A stretch of 38,915 nt of DNA from Bacteroidota bacterium. Lineage in GTDB: Bacteria; Bacteroidota; Bacteroidia; UBA7662. The stretch covers positions 1 to 38,915 of the forward strand of contig SYHW01000006.1 in the NCBI GenBank assembly GCA_005799065.1, written 5' to 3'. Shown here piece by piece: positions 1-38,915 of this stretch (position 1 is its first letter; each line of letters begins with the position of its first letter). The notes under the pieces are model-generated. The model worked only from the letters and a program-made list of their open reading frames with translations. It was not told where the DNA came from and did no database searches. Made by a program: the position numbers and the translations under genes.

Positions 1-513
1 AAAAAACTTGCCCAAAATTTAGAAGGCTGCGAGAAACATGACTTACCCCGAGGCGCTTATCACTACTATATCTTCGGTTCAGATCCAGGCCTGCAAGCCC
101 GGAATTTCATATCAAAAGTTCCAAAGAATGCAGTGAATCTACCGCCAGTTATTGACTTAGAATACGACCGCAGATTTAATCATGCATTGCATTACAACCA
201 TAATAAAAAACGGTTCATACAAGAAGTACGTGAGTTGGATCGAATATTGAGAAATCACTATGGAAAAGAACCCATTTTTTATACCAATGCCCGATTTTAT
301 CATGCGCTTATCAAAGGAAATTTCAAGAATCCCATCTGGATTTGTGACCTGAAAAGTGAAGAATTGGATTATTTGGATTCATCAAAATGGCATTTTTGGC
401 AATATAGCCATACCTCGCGCATCCCAGGAATCTCAGTTGCGGTCGACATGAACCTCTACAACGGGACTAAGGAGGATTTTGAGAATAAATTAATCAGCCA
501 AAGAATAAAATAA
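1..513 (+). CDS. GH25 lysozyme-like glycoside hydrolase, 3' part only
   Basis: The reading frame is open from base 1, so the gene begins before the window; the ORF-track ATG at 133 is internal. The visible 170 residues carry GH25 (Cpl-1/Acm-type muramidase) landmarks: an early RGAYHYY strand, then PPVIDLEY, whose acidic residues match the catalytic strand of the family, and near the end WQYSHTSRIPGI followed by VDMNLYNG, the usual last strand. The family cleaves the MurNAc-GlcNAc bond of peptidoglycan, outside the cytoplasm. The N-terminus, and therefore any signal peptide, is outside the window. Codon use is AT-rich compared with the genes further right. Family call fairly sure; cellular role (own wall turnover or attack on others) not visible. 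Confidence 0.85.
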   Translation, partial: KKLAQNLEGCEKHDLPRGAYHYYIFGSDPGLQARNFISKVPKNAVNLPPVIDLEYDRRFNHALHYNHNKKRFIQEVRELDRILRNHYGKEPIFYTNARFYHALIKGNFKNPIWICDLKSEELDYLDSSKWHFWQYSHTSRIPGISVAVDMNLYNGTKEDFENKLISQRIK

Positions 514-623
514 TTTGATTTCGTCTATTCAATTGGGTGCCGAACCTTAGAAATCAACACTTTTAGCCGAATTTGAGTCGATTTGTGTTGCGACCTTTGT
601 GAAGGCTTAAAATCCCTGTCAGC

Positions 624-1037
624 ATGTCCAATTCTACTTCTTTTACATTAGATGACCACATCTACACAACGCTAAATTGTATGAATTGCGGAGAAACCCT
701 TATAGGTAGACGTGATAAAAAATTCTGTGACGATCACTGCAGAAGTTTGTATCATAATGTGACCAATGCCGCTCAATATAACCTTGTCCGAAAGACGCAT
801 ACCATCTTGCGCAAGAACAGAAGGGTTTTGTGGCAGGCCATAGGTGTTTTCCGTGATCAAAATACAATTCCGATTCACTGGTTAACGCAACGGGGCTTTT
901 CTTTCCAACATTGTACACAAAGAATCGATCAAAAGGAAGATTCACCGGTGATTGTATGTTATGACATTGCATATCAATATCAAGGACATAGTGTTGTTCA
1001 AATCTTCTTTTGGACGACGGATTCTCGAGCGGCTTAA
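624..1037 (+). CDS. Small zinc-ribbon protein of a Bacteroidota-type family
   Basis: A 137-residue protein with an N-terminal zinc-ribbon-like knuckle: CMNCGE, then KKFCDDHCRSLYHN, giving a CxxC...CxxxC set that could bind one Zn2+. It is followed by a basic helix (VRKTHTILRKNRRVLWQAI) and a C-terminal part that looks like strands (GFSFQHCTQRI, VVQIFFW). From memory, Bacteroidota genomes carry many uncharacterised 130-140 aa proteins with this FCSDxCR-like start; no function is established that I know of. The basic helix would suit nucleic-acid contact, but that is inference. A -7-like box (GACCTTTG, 592-599) sits 24 nt upstream of the ATG. The antisense ORFs in the track are shadows. Confidence 0.75.
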   Translation: MSNSTSFTLDDHIYTTLNCMNCGETLIGRRDKKFCDDHCRSLYHNVTNAAQYNLVRKTHTILRKNRRVLWQAIGVFRDQNTIPIHWLTQRGFSFQHCTQRIDQKEDSPVIVCYDIAYQYQGHSVVQIFFWTTDSRAA

Positions 1038-1051
1038 TTTCAGATTTTCTT

Positions 1052-1059
1052 TATCTTTG
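1052..1059 (+). promoter_or_regulatory. Bacteroidota -7 box (TATCTTTG) for tRNA-His
   Basis: An exact match to TAnnTTTG, the -7 element of the Bacteroidota housekeeping sigma factor. It lies about 45 nt before the mature tRNA 5' end, a plausible distance for a short 5' leader removed by RNase P. No clear TTTG -33 element is seen at the usual spacing. Confidence 0.5.
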
Positions 1060-1104
1060 CACTCTGATTGGTGATCCTGTTTTTTGACAGCTAGCCAAAA
1101 CTAT

Positions 1105-1182
1105 GGTGATCGTAGCTCAGCTGGTTAGAGCGCCTGATTGTGGTTCAGGAGGTCGTCGGTTCGAACCCGATCTTTCACCCCA
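1105..1182 (+). tRNA. tRNA-His (anticodon GTG), with encoded G-1 and CCA
   Basis: The cloverleaf folds by eye: D stem GCTC/GAGC, anticodon stem CCTGA/TCAGG around TTGTGGT (anticodon GTG at 1140-1142), T arm GTCGG-TTCGAAC-CCGAT. The extra G at 1105 opposite C73 (1179) is the histidine identity element, and CCA is encoded at 1180-1182. The acceptor stem is imperfect: GTGATCG against CTTTCAC leaves two adjacent mismatches (U5-U68 and C6-U67), which is unusual (see findings). A -7 box lies upstream and a strong terminator 4 nt downstream, so this is a single-tRNA transcription unit. The ORF at 1103-1348 is a shadow across this gene. Confidence 0.93.
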
Positions 1183-1186
1183 TTTG

Positions 1187-1218
1187 AATGCCGATGTTGG
1201 AACATCGGCATTTTTTTT
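1187..1218 (+). terminator. Rho-independent terminator of tRNA-His
   Basis: A perfect 12-bp stem (AATGCCGATGTT / AACATCGGCATT) with a GG loop runs straight into a T-tract. It starts 4 nt after the encoded CCA. Confidence 0.9.
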
Positions 1219-1350
1219 GGGATGTATATTTTATGATTCCTTTTCTTCAGTGGCCTTTTTCAAACAGTGCCCCTTTTCAAAAAATTTTAGATATTGTTGC
1301 GTTAAACCTCGCCGGGGAATAATGGTCTTTAACAGCTTGTTACAATAAAC

Positions 1351-3768
1351 ATGAGATACATCATCGTTACGGTTTTTTGTTTGCTGTTCTCCAAGAGCCA
1401 TGCTCAATCCCTTTATTTCCCGCCGATTGCATCAGGAAATTGGGACACCCTTTCCGCCCAACAAATGGGCTGGTGCCAGCCCGTCATCGATAGCATGCTG
1501 AACATGCTCGACACCAACAATACCAAGGCGTTTATCCTCTTAAAAGATGGCAAGATCGTTATCGAACGGTATTTTAATGGCCACAATGCATCAACAAATT
1601 GGTATTGGGCATCTGCGGGCAAAACCATTACATCCACATTGGTTGGTATCGCTCAACAAGAAAATTACCTGCAAATTTCGGACAGCACCAGTGATTACCT
1701 CGGAGCCGGGTGGAGTAGTCTGACCCCCCAGCAAGAGGAGCGCATCACGATCCGTCACCAGTTGACTATGACGACAGGGCTGGATGATCGGGTCCCAGAC
1801 TTGTATTGCACCGATGACACTTGCTTGCAGTACCTCGCCCCGCCAGGAACACGCTGGGCCTATCACAATGCGCCCTACACCTTACTTGATCCCGTGATTG
1901 AATACGCCACCGGCAGAAGCCTAAACCAGTACATGAATCAAAAGATCAAAACGCCTACCGGGATGGACGGCCTTTTTCTGCCTCAAGGCTACAATCAGGT
2001 TTTTTTCAGTACGGCAAGGAGCATGGCGCGCTTCGGATTGCTTATGCTGAATAGAGGTGTTTGGAATGGTACTCCTGTGCTGGCAGATACCGCTTATTTC
2101 GAACAAATGACCAGCACATCACAGAACGTAAACCTGGCGTATGGCTATTTATGGTGGCTCAATGGAACGGCTAGCCATATGGTTCCGCGTGTTCAATGGG
2201 CTTTTCCTGGAAATTTTTTCCCTGACGCACCGGCTGATGTATACGCTGCCTTGGGCAGCGATGGCCAGTTTATCAATGTTGTTCCATCTCAGAATATGGT
2301 TTGGCTTCGGATGGGCGATATTCCCAATTCTGTTGCGGTTGACTACCTGTTGAACAACGAAATCTGGAAGTTCATCAATCGATTTGACTGTGGTCGAACC
2401 ACGCAAATGCATCCCATCGCCGGACAGCTCAAATATGCAAACTCCGGACAAACGCCTTTGGCTGGCGTGGTGGTTGAACTTGTTGACAGTGTTGGAAACA
2501 CAACGGATCGGGATACAACGGGCGCTGCCGGTGATTTTATATTGGCGGCAAGCTTAGGAAGTCGTTACCAACTCAAACCGATTCCTACGTATTCGACCGG
2601 CGGCATCAATGCGACCGATGCTCTTCAGGCCAGCCAGCATTTTACCGGTGGCTTGTTTTTATCGCCTTTATCGCGCTCAGCGGCCGATGTGAACAACAGC
2701 GGCAGCATCAATGCCACCGACGCGCTGAACATCAACCGACGAACAGCACAGGTGATCCTTGATTTTCCGTCCGGCAACTGGCGGTGGGATACCGCCTACC
2801 GAGTGGCCGATTCATCATCGGCCAACATCACGCTAAAAATTCTATGTACGGGCGATGTAAACGCCTCATTTGCTCCCGTTCCTTCTCCCCCTTCATGGCA
2901 GCTTGATAGTCTGTGGTCTGCCTCACCAGGTTTCATTACAGCTCAGGTAAGTATGACTCAAGCAGGCAGTGGGATTTTTGACCGGGGTATATGTTGGCGA
3001 AATAGCCCAGGGGCCACTGTCGCAGACAGCTTAGGTTCGGCCGGAAAAGGCAGCTTTCCTTTCAGTTTGACCTTTATGGCTGGACCTGGGCCTTTGTTTG
3101 CACGCGCTTATGGCCAAAACGCGGCGGGCACTTACTATTCTAATGAGAGAAGCATTACGCCACCGGTGTGCCCAACCTCCACAGTGCGCGACACAATGGG
3201 TAATATTTATCCTACCATTGCCATTGCTAATCAATGTTGGATGGGCAGCAATTTGCGTACTTCTCGATTCAAAAATGGGAACATCATCGCTTTCCCCTTA
3301 ACAGCGCAAAGCTGGTCGTCGACTTTCACGCCTGCCCATGGCATCTACAACAACAGCGCGACCAACGATAGTGTATACGGACGGCTCTATAATGCCTATG
3401 CAGCTGCTGATTCGAGGGGGTTATGTCCAACAGGCTGGCATGTACCCTCCGACGCGGAATGGAATTCACTGTCCACTGCCTTAGGGGGAAGCCTAACAGC
3501 TGGTTTTGCCCTGAAAAGCACATCGGGATGGGCATCGCTGGGTAATGGAAACAACAGCTCGGGCTTTACCGCACTCCCTGCTGGATTTAGGAGGGAAACG
3601 GGTGCATACGATGGGATTTTGAGCCATGCTTATTGGTGGTCTTCGACTTCCGTTCCAACGAACAGCGCGAATGCTTATCACAGAAGGGTATCTTTCAACG
3701 CGCAAAATTTATTTCGCGACAACAGTGATAAACGTTTGGGTTATTCAATTCGATGCATTCTCGATTAG
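1351..3768 (+). CDS. Secreted serine hydrolase (class C beta-lactamase fold) with dockerin-like and FISUMP C-terminal domains
   Basis: An 805-residue mosaic. Residues 1-19 are a signal peptide (IIVTVFCLLFSKSHAQ). Residues ~35-345 are a beta-lactamase/PBP-type serine hydrolase: SxxK nucleophile motif SAGK (S88, K91) and the YxN motif YHN (171-173). Residues ~355-510 resemble a carboxypeptidase-regulatory-like segment followed by two dockerin-type repeats (GGINATDALQ and DVNNSGSINATDALN). Residues ~515-600 look like the fibronectin-like module that often precedes the next domain. Residues ~605-805 match the 'Fibrobacter succinogenes major paralogous' (FISUMP, TIGR02145) domain: CWMGSNLRT, YNAYAAADSRGLCPTGWHVP, SGFTALPAGFR, WWSST, YSIRC. 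Substrate unknown; the esterase/D-aminopeptidase branch is likelier than true beta-lactamase. Export is clear; surface attachment is inferred. Convergent with the OstA-like gene. Confidence 0.88.
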   Translation: MRYIIVTVFCLLFSKSHAQSLYFPPIASGNWDTLSAQQMGWCQPVIDSMLNMLDTNNTKAFILLKDGKIVIERYFNGHNASTNWYWASAGKTITSTLVGIAQQENYLQISDSTSDYLGAGWSSLTPQQEERITIRHQLTMTTGLDDRVPDLYCTDDTCLQYLAPPGTRWAYHNAPYTLLDPVIEYATGRSLNQYMNQKIKTPTGMDGLFLPQGYNQVFFSTARSMARFGLLMLNRGVWNGTPVLADTAYFEQMTSTSQNVNLAYGYLWWLNGTASHMVPRVQWAFPGNFFPDAPADVYAALGSDGQFINVVPSQNMVWLRMGDIPNSVAVDYLLNNEIWKFINRFDCGRTTQMHPIAGQLKYANSGQTPLAGVVVELVDSVGNTTDRDTTGAAGDFILAASLGSRYQLKPIPTYSTGGINATDALQASQHFTGGLFLSPLSRSAADVNNSGSINATDALNINRRTAQVILDFPSGNWRWDTAYRVADSSSANITLKILCTGDVNASFAPVPSPPSWQLDSLWSASPGFITAQVSMTQAGSGIFDRGICWRNSPGATVADSLGSAGKGSFPFSLTFMAGPGPLFARAYGQNAAGTYYSNERSITPPVCPTSTVRDTMGNIYPTIAIANQCWMGSNLRTSRFKNGNIIAFPLTAQSWSSTFTPAHGIYNNSATNDSVYGRLYNAYAAADSRGLCPTGWHVPSDAEWNSLSTALGGSLTAGFALKSTSGWASLGNGNNSSGFTALPAGFRRETGAYDGILSHAYWWSSTSVPTNSANAYHRRVSFNAQNLFRDNSDKRLGYSIRCILD

Positions 3769-3831
3769 GCCATCTATTCGATGACTTTGTTGACTAGGTT
3801 TCGGTATGGATCAATCATCTACTGAGTTCAA

Positions 3832-5571
3832 TCACCGCCTTCGGTTCCTTCTTTTGGACGTTCGTGTGTCGTTTCGCTCTACAGCTTCTGAGCCGTTTTG
3901 GGCAGGGAAAAGCGCATACCCGCCCCGATTGGGATTCAGCAGACTGGATTGCGCAATTTGTTCTAACGCTAGCTTTTTTAACATTCCTTGCCACTGAAAT
4001 CCTGGCACAGTATCTTCACCTTCGGGAACATCGGAAGGCGGCCATAGAATACCCTCTGGTTTACCAAAGAACACCGTGCGGTTGGGGCGCTGATTGGTGA
4101 AAAACATATGGAGTGAGTCGGATAATATGCGGTTTAAACCAATATATCCACTGTCTTCGCCCGTCAGGTGGTAGAGTGCTCTTGAACGCTCTACGGCATG
4201 AAGAGATTGGATGAGCCCTGAGTCGAAGTACAGTTGAATTTTGGCTGCAGTGATTTGATGATATAAACTGTCGTTTAGCCGATCGGCGAGCACCCCGCCT
4301 TCATGCATGATTAGTTTTCCAGACCGACTTCCCTGAAATTGCACTTGAATGTTGGGGCCGCTCAGCTGAAAAGTGGCTGGCCAAATCAAAGGCGATCCAA
4401 CAAGGAGGGCCATACTGTCGGTTTGATGGTATACCAACGAATCGCAACGCATGACCGCATCGGTCGATTGTCCGGCAACTTTTCCCCATGCATGAAACAG
4501 CCAGGTACTGTCGAACTGCTGGCTTTCATTTGCGTTTGGCATGCGCTCATTTCTTATACGCAAGATTCTCATGGCCAGGATGGTATCGGAGCTGAGGTTG
4601 AAGGTATCACGTGTTTGGGGACGTTGCCGACTCGACTGACCTTCCGTCGATGAATCATCCGCTTCTGTACCAAATGACCGAAGCAGTGGATTTCCCCAGG
4701 CTTTGTAGTGGGCTCGTGAACGGTCAAATTGCAAAGACTGGGCCCTGATCTCAAACTTTTGTACCGTATCGATCCATTGAACCCGACCTGTTGCCATTCC
4801 CGATCCCCGATTTTGGTCGACATACAAGCTATCCGTAAACAGGAAATATCGGTTTTCATTGCGAACCTCGCATAATGGATAGAAATGTCCTAATCGCGTG
4901 CGCAGCGCATACCAGCCACCGCTTGTCTCCATTTCAGTGCCCCTACTCAGGATGTGGGTTGGTGCTATAAAGTACATGCGGCCCGATTTTCGGTTGTAGC
5001 GTAGTGAATCAGCCGTGAGCGTTAAGGAATCGTCTTCCAATTGAACATGGTGGGTAAAAACCATTTCCCCAGACCCCACGTCATAGCGGCCGAGTTTACT
5101 GGTCAATCGAGTGCTGCCGTCCTCCATTTTGGCTCCCTGCGTGTAATTGACCTCGCGCTTTGATGTATTGTAGCTCAATTCGGGGGCATACAATCGGAGC
5201 GCCTCGTCGGACAATACCACATCTTGGAATAGGCGAGCACTACCTGCTTCGGCATCGTACTCGAGGTAGCGACAACGCACCTGAAGATTTTCTCCTGGTT
5301 CCACAATGCGCACTCGTCCGTAGGCTCTGGCTTGTCTGCCGCCATCAAACATCAGGGCACTATCGCAATACAAGATGGTCTGGTTGTGTCTAAGGCGTAC
5401 ATTACCTTTTAATGCGCGAACGCCGGCTGATCCTCTGTAGCTAAACTCATCAGACTGCTCTATGACCATTTGTTGTGCGCCTTGCGCGGATGAATCGATC
5501 GAAAACAGCATACCCGCTAAAACAAGCGCTGTTCGGATCATTGATTTCGTGGAGGACATCACAAACGACAT
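3832..5571 (-). CDS. OstA-like (LptA/LptD N-domain type) LPS-export protein
   Basis: A 579-residue exported protein with an N-terminal hydrophobic signal (SMIRTALVLAGMLFSIDSSAQ). The rest consists of repeating beta-strand blocks typical of the OstA/LptA jellyroll: ALKGNVRLRHNQTILYCDSA, AYGRVRIVEPGENLQVRCRY, LFQDVVLSDE, then two further rounds. In Gram-negative bacteria these folds form the periplasmic bridge that carries LPS from the inner-membrane LptBFG complex to LptD; in Bacteroidota long OstA-like proteins of this size are usual. The C-terminus is basic (RTSKRRNRRR). An LptF/G permease is encoded elsewhere in the window (20139-21221). Start at 5571 is supported by the signal peptide and by a -7-like box 13 nt upstream. 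Confidence 0.85.
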   Translation of the reverse strand: MSFVMSSTKSMIRTALVLAGMLFSIDSSAQGAQQMVIEQSDEFSYRGSAGVRALKGNVRLRHNQTILYCDSALMFDGGRQARAYGRVRIVEPGENLQVRCRYLEYDAEAGSARLFQDVVLSDEALRLYAPELSYNTSKREVNYTQGAKMEDGSTRLTSKLGRYDVGSGEMVFTHHVQLEDDSLTLTADSLRYNRKSGRMYFIAPTHILSRGTEMETSGGWYALRTRLGHFYPLCEVRNENRYFLFTDSLYVDQNRGSGMATGRVQWIDTVQKFEIRAQSLQFDRSRAHYKAWGNPLLRSFGTEADDSSTEGQSSRQRPQTRDTFNLSSDTILAMRILRIRNERMPNANESQQFDSTWLFHAWGKVAGQSTDAVMRCDSLVYHQTDSMALLVGSPLIWPATFQLSGPNIQVQFQGSRSGKLIMHEGGVLADRLNDSLYHQITAAKIQLYFDSGLIQSLHAVERSRALYHLTGEDSGYIGLNRILSDSLHMFFTNQRPNRTVFFGKPEGILWPPSDVPEGEDTVPGFQWQGMLKKLALEQIAQSSLLNPNRGGYALFPAQNGSEAVERNDTRTSKRRNRRR

Positions 5572-5584
5572 GCACGCGAAGGTA

Positions 5585-5592
5585 CAAATATC
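5585..5592 (-). promoter_or_regulatory. -7-like box (GATATTTG) for the OstA-like gene
   Basis: On the minus strand GATATTTG differs from TAnnTTTG only at the first base and lies 13 nt upstream of the OstA-like ATG. The same GATATTTG variant precedes ccmE and the ABC-F gene. Confidence 0.4.
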
Positions 5593-5621
5593 ATGGGGAC
5601 TGCGTTTTACTGGTTGTAGCG

Positions 5622-5629
5622 TATTTTTC
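5622..5629 (+). promoter_or_regulatory. -7-like box (TATTTTTC) for the glycosyltransferase gene
   Basis: TATTTTTC differs from TAnnTTTG at the last base. It lies 4 nt before the ATG at 5634, so transcripts would start at or next to the start codon. It supports 5634 rather than the ORF-track start at 5475, which lies inside the divergent gene. Confidence 0.35.
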
Positions 5630-5633
5630 GACC

Positions 5634-6860
5634 ATGAATGGGCAGAACGAGGTAAAAAAGAACAAATCTCACATTTTAGGCCTACCCAGTTGGTATCCTT
5701 GGGGTGAAGGTGATCACAATGGATTGTTCTGTTTGGCTCAGTTGGAGGCGCTAGCCGCCTCAGGGCATCAAGTGGGCCTATTGGCTGCCGTTAGCCATCC
5801 GAATGCCGCAGGGTCGCGCGGCCTTGAAGTTCAACAATACAACTGGGGATTTGCCTGTGTAGCCCTATATCGTTCGGGACCAAGCCCATTGCTTCAGGCG
5901 TTTAGATACGCATGGGCTATGCATAAGGCGTGGAAACATTATGTTGTGTTAGCGGGTTATCCCCAAAATATACTCGTTTTGGTGGCCTGGAAAGCAGGTC
6001 TTTTTGCCCGATGGCTCCAATTTCGTTACGGAATTTCATATTATGTGATTGAACATTGGGGTTTATATATATCTGATGAATACAGGAATAAATCTATTTA
6101 TTTAAAGTTTTTATTCAAATTTATTTTTACTGGAGCTTATCGCGTTGGTGCGGTGAGCGAAACACTGGGCCGGGCTTTGTACGACCATAAAATCACTCCA
6201 CGAATACCTCAAATTGTGCCGAACGTGGTGGATACGGACGTATACCGTCCGGACCAAAATGCTGCGCAAAATCGGGGTGGATCCGAGTCCATTCTGGGTC
6301 ATGCGGATCGGGTATTGAAGGATCAGCCTCCTTTGCTGATGCATGTGAGCAATTTGGCCGATGTGAAAAATTTCGATTTTGTTCTCGATGTATTTGCTGC
6401 GTTTAGAAAACGCTATCCGGAGGCGCGCCTGTGGGTGGCTGGTGCCTTCAGCCCTTCCGAAACGACTTCTAAATATCTGGCCGACAAAAGCAATCATGAT
6501 ATCATGAGCCATGTTGAATGGTTCGGCTTTGCCGATCAACAAACCCTTCTTCGGCATTATCGACGTGCAACGGCCTTGATCCTTGCCAGCAGGCACGAAA
6601 CCTTTAGTATTGTTGCGGCAGAAGCCTTCGCGTGTGGCTGTCCGGTTCTAAGTACTCCGCTCTCGGCTTTGGATGCCTTTGGGAATTGGGGAACCCGCTG
6701 CAGTTTGCCCTCACAGGATCCCGAAGCCTGGGCCGATGTACTGGAGGGTTGGACAAAATCTAAGCCCTTTGTGCCCCCCCATGCTTGGGAAGCCATGCAT
6801 CAAGCCTATGGAAAAAAGGCAGTAGGAGAATCAATAAGTAAATGGATAACAGAGAATTAA
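5634..6860 (+). CDS. GT4-family glycosyltransferase
   Basis: A 408-residue protein from the ATG at 5634. The ORF track begins at 5475, but that extension runs antisense through the start of the OstA-like gene. The N-terminal Rossmann half starts with SHILGLPSWYPWGEGDHNGLF; the C-terminal half has the GT-B/GT4 marks PNVVDTDVYRP, the VSNLADVKNFDFVLDVF segment and the EX7E motif in ETFSIVAAEAFACGCPV. Members transfer a sugar from a nucleotide donor to a growing glycan on the cytoplasmic face. The 3' end overlaps the flippase-like gene by 19 bp, so the two are translated together and probably act on one surface glycan. Residues encoded near 6060-6130 come from a markedly AT-rich patch. Acceptor and donor unknown. 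Confidence 0.88.
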   Translation: MNGQNEVKKNKSHILGLPSWYPWGEGDHNGLFCLAQLEALAASGHQVGLLAAVSHPNAAGSRGLEVQQYNWGFACVALYRSGPSPLLQAFRYAWAMHKAWKHYVVLAGYPQNILVLVAWKAGLFARWLQFRYGISYYVIEHWGLYISDEYRNKSIYLKFLFKFIFTGAYRVGAVSETLGRALYDHKITPRIPQIVPNVVDTDVYRPDQNAAQNRGGSESILGHADRVLKDQPPLLMHVSNLADVKNFDFVLDVFAAFRKRYPEARLWVAGAFSPSETTSKYLADKSNHDIMSHVEWFGFADQQTLLRHYRRATALILASRHETFSIVAAEAFACGCPVLSTPLSALDAFGNWGTRCSLPSQDPEAWADVLEGWTKSKPFVPPHAWEAMHQAYGKKAVGESISKWITEN

Positions 6861-8080
6861 AGCTATCTAGTAGAACCATTACTTATACTTTAATAAGTAG
6901 AGCCGCTCAAGCGGTTGGCTCGCTGCTTTTGCTGTTTTTGACCGCACGATGGGGTGGTGCACAGGTGCGTGGAGAAATCAGCGTACTTCTGGCCACGCTC
7001 ACGTTGGTAAGCCATTTGGCTTCATGGGTGGGCGGGGGCACACTGGTGTATTGGGTAATTCGTCATTCACCGCGTCATTTATTCTACCTAGCAATGGCTT
7101 GGAGCCTGGGGGTGAGCCTCTTTTGTGGATTTCTGTTGCCCATAAGCCCCTATGGTTTGTCGATCTACACCTCCTATTGGGTCGCGACGCTCGTTTTGTT
7201 GAATACCTCCGTAGTGGTACGCAGCATGCTGGTGGCGCTCAATCAGATTAGAACCGACAACCTGTTGGGGCTTTTGGCCTTAGGGATGCAGATCATTGCG
7301 ATCGTTTTACTAATGGGATTCATGGGGCAAAACAACCTCCCGGGATTCCTCATGGCCTATAATTTCGGTCAACTGATCTTGCTTTTGGCTGCCTTTTACC
7401 CCCTGCGTTATGCGCTTCTGTCGCCGCAGGATTCGGTTAAAACCCAACCTCTTCTTTCTATTTTTCGCTCTTTGTTTAAAACCGGTAGCTGGGCACAAAT
7501 GGCCAGCCTATCCCAGTTTTTCGCGTATCGGCTGCTTTATTATTTTTTGAGCCTACAAAATGGATACAGCTCGGTGGGGCGGTTTTCTGTGGCTGTGGCC
7601 TTGGGCGAATCGGTTTGGCTTTTGACGCGCTCAGTTTCGCTATCGCAAGCCACCACCATCTCGCGAATGGCCAGTGAATTAGAGGCTCAAACGCTTACGA
7701 AAAAATGGTATAACCGGGTGGGTCTTTTGAGTGCGTTTTTCATTGGTGGATTGCTTGTTGTGCCGGGCACTCTTTGGATGCAGCTGCTTGGGTCAGAATT
7801 TTCGGGAATTCCTACTCTGCTCCTGTATATGTCGCCGGGATTGTGGTTTTTATCGATTTCAAACATCCTGGCGCACCACCAGGCTGGACTGGGCCGGTAT
7901 GCGGTTAATGCCTACTCGTCTTTTGCCAGCCTGATGACCCTTGCCTTGGGGCTTCTTTTCATGCGCAGTTCATCACTTGAATCGGTTGCCGGACTACAAA
8001 GTATGGCCTATTTGGTGGGATGGGCCATTCAGTATCGTTCTTTTCATCGACCGATCACCTCATCAGTCGCTGTCTCATGA
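6842..8080 (+). CDS. Polysaccharide flippase-like multispan membrane protein
   Basis: A 412-residue protein made almost wholly of hydrophobic helices, about 12 by eye, beginning TYTLISRAAQAVGSLLLLFLTARWGG. That start (helix, then a small-residue turn, then RWGGAQVRGEIS) is typical of Wzx/RfbX-type members of the MVF/MATE-like exporter superfamily, which move lipid-linked oligosaccharides across the inner membrane. Its ATG lies inside the last codons of the GT4 gene. The protein lacks the short hydrophilic C-tail seen in many relatives, and its last codons (AVAVS, TGA) lie in the first unit of a 25-bp tandem repeat. The exact substrate cannot be read from the sequence. Confidence 0.78.
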   Translation: MDNRELKLSSRTITYTLISRAAQAVGSLLLLFLTARWGGAQVRGEISVLLATLTLVSHLASWVGGGTLVYWVIRHSPRHLFYLAMAWSLGVSLFCGFLLPISPYGLSIYTSYWVATLVLLNTSVVVRSMLVALNQIRTDNLLGLLALGMQIIAIVLLMGFMGQNNLPGFLMAYNFGQLILLLAAFYPLRYALLSPQDSVKTQPLLSIFRSLFKTGSWAQMASLSQFFAYRLLYYFLSLQNGYSSVGRFSVAVALGESVWLLTRSVSLSQATTISRMASELEAQTLTKKWYNRVGLLSAFFIGGLLVVPGTLWMQLLGSEFSGIPTLLLYMSPGLWFLSISNILAHHQAGLGRYAVNAYSSFASLMTLALGLLFMRSSSLESVAGLQSMAYLVGWAIQYRSFHRPITSSVAVS

Positions 8081-8177
8081 CCTGGCTGCAGTCGCTGTCT
8101 CATGACCTGGCTGCAGTCGCTGTCTCATGACCTGGCTGCAGTCGCTGTCTCATGACCTGGCTGCAGTCGCTGTCTCA
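8064..8177. repeat. 25-bp tandem repeat array (4 full units plus 14 bp) bridging two convergent genes
   Basis: Units start at 8064, 8089, 8114, 8139 and 8164 and appear identical; the last is cut after CAGTCGCTGTCTCA. The unit contains TCATGA (a stop codon in both directions) and CTGCAG. The plus-strand flippase stop (8078-8080) lies in unit 1 and the minus-strand ftcD stop (8175-8177) is the last three bases of the array. There are no spacers, so it is not CRISPR. Confidence 0.97.
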
Positions 8178-9866
8178 CGTTCCGACTAATTTGACGCGCA
8201 CCGCATCGAGCAGTATGGGTTCAATTTCCAAACACTTTTGAAGTAGACGATCGGCCTCCTGGCGAAATTCAGCTGATTTCTTTTGGTCGGCCAAACTGCC
8301 CGCGTTGATGGTGACATTCATCCACGCGCCATAAACAGCGCTTCGGATGCACAATACGGCCACGCCCACATCCGATACGGAGTTTGGGTTACCCTTTTCG
8401 ATGAGTTCTTGAATGGGATCGAGGCAGGCAAGCGCCATTTTCATGGTTTCGAGGGGCACATGGGTCGCATAGACCGTTGCTTGCTCGATTCGTTGCTTGC
8501 GTTCCGCTTTTTCTTCCTCCGAGCTTTTGGGCAATCCAAAGGCATTCATGATGCCATCAAAAGCACGGGTATCTTCATCGACCTTACGCAAGAGGAGTTC
8601 CTTTTGCTTTTGGCAAGTCCGTGCTAGTTCGCTAAACCGATCCAAGTGCGCTTCCCATCCCCTTTTACCCGCCGACAAATTGGCTACCATGGCACCAAGC
8701 GCAGCAGCCAGTGCCCCAACGGCCGCTGAGATTGAACCGCCTCCGGGCGCCGGGGATTCGCTCGCTGTTTCGTCGGCAAGGTCTGAAAGAGATAAGTGTA
8801 TCAGCCTTTGGTCGGCACTTGAAGACATTTTGTATTCAATTATCCGCTCTTCGGGCTGGAAGGGTGAAAGTTCCGACAGTCCCATGGTGCGCACGGCGCA
8901 GTCGATGAGTTCTTTTTCCGAAACACCTTCACTGCGTCCCATTTTTTTAAGGAAATGCCGACCGGCGTCGACCAAACACGAAAGGGGTACGAGGCCGACC
9001 AATTCAGAACCTGTTACCCGAATACCCCGCGCAGTGGCCGCACGCACCACCTCATCAAACGCCATATGCAAAGGAGTTTGCATTAAATCGGTGAGATTCA
9101 TGGAGATCTGCGCCGTTTTGTATTCTTCTATATACCATCCCACAGCCTTTACCGCTTTTAACGTGCCGGGTATGCGCAGCGGTTGTCCATCCTCACCCAC
9201 CATAATTTTACCGGTTATGGGGTGACCCTCACGCTTCACCCTTCCGGCTTCGCGTACATCGAAGGCAACCGAATTGGCCAGGCGAACCGATGGTGTGTTA
9301 AGATTGATGTTGTAAGCAACCAGAAATGGGCGCGCCCCGATCACTGTGGCACCTGTTTGCGCATTAAATGTACTTGGCCCAAAATCAGGCTTCCAGTTGG
9401 GGTCTTTCAGCTTGGCGGGTAGTCCTTCGTATTCGCCTGCGCGGATATCGGCCAGATTTTTGCGCGACGGCTGGGTTGCCGATGATTCGTAGAGGTAGAC
9501 AGGAATATTGAGCTCCTCGCCCACTCTTTTTGCCAGTTTTCGGGTATATATAACGGTTTCTTCCATACTGATGCCCGAAATCGGAATGAATGGGCAAACA
9601 TCGGTAGCGCCCATGCGTGCGTGTTCGCCTTGGTGTTGCCGCATGTCGATAAGGCGTCCGGCGACGGAAATGGCTTTGAATGCGGCTTCCACCACCGCTT
9701 CGGGATGTCCTACAAAGGTATACACGGTTCTGTTGGTGGCCTTACCTGGATCGCGGTGGAGTAATCGGACACCTTCGGTACTGGAAATCGCAGCGCTGAT
9801 CTCGTCGAGTATGCGCAGGTCGCGCCCTTCCGAAAAGTTGGGCACGCATTCGATGATTGGATTCAT
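8175..9866 (-). CDS. ftcD: Bifunctional glutamate formimidoyltransferase / formimidoyl-THF cyclodeaminase
   Basis: A 563-residue protein from the ATG at 9866 (MNPIIECVPNFSEGRD). The ORF-track start seven codons earlier would lie within the promoter. Residues ~1-320 are the two-subdomain formiminotransferase (ECVPNFSEGRD, HARMGATDVCPFIP, GARPFLVAYNINL); residues ~345-560 are the helical cyclodeaminase (ESPAPGGGSISAAVGALAAALG). The first domain passes the formimino group of N-formimino-L-glutamate to tetrahydrofolate; the second releases ammonia to give 5,10-methenyl-THF. This is the last step of histidine breakdown in some organisms. The fused form and length match the family. hutHUI are not adjacent, so it is a lone gene here. 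A near-perfect -7 box (TATATTTG) ends 4 nt before the ATG. Confidence 0.95.
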   Translation of the reverse strand: MNPIIECVPNFSEGRDLRILDEISAAISSTEGVRLLHRDPGKATNRTVYTFVGHPEAVVEAAFKAISVAGRLIDMRQHQGEHARMGATDVCPFIPISGISMEETVIYTRKLAKRVGEELNIPVYLYESSATQPSRKNLADIRAGEYEGLPAKLKDPNWKPDFGPSTFNAQTGATVIGARPFLVAYNINLNTPSVRLANSVAFDVREAGRVKREGHPITGKIMVGEDGQPLRIPGTLKAVKAVGWYIEEYKTAQISMNLTDLMQTPLHMAFDEVVRAATARGIRVTGSELVGLVPLSCLVDAGRHFLKKMGRSEGVSEKELIDCAVRTMGLSELSPFQPEERIIEYKMSSSADQRLIHLSLSDLADETASESPAPGGGSISAAVGALAAALGAMVANLSAGKRGWEAHLDRFSELARTCQKQKELLLRKVDEDTRAFDGIMNAFGLPKSSEEEKAERKQRIEQATVYATHVPLETMKMALACLDPIQELIEKGNPNSVSDVGVAVLCIRSAVYGAWMNVTINAGSLADQKKSAEFRQEADRLLQKCLEIEPILLDAVRVKLVGT

Positions 9867-9870
9867 GGGG

Positions 9871-9878
9871 CAAATATA
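9871..9878 (-). promoter_or_regulatory. ftcD: -7 box (TATATTTG) directly upstream of ftcD
   Basis: A minus-strand match to TAnnTTTG that ends 4 nt before the ftcD ATG. It decides the start at 9866 and suggests a leaderless or near-leaderless mRNA. Confidence 0.5.
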
Positions 9879-9916
9879 ATTGGCCAACCAAAAGCCTGTT
9901 CCCTCCTCTTTATGCC

Positions 9917-9924
9917 GATATTTG
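9917..9924 (+). promoter_or_regulatory. -7-like box (GATATTTG) for ccmE-ccmF
   Basis: One mismatch from TAnnTTTG, followed by GC, 27 nt before the ccmE ATG at 9952. It supports the internal ATG over the ORF-track start at 9880, which lies upstream of this box. Confidence 0.4.
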
Positions 9925-9951
9925 CATTCGGTTTCATTTGTTCCCTATTTT

Positions 9952-10407
9952 ATGTCTAAAGTACATTTATTCCTGTTGTTGCTGATTGTTGTGGCTGCTG
10001 GGGTGATACTCAGCACGGTCGATGAAAGCAGTTCATACGAGAATTTTGCCACGGCGGAAGCGAATCCGGGCAAAGAATTTCATGTGGTAGGCACCTTGCA
10101 TAACCCCAATGAAATGGAATACGATCCCTTAAAGGACCCCAATTTGTTTCGTTTCTTTCTGAAAGACCAAGCGGGCGCTGTGCGGCAGGTGGTGTATCAC
10201 GACAGTAAACCCCAGGATTTTGAACGTTCCGAGCAAGTGGTGATCATTGGGAAAATGTCGGGTTCTGCGTTTGAAGCCAGTAAAATCTTGACAAAATGCC
10301 CTTCAAAATACAACGAGGACAGTGTGGAAGTTCGTTCAACAACCCGTAATTCGTATAAACTCATGGTTCGCCCTGGGCAAAACCCAATTTCTGATCGTAC
10401 GATATGA
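9952..10407 (+). CDS. ccmE: Cytochrome c maturation heme chaperone CcmE, CxxxY variant
   Basis: A 151-residue protein from the ATG at 9952. Residues 4-21 form one membrane anchor (VHLFLLLLIVVAAGVIL). The rest is the periplasmic OB-fold of CcmE: GKEFHVVGTL, FRFFLKDQAGAVRQVVYH, EQVVIIGKM, FEASKILTKCPSKY. CcmE holds heme covalently on its way from CcmC to the CcmF lyase. In E. coli the attachment residue is a histidine in a HxxxY-like motif; here the position holds Cys116 in CPSKY, giving the CxxxY form known from archaea and some Desulfovibrio. The stop overlaps the ccmF ATG by 4 bp (ATGA), so the two genes are translationally coupled. ccmABC and ccmGH are not in the window. Confidence 0.9.
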   Translation: MSKVHLFLLLLIVVAAGVILSTVDESSSYENFATAEANPGKEFHVVGTLHNPNEMEYDPLKDPNLFRFFLKDQAGAVRQVVYHDSKPQDFERSEQVVIIGKMSGSAFEASKILTKCPSKYNEDSVEVRSTTRNSYKLMVRPGQNPISDRTI

Positions 10408-12851
10408 CCTACTCGGGTGAATGGTTGCTTCCGGGCGAACTCGGACATGCCGCAGTGCTCTTATCATTCTTTACGGCCTTGCTTGGGGTGATCAGCTTTG
10501 GTGCCCAAACACGCGGCCTCGAAGGCGGACGCTCACTGAGTTGGCAGGGATTGGGACGGTGGGCCTTCGGTCTTCACACTTTGGCGGTGGTCTCCATTGG
10601 CGTGGTCCTCTTTGTGGTGATCTATCAGCACCGCTACGAATACCATTACGCATGGTCGCATGCATCACGCGCCTTGCCAACCCATTACATCATATCAGCC
10701 TTTTGGGAAGGCCAAGAGGGCAGTTTTTTGTTGTGGATGTTTTGGAATGTGGTATTGGGTCTCTCCATTATTCGAACCGCAGGTCGATGGGAGGCGCCTG
10801 TGATGGTTTTCGTTTCTTTGGCCCAGGTGATGCTGTCTTCAATGCTCCTTGGTCTTTATGTGGGCGATATCAAAATTGGAAGCAGTCCGTTTGTGCTTCT
10901 GCGTGAAAGCATGCAGGCGCCCATTTTTCAGCAGGCCGACTACCTGAAATACATCACCGATGGCAATGGCCTGAATCCGCTGCTTCAAAATCCCTGGATG
11001 GTGATTCATCCCCCTGTTCTCTTCCTGGGATTCGCAGCGACCTTGGTGCCATTCGCTTATGCCATGGCGGGTCTGGCCACACGTCAGTATGGTGAATGGG
11101 TGCGACCCGCGCTTCCCTGGACCTTATTCGCCACAGCAATGCTCGGAACGGGAATTGTTATGGGCGCAGCTTGGGCCTATGAATCCCTCAATTTTGGCGG
11201 ATATTGGGCGTGGGACCCCGTTGAAAATGCTTCCCTCATCCCGTGGCTTTGTTTGGTTGGTGGCTTACACCTGATGCATACTTGGGAAAAAAGGAAACAG
11301 TCCTTACCCTCAGCAAGCATCCTGATCATCTTATCGTATATCCTCGTCTTGTATGCTACTTTTCTTACCCGCTCGGGTATTTTGGGCGACAGTTCGGTGC
11401 ATGCATTCACGGATCTTGGGATGTCGGGTCAGCTTTTGGTCTTCCTCTTTGCGTTTGTGTTGGCCGCTGCAGTGCTTTTGATCCTGTCTTGGAAACATAT
11501 CCCCCGTCAACAACAGGAGGAACCCTTGTGGTCGCGGGAGTTCTGGCTTTTTATGGGATCACTGGTTATGGCTTTAAGTGCCTTTCAGGTATTGTTTAGC
11601 ACATCCATCCCTGTTTGGAACCGCCTATTTGGCACCAATATGGCACCACCAGCCGATGTGGTGGCCTACTACAACCGTTGGCAATTGCCCATCGCCGTAC
11701 TCATCCTTTTGCTTGGAACCCTAGCCCATTTACTTCCCTATAAAGGCAGCAGATCAGTACCGGTGAAGAAATGGCTCTTGTTTTTGATTATCCCCACCCT
11801 TCTGCTCACAGCGGCTGTAGCCATTCCGCTTCAATACGCTAACTGGACCTACATCTTACTCCTGTCTTCCTCCATACTTGCCCTACTGGGTCACCTCGGA
11901 TTGCTGTGGCAGCAAAGAAAAAAGTGGCTTCGATCGGGCGGTGCGGTGGCACATATGGGCTTTGCGCTGATGATGTTGGGTGTTCTCATTTCCTCTTCGA
12001 GGAGAGAAGTGGTATCGGTTAACCGCTCAGGTTACGCCTACGGCGGACAATTTGATGAAAAGCAAAACCGTGAAAATGTGCTCCTCTGGAAAGGTGAAGC
12101 ATTGGATATGCCTCCGTACCGCGTGACATACCTGGGGGATTCTGTGGCGGAACCCAACCACTATTACAGAGTGCAGTATGAGGAACTCAATCCGAACGGT
12201 GAAGTAATCGATCGATTTGTGCTGCTCCCCAATGCGCAAATTAACCCTAAGATGGGTTTGATTGCCACACCCGATACCCGTCATTATGCATTCAGCGACT
12301 TATACACCCATGTAACCCAAGTTATGGACAAAGAGGCCAGCAGCGGCAGTAAGGAATGGGGGCCGCCTGAACCACTGATGTTGTCGGGTTCGGGAGATAC
12401 GGTGATGATGCGTGACGGGCTCTTGATTTTTGAAGGGGTCACCACTGAATTGCCGGGTGATTTATCCGCTCAACTCCAAGATGCCGATGTTGCGGTTGCC
12501 GCTCAAGTCACCTGGAAAACGCTGAAGGAGTCCTACCGCCTTAGACCGGTTTATGCCATACGTAAGGGTGCTGAATTTCGGTTTGATGATGTGCAAGCGG
12601 AAGCTGGAATTAACCTGAGTTTCCGAAGAATTCACCCCGATAAAAAGCAAATTGAACTGGCTGCTTCTGTGGCAGCGCCCGAGCCGCGCGATTATATCAT
12701 CATGAAGGCGCTTCGCTTCCCTATGATTAATTTGTTGTGGCTGGGTGCTGTGCTCACTACATTGGGGCTGTCCATGGCCGTGGTGGTTCGTCACCGGGAA
12801 AAGAATAGACCTCGGTCGATTTCCGTTTCAAAGTATGACAACCCAGACTGA
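10404..12851 (+). CDS. ccmF: Cytochrome c heme lyase subunit CcmF
   Basis: An 815-residue multispan inner-membrane protein. The diagnostic tryptophan-rich WWD heme-handling loop is present as GGYWAWDPVENASLIPWL, preceded by the conserved NPLLQNPWMVIHPPVLFLGF segment and followed by ATFLTRSGILGDSSVHAF. After about residue 520 (VAHMGFALMMLGVLISSS) comes a long periplasmic domain and a last C-terminal helix (LLWLGAVLTTLGLSMAVVV). CcmF takes heme from holo-CcmE and attaches it to the CxxCH cysteines of apocytochrome c. It is longer than the ~650 aa of E. coli CcmF but in line with Bacteroidota forms. The start codon overlaps the ccmE stop, and the 3' end overlaps the next gene by 17 bp. Confidence 0.95.
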   Translation: MTYSGEWLLPGELGHAAVLLSFFTALLGVISFGAQTRGLEGGRSLSWQGLGRWAFGLHTLAVVSIGVVLFVVIYQHRYEYHYAWSHASRALPTHYIISAFWEGQEGSFLLWMFWNVVLGLSIIRTAGRWEAPVMVFVSLAQVMLSSMLLGLYVGDIKIGSSPFVLLRESMQAPIFQQADYLKYITDGNGLNPLLQNPWMVIHPPVLFLGFAATLVPFAYAMAGLATRQYGEWVRPALPWTLFATAMLGTGIVMGAAWAYESLNFGGYWAWDPVENASLIPWLCLVGGLHLMHTWEKRKQSLPSASILIILSYILVLYATFLTRSGILGDSSVHAFTDLGMSGQLLVFLFAFVLAAAVLLILSWKHIPRQQQEEPLWSREFWLFMGSLVMALSAFQVLFSTSIPVWNRLFGTNMAPPADVVAYYNRWQLPIAVLILLLGTLAHLLPYKGSRSVPVKKWLLFLIIPTLLLTAAVAIPLQYANWTYILLLSSSILALLGHLGLLWQQRKKWLRSGGAVAHMGFALMMLGVLISSSRREVVSVNRSGYAYGGQFDEKQNRENVLLWKGEALDMPPYRVTYLGDSVAEPNHYYRVQYEELNPNGEVIDRFVLLPNAQINPKMGLIATPDTRHYAFSDLYTHVTQVMDKEASSGSKEWGPPEPLMLSGSGDTVMMRDGLLIFEGVTTELPGDLSAQLQDADVAVAAQVTWKTLKESYRLRPVYAIRKGAEFRFDDVQAEAGINLSFRRIHPDKKQIELAASVAAPEPRDYIIMKALRFPMINLLWLGAVLTTLGLSMAVVVRHREKNRPRSISVSKYDNPD

Positions 12852-13650
12852 AATCGATCCCAGTCGAACACCGACTCGATTGATCATTGTGGGGAGTGGA
12901 CATCTGGCCTGGCAAATGGGCGAGGCTCTGACGGATGCGGGCGTACATTGCGTGGGGGTTTGGGCGCGGAAGCGTTCATCTGCACAGTCTCTCGCCACCC
13001 GATTATTAACAAGCCCCCTGCCTAATGAAACGGAGTATTGGCCAGAAGCAGATTTCGTTCTTCTGGCGGTGAGCGACGCCGCCATTGCCGAATGCGCACA
13101 ACACATAAAGGTTAATCCCCATTCCATCGTGTTGCACGCTTCTGGATCGGGCCATCTAGATCAGCTAACGCCCCATCCAAGATGCGGCGTTTTGTGGCCA
13201 TTGGCATCCCTCAGGCGTGAGCGGGGGGTGGATTGGCCGAATACGCCCTTGTTTGTAGAGGGATCTGATCCCGATTGCACCAACCAAATTGCTGAACTCG
13301 CGCGATGCATATCTCATGTGGTGATTCTTACGAATTCATCGCTGAGACAGGCTTACCACCTTTCGGCCGTCAGCTCATCCAACTTTTCCCTGTTTCTTTT
13401 AGCCGAAACCAGTGAGTGGCTTAGAGCAAGAGGTGGAGATCCTCGATTGTTAGGACCTATATTACAACAGCTGCTGGGTGATTTCATGGAGACCTCTAAC
13501 CTTCATGATCGCCAAACTGGTCCGGCATCGCGTGGTGATCGCGAAACAGTGTTCCGGCAACACCTTGAAATTTCAGAACAACCTGCATTGGCTGCCCTCT
13601 ACAGGCTTTTTTCTGATCTCATTGGTTTGAAGCATGCGAATGGAAAATAG
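12835..13650 (+). CDS. Rossmann-like plus DUF2520 domain protein
   Basis: A 271-residue protein from the ATG at 12835, inside the last codons of ccmF. The ORF-track start at 12745 would overlap ccmF by over 100 bp. The N-terminal half is a Rossmann fold with a nucleotide-binding turn (IIVGSGHLAWQMGEAL), then VLLAVSDAAIAE and VLHASGSGHLD. The C-terminal helical half has DUF2520 features: HLSAVSSSNFSLFLLAETSEWL and the TGPASRGDRETV segment. The architecture resembles 6-phosphogluconate and ketopantoate dehydrogenases, so an NAD(P)-linked oxidoreductase role is likely, but no substrate is established for the family. Its overlap with ccmF makes it part of that transcript, though a link to cytochrome assembly is not shown. 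Confidence 0.85.
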   Translation: MTTQTEIDPSRTPTRLIIVGSGHLAWQMGEALTDAGVHCVGVWARKRSSAQSLATRLLTSPLPNETEYWPEADFVLLAVSDAAIAECAQHIKVNPHSIVLHASGSGHLDQLTPHPRCGVLWPLASLRRERGVDWPNTPLFVEGSDPDCTNQIAELARCISHVVILTNSSLRQAYHLSAVSSSNFSLFLLAETSEWLRARGGDPRLLGPILQQLLGDFMETSNLHDRQTGPASRGDRETVFRQHLEISEQPALAALYRLFSDLIGLKHANGK

Positions 13651-13690
13651 CTGACCCCAAACTTTGTGGACCTTTAAACGTTCTGATGCA

Positions 13691-13864
13691 ATGTTTAACT
13701 TCTTCAAGAAAAAATCACCAATCGAGGAATTGGAGCTTCGTTACCGAAAATTATTGGAAGAATCGTATCGATTATCCACAACCGATCGCAAGGCATCCGA
13801 CCAAAAAAGAGCCGAAGCTGAGGAATTGGCCATGGAAATCGATAAATTGAGGAATCAGGCGTAA
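13691..13864 (+). CDS. Small coiled-coil protein, Lacal_2735 family
   Basis: A 57-residue protein from the ATG at 13691 (MFNFFKKKSPIEELELRYRKL). It is highly charged, almost all helix, with KASDQKRAEAEELAMEIDKL near the end. The FFKKKSPIEELE start and the RKASDxK block fit the small Bacteroidota family named Lacal_2735, whose function is unknown to me. The ORF-track start nine codons earlier is less likely, since family members begin at MFNFFKKK-like sequences. It lies 40 bp after the DUF2520 gene in the same direction and may be the last gene of the ccmEF transcript. It converges with the TonB receptor gene at 13881, with only 16 bp between the stops. Confidence 0.75.
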   Translation: MFNFFKKKSPIEELELRYRKLLEESYRLSTTDRKASDQKRAEAEELAMEIDKLRNQA

Positions 13865-13880
13865 AAAAGACCAAATTCTC

Positions 13881-16316
13881 CTAGAAATCCACAATAATGC
13901 CAATGGTTGGCAACCGGGTACCCACCGTATTGGGGATGAGTGATTTTTGATAACGTCCCGGATTTTCAGGATCCAAAATGGGCCTTCCGTCTGCATCGAT
14001 TTGAGCCACCCACACATCCGGAAAGCGTGTTTGCTGGTTCAATAGATTCTGAATATCCAGATATAGATTTAGTGCCCAATTCTTATAGTTCCATTTTTTA
14101 TCGATCCGAATGTCGAGTTGTTGCGTGGCCCCAGCCCGCTCTGAGTTGAGCCGACCAAAATCGAGAACGGCGCGACCAAATGCGTTCCAAACAGCCGTAT
14201 CCAGCGCGTAGGTTGCGTAAGGGGTTGTAGGAGCACCACCTACATAGCGGTAACGCACGCCCAATTCCCAATTGTTGGCAAAGATTTTCCCTGCGGTGAG
14301 CGTGAGGATATGGCGGTTGTCCCACGACGATGGTAAAAATTGCCCATCAGCGTCCTCAAACTCCGATCGCACCCAAGTGTAGGCCAAAATACCATAGGTG
14401 CCCTTGTAGAGCTTTTGTTGTGCCATGTACTCAATGCCATAACTTCGACCCCGACCTGTACTCAATGCAGGAGCGTTTCCAATCACACCGAAATCACCCC
14501 CGAGGTTGGCTAAACTGATTTGCTGATCCGTGAGAAAGGGATATTGGCTGTAGCGCTTATAGAATCCTTCGATCGTTGAACGGAAATTATTGCGCCCCAA
14601 AAACTCCCAACCCGCCACCGTGTGGTTGGCGGCCATGTATTGCAAGCCATTTATGCTGTTCACCAAATTGCCGTTTCCATCACGGTAACCCATTACTGTG
14701 TAAGGTGGTAATTGAAAGTATCGACCCCAATGAGCATTGAAACTCAGGGCACTACCCAATCGCCAGGACATGGCCAATCGGGGAGATAGTTGGTCGAGCG
14801 GGTTCTGCATTTCTGTGGAATATGTATTGCCGTCCATTCTCAACCCACCACTCAACTGGATTCGTTCATCGGCAAGCGACCGTGAAACCTGACCAAAAAG
14901 GCCGTAACGCGTCAGGGAAATTTTACTTTCGAACCTACGCACCACCAGCGAATCGCGCTGCAATTCACGAGAAGTATTTCTTACCGTATACCGTGCCCGA
15001 TCAATGTTGATCCCGTAATTGACTTTCCAAGACCCTTTGCGTAAAAGATGCTCATAGCGAAAGTGATTCTCACTTTCTTGGCTCAAATAATCTTGAATGC
15101 GCGCGAGGCTTTCATCATTGCCCGGGTGTTTATAACTTACATTATTCAACATATTTCTGCTCAAGACAAATGTTTTATAGCCGTTCTGTCCGTAGCGCTT
15201 ATAGACCAGGCCATTGGTATAATGCCATTGTGTGGTTACCGGGAGGTAACCCAAGATATAACGCTGCTGTTCAACCAATGCAGAATCTACTTCCGGGTTC
15301 TGTGCGGGGTCGAGGCTCAGGTTGAGTCCGGTATTCAAACTGAACTGATCGATGCTCCCGAGCCCGACGAAGCTGATTTCATTGCGGTTATCAATTTTAT
15401 GTTTGATTTTGGCCTGAAAACCATTGAAGGTAGGCAGAAAAGGCAGCCCGATCGCTGCGAAAAGGAATTGCAGATAGGAACGTCTTGCCGAAACAACATA
15501 AGAGGTTTTTTCGCTGATCGGACCTTCGGCAATGAGTCCCATATCGCTGGCGCCCACGATAGCTCTGAAACTCTTTTGATCGGTTCGTGGGTCCTTCTGT
15601 TTAAATTCAAAAACGGAACTGAGGGTGTTGCCGCGATTGGCCGGAAATGCTCCTGAAAAGAAGTCGACCTCACGGATCATGTCGACATTGATGATACCAA
15701 CCGGACCCCCGGAGCTCCCTTGGGTGGCGAAATGGTTGATGACCGGAACCTCCACCCCATCTAGGTAAAATCGATTTTCATTGGGCGCACCGCCGCGTAT
15801 GATGATATCGTTCCTAAAACTAACTCCACTCGACACTCCGGGGAGCGATTGAACGGCCTTACTGATGTCGCGGTTGCCGCCTGGGTTTCGTTGTATTTCA
15901 GACACCCCTAGCGTATTGATCGAGACCGGGCTCTCTTCCAATCGTGTGTAGGGAGATGCTTTAATCTCAACGGCATCCAGCTTACGGACATCTTCTTCCA
16001 ACTCCACATTCACGATGGCCGGGCGTGATCCAAGCACCTGGATGTCGAGAACTGTTCGGGTTTTGAATCCCAAGTAGCTGATTTGAAGACTGTAGTAGCC
16101 AGGCTTTAGGGCTGATAAACGAAAATTGCCCCGATCATCGCTTGTCGTGCCGTTTGTTGTTCCCTGAATGAGGATGTTGGCGAAGGAAATGGCTTCATTG
16201 GTCGACGAATTTTTGACTTGGCCGCGGATTTCTCCGGTTTGCCCATAAACGACCCGCATCCCATAGAACATCAAGAAGATGAACAGAATGAGTCTGATAT
16301 GATTACTTTTGATCAT
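13881..16316 (-). CDS. TonB-dependent receptor with N-terminal carboxypeptidase-regulatory-like domain
   Basis: An 811-residue outer-membrane receptor. Residues 1-25 are a signal peptide (LILFIFLMFYGMRVVYGQ). Residues ~27-110 form the beta-sandwich common in Bacteroidota receptors (GEIRGQVKNSSTNEAISFAN, GYYSLQISYLGFKT). The plug follows (VEIKASPYTRLEESPVSINTLG, ISKAVQSLPGVSSG, DIIIRGGAPNENRFYLDGVEV), then a beta-barrel ending in GTRLPTIGIIVDF with a terminal aromatic. Such receptors import large ligands using proton motive force through TonB-ExbBD. No SusD-like partner is adjacent, so a polysaccharide substrate is not indicated; siderophore, metal or another ligand remains open. Upstream lies a 24-bp imperfect tandem repeat and then crtW. 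Confidence 0.92.
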   Translation of the reverse strand: MIKSNHIRLILFIFLMFYGMRVVYGQTGEIRGQVKNSSTNEAISFANILIQGTTNGTTSDDRGNFRLSALKPGYYSLQISYLGFKTRTVLDIQVLGSRPAIVNVELEEDVRKLDAVEIKASPYTRLEESPVSINTLGVSEIQRNPGGNRDISKAVQSLPGVSSGVSFRNDIIIRGGAPNENRFYLDGVEVPVINHFATQGSSGGPVGIINVDMIREVDFFSGAFPANRGNTLSSVFEFKQKDPRTDQKSFRAIVGASDMGLIAEGPISEKTSYVVSARRSYLQFLFAAIGLPFLPTFNGFQAKIKHKIDNRNEISFVGLGSIDQFSLNTGLNLSLDPAQNPEVDSALVEQQRYILGYLPVTTQWHYTNGLVYKRYGQNGYKTFVLSRNMLNNVSYKHPGNDESLARIQDYLSQESENHFRYEHLLRKGSWKVNYGINIDRARYTVRNTSRELQRDSLVVRRFESKISLTRYGLFGQVSRSLADERIQLSGGLRMDGNTYSTEMQNPLDQLSPRLAMSWRLGSALSFNAHWGRYFQLPPYTVMGYRDGNGNLVNSINGLQYMAANHTVAGWEFLGRNNFRSTIEGFYKRYSQYPFLTDQQISLANLGGDFGVIGNAPALSTGRGRSYGIEYMAQQKLYKGTYGILAYTWVRSEFEDADGQFLPSSWDNRHILTLTAGKIFANNWELGVRYRYVGGAPTTPYATYALDTAVWNAFGRAVLDFGRLNSERAGATQQLDIRIDKKWNYKNWALNLYLDIQNLLNQQTRFPDVWVAQIDADGRPILDPENPGRYQKSLIPNTVGTRLPTIGIIVDF

Positions 16317-16333
16317 CAGTATAGATTAATTTA

Positions 16334-16400
16334 TGTTCGACTCCCATGAGCCATTTTTGTTTGATTGCGATGAGCCATTTATACTTGATTCCCATTAGCG
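16334..16400. repeat. Imperfect 24-bp tandem repeat (about 2.7 units) at the crtW 3' end
   Basis: Units begin at 16334, 16358 and 16382. ATGAGCCATTT recurs exactly 24 bp apart at 16346 and 16370; the third unit carries CCCATTAGCGG at the same register. The crtW stop codon (TTA on the plus strand, 16395-16397) falls inside unit 3. The array fills the gap between the TonB receptor start and the crtW stop. Confidence 0.75.
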
Positions 16401-17099
16401 GACATAGGGCAGTCGCCACCAAGGCACTGCAGGCTGATCATGGTGTTCATGGTGGTAACCAAAAAAATAACAGGTGATGAAGGCTAAAAAATGATTTTTG
16501 GGCTGTGAACGTGCGCGGTGGATGTTGCTGTGGTCATGTTCTCCGCGGTGTGGCCAATAGGTTCCAAAGTAAAAAAGCTGAAGCAGACTCAACACGGAAG
16601 GAATAATATAAAATGTCACCATATTGGGCTTGGGTATCCAAATTGAAGCCAGATTAAACAGGATGGCCATCAGCAGAATCTGATACCACCGAACGTAGTA
16701 GGTTATGAAACGAAGGAACCAGCGTAAAAACGAAGGTGGGCCAAAATCGGGGTCGTTTTCGGATGCGGGTTGGCGGTGATGGGAATGGTGGGCAGGAAGT
16801 AGGCGCGACCAGCTGTTGCAAGCAAACAGCAATAGGCTAATCTGACCATAAAATCGGTTCAATCTTGGTCGGTGGGGAGCCACTGTGCCGTGCATGGCAT
16901 CATGTGCGGTAATGAACAATCCCGTAAACAAGTGGGTTTGGACGAGCACATGAACATATGTAAATGGATGGAACCAGTTTAATTGTAAAAAAAATCCCAA
17001 ACCCAGTGAAACGGCCCACAAGAGCAACACGGCAGTGGCTATGGCCACACCCTTATAGCGGTAAGGTTTCAAATGAATGGGTCGATCCGATAAAGTCAT
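16395..17099 (-). CDS. crtW: Carotenoid (beta-carotene) ketolase, CrtW type
   Basis: A 234-residue membrane di-iron enzyme from the ATG at 17099 (MTLSDRPIHLKPYRYKG). The ORF-track start at 17291 would run through the peroxidase gene. The three histidine clusters of the fatty-acid-hydroxylase/desaturase superfamily are in place: HDAMHG (66-71), HHSHH (104-108) and HHEHH (216-220). The surrounding text, HDAMHGTVAP and ENDPDFGPPSFLRWFLRF, matches CrtW ketolases better than fatty-acid desaturases. CrtW adds the 4-keto group that turns beta-carotene into echinenone/canthaxanthin, or zeaxanthin into astaxanthin, in the inner membrane. It lies 7 bp after the glutathione peroxidase gene, so the two form an operon with a shared antioxidant flavour. 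No other crt genes are visible. Confidence 0.82.
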   Translation of the reverse strand: MTLSDRPIHLKPYRYKGVAIATAVLLLWAVSLGLGFFLQLNWFHPFTYVHVLVQTHLFTGLFITAHDAMHGTVAPHRPRLNRFYGQISLLLFACNSWSRLLPAHHSHHRQPASENDPDFGPPSFLRWFLRFITYYVRWYQILLMAILFNLASIWIPKPNMVTFYIIPSVLSLLQLFYFGTYWPHRGEHDHSNIHRARSQPKNHFLAFITCYFFGYHHEHHDQPAVPWWRLPYVR

Positions 17100-17106
17100 C
17101 TTTATT

Positions 17107-17667
17107 CTAATCCTCGATGTGACGTACGATGCGGCGACTATTCGGTTTGGTGAACGAGTAGTAGAAGTCGATGAGCTGACCGTTTTCATCGACCAAATAT
17201 TTCTGAAAATTCCACCATATTCGGCTCGAACTTCTCCCGTTGAGCTTTTGCTGAGTAAGCCAGGCAAACACGGGATGCTGATTCTGGCCACGTGTTAAGC
17301 ATTTTTGCAGCATCAGGAAATCAACCCCATAATTGCGGGTGCAAAAGGCACCGATAGACGCATTGTCTAAAGGTTCTTGTCCGCCAAAATCATTCGTGGG
17401 CAACCCCACAATGATCAATCGATCACCGAACTTCTTGTGCATAGCCTGTAGTGCCTCATATTGAGGGGTGACACCACATTCCGAGGCTGTGTTCACCAAC
17501 AATACTTTTTTGCCTCTGAATGATGAAAACTCAACGATTTGACCATCTAGTGTTTCAGCTTTAAGGTCATAAAAGGAAGAAGGCATAAAAGTTGGTTGGG
17601 ATGGAGATTTTGATCCGCTGCACGCCACAGCGCACAGCAAGAGACTCAGGAGCTGTCGTATGTACAT
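17107..17667 (-). CDS. Lipoprotein glutathione peroxidase (thioredoxin-type, Cys form)
   Basis: A 186-residue thioredoxin-fold peroxidase. The N-terminus MYIRQLLSLLLCAVACSGS carries a lipobox (AVAC), so it should be a periplasm-facing lipoprotein. The core has the family marks: SFYDLKAETLDGQ, GKKVLLVNTASECGVTPQY with the peroxidatic Cys where animal GPx has Sec, GLPTNDFGGQEP with the resolving-site Gln, and WWNFQKYLVDENG with the conserved Trp-Asn. Bacterial Cys-GPx enzymes usually draw electrons from thioredoxin rather than glutathione. It is first in a minus-strand pair with crtW (7 bp gap). Divergent from mtgA. Confidence 0.92.
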   Translation of the reverse strand: MYIRQLLSLLLCAVACSGSKSPSQPTFMPSSFYDLKAETLDGQIVEFSSFRGKKVLLVNTASECGVTPQYEALQAMHKKFGDRLIIVGLPTNDFGGQEPLDNASIGAFCTRNYGVDFLMLQKCLTRGQNQHPVFAWLTQQKLNGRSSSRIWWNFQKYLVDENGQLIDFYYSFTKPNSRRIVRHIED

Positions 17668-17726
17668 CTTTTCTATAACAAACAGTCTCTAAAAATGTTC
17701 AAGAAATCAGATGATTGAATATCTCT

Positions 17727-17734
17727 TATTTTTG
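17727..17734 (+). promoter_or_regulatory. mtgA: -7 box (TATTTTTG) for mtgA
   Basis: An exact TAnnTTTG match in the divergent gap, 26 nt upstream of the mtgA ATG. The -33 element is not clear. Confidence 0.5.
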
Positions 17735-17760
17735 TGGCCTTATAGACGCACAAACGCTTC

Positions 17761-18462
17761 ATGTCGACCCTAGCCCGAATTGCGCGGCGAATCTTCAAAT
17801 TCTTCCTTTGGCTAACGGCCTTGGTGCTGTTCTGTCTCATTCTTTTTCGGTGGGTTCCCGTGCCCGTCACACCTTTAATGCTTCTTCGGCTCACTGAGGG
17901 AAAACAGCCCGGACAAGAATTCAGTTTGTATCATGATTGGGTTCCACTCGAAAAAATGTCACCCCACCTGATCCGATCTGCTGTAGCGGCTGAAGACCAA
18001 CGTTTTATGGAACATTATGGCTTCGATTTTGAAGCCATGAAAAAAGCGATGGACTACAACCGCCAAAATAAGACCGGTCGTACCAGAGGTGCCAGTACGA
18101 TTAGTCAGCAAACAGCGAAAAACGTCTTTCTCTGGCCTTCAAGAACCTGGATCAGAAAGGGATTGGAAGCTGGATTTACCTTACTGATCGAAGGCGTATG
18201 GGGGAAAAGGCGCATTATGGAGGTTTACCTGAATGTGATTGAAATGGGCCCAGGCATATACGGCGCAGAGGCCGCTTCGAGGGCCTATTTCGACAAAAGC
18301 GCGGATGAGCTGTCGGCCAGACAAGCCGCGTTGATTGTGGCTGCATTTCCAAATCCTCGAGAACGTTCACCTGATCAACCCAGTCGTTATTTGAAAAAAC
18401 GGGCACGAAAAATTGCTGGGATCGCCAGGAATTTACCTAAAGAGTCATACCCCCAACCTTAG
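17761..18462 (+). CDS. mtgA: Monofunctional peptidoglycan glycosyltransferase MtgA
   Basis: A 233-residue GT51 enzyme. One N-terminal transmembrane helix (FKFFLWLTALVLFCLILFRWV) anchors it in the inner membrane. The catalytic domain shows the family motifs in order: AAEDQRFMEHYGFD with the catalytic Glu, RGASTISQQTAKN, KRRIMEVYLNVIEMG and AALIVAAFPNPRERSP. It joins lipid II units into glycan strands and, unlike class A PBPs, has no transpeptidase domain. The ATG at 17761 matches the usual start just before the membrane helix. A 20-bp tandem repeat follows about 75 bp downstream, between this gene and the convergent esterase. Confidence 0.95.
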   Translation: MSTLARIARRIFKFFLWLTALVLFCLILFRWVPVPVTPLMLLRLTEGKQPGQEFSLYHDWVPLEKMSPHLIRSAVAAEDQRFMEHYGFDFEAMKKAMDYNRQNKTGRTRGASTISQQTAKNVFLWPSRTWIRKGLEAGFTLLIEGVWGKRRIMEVYLNVIEMGPGIYGAEAASRAYFDKSADELSARQAALIVAAFPNPRERSPDQPSRYLKKRARKIAGIARNLPKESYPQP

Positions 18463-18536
18463 CGGAATGCGGATGGAGATCTATTGATCTTTGTTCCTTG
18501 TATGGCTCAGTTCTTTAATTTGTTGATTACCCTCAT

Positions 18537-18616
18537 GGAACTTACGGAACCATCAAAGAACCTACTGAACCTCCAAGGAACTTACGGAGCCTTCAAGGAA
18601 CCTACTGAACCATCAA
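18537..18616. repeat. 20-bp tandem repeat, four units, overlapping the esterase stop codon
   Basis: Four 20-bp units at 18537, 18557, 18577 and 18597, following the pattern GGAACYTACKGARCCWTCAA with a few substitutions. Alternate units agree best, so it can also be read as two 40-bp copies. The minus-strand esterase stop (CTA on the plus strand, 18602-18604) is inside unit 4. The array lies at the junction of two convergent genes. Confidence 0.95.
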
Positions 18617-20032
18617 TCGAAATGGTCGTATTTGTGGCCGATCAACCACAAAGGTGGTATAGACTCCAGGAGGCCAACTGTTTGTTTCGAGTTCGGTTTC
18701 TGCGGTCAGTTTACCCGTGAAACGGACTCGTCCGCAAGCGTCGATAACCCGCACCGCGCTTTCTTCAAATTCCTCCAAGCCCAAAAGGCGTGTAAACCTG
18801 GCCGATGGATTGGGATACCACCGCAATTCGGGTATATTGTTATGGGAAACAGAAGTCGGGAGGCGCCTCAGCAACCATTGGTAGGCTTCAGGGAACTCGC
18901 GTCGCCAAAACCACTCGCTGTGCTGTCCATCGGAACGAACCCGAACCGCTACATCGAGGCTATCGAAACCCACCGAACGCAGCGATTGCGCGAGTTGCTG
19001 GGTTTGGGCCACCATACTGCTGCTTTCCAGGGCACCAGCCAAAAGGTAGAAGCGAATGGGCAGGCGACGGCCCTCCAAGGGGATCTGAGCAAATACTTGG
19101 GATGAAAACCAAAGGCTGGGAGAAAATACACCCGCCATTCCAAAGACCTCTTGGTGCCGCATCACCCCATACTGCGTGATCAATCCACCCATGCTGCTTC
19201 CCCATAAGCCAGTAGACGCGCGAGCAGTGTCGGTGCGGTACTGACTATCGATATAGGGTTTGAGGGTTTGAACAATAAAATTTATGTAGTCTTCACCCTG
19301 ACCTCCTCCGTATTGAGGGTTGACCCAGGGGCTGTATTCATTGATTCGCTGGGCACCACCGTTGCTCACACCCACCACAATGGCACCATAATCGCCCTGG
19401 CCAAATAATCGACTGAGGTGCTCGTCGACTTCCCACTCCCCAGCGAAAGCCGTGGCGGCATCGAACAGGTTTTGACCGTCGTGCATGTAAAAAACAGGGT
19501 AGCGCTTGGACAGCGCGGTGGTGTAATCGACCGGCAGATACATCCAGATCCGTCTGTAGCGTTGCATCTGAGGGATGAAAAAGCTATCGGTCAATAAAAT
19601 CACTTGTGCATTTGCCGTTGAGCTGCTGCCGCCGCCCCCACCGCTATGAAGATCCTCCCAACTTTCAATCGTGATTTGAACCGTGTCGGCGCCTGCGAAT
19701 GTGTGGTTTCGGTTCGGACGCTGGGCCCCTGTAGCGTTTCCTTCTACCTTGGCCCAATTGCCCCGTGTGAATTTAAATTGAATGCTGCTGGCAGACTGCG
19801 GAAGGGTAATCATCCAACTGCTGTCGGGCTGCCTCGATAAACGGTGGTTTGCGCTTCCCGGATTCCACCCATTAAATGTACCCGCTATATATAGTGTATC
19901 CGCTGCCGGCGTGTAACTGGGCCATTGCGTGATGTGAAAAGTGACTTGAGCTCCGAGAGTGAGGCTCATCAACAAAAGGACAATTCCCGTTGAAACAACC
20001 AAGCGTACCCAAAAAACAAAAATCTGTACCAT
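18602..20032 (-). CDS. Secreted Fes/enterochelin-esterase-like hydrolase with CBM-like N-domain and T9SS sorting tail
   Basis: A 476-residue exported protein from the ATG at 20032, directly before a strong signal peptide (MVQIFVFWVRLVVSTGIVLLLM). The 50-codon extension in the ORF track would overlap the divergent LptF/G gene. Residues ~28-125 look like a CBM20/48-type starch-binding sandwich (LYIAGTFNGWNPGS, IQFKFTRGNWAKVEGN). Residues ~145-390 are an esterase-D/Fes alpha/beta hydrolase: YPVFYMHDGQNLFD, a nucleophile elbow GLWGSSMGGLI and a late His in SDGQHSEWFW. Residues ~400-476 are a type A T9SS sorting domain (LRWYPNPS, VRVIDACGRV, WPPGVYTTFV), so the enzyme should be secreted or surface-bound. 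Substrate unknown; a glycan-linked ester or siderophore ester is possible. Confidence 0.88.
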   Translation of the reverse strand: MVQIFVFWVRLVVSTGIVLLLMSLTLGAQVTFHITQWPSYTPAADTLYIAGTFNGWNPGSANHRLSRQPDSSWMITLPQSASSIQFKFTRGNWAKVEGNATGAQRPNRNHTFAGADTVQITIESWEDLHSGGGGGSSSTANAQVILLTDSFFIPQMQRYRRIWMYLPVDYTTALSKRYPVFYMHDGQNLFDAATAFAGEWEVDEHLSRLFGQGDYGAIVVGVSNGGAQRINEYSPWVNPQYGGGQGEDYINFIVQTLKPYIDSQYRTDTARASTGLWGSSMGGLITQYGVMRHQEVFGMAGVFSPSLWFSSQVFAQIPLEGRRLPIRFYLLAGALESSSMVAQTQQLAQSLRSVGFDSLDVAVRVRSDGQHSEWFWRREFPEAYQWLLRRLPTSVSHNNIPELRWYPNPSARFTRLLGLEEFEESAVRVIDACGRVRFTGKLTAETELETNSWPPGVYTTFVVDRPQIRPFRLMVQ

Positions 20033-20123
20033 GTGATGGATTGAAAAAAAGGGCTGGAAACGCCCGAAAAGATGCCCGCTCCCCTTTTCCCAAAAATAGG
20101 ATAAATATTGGATCATTTTTGAG

Positions 20124-20131
20124 GATTTTTG
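20124..20131 (+). promoter_or_regulatory. -7-like box (GATTTTTG) just upstream of the LptF/G gene
   Basis: One mismatch from TAnnTTTG, ending 7 nt before the ATG at 20139. A similar CATTTTTG lies at 20114-20121. Either would give a very short or absent 5' leader. Confidence 0.35.
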
Positions 20132-20138
20132 ATCCCGC

Positions 20139-21221
20139 ATGCGCCTGCTCGACCGATACATACTGAGGTACTTCATCACCACCTATTTATTCACCCTGGG
20201 TTTGTTTGTGGGAATCGCCGTAGTTTTCGATTTAACTGAAAGGCTCGACGCCCTTGTAGGTAAGCGGGTGCCCCTAAACGAGATCCTGTTCGATTATTAT
20301 TTCAATTTGATCCCGTATCTCGCTAATTTATTCAGCCCCCTTTTTGTTTTCGTAGCCGTCATTTTTTTCACAGCCCGTTTAGCGGCACGCAGCGAGGTTG
20401 TGGCCATGCTCGGCAGCGGTATTCCATTTGGTCGTTTAATATACCCCTACCTGATTGGCGCGATGCTAATCGCCGGGGGTAATTGGTATTTGGCGGGCTA
20501 CGTACTCCCCCCATCGAATAAAAAGCGAATTGAATTCGACAACCGATACTTCCGCGATCGATATTACTTCAACCGACATCATTTCCATTTTCAGCCTCAG
20601 CCCGGACAACTGGCTTATGTGGAAAGTTACTCTACGCCCGACTCCACCGGATTCCGGTTTACTTTAGAACATTTCAAAGGCGGTCAACTGCGTTCGAAGT
20701 TGATGTGTGAGCGTATGCGATGGAACGGTCAGGAAGGAAAATGGACCCTAGAGGATTGTCACCTCCGCCGTATAGAAGGCACGAAAAGAGAGCACGTTCA
20801 CTTTTTTCCACGGATAGACACCGCACTTCGATTCACCACCGAAGATTTTGGCAGGCCATTGGTTGAGGACGCTGCCCTTCTCGACAACCATCAGCTTGAA
20901 GCCTATATTTCAAGGGAACGATTGAAAGGAAGCAGTGGCATCGAACCTTTTCTGGTCGAAAAACACAACCGCCTTTCCATTCCATTTTCAGCCTTTATCC
21001 TCACCATTATGGGGGTAAGCCTTTCTTCCCGCAAGGTACGGGGTGGAATAGGTCTGCAACTCGGTGTGGGTGTCGGCCTGTGCTTCGCCTACATCATGCT
21101 CATTCGATTTGCCCTCACTTTTGCCATAAAGGGCAATATGCCGCCCATGCTCGCCGCATGGACACCGAACTTGATCTTTATGGCAATCGCCCTCTATCTG
21201 TATCGTGTTGCGCCTAAGTAA
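20139..21221 (+). CDS. LptF/LptG-family LPS export permease
   Basis: A 360-residue YjgP/YjgQ-family protein. The start MRLLDRYILRYFITTYLFTLGLF is the classic N-terminal helix of the family. Three more membrane helices follow in the first third (SPLFVFVAVIFFTARLAARSEVVAMLGSGI, LIGAMLIAGGNWYLAGYVLP), then a periplasmic jellyroll (~125-265) and a C-terminal membrane block (FSAFILTIMGVSLSSRKVRGGIG). LptF and LptG pair with the LptB ATPase to pull LPS from the inner membrane and pass it to OstA/LptA-like proteins such as the one at 3832-5571. Which of F or G it is cannot be told from this copy alone. The 3' end overlaps the EamA gene by 17 bp. Confidence 0.92.
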   Translation: MRLLDRYILRYFITTYLFTLGLFVGIAVVFDLTERLDALVGKRVPLNEILFDYYFNLIPYLANLFSPLFVFVAVIFFTARLAARSEVVAMLGSGIPFGRLIYPYLIGAMLIAGGNWYLAGYVLPPSNKKRIEFDNRYFRDRYYFNRHHFHFQPQPGQLAYVESYSTPDSTGFRFTLEHFKGGQLRSKLMCERMRWNGQEGKWTLEDCHLRRIEGTKREHVHFFPRIDTALRFTTEDFGRPLVEDAALLDNHQLEAYISRERLKGSSGIEPFLVEKHNRLSIPFSAFILTIMGVSLSSRKVRGGIGLQLGVGVGLCFAYIMLIRFALTFAIKGNMPPMLAAWTPNLIFMAIALYLYRVAPK

Positions 21222-22119
21222 ATACCAGCGTTCACTGGCCGAACTTCACTTGGTGGTCTTCATCTGGGGGTTTACCGCCATTTTGGGTAAGTTAATTAGT
21301 GTTTCTGCGCTCGACCTCACCCTCTACCGGATGCCCGTGGCCTTGATCGCGATGTGGGCCTATACCCAATGGCGTGGTGGACTCCCTGGCCTACCCTTTC
21401 GGGCACGTTTGGCGCTTTGGGGCACCGGACTCATCATTGCCTTGCATTGGCTCACCTTTTACCACGCCATCAAAATTTCGAATATTTCCGTTACCCTAGC
21501 TGGCTTTTCATCCGGCGCCTTCTTTGCTGCATTGTTCGAACCGTTGATCGAAAAAAGACGGGTTCGCCGTTCCGAACTGGGACTGAGTCTGGTGGCCATT
21601 GTGGCCCTCTACATTATTTTCAGAGCGGAAAACGGGTTTGCTGGGGGTATGCTGATGGCGGTTTTTTCTGCTGCTCTATCGGCCTTATTTGCCGTGCTGA
21701 ATGGTCGATTTGCACGCACCTATCCTCCAAAAGCGGTGGCCATTCACGAAATGCTCGGTGGATGGCTGGGTGTTGTGCCGGTATGGCTCTTTTTGGGCGT
21801 AAGCGGATCCGGTTTCCATGTCCCTACCCTTCAGGATTTAGGTTGGATTTTGGTCTTGGCCTTGGTTTGTACGGCCTATCCATTCTTGGCCAGCATTCGG
21901 CTCATGAAGCAAATCTCAGCCTTTACCCTTGTGCTCACTGTGAATCTGGAACCCCTTTATGGTATTGCATTTGCCCGACTCATTTTCGGAGAATCAGAGC
22001 ACATGAGTGACGCCTTCTACGTCGGGACTATGATGATCTTATTGAGTTTATTGATCAACGGATGGCTGAAAAGCCGGAAAAACCGCGTCGGCGACCTTAC
22101 ACCAGACGTGCTCTCTTGA
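21205..22119 (+). CDS. DMT-superfamily (EamA) transporter
   Basis: A 304-residue protein with about ten transmembrane helices in two EamA repeats. Marks: ELHLVVFIWGFTAILGKLIS (helix 1), DLTLYRMPVALIAMWAY, LHWLTFYHAIKISNISVTLAGFSS, and in the second repeat EMLGGWLGVVPVWLFL and AFTLVLTVNLEPLYGIAFARLIFGE, the usual helix 8-9 signature. EamA proteins export or import small metabolites; the substrate is not visible. No ATG is available at the start: the options are GTG at 21205 or TTG at 21208, both within the last codons of the LptF/G gene, so translation is probably coupled. The 3' end overlaps the convergent DUF58 gene by 23 bp. Confidence 0.9.
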   Translation: MLRLSKYQRSLAELHLVVFIWGFTAILGKLISVSALDLTLYRMPVALIAMWAYTQWRGGLPGLPFRARLALWGTGLIIALHWLTFYHAIKISNISVTLAGFSSGAFFAALFEPLIEKRRVRRSELGLSLVAIVALYIIFRAENGFAGGMLMAVFSAALSALFAVLNGRFARTYPPKAVAIHEMLGGWLGVVPVWLFLGVSGSGFHVPTLQDLGWILVLALVCTAYPFLASIRLMKQISAFTLVLTVNLEPLYGIAFARLIFGESEHMSDAFYVGTMMILLSLLINGWLKSRKNRVGDLTPDVLS

Positions 22120-23008
22120 GCAAATAAGGCATGAGTACTTGTGCAAAGCCAAGGTTGGCGTCGGCTTCTATAAAATCAATACGGTATTGGCGGCAGCGCA
22201 GCATCAACTCTTGCCTAAAATCTGCTGCTCTTTTTCTGTAGGCATCCTGTATACCTGCCGGATTGAGGCGTATTTCCTCGCCCGACTCCATATCGATGAA
22301 CAGGTGCGGTCGGTTTTCATAGTCGAGTTGCAGCTCCTTTGGTTGATCCACCACATGAAAAAGGAGCACTTCGTGTTTGTTGTAGCGGAGGTGACCCAAG
22401 GCCGCATATAATTCCTCAGAAGATGTTCCGGGTTCGAACATATCGGAAAAGAGTATGATCAGCGACCGTGGCGGCGCGGTGTCTGCCACTTGGTGGAGTG
22501 CCTGAACAGCCCGCGTACTTTGTTTGGGCTCAGGTTGTTGCAAAACCGATTCCAGTTGTGCCAACAACAGTTTGTGGTGGGCAGCATGACCGCGCGCGCG
22601 GAGCGATAAATTCACATGCTCGTCGAATAGAGTGAGTCCGACCGCATCCCGTTGGCGTTTCAGAAGATTCATAAGGGCGGCGCAGGCATACACGGAGAAC
22701 CTCATTTTGCTTCGGCTGTTCTCCGGAAAATACATGGAGGCCGAGGTGTCTAAAACCAATTGGCAACGTAAATTGGTTTCTTCCTCGTATCGCTTAACGT
22801 ATAAACGCTCACTGCGGGCAAACAACTTCCAATCGATGTTACGGGTCGATTCCCCCGTATTGTAGAGTCGGTGTTCAGCAAATTCAACCGAAAAACCATG
22901 ATAAGGGCTTTTGTGGAGACCGGTGATGAAGCCTTCCACCACTTGCCTGGCAAGAAATTCTAGTTTGTCGATGCCCTCAAGGGTTTTCAGATCGAGTGTT
23001 TCGGCCAT
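22097..23008 (-). CDS. DUF58 protein with vWA-like C-terminal region
   Basis: A 303-residue cytosolic protein. The DUF58 core is clear: GFSVEFAEHRLYNTGESTRNIDWKLFARSERLYVKRYEEET. It is followed by a vWA-type MIDAS-like strand, CQLVLDTSASMYFP, and later SLIILFSDMFEPG. DUF58 proteins often sit beside MoxR-type AAA ATPases in bat operons; here neither a MoxR ATPase nor bat genes are adjacent. Function is not established for stand-alone members. A perfect minus-strand -7 box (TATTTTTG) ends 5 nt before the ATG, pointing to its own promoter and a near-leaderless mRNA. The last 23 bp overlap the convergent EamA gene. Confidence 0.9.
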   Translation of the reverse strand: MAETLDLKTLEGIDKLEFLARQVVEGFITGLHKSPYHGFSVEFAEHRLYNTGESTRNIDWKLFARSERLYVKRYEEETNLRCQLVLDTSASMYFPENSRSKMRFSVYACAALMNLLKRQRDAVGLTLFDEHVNLSLRARGHAAHHKLLLAQLESVLQQPEPKQSTRAVQALHQVADTAPPRSLIILFSDMFEPGTSSEELYAALGHLRYNKHEVLLFHVVDQPKELQLDYENRPHLFIDMESGEEIRLNPAGIQDAYRKRAADFRQELMLRCRQYRIDFIEADANLGFAQVLMPYLLKRARLV

Positions 23009-23013
23009 GGTTC

Positions 23014-23021
23014 AAAAATAC
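23014..23021 (-). promoter_or_regulatory. -7 box (TATTTTTG) for the DUF58 gene
   Basis: An exact minus-strand TAnnTTTG match, with only 5 nt (23009-23013) between it and the ATG. Confidence 0.5.
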
Positions 23022-23100
23022 GGCAAAGAGCAATGCGGATGCCCTATATCCGAAATTCACAAGCCGTTATTCAACCTTAAAGAAAATACGGTTAACTGAT

Positions 23101-23108
23101 TACCTTTG
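23101..23108 (+). promoter_or_regulatory. -7 box (TACCTTTG) for the GH13 gene
   Basis: An exact TAnnTTTG match. It overlaps the TTG that the ORF track uses as the start of the GH13 ORF (23106), so that codon would be upstream of the transcript and the true start must lie further in. Confidence 0.5.
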
Positions 23109-23147
23109 GTTTGGTTTTACTCCAAATTTCTCCATATCCTGACCCAA

Positions 23148-24554
23148 GTGTCTTTTTGTACCCAACATTACTGTAATCCAGCCATAACACGGTGTGTGGC
23201 GGTTCTTTTATTCTTTACTATATGTTTTTCTGCATGCCGCAAACCTACCCCCGAACCCCAACCGCCCAAGCCTAATCCTACAGGCTACACTCAATACGGC
23301 ACCCCGTTCCATGCGGTGCCGAATGCTGAGCAGGTTGTCATGTATGAGGTAAACCTTAGGGCATTGGAACCCAACCCTAATCTCCAAGGTGTCATACAGA
23401 AACTCGCTCACATCAAAAGCCTCGGAACCAACGTTTTGTGGCTCATGCCGATCTATCCGATCGGACAGCTTCGGGGCATCAATTCACCCTATTGTGTGCG
23501 TGATTATCAATCAGTGGGCTTAGAATACGGAAGCTTGGCCGACTTGCGCCAACTCACCGACTCGGCCCATGCTTTAGGCATGGCTGTGATCCTCGATTGG
23601 GTGGCCAACCATACCGCATGGGATCATCCATGGATGGCCAATGATGGTTGGTACTCAACGAACACACTGGGCGATGTGATTCACCCGCCCGGAACCAACT
23701 GGCTGGATGTGGCCGACCTCAATTTCAGCAACTCCGACATGCGGAGGGCCATGCAGGACGCCATGAAATTTTGGTTGTTGGAGGCCAATATTGATGGGTT
23801 TCGATGCGACTACGCCGATGGTGTGCCCTTTGATTTCTGGCAAGAAACATGGCTTGATCTTCGAACAATTCCCAACCGGAGCTTTCTCTTCTTGGCTGAG
23901 GGTGATCGAGCCAATCACTTCAACGCGGGATTCGACCTGGCCTTTAGTTGGCGATGGTATAATGCCCTAAAGCAGGTTTATGCCGGACAGAGTGTGCAGC
24001 GCTTGATCGATGCCGACAACCAAGAATACCAGAACGCACCCGCAGGTACGGCTTGGCTGAGGTTCACCACCAACCACGATGAATCGGCCTGGGATGCTAC
24101 ACCCATGAGCCTGTTTGGTGGCGTTCAAGGTGCACTTGCCGCTTCGGCAGCCACTTTTGCCTTGGGCGGAGTACCGATGATGTATTCTAGCCAGGAAATC
24201 GGCACAACGGGTCGCGTTCCCTTTTTTTCCATCACCCAACTGAACTGGTTGGCCAACCCGGATATGCTTCAAACCTACCGAAGTTTACTTGGATTTTATG
24301 CTACGCACCCCATCGTACGTACCGGAACGCGCAGCATTTATCCCCACCCCGACGTCCTGAGCGTGCATCGAACGGGATCAAACAGTGCCATTTGGTGGTT
24401 GGTGAACTTACGCAACCAGGGAAAAACAGTGGTGGTGCCACCCATCCATCAGGGCATCGAATGGAGTGAACAACTTACGGCTACCACGCTAAATACCACC
24501 GATTCCATTTCACTCATGCCTCACCAAATACTGCTGCTTCACCGGAATTTTTGA
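23148..24554 (+). CDS. GH13 alpha-amylase-family lipoprotein
   Basis: A glycoside hydrolase of about 468 residues. The ORF track begins at a TTG inside a -7 box; in-frame GTG codons at 23148 and 23196 are better starts, and 23148 keeps an Arg-containing n-region before the hydrophobic stretch VAVLLFFTICFSAC. The lipobox FSAC followed by a Pro-rich linker makes it a lipoprotein. GH13 regions are all present: LWLMPIYPIG, VILDWVANHTAWDHPW, IDGFRCDYADGVP with the nucleophile Asp, LFLAEGD with the acid/base Glu, and FTTNHDES with the transition-state Asp. Members act on alpha-1,4 or 1,6 glucans and maltooligosaccharides. No susCD or maltose genes are adjacent. The start is uncertain; the family is not. 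Confidence 0.92.
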   Translation: MSFCTQHYCNPAITRCVAVLLFFTICFSACRKPTPEPQPPKPNPTGYTQYGTPFHAVPNAEQVVMYEVNLRALEPNPNLQGVIQKLAHIKSLGTNVLWLMPIYPIGQLRGINSPYCVRDYQSVGLEYGSLADLRQLTDSAHALGMAVILDWVANHTAWDHPWMANDGWYSTNTLGDVIHPPGTNWLDVADLNFSNSDMRRAMQDAMKFWLLEANIDGFRCDYADGVPFDFWQETWLDLRTIPNRSFLFLAEGDRANHFNAGFDLAFSWRWYNALKQVYAGQSVQRLIDADNQEYQNAPAGTAWLRFTTNHDESAWDATPMSLFGGVQGALAASAATFALGGVPMMYSSQEIGTTGRVPFFSITQLNWLANPDMLQTYRSLLGFYATHPIVRTGTRSIYPHPDVLSVHRTGSNSAIWWLVNLRNQGKTVVVPPIHQGIEWSEQLTATTLNTTDSISLMPHQILLLHRNF

Positions 24555-24611
24555 TAAACAAAATGCCTATTCTATAAGGAGAAACAGGGAGAAAATGCGG
24601 CCGTAAACGTC

Positions 24612-24619
24612 TAATTTTG
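24612..24619 (+). promoter_or_regulatory. -7 box (TAATTTTG) for the TonB receptor/HmuY operon
   Basis: An exact TAnnTTTG match ending 8 nt before the ATG at 24628. The transcript would start close to the start codon. No obvious Fur box was seen by eye. Confidence 0.5.
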
Positions 24620-24627
24620 CGGTCGAA

Positions 24628-26775
24628 ATGAAGGGTCGCTTTTTTCGACTTGTTGTGCTTGCAACATTGATTTCCCCCCTCAAGCTGGGGGCGCAAAAGG
24701 TTGTTTCCACTCTAGATTCTCCCCTGCTCATTGTTGCTCCTTGGAAAGCCGAGGTGGTGGTGAGTGGTACCCGTACAGAAAAAACTACCCTGGAATTGCC
24801 CCTCCCTGCCTTGGTGATACCTGCCGAACGAATCCGTCAATCGGGCAACCTTCGGCTGGGCGATTTGTTATCGGAACAAAGTGGACTGGTGGTGACCCCT
24901 GGCTTCGGTGCAGGTCTGCAGATCCAAGGCCTGAGCGCTGAATACAACTTGATCATGATCGATGGGGAACCGCTGGTGGGCCGAACAGCGGGCGTACTCG
25001 ACCTCAATCGAATTCCGCTGGTGCATTTAAAACAGGTTGAAGTGGTGAAAGGGCCTTCTTCTTCGCTCTATGGGAGCGATGCCCTGGGTGGTGTTGTGAA
25101 TATGGTAACGAATCTCGATAGCAACCTAGGCCAACATCTGAATGTATCCCTCCGCGGTGGTAGCTTTAAATTGCGTGATCTGCGCCTAGAAGCTGGGCTC
25201 GGAAAGCGGCGATGGTCGTGGCAAGGTTGGGTAAATCCCTACAGCGCCCAACAATTTAGTTTAAGGCCATTTAGTCAGTCTCCCGTGGTTGGGCCCATCC
25301 TGCGGTTGAGTCAACAACAACAGTGGTCGTATAGACCTGGCCGAGGCCATGAATTTATAGTACAATGGCGGACTCAATTCGATACAGCACGCAATGAGGT
25401 GTCGGCCACCACAGGCAGCGGTGCATCGGTCACCACGGGTCGTGAGCAAAACCGCGAGCAGACGGGTCGGCTCGATTGGCACCACCGAATCGGGAAACGC
25501 TACGATGGTCGACTGCGTTTCTACGCCACACGCTTTCGCAATGATCAGTCGCTGGGTAATGAGCAAGGATTAATCTACACCGATGGCTTCGATCAGCGAT
25601 ACCTAAAAAGTGAATGGCAAGGGGTCTGGAATCCCTCGACGGCCACGCAATGGGTCTATGGCGCAGGGGCTGTTCGGGATGCGGTACAAAGCGCACGCTA
25701 CGATGCGGTCGGATTTGAGCGCGTAAATCCCTTTTTTTACCTATTCAACCAGCTTGAACATCGTTTTCCCGGACGGACTACTTTACTCGCGGCGCTACGC
25801 TACGACCAACACCGTTTGTATGCCTCCGCATGGAGTCCGAAACTGGCCCTTCAAGGATGGATCAACCCCCAACAAAGCTGGAAAATATCGATTTCAAGGG
25901 GTTTTAAGGTCCCCGATTTTCGTCAACTATACCTCAACTTTATCAATCCGGCGGCAGGTAATTATCGAGTATTTGGCAGTTTGAGGGCCCAGGAGGGCGT
26001 CGAAGCGCTCCAAATGGCCGGTCAAATCGCGGCAATCTTAGACGACTATGGTCGACTGGCCGAACTGCGTCCCGAATATTCAACAGCATTGCAAGCAGGA
26101 ACTGTCCGTTACTTCGATGTTGCACAACATTGGCAAGCCCAGTGGGAGAGTGATTTGTTTCTGCACCGACTCGAAAACATGATCGACAGCCGACCCATTG
26201 CTGTCCAAACCGATGGTGGGCAGATCTTTAGCTACCTCAATGTCAGTCGGGCCATGACTTCAGGTTGGGAAAATCGCTTACGCATCTACCACCGAAAGAT
26301 ATCGCTTTCCTTAGGGGGGCAATATTTATGGTGTGGCAGGCCCGATGACCTGAAGCGGATTCGCAGTGGACAGGTCTACACGCGGGCCGAAGATGGCAGC
26401 AGTCGTCTCCTAACGGCCCGGGATTATCGGGGGCTTCCGTTTCGTTCTACATGGCAAGGCCAATTGGTAGTGACCTATTCCCCAAAACCGAATGACTTTT
26501 TCATTCGCTGGCAAAGCACCTATCGCAGCGCTTGGATTACCGCAGATACTGATGGCAATGGCCTCTTCAACCAACAAGACCTCAGCGCTCCTGCCCTATG
26601 CACGAGTAGATTAGGCCTAGGCAGTTCGTGGCCCAATGGCCGTACTCCAACGCATTTCGGCCCTTGGACGTGGCAAGTCGGTATCGACAACCTGTTCAAC
26701 TATCAAAATGCCTTTTTTATGCCAAACCTTTTACCCAGATCGGCGTTTATTCAATTATCTTACAAATTATTCTAA
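24628..26775 (+). CDS. TonB-dependent receptor, probable heme receptor partnered with HmuY
   Basis: A 715-residue outer-membrane receptor without the carboxypeptidase-like N-domain. Residues 1-22 form the signal peptide. The plug begins VVVSGTRTEKTTLELPLPAL and includes GDLLSEQSGLVV, LQIQGLSAEYNLIMIDGEPL, VEVVKGPSSSLYGSDALGGV. The barrel ends in FIQLSYKLF with a terminal Phe. Heme receptors such as HmuR carry FRAP and NPNL boxes in one barrel strand; here the matching place seems to read FKVPDFRQLYLNFINPAAGN, a variant. The HmuY-family gene 62 bp downstream argues for heme uptake rather than cobalamin. Its own -7 box lies immediately upstream. Ligand call is inference from context; receptor class is certain. 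Confidence 0.9.
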   Translation: MKGRFFRLVVLATLISPLKLGAQKVVSTLDSPLLIVAPWKAEVVVSGTRTEKTTLELPLPALVIPAERIRQSGNLRLGDLLSEQSGLVVTPGFGAGLQIQGLSAEYNLIMIDGEPLVGRTAGVLDLNRIPLVHLKQVEVVKGPSSSLYGSDALGGVVNMVTNLDSNLGQHLNVSLRGGSFKLRDLRLEAGLGKRRWSWQGWVNPYSAQQFSLRPFSQSPVVGPILRLSQQQQWSYRPGRGHEFIVQWRTQFDTARNEVSATTGSGASVTTGREQNREQTGRLDWHHRIGKRYDGRLRFYATRFRNDQSLGNEQGLIYTDGFDQRYLKSEWQGVWNPSTATQWVYGAGAVRDAVQSARYDAVGFERVNPFFYLFNQLEHRFPGRTTLLAALRYDQHRLYASAWSPKLALQGWINPQQSWKISISRGFKVPDFRQLYLNFINPAAGNYRVFGSLRAQEGVEALQMAGQIAAILDDYGRLAELRPEYSTALQAGTVRYFDVAQHWQAQWESDLFLHRLENMIDSRPIAVQTDGGQIFSYLNVSRAMTSGWENRLRIYHRKISLSLGGQYLWCGRPDDLKRIRSGQVYTRAEDGSSRLLTARDYRGLPFRSTWQGQLVVTYSPKPNDFFIRWQSTYRSAWITADTDGNGLFNQQDLSAPALCTSRLGLGSSWPNGRTPTHFGPWTWQVGIDNLFNYQNAFFMPNLLPRSAFIQLSYKLF

Positions 26776-26837
26776 ATTTTTTATTACTTAAACAATATAC
26801 AAATTTATTTTTTACCCTCTAAACTCCCATCAACCTC

Positions 26838-27509
26838 ATGAACTCCGTCCTATGGCTCAATGCCCGTTTCATTCTACTCGGTTTTATGATTTCACTGTTC
26901 TCGCTGTTGAACGCTTGCAAGCCCGATGAACCCGAACCACCGAAAACCGAATCCATAGTAGTGCGTGATCTCCCTGCAGACACCATTATCGGGCTCACAC
27001 CTGGAACTCCCCCGACCGGCGGCATTCCTTTTGGTGCAGGCAAATTCACTTTCTACAGCCTGGAGAACAATACAGTAGTACCTTCCACTGACAGCGCCAG
27101 CAACAAATGGGACTTAGCTTTTAGGGGCACTACCATTTTCACCAACAGCGGCAGCAGTGGACCCGGATTGGGTGGTGCCTTTGTTTGGAACGGACTATTC
27201 GACGAGCTATTCTCGATTTCCTTAGATTCGACATTTAATGCCGACAATGCACCTAACTATGGAATTCCCACCGGCAGTGGTCGTGGCTGGTATACCTACT
27301 CGCAGGCCGAACAATTGGTAAGACCTATTCCCGGTAAGGTGCTCGTGGTGCGTACTGCCATGGGCAAATATGCCAAAGTTGAAATTCTAAATTACTACAA
27401 GGGCGGAATAACACCCGCAGTTACCGAGCCCGATTCGATCAAATACAAACTGCAGCGCTACTATACATTCCGATATCGCATACAAAAAGACGGCAGCAAG
27501 AATTTCTAA
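26838..27509 (+). CDS. hmuY: HmuY-family lipoprotein (heme-binding family)
   Basis: A 223-residue lipoprotein: FMISLFSLLNACKPDEPEPP carries the lipobox LNAC. Beta-rich body with HmuY-family marks: GAGKFTFYSLENNTVV, ASNKWDLAFRGTTI, SGRGWYTYSQ, GKYAKVEILNYYKG and a late YYTFRYRIQKDGS. In Porphyromonas gingivalis HmuY takes heme from host proteins and hands it to HmuR, using two histidines. This protein has no histidine at all and only one methionine (in AMGKYAK) in the mature part, so heme would have to be held differently or another ligand is bound. It lies 62 bp after the TonB receptor gene, same strand, forming a two-gene operon. A ~37-bp repeat begins 12 bp after its stop. Confidence 0.85.
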   Translation: MNSVLWLNARFILLGFMISLFSLLNACKPDEPEPPKTESIVVRDLPADTIIGLTPGTPPTGGIPFGAGKFTFYSLENNTVVPSTDSASNKWDLAFRGTTIFTNSGSSGPGLGGAFVWNGLFDELFSISLDSTFNADNAPNYGIPTGSGRGWYTYSQAEQLVRPIPGKVLVVRTAMGKYAKVEILNYYKGGITPAVTEPDSIKYKLQRYYTFRYRIQKDGSKNF

Positions 27510-27521
27510 TTTCGCACCTTC

Positions 27522-27558
27522 TTTTTCAAAACAAGCTTGTTGGGCTTCGCGCTTTTCT
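27522..27558. repeat. Left ~37-bp direct repeat bounding the vWA islet
   Basis: A T-tract, CAAAA, then CAAGCTTGTTGGGCTTCGCG and a short T-rich end. The near-identical copy in the same orientation is at 29530-29567 (one extra A, one T/A change). It contains the palindrome AACAAGCTTGTT. The two copies enclose exactly the two minus-strand genes of the islet. Confidence 0.9.
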
Positions 27559-27572
27559 GCACCCCCAATACG

Positions 27573-28661
27573 CTATTCCCAGTGCACCCATTCTCGATCG
27601 AGTCCGATTCGGTATGGCTCATTTCTGCGTCCTGAGATATAATAATACTCAGCTATGTCCGCCCCCACGGCCAGTACAAAAGCCCTCTTAATCCGGGTTA
27701 ATGATTCTGTAATACCACCAGTTCCGGGTTGAACCAAATTCTCAATGGTCGTTCGAACGGCTTCTTGATCTTTGTTGGGGTTAAGATTCTGATAAATTCT
27801 TCTGAGCTCAACCTGATGATCCACCAAATCATTCAAAACCACGCCCTCAGGATGTTTCAGGAAAAATAAAAATACGGCTCTATTCAATGGAGCTAATTCG
27901 AATAGGGTATCACCCATGTCCGTAAATTTGATTTCTTGTCCATTTCTTGATATACACAAACTACTGGGTTGCTTGGTAAATGTGAAGCGCGATCGAAACA
28001 ACATATGTGTTCTCACCAAATCCATATAAGCGATGACTTGGCGCACGATATTCTTGTCCGATACATGAACATTGATCCGTTGTGCACATGCTGAACAGAT
28101 GTCGGCCGTTCTTAATTTATACTGAATTCCGCGTTTATCCCGGTTAAAATCATTCATGCATCCTATGGATTCCGGGTGAACGATGTCCTCCATTTCTTCC
28201 AAATTCCTGGCCATGAAATGCCGTAGTAAATTTGTCACGATTTGATATACAACGGGAAATCTCCATTCGCCGTGGGCGAAGACCCCCCAACCAGAAGTTT
28301 GCACAAACATATTTCGGGCTCCCGACAGATCTGGTGCAGAAAACCAGTTCAATTCGTTGGCATAATCGGTTAACAACACCACGAATTCGTTTTCGCCTAT
28401 GTCATTTTGTTGACGGAAGGTCCGACAAACATTAAAGAGTGTTTCCCAAGAAACGCTGGGTAAATCGGTTGATGAATGAAAGTCATGCCGCTTTTTGGAA
28501 CCCTTTCTCTCCATGAATCCTAAACCTTCGGCACGAAGTTCAACACCTTGGTCTCTTTGTTTCACAAACTGGATGGTTCCTTTAATCGTTTGCAGCAAAT
28601 CCAACAAGCTATCATAACGCTCCAGACCAATTTCTTCGGAATACAACAGATGTACGCGCAT
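27573..28661 (-). CDS. Unrecognised Cys-rich protein with C-terminal winged-helix-like domain, partner of the vWA gene
   Basis: A 362-residue protein I cannot name with certainty. Three parts can be seen. Residues ~1-120 are alpha/beta (FVVLLTDYANELNWFSAP). Residues ~135-197 read VVYQIVTNLLRHFM, then HPESIGCMNDFN and ADICSACAQRI; the order of a helix, then a Cys-Met segment, then CxxC resembles the metal-site region of archaemetzincin-type peptidases, but the HExxH catalytic motif is absent, so any such fold would be inactive. Residues ~250-362 look like an OmpR-type winged helix (LFELAPLNRAVFLFFLKHPEGVVLNDLV ... ESLTRIKRAFV) with a conserved-looking GLDREWVHWE end. No signal peptide or membrane helix. 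It lies 73 bp downstream of the vWA gene on the same strand, and both sit between direct repeats. A DNA-binding regulator or conflict-system role is inference only. Confidence 0.75.
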   Translation of the reverse strand: MRVHLLYSEEIGLERYDSLLDLLQTIKGTIQFVKQRDQGVELRAEGLGFMERKGSKKRHDFHSSTDLPSVSWETLFNVCRTFRQQNDIGENEFVVLLTDYANELNWFSAPDLSGARNMFVQTSGWGVFAHGEWRFPVVYQIVTNLLRHFMARNLEEMEDIVHPESIGCMNDFNRDKRGIQYKLRTADICSACAQRINVHVSDKNIVRQVIAYMDLVRTHMLFRSRFTFTKQPSSLCISRNGQEIKFTDMGDTLFELAPLNRAVFLFFLKHPEGVVLNDLVDHQVELRRIYQNLNPNKDQEAVRTTIENLVQPGTGGITESLTRIKRAFVLAVGADIAEYYYISGRRNEPYRIGLDREWVHWE

Positions 28662-28703
28662 TGTTTTTTAATTGTTAAATATTTATGAGCCCTAGGCTAC
28701 TTT

Positions 28704-28741
28704 AATCTATGCGTTTTGTCTCAATCTATGCGTTCTATTTC
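28704..28741. repeat. Two-unit 19-bp tandem repeat overlapping the vWA stop codon
   Basis: AATCTATGCGTT recurs at 28704 and 28723 (19-bp period); the rest of the unit is similar. The vWA gene's stop (CTA on the plus strand, 28735-28737) lies in the second unit. Confidence 0.8.
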
Positions 28742-29421
28742 AGTTTTAGCTTTTTTTCATAAACAATCTTCGAAAATTCAGAAGAGAGAAAACTCATTGA
28801 ATTGCTCACCTCGGCCTTCTTAGAAGAAAATACATTCGACCGATTGAAATGGATACGGCTGGCCAAATCCCAGGCATCGATGTCCGCTCCTACAAAAGTG
28901 AATGTCCATCGGTTGTCGGAACCCAATTGCTTGATCTTTCGGCCAATTTGATCATAGGTATAACGCTTCGATGCATTTTCAAATCCATCGGTATAAATAA
29001 CCACCATAGCATTGGCATTGTGGTGCTCAAGATCATGGCGAAGCAGATACTGCATGCGTTCAATGACGGTTCCTGCCGCATCCAGTAGGGCGGTCATACC
29101 CCCCAATTGGTAGTCTGCTTCTGTTAAGGGCCGGAGTTCTGAGGCCGGACGTTGTTCGAAAATCAACTCGGGTTCATCATTGAATACCGTTAACGACACA
29201 TAGATTGGAATTTCAGGATGTTCCGCCTGGGTGGCTCGAATGCTATCAAACTTCGTGTTTAGGGCCTGTAGAATTTCAACATAATGAGACTCCATGCTTC
29301 CACTCTTATCGAGGATCATGTGGTAATGTGTTGCATTGTGGGCAAAAGTCGGAATGCCCGTCGGGTTCTCTGTGGTGTTTTGCAGATTTTCGTTGGTAAG
29401 TAGGGGGCTTTTTGTGTTCAT
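28735..29421 (-). CDS. von Willebrand factor type A domain protein
   Basis: A 228-residue cytosolic protein that is essentially one vWA domain after a ~30-residue flexible N-terminus. The metal-ion-dependent adhesion site is complete: DKSGS (Asp38, Ser40, Ser42), the Thr in GGMTALLDA (Thr110) and the Asp in IYTDGFENAS (Asp145). The form is close to TerY-like and phage/plasmid-type stand-alone vWA proteins, which act as Mg2+-dependent protein-binding scaffolds. It is the first gene of a minus-strand pair with the unrecognised Cys/wHTH protein. Composition looks AT-richer by eye than rlmI and hmuY on either side. No kinase, PP2C or MoxR ATPase is adjacent, so this is not a canonical TerY-P or MoxR-vWA locus. 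Confidence 0.9.
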   Translation of the reverse strand: MNTKSPLLTNENLQNTTENPTGIPTFAHNATHYHMILDKSGSMESHYVEILQALNTKFDSIRATQAEHPEIPIYVSLTVFNDEPELIFEQRPASELRPLTEADYQLGGMTALLDAAGTVIERMQYLLRHDLEHHNANAMVVIYTDGFENASKRYTYDQIGRKIKQLGSDNRWTFTFVGADIDAWDLASRIHFNRSNVFSSKKAEVSNSMSFLSSEFSKIVYEKKLKLK

Positions 29422-29503
29422 GGGGATGTTATAAGATTAAAGGTTAAAGAAGAGTTCCGTGTGCGCAACATAAATTTGCTGATTCTTGTTGGTTAACACG
29501 ATG

Positions 29504-29511
29504 CAAAGATG
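29504..29511 (-). promoter_or_regulatory. -7-like box (CATCTTTG) for the vWA two-gene unit
   Basis: One mismatch from TAnnTTTG on the minus strand, followed by C. It lies about 80 nt upstream of the vWA ATG and inside the right-hand direct repeat, so the islet seems to carry its own promoter. Confidence 0.35.
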
Positions 29512-29529
29512 CGCTAACCATAAACCGCA

Positions 29530-29567
29530 TTTTTCAAAAACAAGCTTGTTGGGCTTCGCGCATTTCT
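29530..29567. repeat. Right ~38-bp direct repeat bounding the vWA islet
   Basis: Second copy of the 27522-27558 repeat, same orientation, about 2.01 kb away. It ends 15 bp before the rlmI ATG, so it abuts the rlmI promoter region, while the left copy starts just after the hmuY stop. Confidence 0.9.
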
Positions 29568-29582
29568 ATCTATTTTGGAGCC

Positions 29583-30764
29583 ATGTATCCCAAACTCATC
29601 CTTCAAAAAGGCCGGGAACGGCCTGTGTTGCTTGGTCATCCCTGGATTTTTAGCGGTGCCGTATTGACCGGACCTCAGGCCTCAGAGGGCGACATTGTGG
29701 CCGTTTGCGATCACAAGCAACAATTGCTCGCCCATGGGTTTTACAGTCCCGCCAGCCAAATCCGATGCCGGCTTTTCGATTTCTCCTCCCAAACAAGTGC
29801 AAGATTTGGTGATGACTATTGGAAACATCGAATCCTCCAGGCCCTGGCCCTACGTCGCCCCTGGTTTGACCCCGAACACACCAACGCTTATAGACTCATG
29901 CATGCCGAAGGTGACCGAATGCCGGGCGTAATCGCCGACGCCTATGATCAATCTGTGGTGGTTCAATTGTTGATTCGGGGAAGTGAACGGCTGCTTCCGA
30001 TCTTAGCGTCGACCTTGAATGAAGCAGGCTTTAAGCATCTCTATCTCAAACAAAAAAGCATCACCCGACACATTGAGGGGCTACAGCAAGAATCGGGCTG
30101 GCTAACCCCTCCCCCACCGATTTACCCCATAACTATTCGGGAGCACGACTGTCTGTTCGAAGTGGATCCGGTGGGTGGGCAAAAAACAGGGTTTTTTCTC
30201 GACCAGCGCGAGAACCGATGGCTGGTCGGTCAGTATAGCCAAAAACGACGTGTATTAAACGCGTTTAGCTATACGGGGGGTTTCAGCGTCTATGCACTCA
30301 AAGGAGGCGCAACCTCTGTGGATTCGGTAGATTCATCACAACCAGCAATTGACCAAGCGCAACACAATGCCCAATTGAACAATCTTCAAAAAAACCATCG
30401 GACCATCACGGCCGATTGCTTTGATTTTCTGAAGCAATCGAAACCCAGTGAATACGACATGATGATCCTTGACCCCCCTGCATTTGCTAAAAAAGCAAGC
30501 GCTGTACCCAATGCGCTGCGTGGCTACAAGGAACTAAACTTAGAAGCCATGCGTAAAATTGCACCCGGTGGACTATTATTCAGTTTTAGTTGTTCACAGG
30601 CCATTGACCCCCTGCTGTTCCGCAAGATGCTCTTTGGCGCTGCGGTCGATGCGCGCCGACAGGTGAGGCTTCTCCATTATTTGGGTCAGCCTGCCGATCA
30701 CCCGGTCGATATCGGTCACCCCGAAGGCGAATACCTCAAAGGATGGCTCATGGCGGTTGATTAA
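29583..30764 (+). CDS. rlmI: RlmI-type class I SAM rRNA (cytosine-C5) methyltransferase
   Basis: A 393-residue protein with an N-terminal PUA domain (residues ~1-75, LILQKGRERPVLLGHPWIFSGAV) and a C-terminal Rossmann methyltransferase. Marks: VDPVGGQKTGFFLDQRENR, the SAM-binding turn VLNAFSYTGGFSVYALKGGA, the acidic strand SVDSVDSS, motif IV DPPAFAKKASAV and the late SFSCSQ segment with the catalytic-type Cys. RlmI makes m5C1962 in E. coli 23S rRNA; the YccW/RlmI family as a whole has this layout. A TATTTTGG-like box ends only a few nt before the ATG. Convergent with secDF through a shared terminator. Confidence 0.93.
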   Translation: MYPKLILQKGRERPVLLGHPWIFSGAVLTGPQASEGDIVAVCDHKQQLLAHGFYSPASQIRCRLFDFSSQTSARFGDDYWKHRILQALALRRPWFDPEHTNAYRLMHAEGDRMPGVIADAYDQSVVVQLLIRGSERLLPILASTLNEAGFKHLYLKQKSITRHIEGLQQESGWLTPPPPIYPITIREHDCLFEVDPVGGQKTGFFLDQRENRWLVGQYSQKRRVLNAFSYTGGFSVYALKGGATSVDSVDSSQPAIDQAQHNAQLNNLQKNHRTITADCFDFLKQSKPSEYDMMILDPPAFAKKASAVPNALRGYKELNLEAMRKIAPGGLLFSFSCSQAIDPLLFRKMLFGAAVDARRQVRLLHYLGQPADHPVDIGHPEGEYLKGWLMAVD

Positions 30765-30818
30765 TTCGTTTGTTCAAGACATGATAGGAGAACCATCGCT
30801 ACTCGTTCATGGTATTCA

Positions 30819-30857
30819 CTAAAAATAAAGGCGCACCTTGTGCGCCTTTATTTTTAG
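30819..30857. terminator. Bidirectional terminator between rlmI and secDF
   Basis: A perfect 18-bp stem (CTAAAAATAAAGGCGCAC and its reverse complement) around a CTT loop. The A-tract on the left arm and T-tract on the right arm make a GC-rich hairpin followed by U's in both directions. It is centred between the convergent stops at 30764 and 30871. Confidence 0.92.
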
Positions 30858-30870
30858 CATGACTTCATCA

Positions 30871-33800
30871 TTACCTCGACTTGCGCTTATTGAACCAGTT
30901 GTCGGTATCAACGACTAAAGAAGATGCCACAAAAATGGACGAATATGTTCCGACTACCAGACCCACAAGTAGGGCAAAGGTAAAGCCTTTGATCACCTCA
31001 CCACCGAACAAGAACAACACCAATACCACCAAAATGGTTGTTAAGGCGGTGATGATCGTTCGGCTGAGGGTATCATTCAGTGCGGTGTTAAGAATCTTCT
31101 GGTTTTCCGAAACATGATGAACCCCGAGGTATTCGCGCAGTCGGTCAAATACCACCACTGTATCGTTGATGGAGTATCCGACAATCGTTAGAATCGCCGC
31201 GATAAAGGCCTGGTCGATCTCCATACCGAACGGCATAAATTTCCAAAACAAGGAGAACACAGCCAAAACAACGAGCACGTCATGCAACAAGGCAACAGAT
31301 GCTCCAATAGAATAATTGAGCTTGCGGAAGCGAAGCAGAATATACAGGCCGATTACAAGAATAGAAACCACGATCGACAAAACCGCCGAAGTCTTGATGT
31401 CATCGGCTATCGTTGGACCCACCTTTTGAGAACTCAAAATGTGCTTATCGCGGAAGGTTTCAAAATTAACCTTGCCACCCAGTATAGGGCTAAGGCCTTC
31501 AAATACCTTGCGCTCTACCTGCTCGTCTACCTCTTGTCCTTGTTGACCAATCAGATATGAAGTGGTTACCTTAAACTTGGTGTCGCTACCGAACGTTTTA
31601 ACTTCAGGCGCCGAGGTCAATGGCCCGGTCAATGCTGCCCTAATGTCGGTTGATTTTTGTCCTTGCGGCACCTCAATGATGTAAGAACGACCCCCTCTGA
31701 AATCAACACCGAGGTTGAAACCCTGTGCAAACATGCTCACAAATCCAGCTATTATAACAAATCCAGAAATGCTATACCACAATTTACGCCGACCCAGGAA
31801 ATCAATGTTCAGATTACTGAACAGACGCATGCTCCAGCCCGTACCAAAACTCACCGTCTTATTCTTCTCAACCATATAGTCAATTATCAGTCGGCTGATA
31901 AAAATGGCACTGAATAGCGAACAGAGAATACCCACAATGAGTGTTGTGGCAAATCCACGGATCGGTCCCGTACCGAATGAATACAATATGATACCCGTTA
32001 AAAGGGTGGTAACATTTGCATCAATAATCGATGAATACGCGTTTTTGAAACCATCTGCTACAGCCATGCGCATACTTTTACCGCCAGACAACTCCTCCCG
32101 GATGCGCTCAAAAATCAGCACGTTGGCATCAACCGCCATACCGATGGTGAGCACGATACCCGCTATGCCCGGTAAGGTTAAAACGGCTTGTAAGGATGCC
32201 AAAACACCAAATATGAAAAAGACGTTCGCAAAAAGTGCAACATTGGCCACCACACCAGCCCGAGCGTAATAAGCGATCATGAACAAGAGTACAGACAGCA
32301 TCCCTGCCACTATGGACCACAGGCCGGAACTAATGGCTTCAGCTCCCAAACTTGGACCAACAATGGCTTCTTCAACAATCCGCGCGGGAGCAGGCAATTT
32401 ACCCGCCTTCAGAATATTGGCAAGGTCTTTGGCCTCATCAACAGTAAAATTACCACTGATCGACGACATACCTCCGCTGATTTCCGATCGCACAGTTGGG
32501 TATGAATAGACATAGTCATCCAACACAATGGCGATACTTTTTTCAATGTTATCGGCCGTCATTCGGCGCCATGTTTTGGCACCCTCCGGATTCATCGTCA
32601 TGCTGACCTCAACCTGCCCCATATTGTCGAGCGACTCACGCGCGTCGGTAATTACATCACCTTCCAACGGAGCGCGCGAATCATTGGATCGCGTTTTAAC
32701 TGCAATCAAATCCAAAAAGCGCTCCCCTTCAACCCTTCCTTTTACAGTCCACAACAGCCTTAGATTGCGTGGAAGCAGTGCGCGCACTTCCTGGCGTGCA
32801 AAAATGGCGTTGACCTTGGCCGTATCACGAATGCTTGAAGTCCCAATCACAGGACCCTTAACAGAACGTGAACTACCATCCTTCTCCTGAGTTACGGCGG
32901 GCATCATAAGGGCAAACAACGGATTCTCCAAACGGGCCTGCGCCATGCTCTTGCTGGTATCACCTTCGGATGCGGTGTCGGCGCTGGCCAATTGCTTCAT
33001 AAGGTCATCACCATTGGTGGTATCGGTCGCGGCAATGGCGTTCGTATCGGTTGTAGATTCGCTCGTTGCCGATAATGCTGCCAAGGCCGAATCCTCCTTG
33101 CCCGAACTTCTTTTTTTCTCTTCCCCTAAGAGCTTGTTCACATCAAAAATGCGTTGAATGATGTCGGCGTTCTCATAGGTCTCCCAAAACTCGAGTTTCG
33201 CCGTTCCCTGAAGCAGTTTACGCACGCGCTCAGGGTTATCGACACCCGGTAGCTCGATAATGATGCGGCCAGTTCCTTGTTGGCGCTGAATGTTGGGGGA
33301 TGTAACCCCGAATTTATCGATACGGGTTCGCAGGATATTGAATGAACGATCGATGGCACCTTCTGTCTCAGCCCTGATCACATCAATGACCTCAGCATCG
33401 CTGCTGTTGAATGTGATCCGGCCTTGGTTTTCCCGGGTAGAAAATACTGCCGATAGGCGGGCACCATTACTCACTTCCTTCCATGCTTGATCGAACAAGG
33501 TCACGAAGTCACTCTGACTATTGCTTTGGCGGCTCTCGGCCAATGCCATAGCCTTGTTGAAAGTGGCATCCTTACTAAAATTGCTGAGCGCGCGCACTAC
33601 CTCAGATACCGATACCTCCATGATCACATTCATCCCGCCCTGCAAATCGAGTCCCAGGTTGAGTTTATGCTCCTTAATTTGTTGGAAGGTAAACTTCCTG
33701 ATTCCCATGTTCAAGACCTCTACGTCAGATATAGAATCTAAGTAGGCCTTTTCCAAGGCACTGTCGCCCTTAGCATATTCTTTGGCACGGTTCAAATAAA

Positions 33801-33888
33801 CACCTTCCAGAAAACTAAAACTCAACTGATACAGGCACACTACCATGAAGGCGTATACCAAAAATTTAATTGCTCCTTTATTTTTCAT
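30871..33888 (-). CDS. secDF: Fused protein translocase subunit SecDF
   Basis: A 1005-residue inner-membrane protein that joins SecD (~1-690) to SecF (~700-1005), as is usual in Bacteroidota. SecD marks: the first helix ([19 protein letters not shown]), [15 protein letters not shown], the P1 region [23 protein letters not shown], and the membrane block [24 protein letters not shown]. SecF marks: [19 protein letters not shown], and [22 protein letters not shown]. SecDF uses proton motive force to pull proteins out of the SecYEG channel after SecA. A Ser/Thr/Ala-rich insert around residues 255-330 ([20 protein letters not shown]) is an unstructured loop. Start codon chosen at the membrane-helix N-terminus. 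Confidence 0.97.
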   Translation of the reverse strand: [1005 protein letters not shown]

Positions 33889-34035
33889 AAAATTTTATTT
33901 TTATAATATTGATTAGAATTATTTCGTTATGTCCTATTGCATTTCCTCAAAATGAGATCGACCAAGTATACCGAAATCAGGCCAATCACGTCGCTTGCAA
34001 TTAGCCCTTTCGGGGGTTACTCGAAACGAAGCGGT

Positions 34036-34521
34036 TCAAGGAGCCTGGGCCGGCATAATACAGGTAAACCATGTACGCAGACGCAACGTTCGTTGCAGCA
34101 ACTGGCTAACAAGCCAACTGGTATAATGCTGATCGCTGAAGATATGAAGACCACAGCCATTCAACTCGTTCAAAAACCAGTTGATGAGCGTGCTAGAACT
34201 GGCAGTTCCCGAATAAACTACAGCATTAAGGGAAGCAGAGGGGGCTGCTGAAAGAAAAAGCGGACTTTGAACCGGGATATTTGGCTCCTTCGAATCAGAT
34301 TCCTGTTGTGCATCTTTGGATTTCTTGTTGCATTCTGAATCTTGGCCCTGATGCCCTGCCAATTCATGGGTGCCAAACCCTTGGGCATTTCCATTCCTGT
34401 TTTGATCAGAACATGAATCGTACTGATTAAACAATGGGGTCTGGACCCACCCACCCCATGACCCTAAGAGTCCAGGGAGGAGAAGCAGCCAAACCCAAAC
34501 AGCTGTATTTTTCAATGCCAT
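34036..34521 (-). CDS. Small exported hypothetical protein
   Basis: If translated from the ATG at 34521 the product is 161 residues and begins with a good signal peptide (MALKNTAVWVWLLLLPGLLGSWG). The ORF-track start at 34677 would extend over the ABC-F start and is rejected. The mature part has a polar Asn/Gln/Ser-rich stretch (CSDQNRNGNAQGFG, KKSKDAQQESDSKEP), then a less polar C-terminal half with two Cys (ELNGCGLHIF, FTCIMPAQAP). I recognise no family. Divergent from the ABC-F gene and 147 bp upstream of secDF on the same strand. The call rests on the signal peptide and on the lack of a better ORF; it could be spurious. Confidence 0.5.
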   Translation of the reverse strand: MALKNTAVWVWLLLLPGLLGSWGGWVQTPLFNQYDSCSDQNRNGNAQGFGTHELAGHQGQDSECNKKSKDAQQESDSKEPNIPVQSPLFLSAAPSASLNAVVYSGTASSSTLINWFLNELNGCGLHIFSDQHYTSWLVSQLLQRTLRLRTWFTCIMPAQAP

Positions 34522-34584
34522 TTCCTGAAGAAGTGCGAAGATAAGAAATAAGGGGGACAAACGGAAAAAACGCCTCAAAATCCG

Positions 34585-34592
34585 GATATTTG
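34585..34592 (+). promoter_or_regulatory. -7-like box (GATATTTG) for the ABC-F gene
   Basis: The same GATATTTGC variant as upstream of ccmE, 17 nt before the ABC-F ATG at 34610. Confidence 0.4.
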
Positions 34593-34609
34593 CACCAAAA
34601 TTCGAAGTC

Positions 34610-36232
<1,623 letters not shown>

Positions 36233-36233
36233 T

Positions 36234-36995
36234 TTAGTATTTCAGATATGATTTTAATTTTTTTCTGATACCAGAGAAACAAATTCCGCGAGAAACACCG
36301 ACTAATAGACTTCCGCTTTTTTTGATTTCTGCGATAGGTGGCACCCAGCTAATATCTATTTGTGTTTTAGTAATTGGAACAAAAGTAAACCCAAAATCGA
36401 GACGATTTTCCAGATTTTCAGATCCATCTTTGAATCCAAATACTTCAAAGAATGTACCGAATGTTGAATTAATCGACCAATTCAAACACAATGCATACAT
36501 TCGAACGGGTTTTTCATTTTTCTGAAAATGTATCAAACCGAAGTTCGCATTCAGTGATAATCCGTTTGGTCCATTATTTATTGTAGCCAAGTAGATATCC
36601 CATGCCGGATTAGAAAATCTGTTCTCAAAACCGTTTGGCACGCTAATAATGGAGTTGGCTAAAAGTGAAATAGCTGGAATAACGGTGCGTTCTTTACAAA
36701 TCGAGTACTTTCCACCTATGGCAAATAGGTCTATATTTTTTTGCTCTTTGATTCGCTCAATAACACTATATGGTGGCTCGTAACCCGTATTGAACCTAAG
36801 TTCAATACCCGGTGCTAAATTCATTCTCAATAGCATTGACGGAAACTGAATTGATTCTAAATACAACGGCCGCTCAATAGATACTCCAAGTTCAACCTGA
36901 ATCTGTCCTCGGTTCAACACATATGGGGCATCCGCTACTCCCGGTCGGTCTGACAAAAGATCAGTGGAATAATCATTTATATTTTGTGACCACAC
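36234..36995 (-). CDS. Outer-membrane transporter-like protein, 5' end cut by the IS21 element
   Basis: A 253-codon frame with no ATG; the track start at 36995 is a GTG at the IS boundary. The N-terminus reads SQNINDYSTDLLSDRPGVADAPYVLNRGQIQVELG, which looks like the beginning of a mature exported protein: in relatives a signal peptide would stand just before SQN. The alternation of short beta strands (IELRFNTGYEP, LFAIGGKYSI, GLSLNANFGLIHF, FTFVPITKTQIDIS) and the RGQIQVELG start fit the 'MetA-pathway of phenol degradation'-type beta-barrel family (PF13557-like). The IS left end begins 2 bp away, so the signal peptide and promoter appear to have been removed and the gene is probably dead. 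AT-rich relative to its neighbours. Family call moderate; truncation is strong inference. Confidence 0.7.
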   Translation of the reverse strand: MWSQNINDYSTDLLSDRPGVADAPYVLNRGQIQVELGVSIERPLYLESIQFPSMLLRMNLAPGIELRFNTGYEPPYSVIERIKEQKNIDLFAIGGKYSICKERTVIPAISLLANSIISVPNGFENRFSNPAWDIYLATINNGPNGLSLNANFGLIHFQKNEKPVRMYALCLNWSINSTFGTFFEVFGFKDGSENLENRLDFGFTFVPITKTQIDISWVPPIAEIKKSGSLLVGVSRGICFSGIRKKLKSYLKY

Positions 36996-37012
36996 ATGTG
37001 GAAAAAACGCTG

Positions 37013-37075
37013 AAATTGACCCCCTTTCGTCGGAGTAAATTGACCCCTCTGCGTCGGAGCAAATTGACCCCCTAA
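37013..37075. repeat. IS21-type multiple terminal repeats (24-bp spacing)
   Basis: AAATTGACCCC recurs at 37013, 37037 and 37061, with a shared CGTCGGAG between the copies. IS21 ends typically carry several such repeats, thought to be transposase-binding sites. Confidence 0.85.
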
Positions 37076-37134
37076 AAAAGTGCTAAAACTGAGGTGTTGA
37101 ACGTGTTGATATTGCTTGTTAAATCACAGGCGAT

Positions 37135-38697
37135 ATGGCTAATCAACCCATCAGTATGCAAAGAATCAAACAAATTATCCGATATCACCATGAGGGCATG
37201 GCGATCAAACGAATCGTTAAGCTTACGCGGACTTCGCGAAATACAGTCAAGCAATACCTACTTAGATATAAAAAACTAGGGCTGGCTGCGGCGGAAATTG
37301 AGTCATTAGACCAATACACTCTGCATCAACTTTTTAGTGATGCCCCGCCCAAAGAATTGACCAAAAAAGATCCGAGATATGAGCGCTTAGAGCCACTATT
37401 GCCTGATATTGTTAAGGCCTTGCGAAGGCGGGGAATGACCATTGACAAGCAATGGGAAATCTATGCCAGCCGTGAAGTTGACCATTACCAACGCACACAA
37501 TTTGGTGCTTATATCAGACAATATATTGGACGAAGTAAGACTTCAATGTTGCTTGAACACAGGGCTGGCGACAAGCTTTATTGCGATTACACGGGCGATA
37601 AACTGCACCTAGTAGACACCGATACTGGTGAATTACTACCTGTTGAGGTATTTGTTGGGATACTGCCCTGTAGCCAACTCATTTATGTGAGGGCCTGCTA
37701 TAGCCAAAGCACTGAAGATTTGGTTGATTGTACCCGCCGTTGCTTAGAATATCTGGGTGGTAGTCCAGCTGCGATTGTTACTGATAATCTAAAGGCCTCA
37801 GTAATCAAAAGTAGCAAATACGAGCCTAGATTGAATCAAGCATTTGAGAGCTTCGGAGATCACAACAGCACGGCCATCCTTCCAACGCGTGCTTACAAAC
37901 CAAAGGACAAAGCACTTGTCGAGGGCGCGGTCAACTTGGTCTATCAGCGCATCTTCAGTGAGCTGGATCCATTGGTATTCATCTCTCTGGATGAACTAAA
38001 CAAGGCAATAGTGCCATTGTTAGATGCCCTAAATAGAAAATCGTTCAAGGGAGAGGAAAGTCGCTCAGAGCGCTTCGAACAAATGGAGCGTTCTTTACTC
38101 AAACCACTGCCTGAGCTTGCGTATGAATTACACCAAAGCCGCCAAGCAACGGTGATGAAAAATGGGCATGTAAACTTCAGTCCAGACAAGCATCTGTACA
38201 GTGTTCCCTTCACATATATTGGCAAGCAAGTGCGGATAGTATACACTTCGGAGGTGGTCACAGTATACCACAATTACGAGCCAATTGCACAGCACACAAG
38301 GGATTACAGGAGACTTCGTTATACCACGGATAAAAATCATTTAGCATCGAATCATCGGTTCATGAGTGAATGGAATCCAGATTTCTTTATCACAAAAGCA
38401 GCGGTATATGGAGCGAGCGTTGCTCAATATGTAGAAAAACTCATGGATAGCAAAGCTCATCCAGAACAGGGATACAAGGCATGTCTTGGGGTACTAAACC
38501 TTGCAGCCCGTGTTGGGGCTGAACGCATACAACGAGCTTGCCAGCGAGCAGATAAATACCAAAACTATAGCTATTGGGTCATTGAGGACATCCTAACCAA
38601 GAAACTGGACGAACTAGATCCTGAATCAGAAACGCTTGCAGATGAGCAGCAAACGCCTAGCCATGTGAATATTAGAGGCAACAAATACTACCAATAA
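37135..38697 (+). CDS. istA: IS21-family transposase IstA
   Basis: A 520-residue DDE transposase. The N-terminal helix-turn-helix is clear (IKQIIRYHHEGMAIKRIVKLTRTSRNTVKQYLLRYKKLGL), followed by a second DNA-binding region (LRRRGMTIDKQWEIYASREV). The catalytic core shows D in KLYCDYTGDKL, D in AAIVTDNLKASV and E in DKALVEGAVNLVYQRI. After the core comes the IstA-type beta-barrel (VNFSPDKHLYSVPFTYIGKQVRI). It appears full-length with no frameshift, so the element may be active. The istB ATG follows 9 bp after the stop. Confidence 0.96.
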   Translation: MANQPISMQRIKQIIRYHHEGMAIKRIVKLTRTSRNTVKQYLLRYKKLGLAAAEIESLDQYTLHQLFSDAPPKELTKKDPRYERLEPLLPDIVKALRRRGMTIDKQWEIYASREVDHYQRTQFGAYIRQYIGRSKTSMLLEHRAGDKLYCDYTGDKLHLVDTDTGELLPVEVFVGILPCSQLIYVRACYSQSTEDLVDCTRRCLEYLGGSPAAIVTDNLKASVIKSSKYEPRLNQAFESFGDHNSTAILPTRAYKPKDKALVEGAVNLVYQRIFSELDPLVFISLDELNKAIVPLLDALNRKSFKGEESRSERFEQMERSLLKPLPELAYELHQSRQATVMKNGHVNFSPDKHLYSVPFTYIGKQVRIVYTSEVVTVYHNYEPIAQHTRDYRRLRYTTDKNHLASNHRFMSEWNPDFFITKAAVYGASVAQYVEKLMDSKAHPEQGYKACLGVLNLAARVGAERIQRACQRADKYQNYSYWVIEDILTKKLDELDPESETLADEQQTPSHVNIRGNKYYQ

Positions 38698-38706
38698 TCA
38701 AACAAT

Positions 38707-38915
38707 ATGATACAATCAAACAACACCGAAAGAACCATTGAGCACATGCGAAGCATGAAGCTCTATGGGATGCAAAAGGCCTATCAGATGGCCATTGAAA
38801 ACCACTCGTTGGCAAATCTAACTGCCGATGAACTCATTGCTCACCTTGTAGCTCAGGAGTACGATGATAGGAAAAATCGTACAATTAGTCGTTCAGTAAA
38901 AAATGCTAAGTTCCG
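38707..38915 (+). CDS. istB: IS21-family helper ATPase IstB, 5' part only
   Basis: Open frame from the ATG at 38707 to the window edge, about 69 residues: IEHMRSMKLYGMQKAYQMAIE and DELIAHLVAQEYDDRKNRTISRSVKNAKF. This is the N-terminal helical domain of IstB, the AAA+ protein that selects the target and activates IstA. The Walker motifs lie beyond the window. Confidence 0.93.
   Translation, partial: MIQSNNTERTIEHMRSMKLYGMQKAYQMAIENHSLANLTADELIAHLVAQEYDDRKNRTISRSVKNAKF

Follow-up and report, generated by a model that had tools for sequence, protein, structure and literature searches.

What kind of locus are two adjacent minus-strand genes that sit closely between direct repeats of about 37 bp, and what are the repeats? 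A sequence-only reading of the window (the whole stretch of DNA analyzed, 38,915 nucleotides [nt]) had taken the pair, a vWA protein and a partner that we call P1, for a mobile islet inserted between hmuY and rlmI. The window corresponds to contig C36 of a genome (G000) of 1.86 Mb and 69 contigs, estimated to be 85% complete, and the relatives recovered are Bacteroidota. The features referred to below, with the basis of each assignment, are as follows.

26838..27509, plus strand: hmuY (PF14064), left neighbor; Pfam match
27522..27558, strand not assigned: left 37-bp repeat copy, immediately 3' of P1, a predicted second operator copy without a target gene; repeat and operator comparison
27573..28661, minus strand: P1 gene, 362 amino acids, metzincin-like domain without HExxH plus winged helix; predicted structure
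27576..27974, minus strand: P1 residues 230 to 362, OmpR-type winged-helix domain; model and fold matches
28086..28178, minus strand: P1 residues 162 to 192, conserved His and Cys cluster, with Asn173 in place of one of four Cys; family alignment
28735..29421, minus strand: vWA gene, 228 amino acids, complete MIDAS; domain match, alignment of relatives, and fold
29504..29507, minus strand: putative -7 box (TTTG) for the vWA-P1 promoter, at +41 relative to the palindrome; aligned sites
29531..29567, strand not assigned: right copy of the 37-bp repeat, including the predicted operator of the vWA-P1 operon; repeat and operator comparison
29539..29550, strand not assigned: palindrome AACAAGCTTGTT, the window version of TTRCAAG[C/G]TTGYAA; motif comparison
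29583..30764, plus strand: RlmI-like methyltransferase gene, right neighbor; domain match

The islet is present in two species and absent from a congener

Both repeat copies were found as described, flanking the two genes and differing by one A indel and one T/A substitution. The 23-nt core of the repeat, with up to three mismatches allowed, occurs at only two places in the 1.86-Mb genome, both of them the islet repeats, which rules out chance or a common dispersed element, a possibility that the sequence-only reading had raised against itself. In the congener G003, hmuY is joined directly to rlmI (TAA-AATTCTGTATATTTTGGAGTC-GTG, from the hmuY stop to the rlmI start), and both the cassette and the repeat are entirely missing from this junction; the two genes are thus not fixed at the locus in all relatives. 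A second relative, G001, matches the contig at about 90% identity. Its own contig covers rlmI, the right repeat, and the larger part of the vWA gene before breaking off inside that gene, so the islet is common to two species. On the simplest reading, the islet was probably gained in the ancestor of G000 and G001, with loss from G003 as a possible alternative. The earlier proposal that the pair was gained here agrees with the empty site in G003 and with base composition: the GC content is 43 to 45% in the islet genes versus 49 to 52% in most flanking genes (hmuY, the TonB receptor gene, and rlmI), with 48% in secDF.

In the congener G002, the interval from the DUF58 gene to rlmI has collapsed; on contig C7 of this genome (around 9300 to 9720), the amylase, TonB-receptor, and hmuY region is gone, and rlmI is a decaying pseudogene interrupted by several stop codons. 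In the window, the DUF58 protein (22097 to 23008, minus strand) has a vWA domain of its own and is unrelated to the islet; DUF58 proteins with vWA domains are usually partnered with MoxR ATPases. Within the islet, a 19-nt unit, AATCTATGCGTTTTGTCTC, occurs twice in tandem (28704 to 28741) between the stop of vWA and the start of P1.

An intact MIDAS protein paired with a predicted metzincin-like winged-helix protein

The complete MIDAS attributed to the vWA protein was confirmed: D38, S40, and S42 (the DxSxS motif), T110, and D145 are all present and are invariant among 43 aligned relatives. The vWA fold is confident, with integrin I domains matched at an E value of 1e-9; an ArnB paralog and the ArnAB complex are also among the matches of that search. 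A diverged vWA paralog elsewhere in the genome (contig C38, 15328 to 15915) adjoins a phosphoribosyltransferase-like gene, with neither P1 nor an operator, and is kept across the genus.

P1 has no match in Pfam, neither protein matches any PADLOC family, NCBIfam and PHROG matches to P1 are at chance level, and P1 has no sequence relative in the PDB. The structure prediction that had been called for yielded an AlphaFold2 model with a mean pLDDT of 91.6, comprising a metzincin-like domain and a winged helix. Foldseek placed mostly metzincins first, among them ADAM-8 (4dd8; probability 0.97), as weak matches with an E value of 0.02 and TM scores below 0.5, and it matched the C-terminal domain to the OmpR-type domain of AdeR (5x5l) with a probability of 0.91, a target TM score of 0.64, and an E value of 0.25. 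A search of the model against a viral fold library gave no confident match. No phospho-receiver domain was found, there being no Pfam match and the N-terminal fold being metzincin-like.

The zinc motif HExxHxxGxxH/D is absent from P1 relatives, with HExxH in 0 of 54, and 52 of the 54 have a C-x4-C-x13..17-C-x2-C cluster. The window protein has N173 in place of one of the four family cysteines (Cys in 52 of 54). The model and the alignment together well suggest that the N-terminal domain is metzincin-like and catalytically dead. When the P1 and archaemetzincin (M54) profiles were compared, the His and the CxxC aligned with a score that was not significant, and the comparison gives no significant support for archaemetzincin ancestry. 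Of the earlier description of P1, the absence of HExxH, the CxxC region, and the winged helix have thus held up, the metzincin-like fold is suggested by weak matches, and the archaemetzincin resemblance has not reached significance.

A profile search located P1 at 69 loci in named genomes, all from Bacteroidota or their relatives, as judged from record titles, and none in viral contigs; at an E value of ≤1e-5, the protein is present in 31 of 395 Bacteroidia genomes, a few of these matches covering part of the protein. Phage or plasmid cargo was considered and rejected: no phage or viral contig gave a match, and two plasmid matches span the winged helix only.

The vWA and P1 families are co-inherited across Bacteroidota

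The check on genomic co-occurrence proposed earlier gave a positive answer, the two families occurring together across Bacteroidota. Among the 62 loci with at least 900 nt of sequence upstream of P1, 49 have a vWA gene upstream on the same strand, and the gap between the genes is commonly 30 nt or less, or the genes overlap. A close vWA homologue was found in seven of the nine other relatives with P1 (one of them truncated); among relatives without P1, only two have one, and one of these is G001 with its broken islet. The distances between P1 proteins and between vWA proteins are correlated (r = 0.77 for 37 loci), and none of 1,000 permutations reached this value. The vWA and P1 families are co-inherited. 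At two further loci (L047, contig C68 of G004, and L233, contig C12 of G226), the vWA gene is convergent with a gene for a protein of about 410 amino acids that shares the winged helix alone with P1, possibly a second kind of vWA/winged-helix pair.

DUF6717 (PF20475) is the commonest Pfam family among 150 neighbors, with genes within 4 kb of 18 of the 69 loci. At four loci (L096, L098, L101, and L103), a match to the DUF6717 profile falls within the vWA protein itself, and for L096, the vWA-DUF6717 fusion was confirmed with Pfam; gene fusion thus ties DUF6717 to the vWA partner. A literature search found no paper naming this family. At L114 (5591 to 9002), a single operator precedes a five-gene operon of two DUF6717 genes, a histone-deacetylase-like gene, vWA, and P1, which may be the module in its most complete form.

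A palindrome with fixed promoter geometry accompanies P1

The vWA-P1 operons of relatives are preceded by a palindrome, TTRCAAG[C/G]TTGYAA. It occurs 48 times in the 46.7 kb of operon-head and P1-end intervals, in comparison to 6 times in 326 kb of sequence more than 3 kb away, a density about 56-fold higher. Among the 50 loci with both flanks available, 41 carry it within the interval tested, and at four of the remaining nine (L078, L083, L113, and L114), it heads a longer operon or the P1-proximal one, for a total of 45 of 50. No site was detected at L063, L105, L110, or the P1 that G003 has of its own (L108). The window version, AACAAGCTTGTT, lies in the right repeat, and its outer bases deviate from the consensus; the G001 palindrome has the center CAAGGTTG.

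The Bacteroidetes -7 box is TAnnTTTG. A TTTG is found at +41 to +43 from the palindrome in 41 of 50 aligned sites (two of which are the window copies), compared to 0 to 6 in intervals of equal width, and in the right repeat it stands at +41. No TTTG was found at the place expected for a -33 element in the aligned palindrome sites. For a sporadic and unnamed Bacteroidota family, these results predict a DNA target in single-base detail, together with a fixed promoter geometry.

The site goes with P1. Nine loci with vWA paralogs and no P1 have no palindrome, and proteins having just the winged helix of P1 have no convincing site. At the five loci where P1 has no vWA gene in front of it (L087, L104, L115, L118, and L119), the site follows P1 on its 3' side by 13 to 53 nt, ahead of the next gene; where vWA is downstream of P1 (L075 and L111), the palindrome precedes vWA. 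Exact sites are rare in genomes. A site profile built from 39 sites was searched in the 395 genomes, and the eight best matches were all at vWA, P1, or DUF6717 genes, as were most of the matches below an E value of 0.004. This search is only partly independent, since many of the matches are loci that built the profile: G047, G056, G075, G017, and G255 are in the training set, and G411, G352, G173, G440, G277, and G389 are apparently outside it.

SOS control was considered and rejected, the palindrome fitting neither of the general Bacteroidetes motifs (GGA-N5-TCC and CTAA-N5-TTAG), and the matches listed in a literature search for the palindrome are unrelated oligonucleotides. Loci of two Rufibacter genomes have several operator copies within 17 kb (L102, at 3917, 7413, 7585, 9444, 12115, and 15525; L107, at 1902, 7854, and 13767), mostly intergenic and several of them ahead of genes, as if in a larger local regulon. 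The genome G397 (62% complete) has eight copies of an identical variant, TTGCAAGGTTGTAA, on different contigs and no P1 match; these are possibly a dispersed repeat.

P1 as the candidate regulator of its own operon

Computation establishes the pairing of the two genes, a conserved site that keeps its spacing and is linked to P1, the fold as predicted, and the empty site. On balance, we think it likely that the islet is an autoregulated two-gene vWA/pseudo-metzincin regulatory module, so far undescribed, with P1 acting on the palindrome. Of the two proteins, only P1 has a predicted DNA-binding fold, and we infer that it is the binder because the vWA loci without P1 lack the site and the site follows P1 when vWA is absent. 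It probably activates the vWA-P1 promoter, since the center of the palindrome is about 38 nt upstream of the -7-like TTTG and a -33 TTTG is missing. P1 would be a one-component transcription regulator, its dead metzincin-like N-terminal domain with the Cys cluster acting as the sensor and its C-terminal OmpR-type winged helix binding TTRCAAG[C/G]TTGYAA; bound about 38 nt upstream of the -7 box, as measured from the palindrome center, it would activate its own operon. The vWA protein probably gates P1 by touching the sensor domain, via the MIDAS or another face, and a signal sensed by either the dead metzincin domain or the Cys cluster would set the state of P1. We suggest more tentatively, as something possible rather than probable, that P1 founds a class of one-component regulators with a dead-metzincin sensor, gating by a MIDAS vWA partner, and a dedicated palindromic operator, and that DUF6717, histone-deacetylase-like, and NTF2-like genes join the module by taking on an operator copy, such that it would grow as operator-tagged cassettes.

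The two repeats would then both represent the operator region, one of them working ahead of the operon and the other lying 3' of P1. The left copy lacks the TTTG that the right one has at the promoter position; it sits where some other genomes have the promoter of the next gene, and no such gene is present here. The duplicated stretch is longer than the palindrome, and the operator alone does not account for the extra length, so the repeats likely arose by one segmental duplication. They could instead be the places where a small mobile element carrying vWA-P1 ends or attaches, with a recombinase acting in trans, as near-identical direct repeats exactly flanking the pair, the empty site in a congener, the lower GC content of the islet, and the sporadic distribution of the family would allow; the two repeats could still recombine. 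Against this, the sequence-only reading had expected excision to leave one repeat and rejoin hmuY to rlmI, and the G003 junction, the empty site examined, holds no copy, which weakens the case for element ends and leaves simple excision unsupported. No recombinase gene lies between the repeats, as judged from the islet genes and Pfam, so that neither mark of a transposon or integrative element (a recombinase gene or a one-repeat empty site) was found. Other islets do not, as a rule, have bounding repeats of this length: long flanking repeats occur only at L096 (40 nt) and, diverged, at L092 (62 nt), and the remaining high repeat scores are short or due to the shared palindrome, which rules out flanking repeats as a family trait. 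The conserved operator also accounts for the repeat core. We regard a mobile element as quite unlikely and as the weaker reading, ranking below that of a duplicated operator. Short direct repeats that flank a gained islet can thus stem from duplication of an operator instead of marking the ends of an element, which can mislead repeat-based islet finding.

The operator reading itself depends on P1 being the protein that binds. The palindrome might be the site of another host regulator or of an alternative sigma factor, with P1 acting elsewhere and merely sharing the operon: binding by P1 is a prediction from linkage and fold, its recognition-helix residues, inspected by eye, follow no clear rule of covariation with the operator type, and known Bacteroidetes regulators, such as SOS repressors, use palindromes. 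We nevertheless consider this unlikely, because the palindrome is rare beyond P1 operons, is missing from the vWA loci without P1, accompanies P1 even without vWA, and is unlike both SOS motifs. Still less probable, in our estimation, is a defense or conflict system that senses invasion and triggers a response, the role that had been suggested earlier beside one in stress. The distribution of the pair is sporadic, and WYL regulators, PemK-like toxins, methyltransferases, and helicases lie near some loci; however, neither protein has a PADLOC match, the pair is without an effector domain, there are no relatives in phages or viral contigs, and no PADLOC family occurs in more than 3 of the 150 neighbors, in a scan that covered near neighbors only. 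A defense island was likewise rejected, there being no recurrent system near the loci of relatives. The defense part of the earlier suggestion is therefore not borne out.

Comparison with known systems

By analogy, the module appears to work most like a two-protein vWA-partner regulatory module such as ArnA-ArnB, without being a member of that family. ArnA-ArnB, which represses motility in Sulfolobus, is likewise a two-protein system in which a MIDAS vWA protein is joined by a partner with a Cys4 zinc site (PMC6509490). In contrast to P1, ArnA combines a zinc finger with an FHA domain and has neither a metzincin-like fold nor a winged helix, and the archaeal system is driven by phosphorylation and has no shared operator (PMC6509490). 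By the criteria tested, the module is not an active metzincin, a response regulator, a vWA-MoxR system, or a known defense system. P1 resembles archaemetzincins (peptidase M54) in its predicted metzincin-like fold and in a Cys cluster spaced C-x4-C...C-x2-C, whereas HExxHxxGxxH is missing from all 54 P1 relatives, the spacing to the last Cys pair differs, and P1 carries a winged helix. OmpR/PhoB response regulators such as AdeR have a winged-helix DNA-binding domain of the same fold; unlike them, P1 has a metzincin-like N-terminal domain instead of a receiver, and its predicted site is palindromic rather than a direct repeat.

The vWA-MoxR ternary systems similarly place an intact-MIDAS vWA protein in a conserved operon (PMC7159879). 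The module differs from them in having a winged-helix partner and a conserved operator, with no conserved MoxR ATPase and no effector domains (PMC7159879): the islet contains no MoxR AAA+ ATPase, and AAA_5 occurs in 2 of the 150 neighbors of relatives. The PP2C phosphatase and protein kinase of the TerY-P triad are likewise absent from the islet and from the 25 commonest neighbor families listed. A further likeness, set beside P1 by its published description, is the clostridial CA_C2195 family, in which a metallopeptidase-like domain is combined with a circularly permuted winged helix and which its authors link to the synthesis of modified polysaccharides (PMC4000134).
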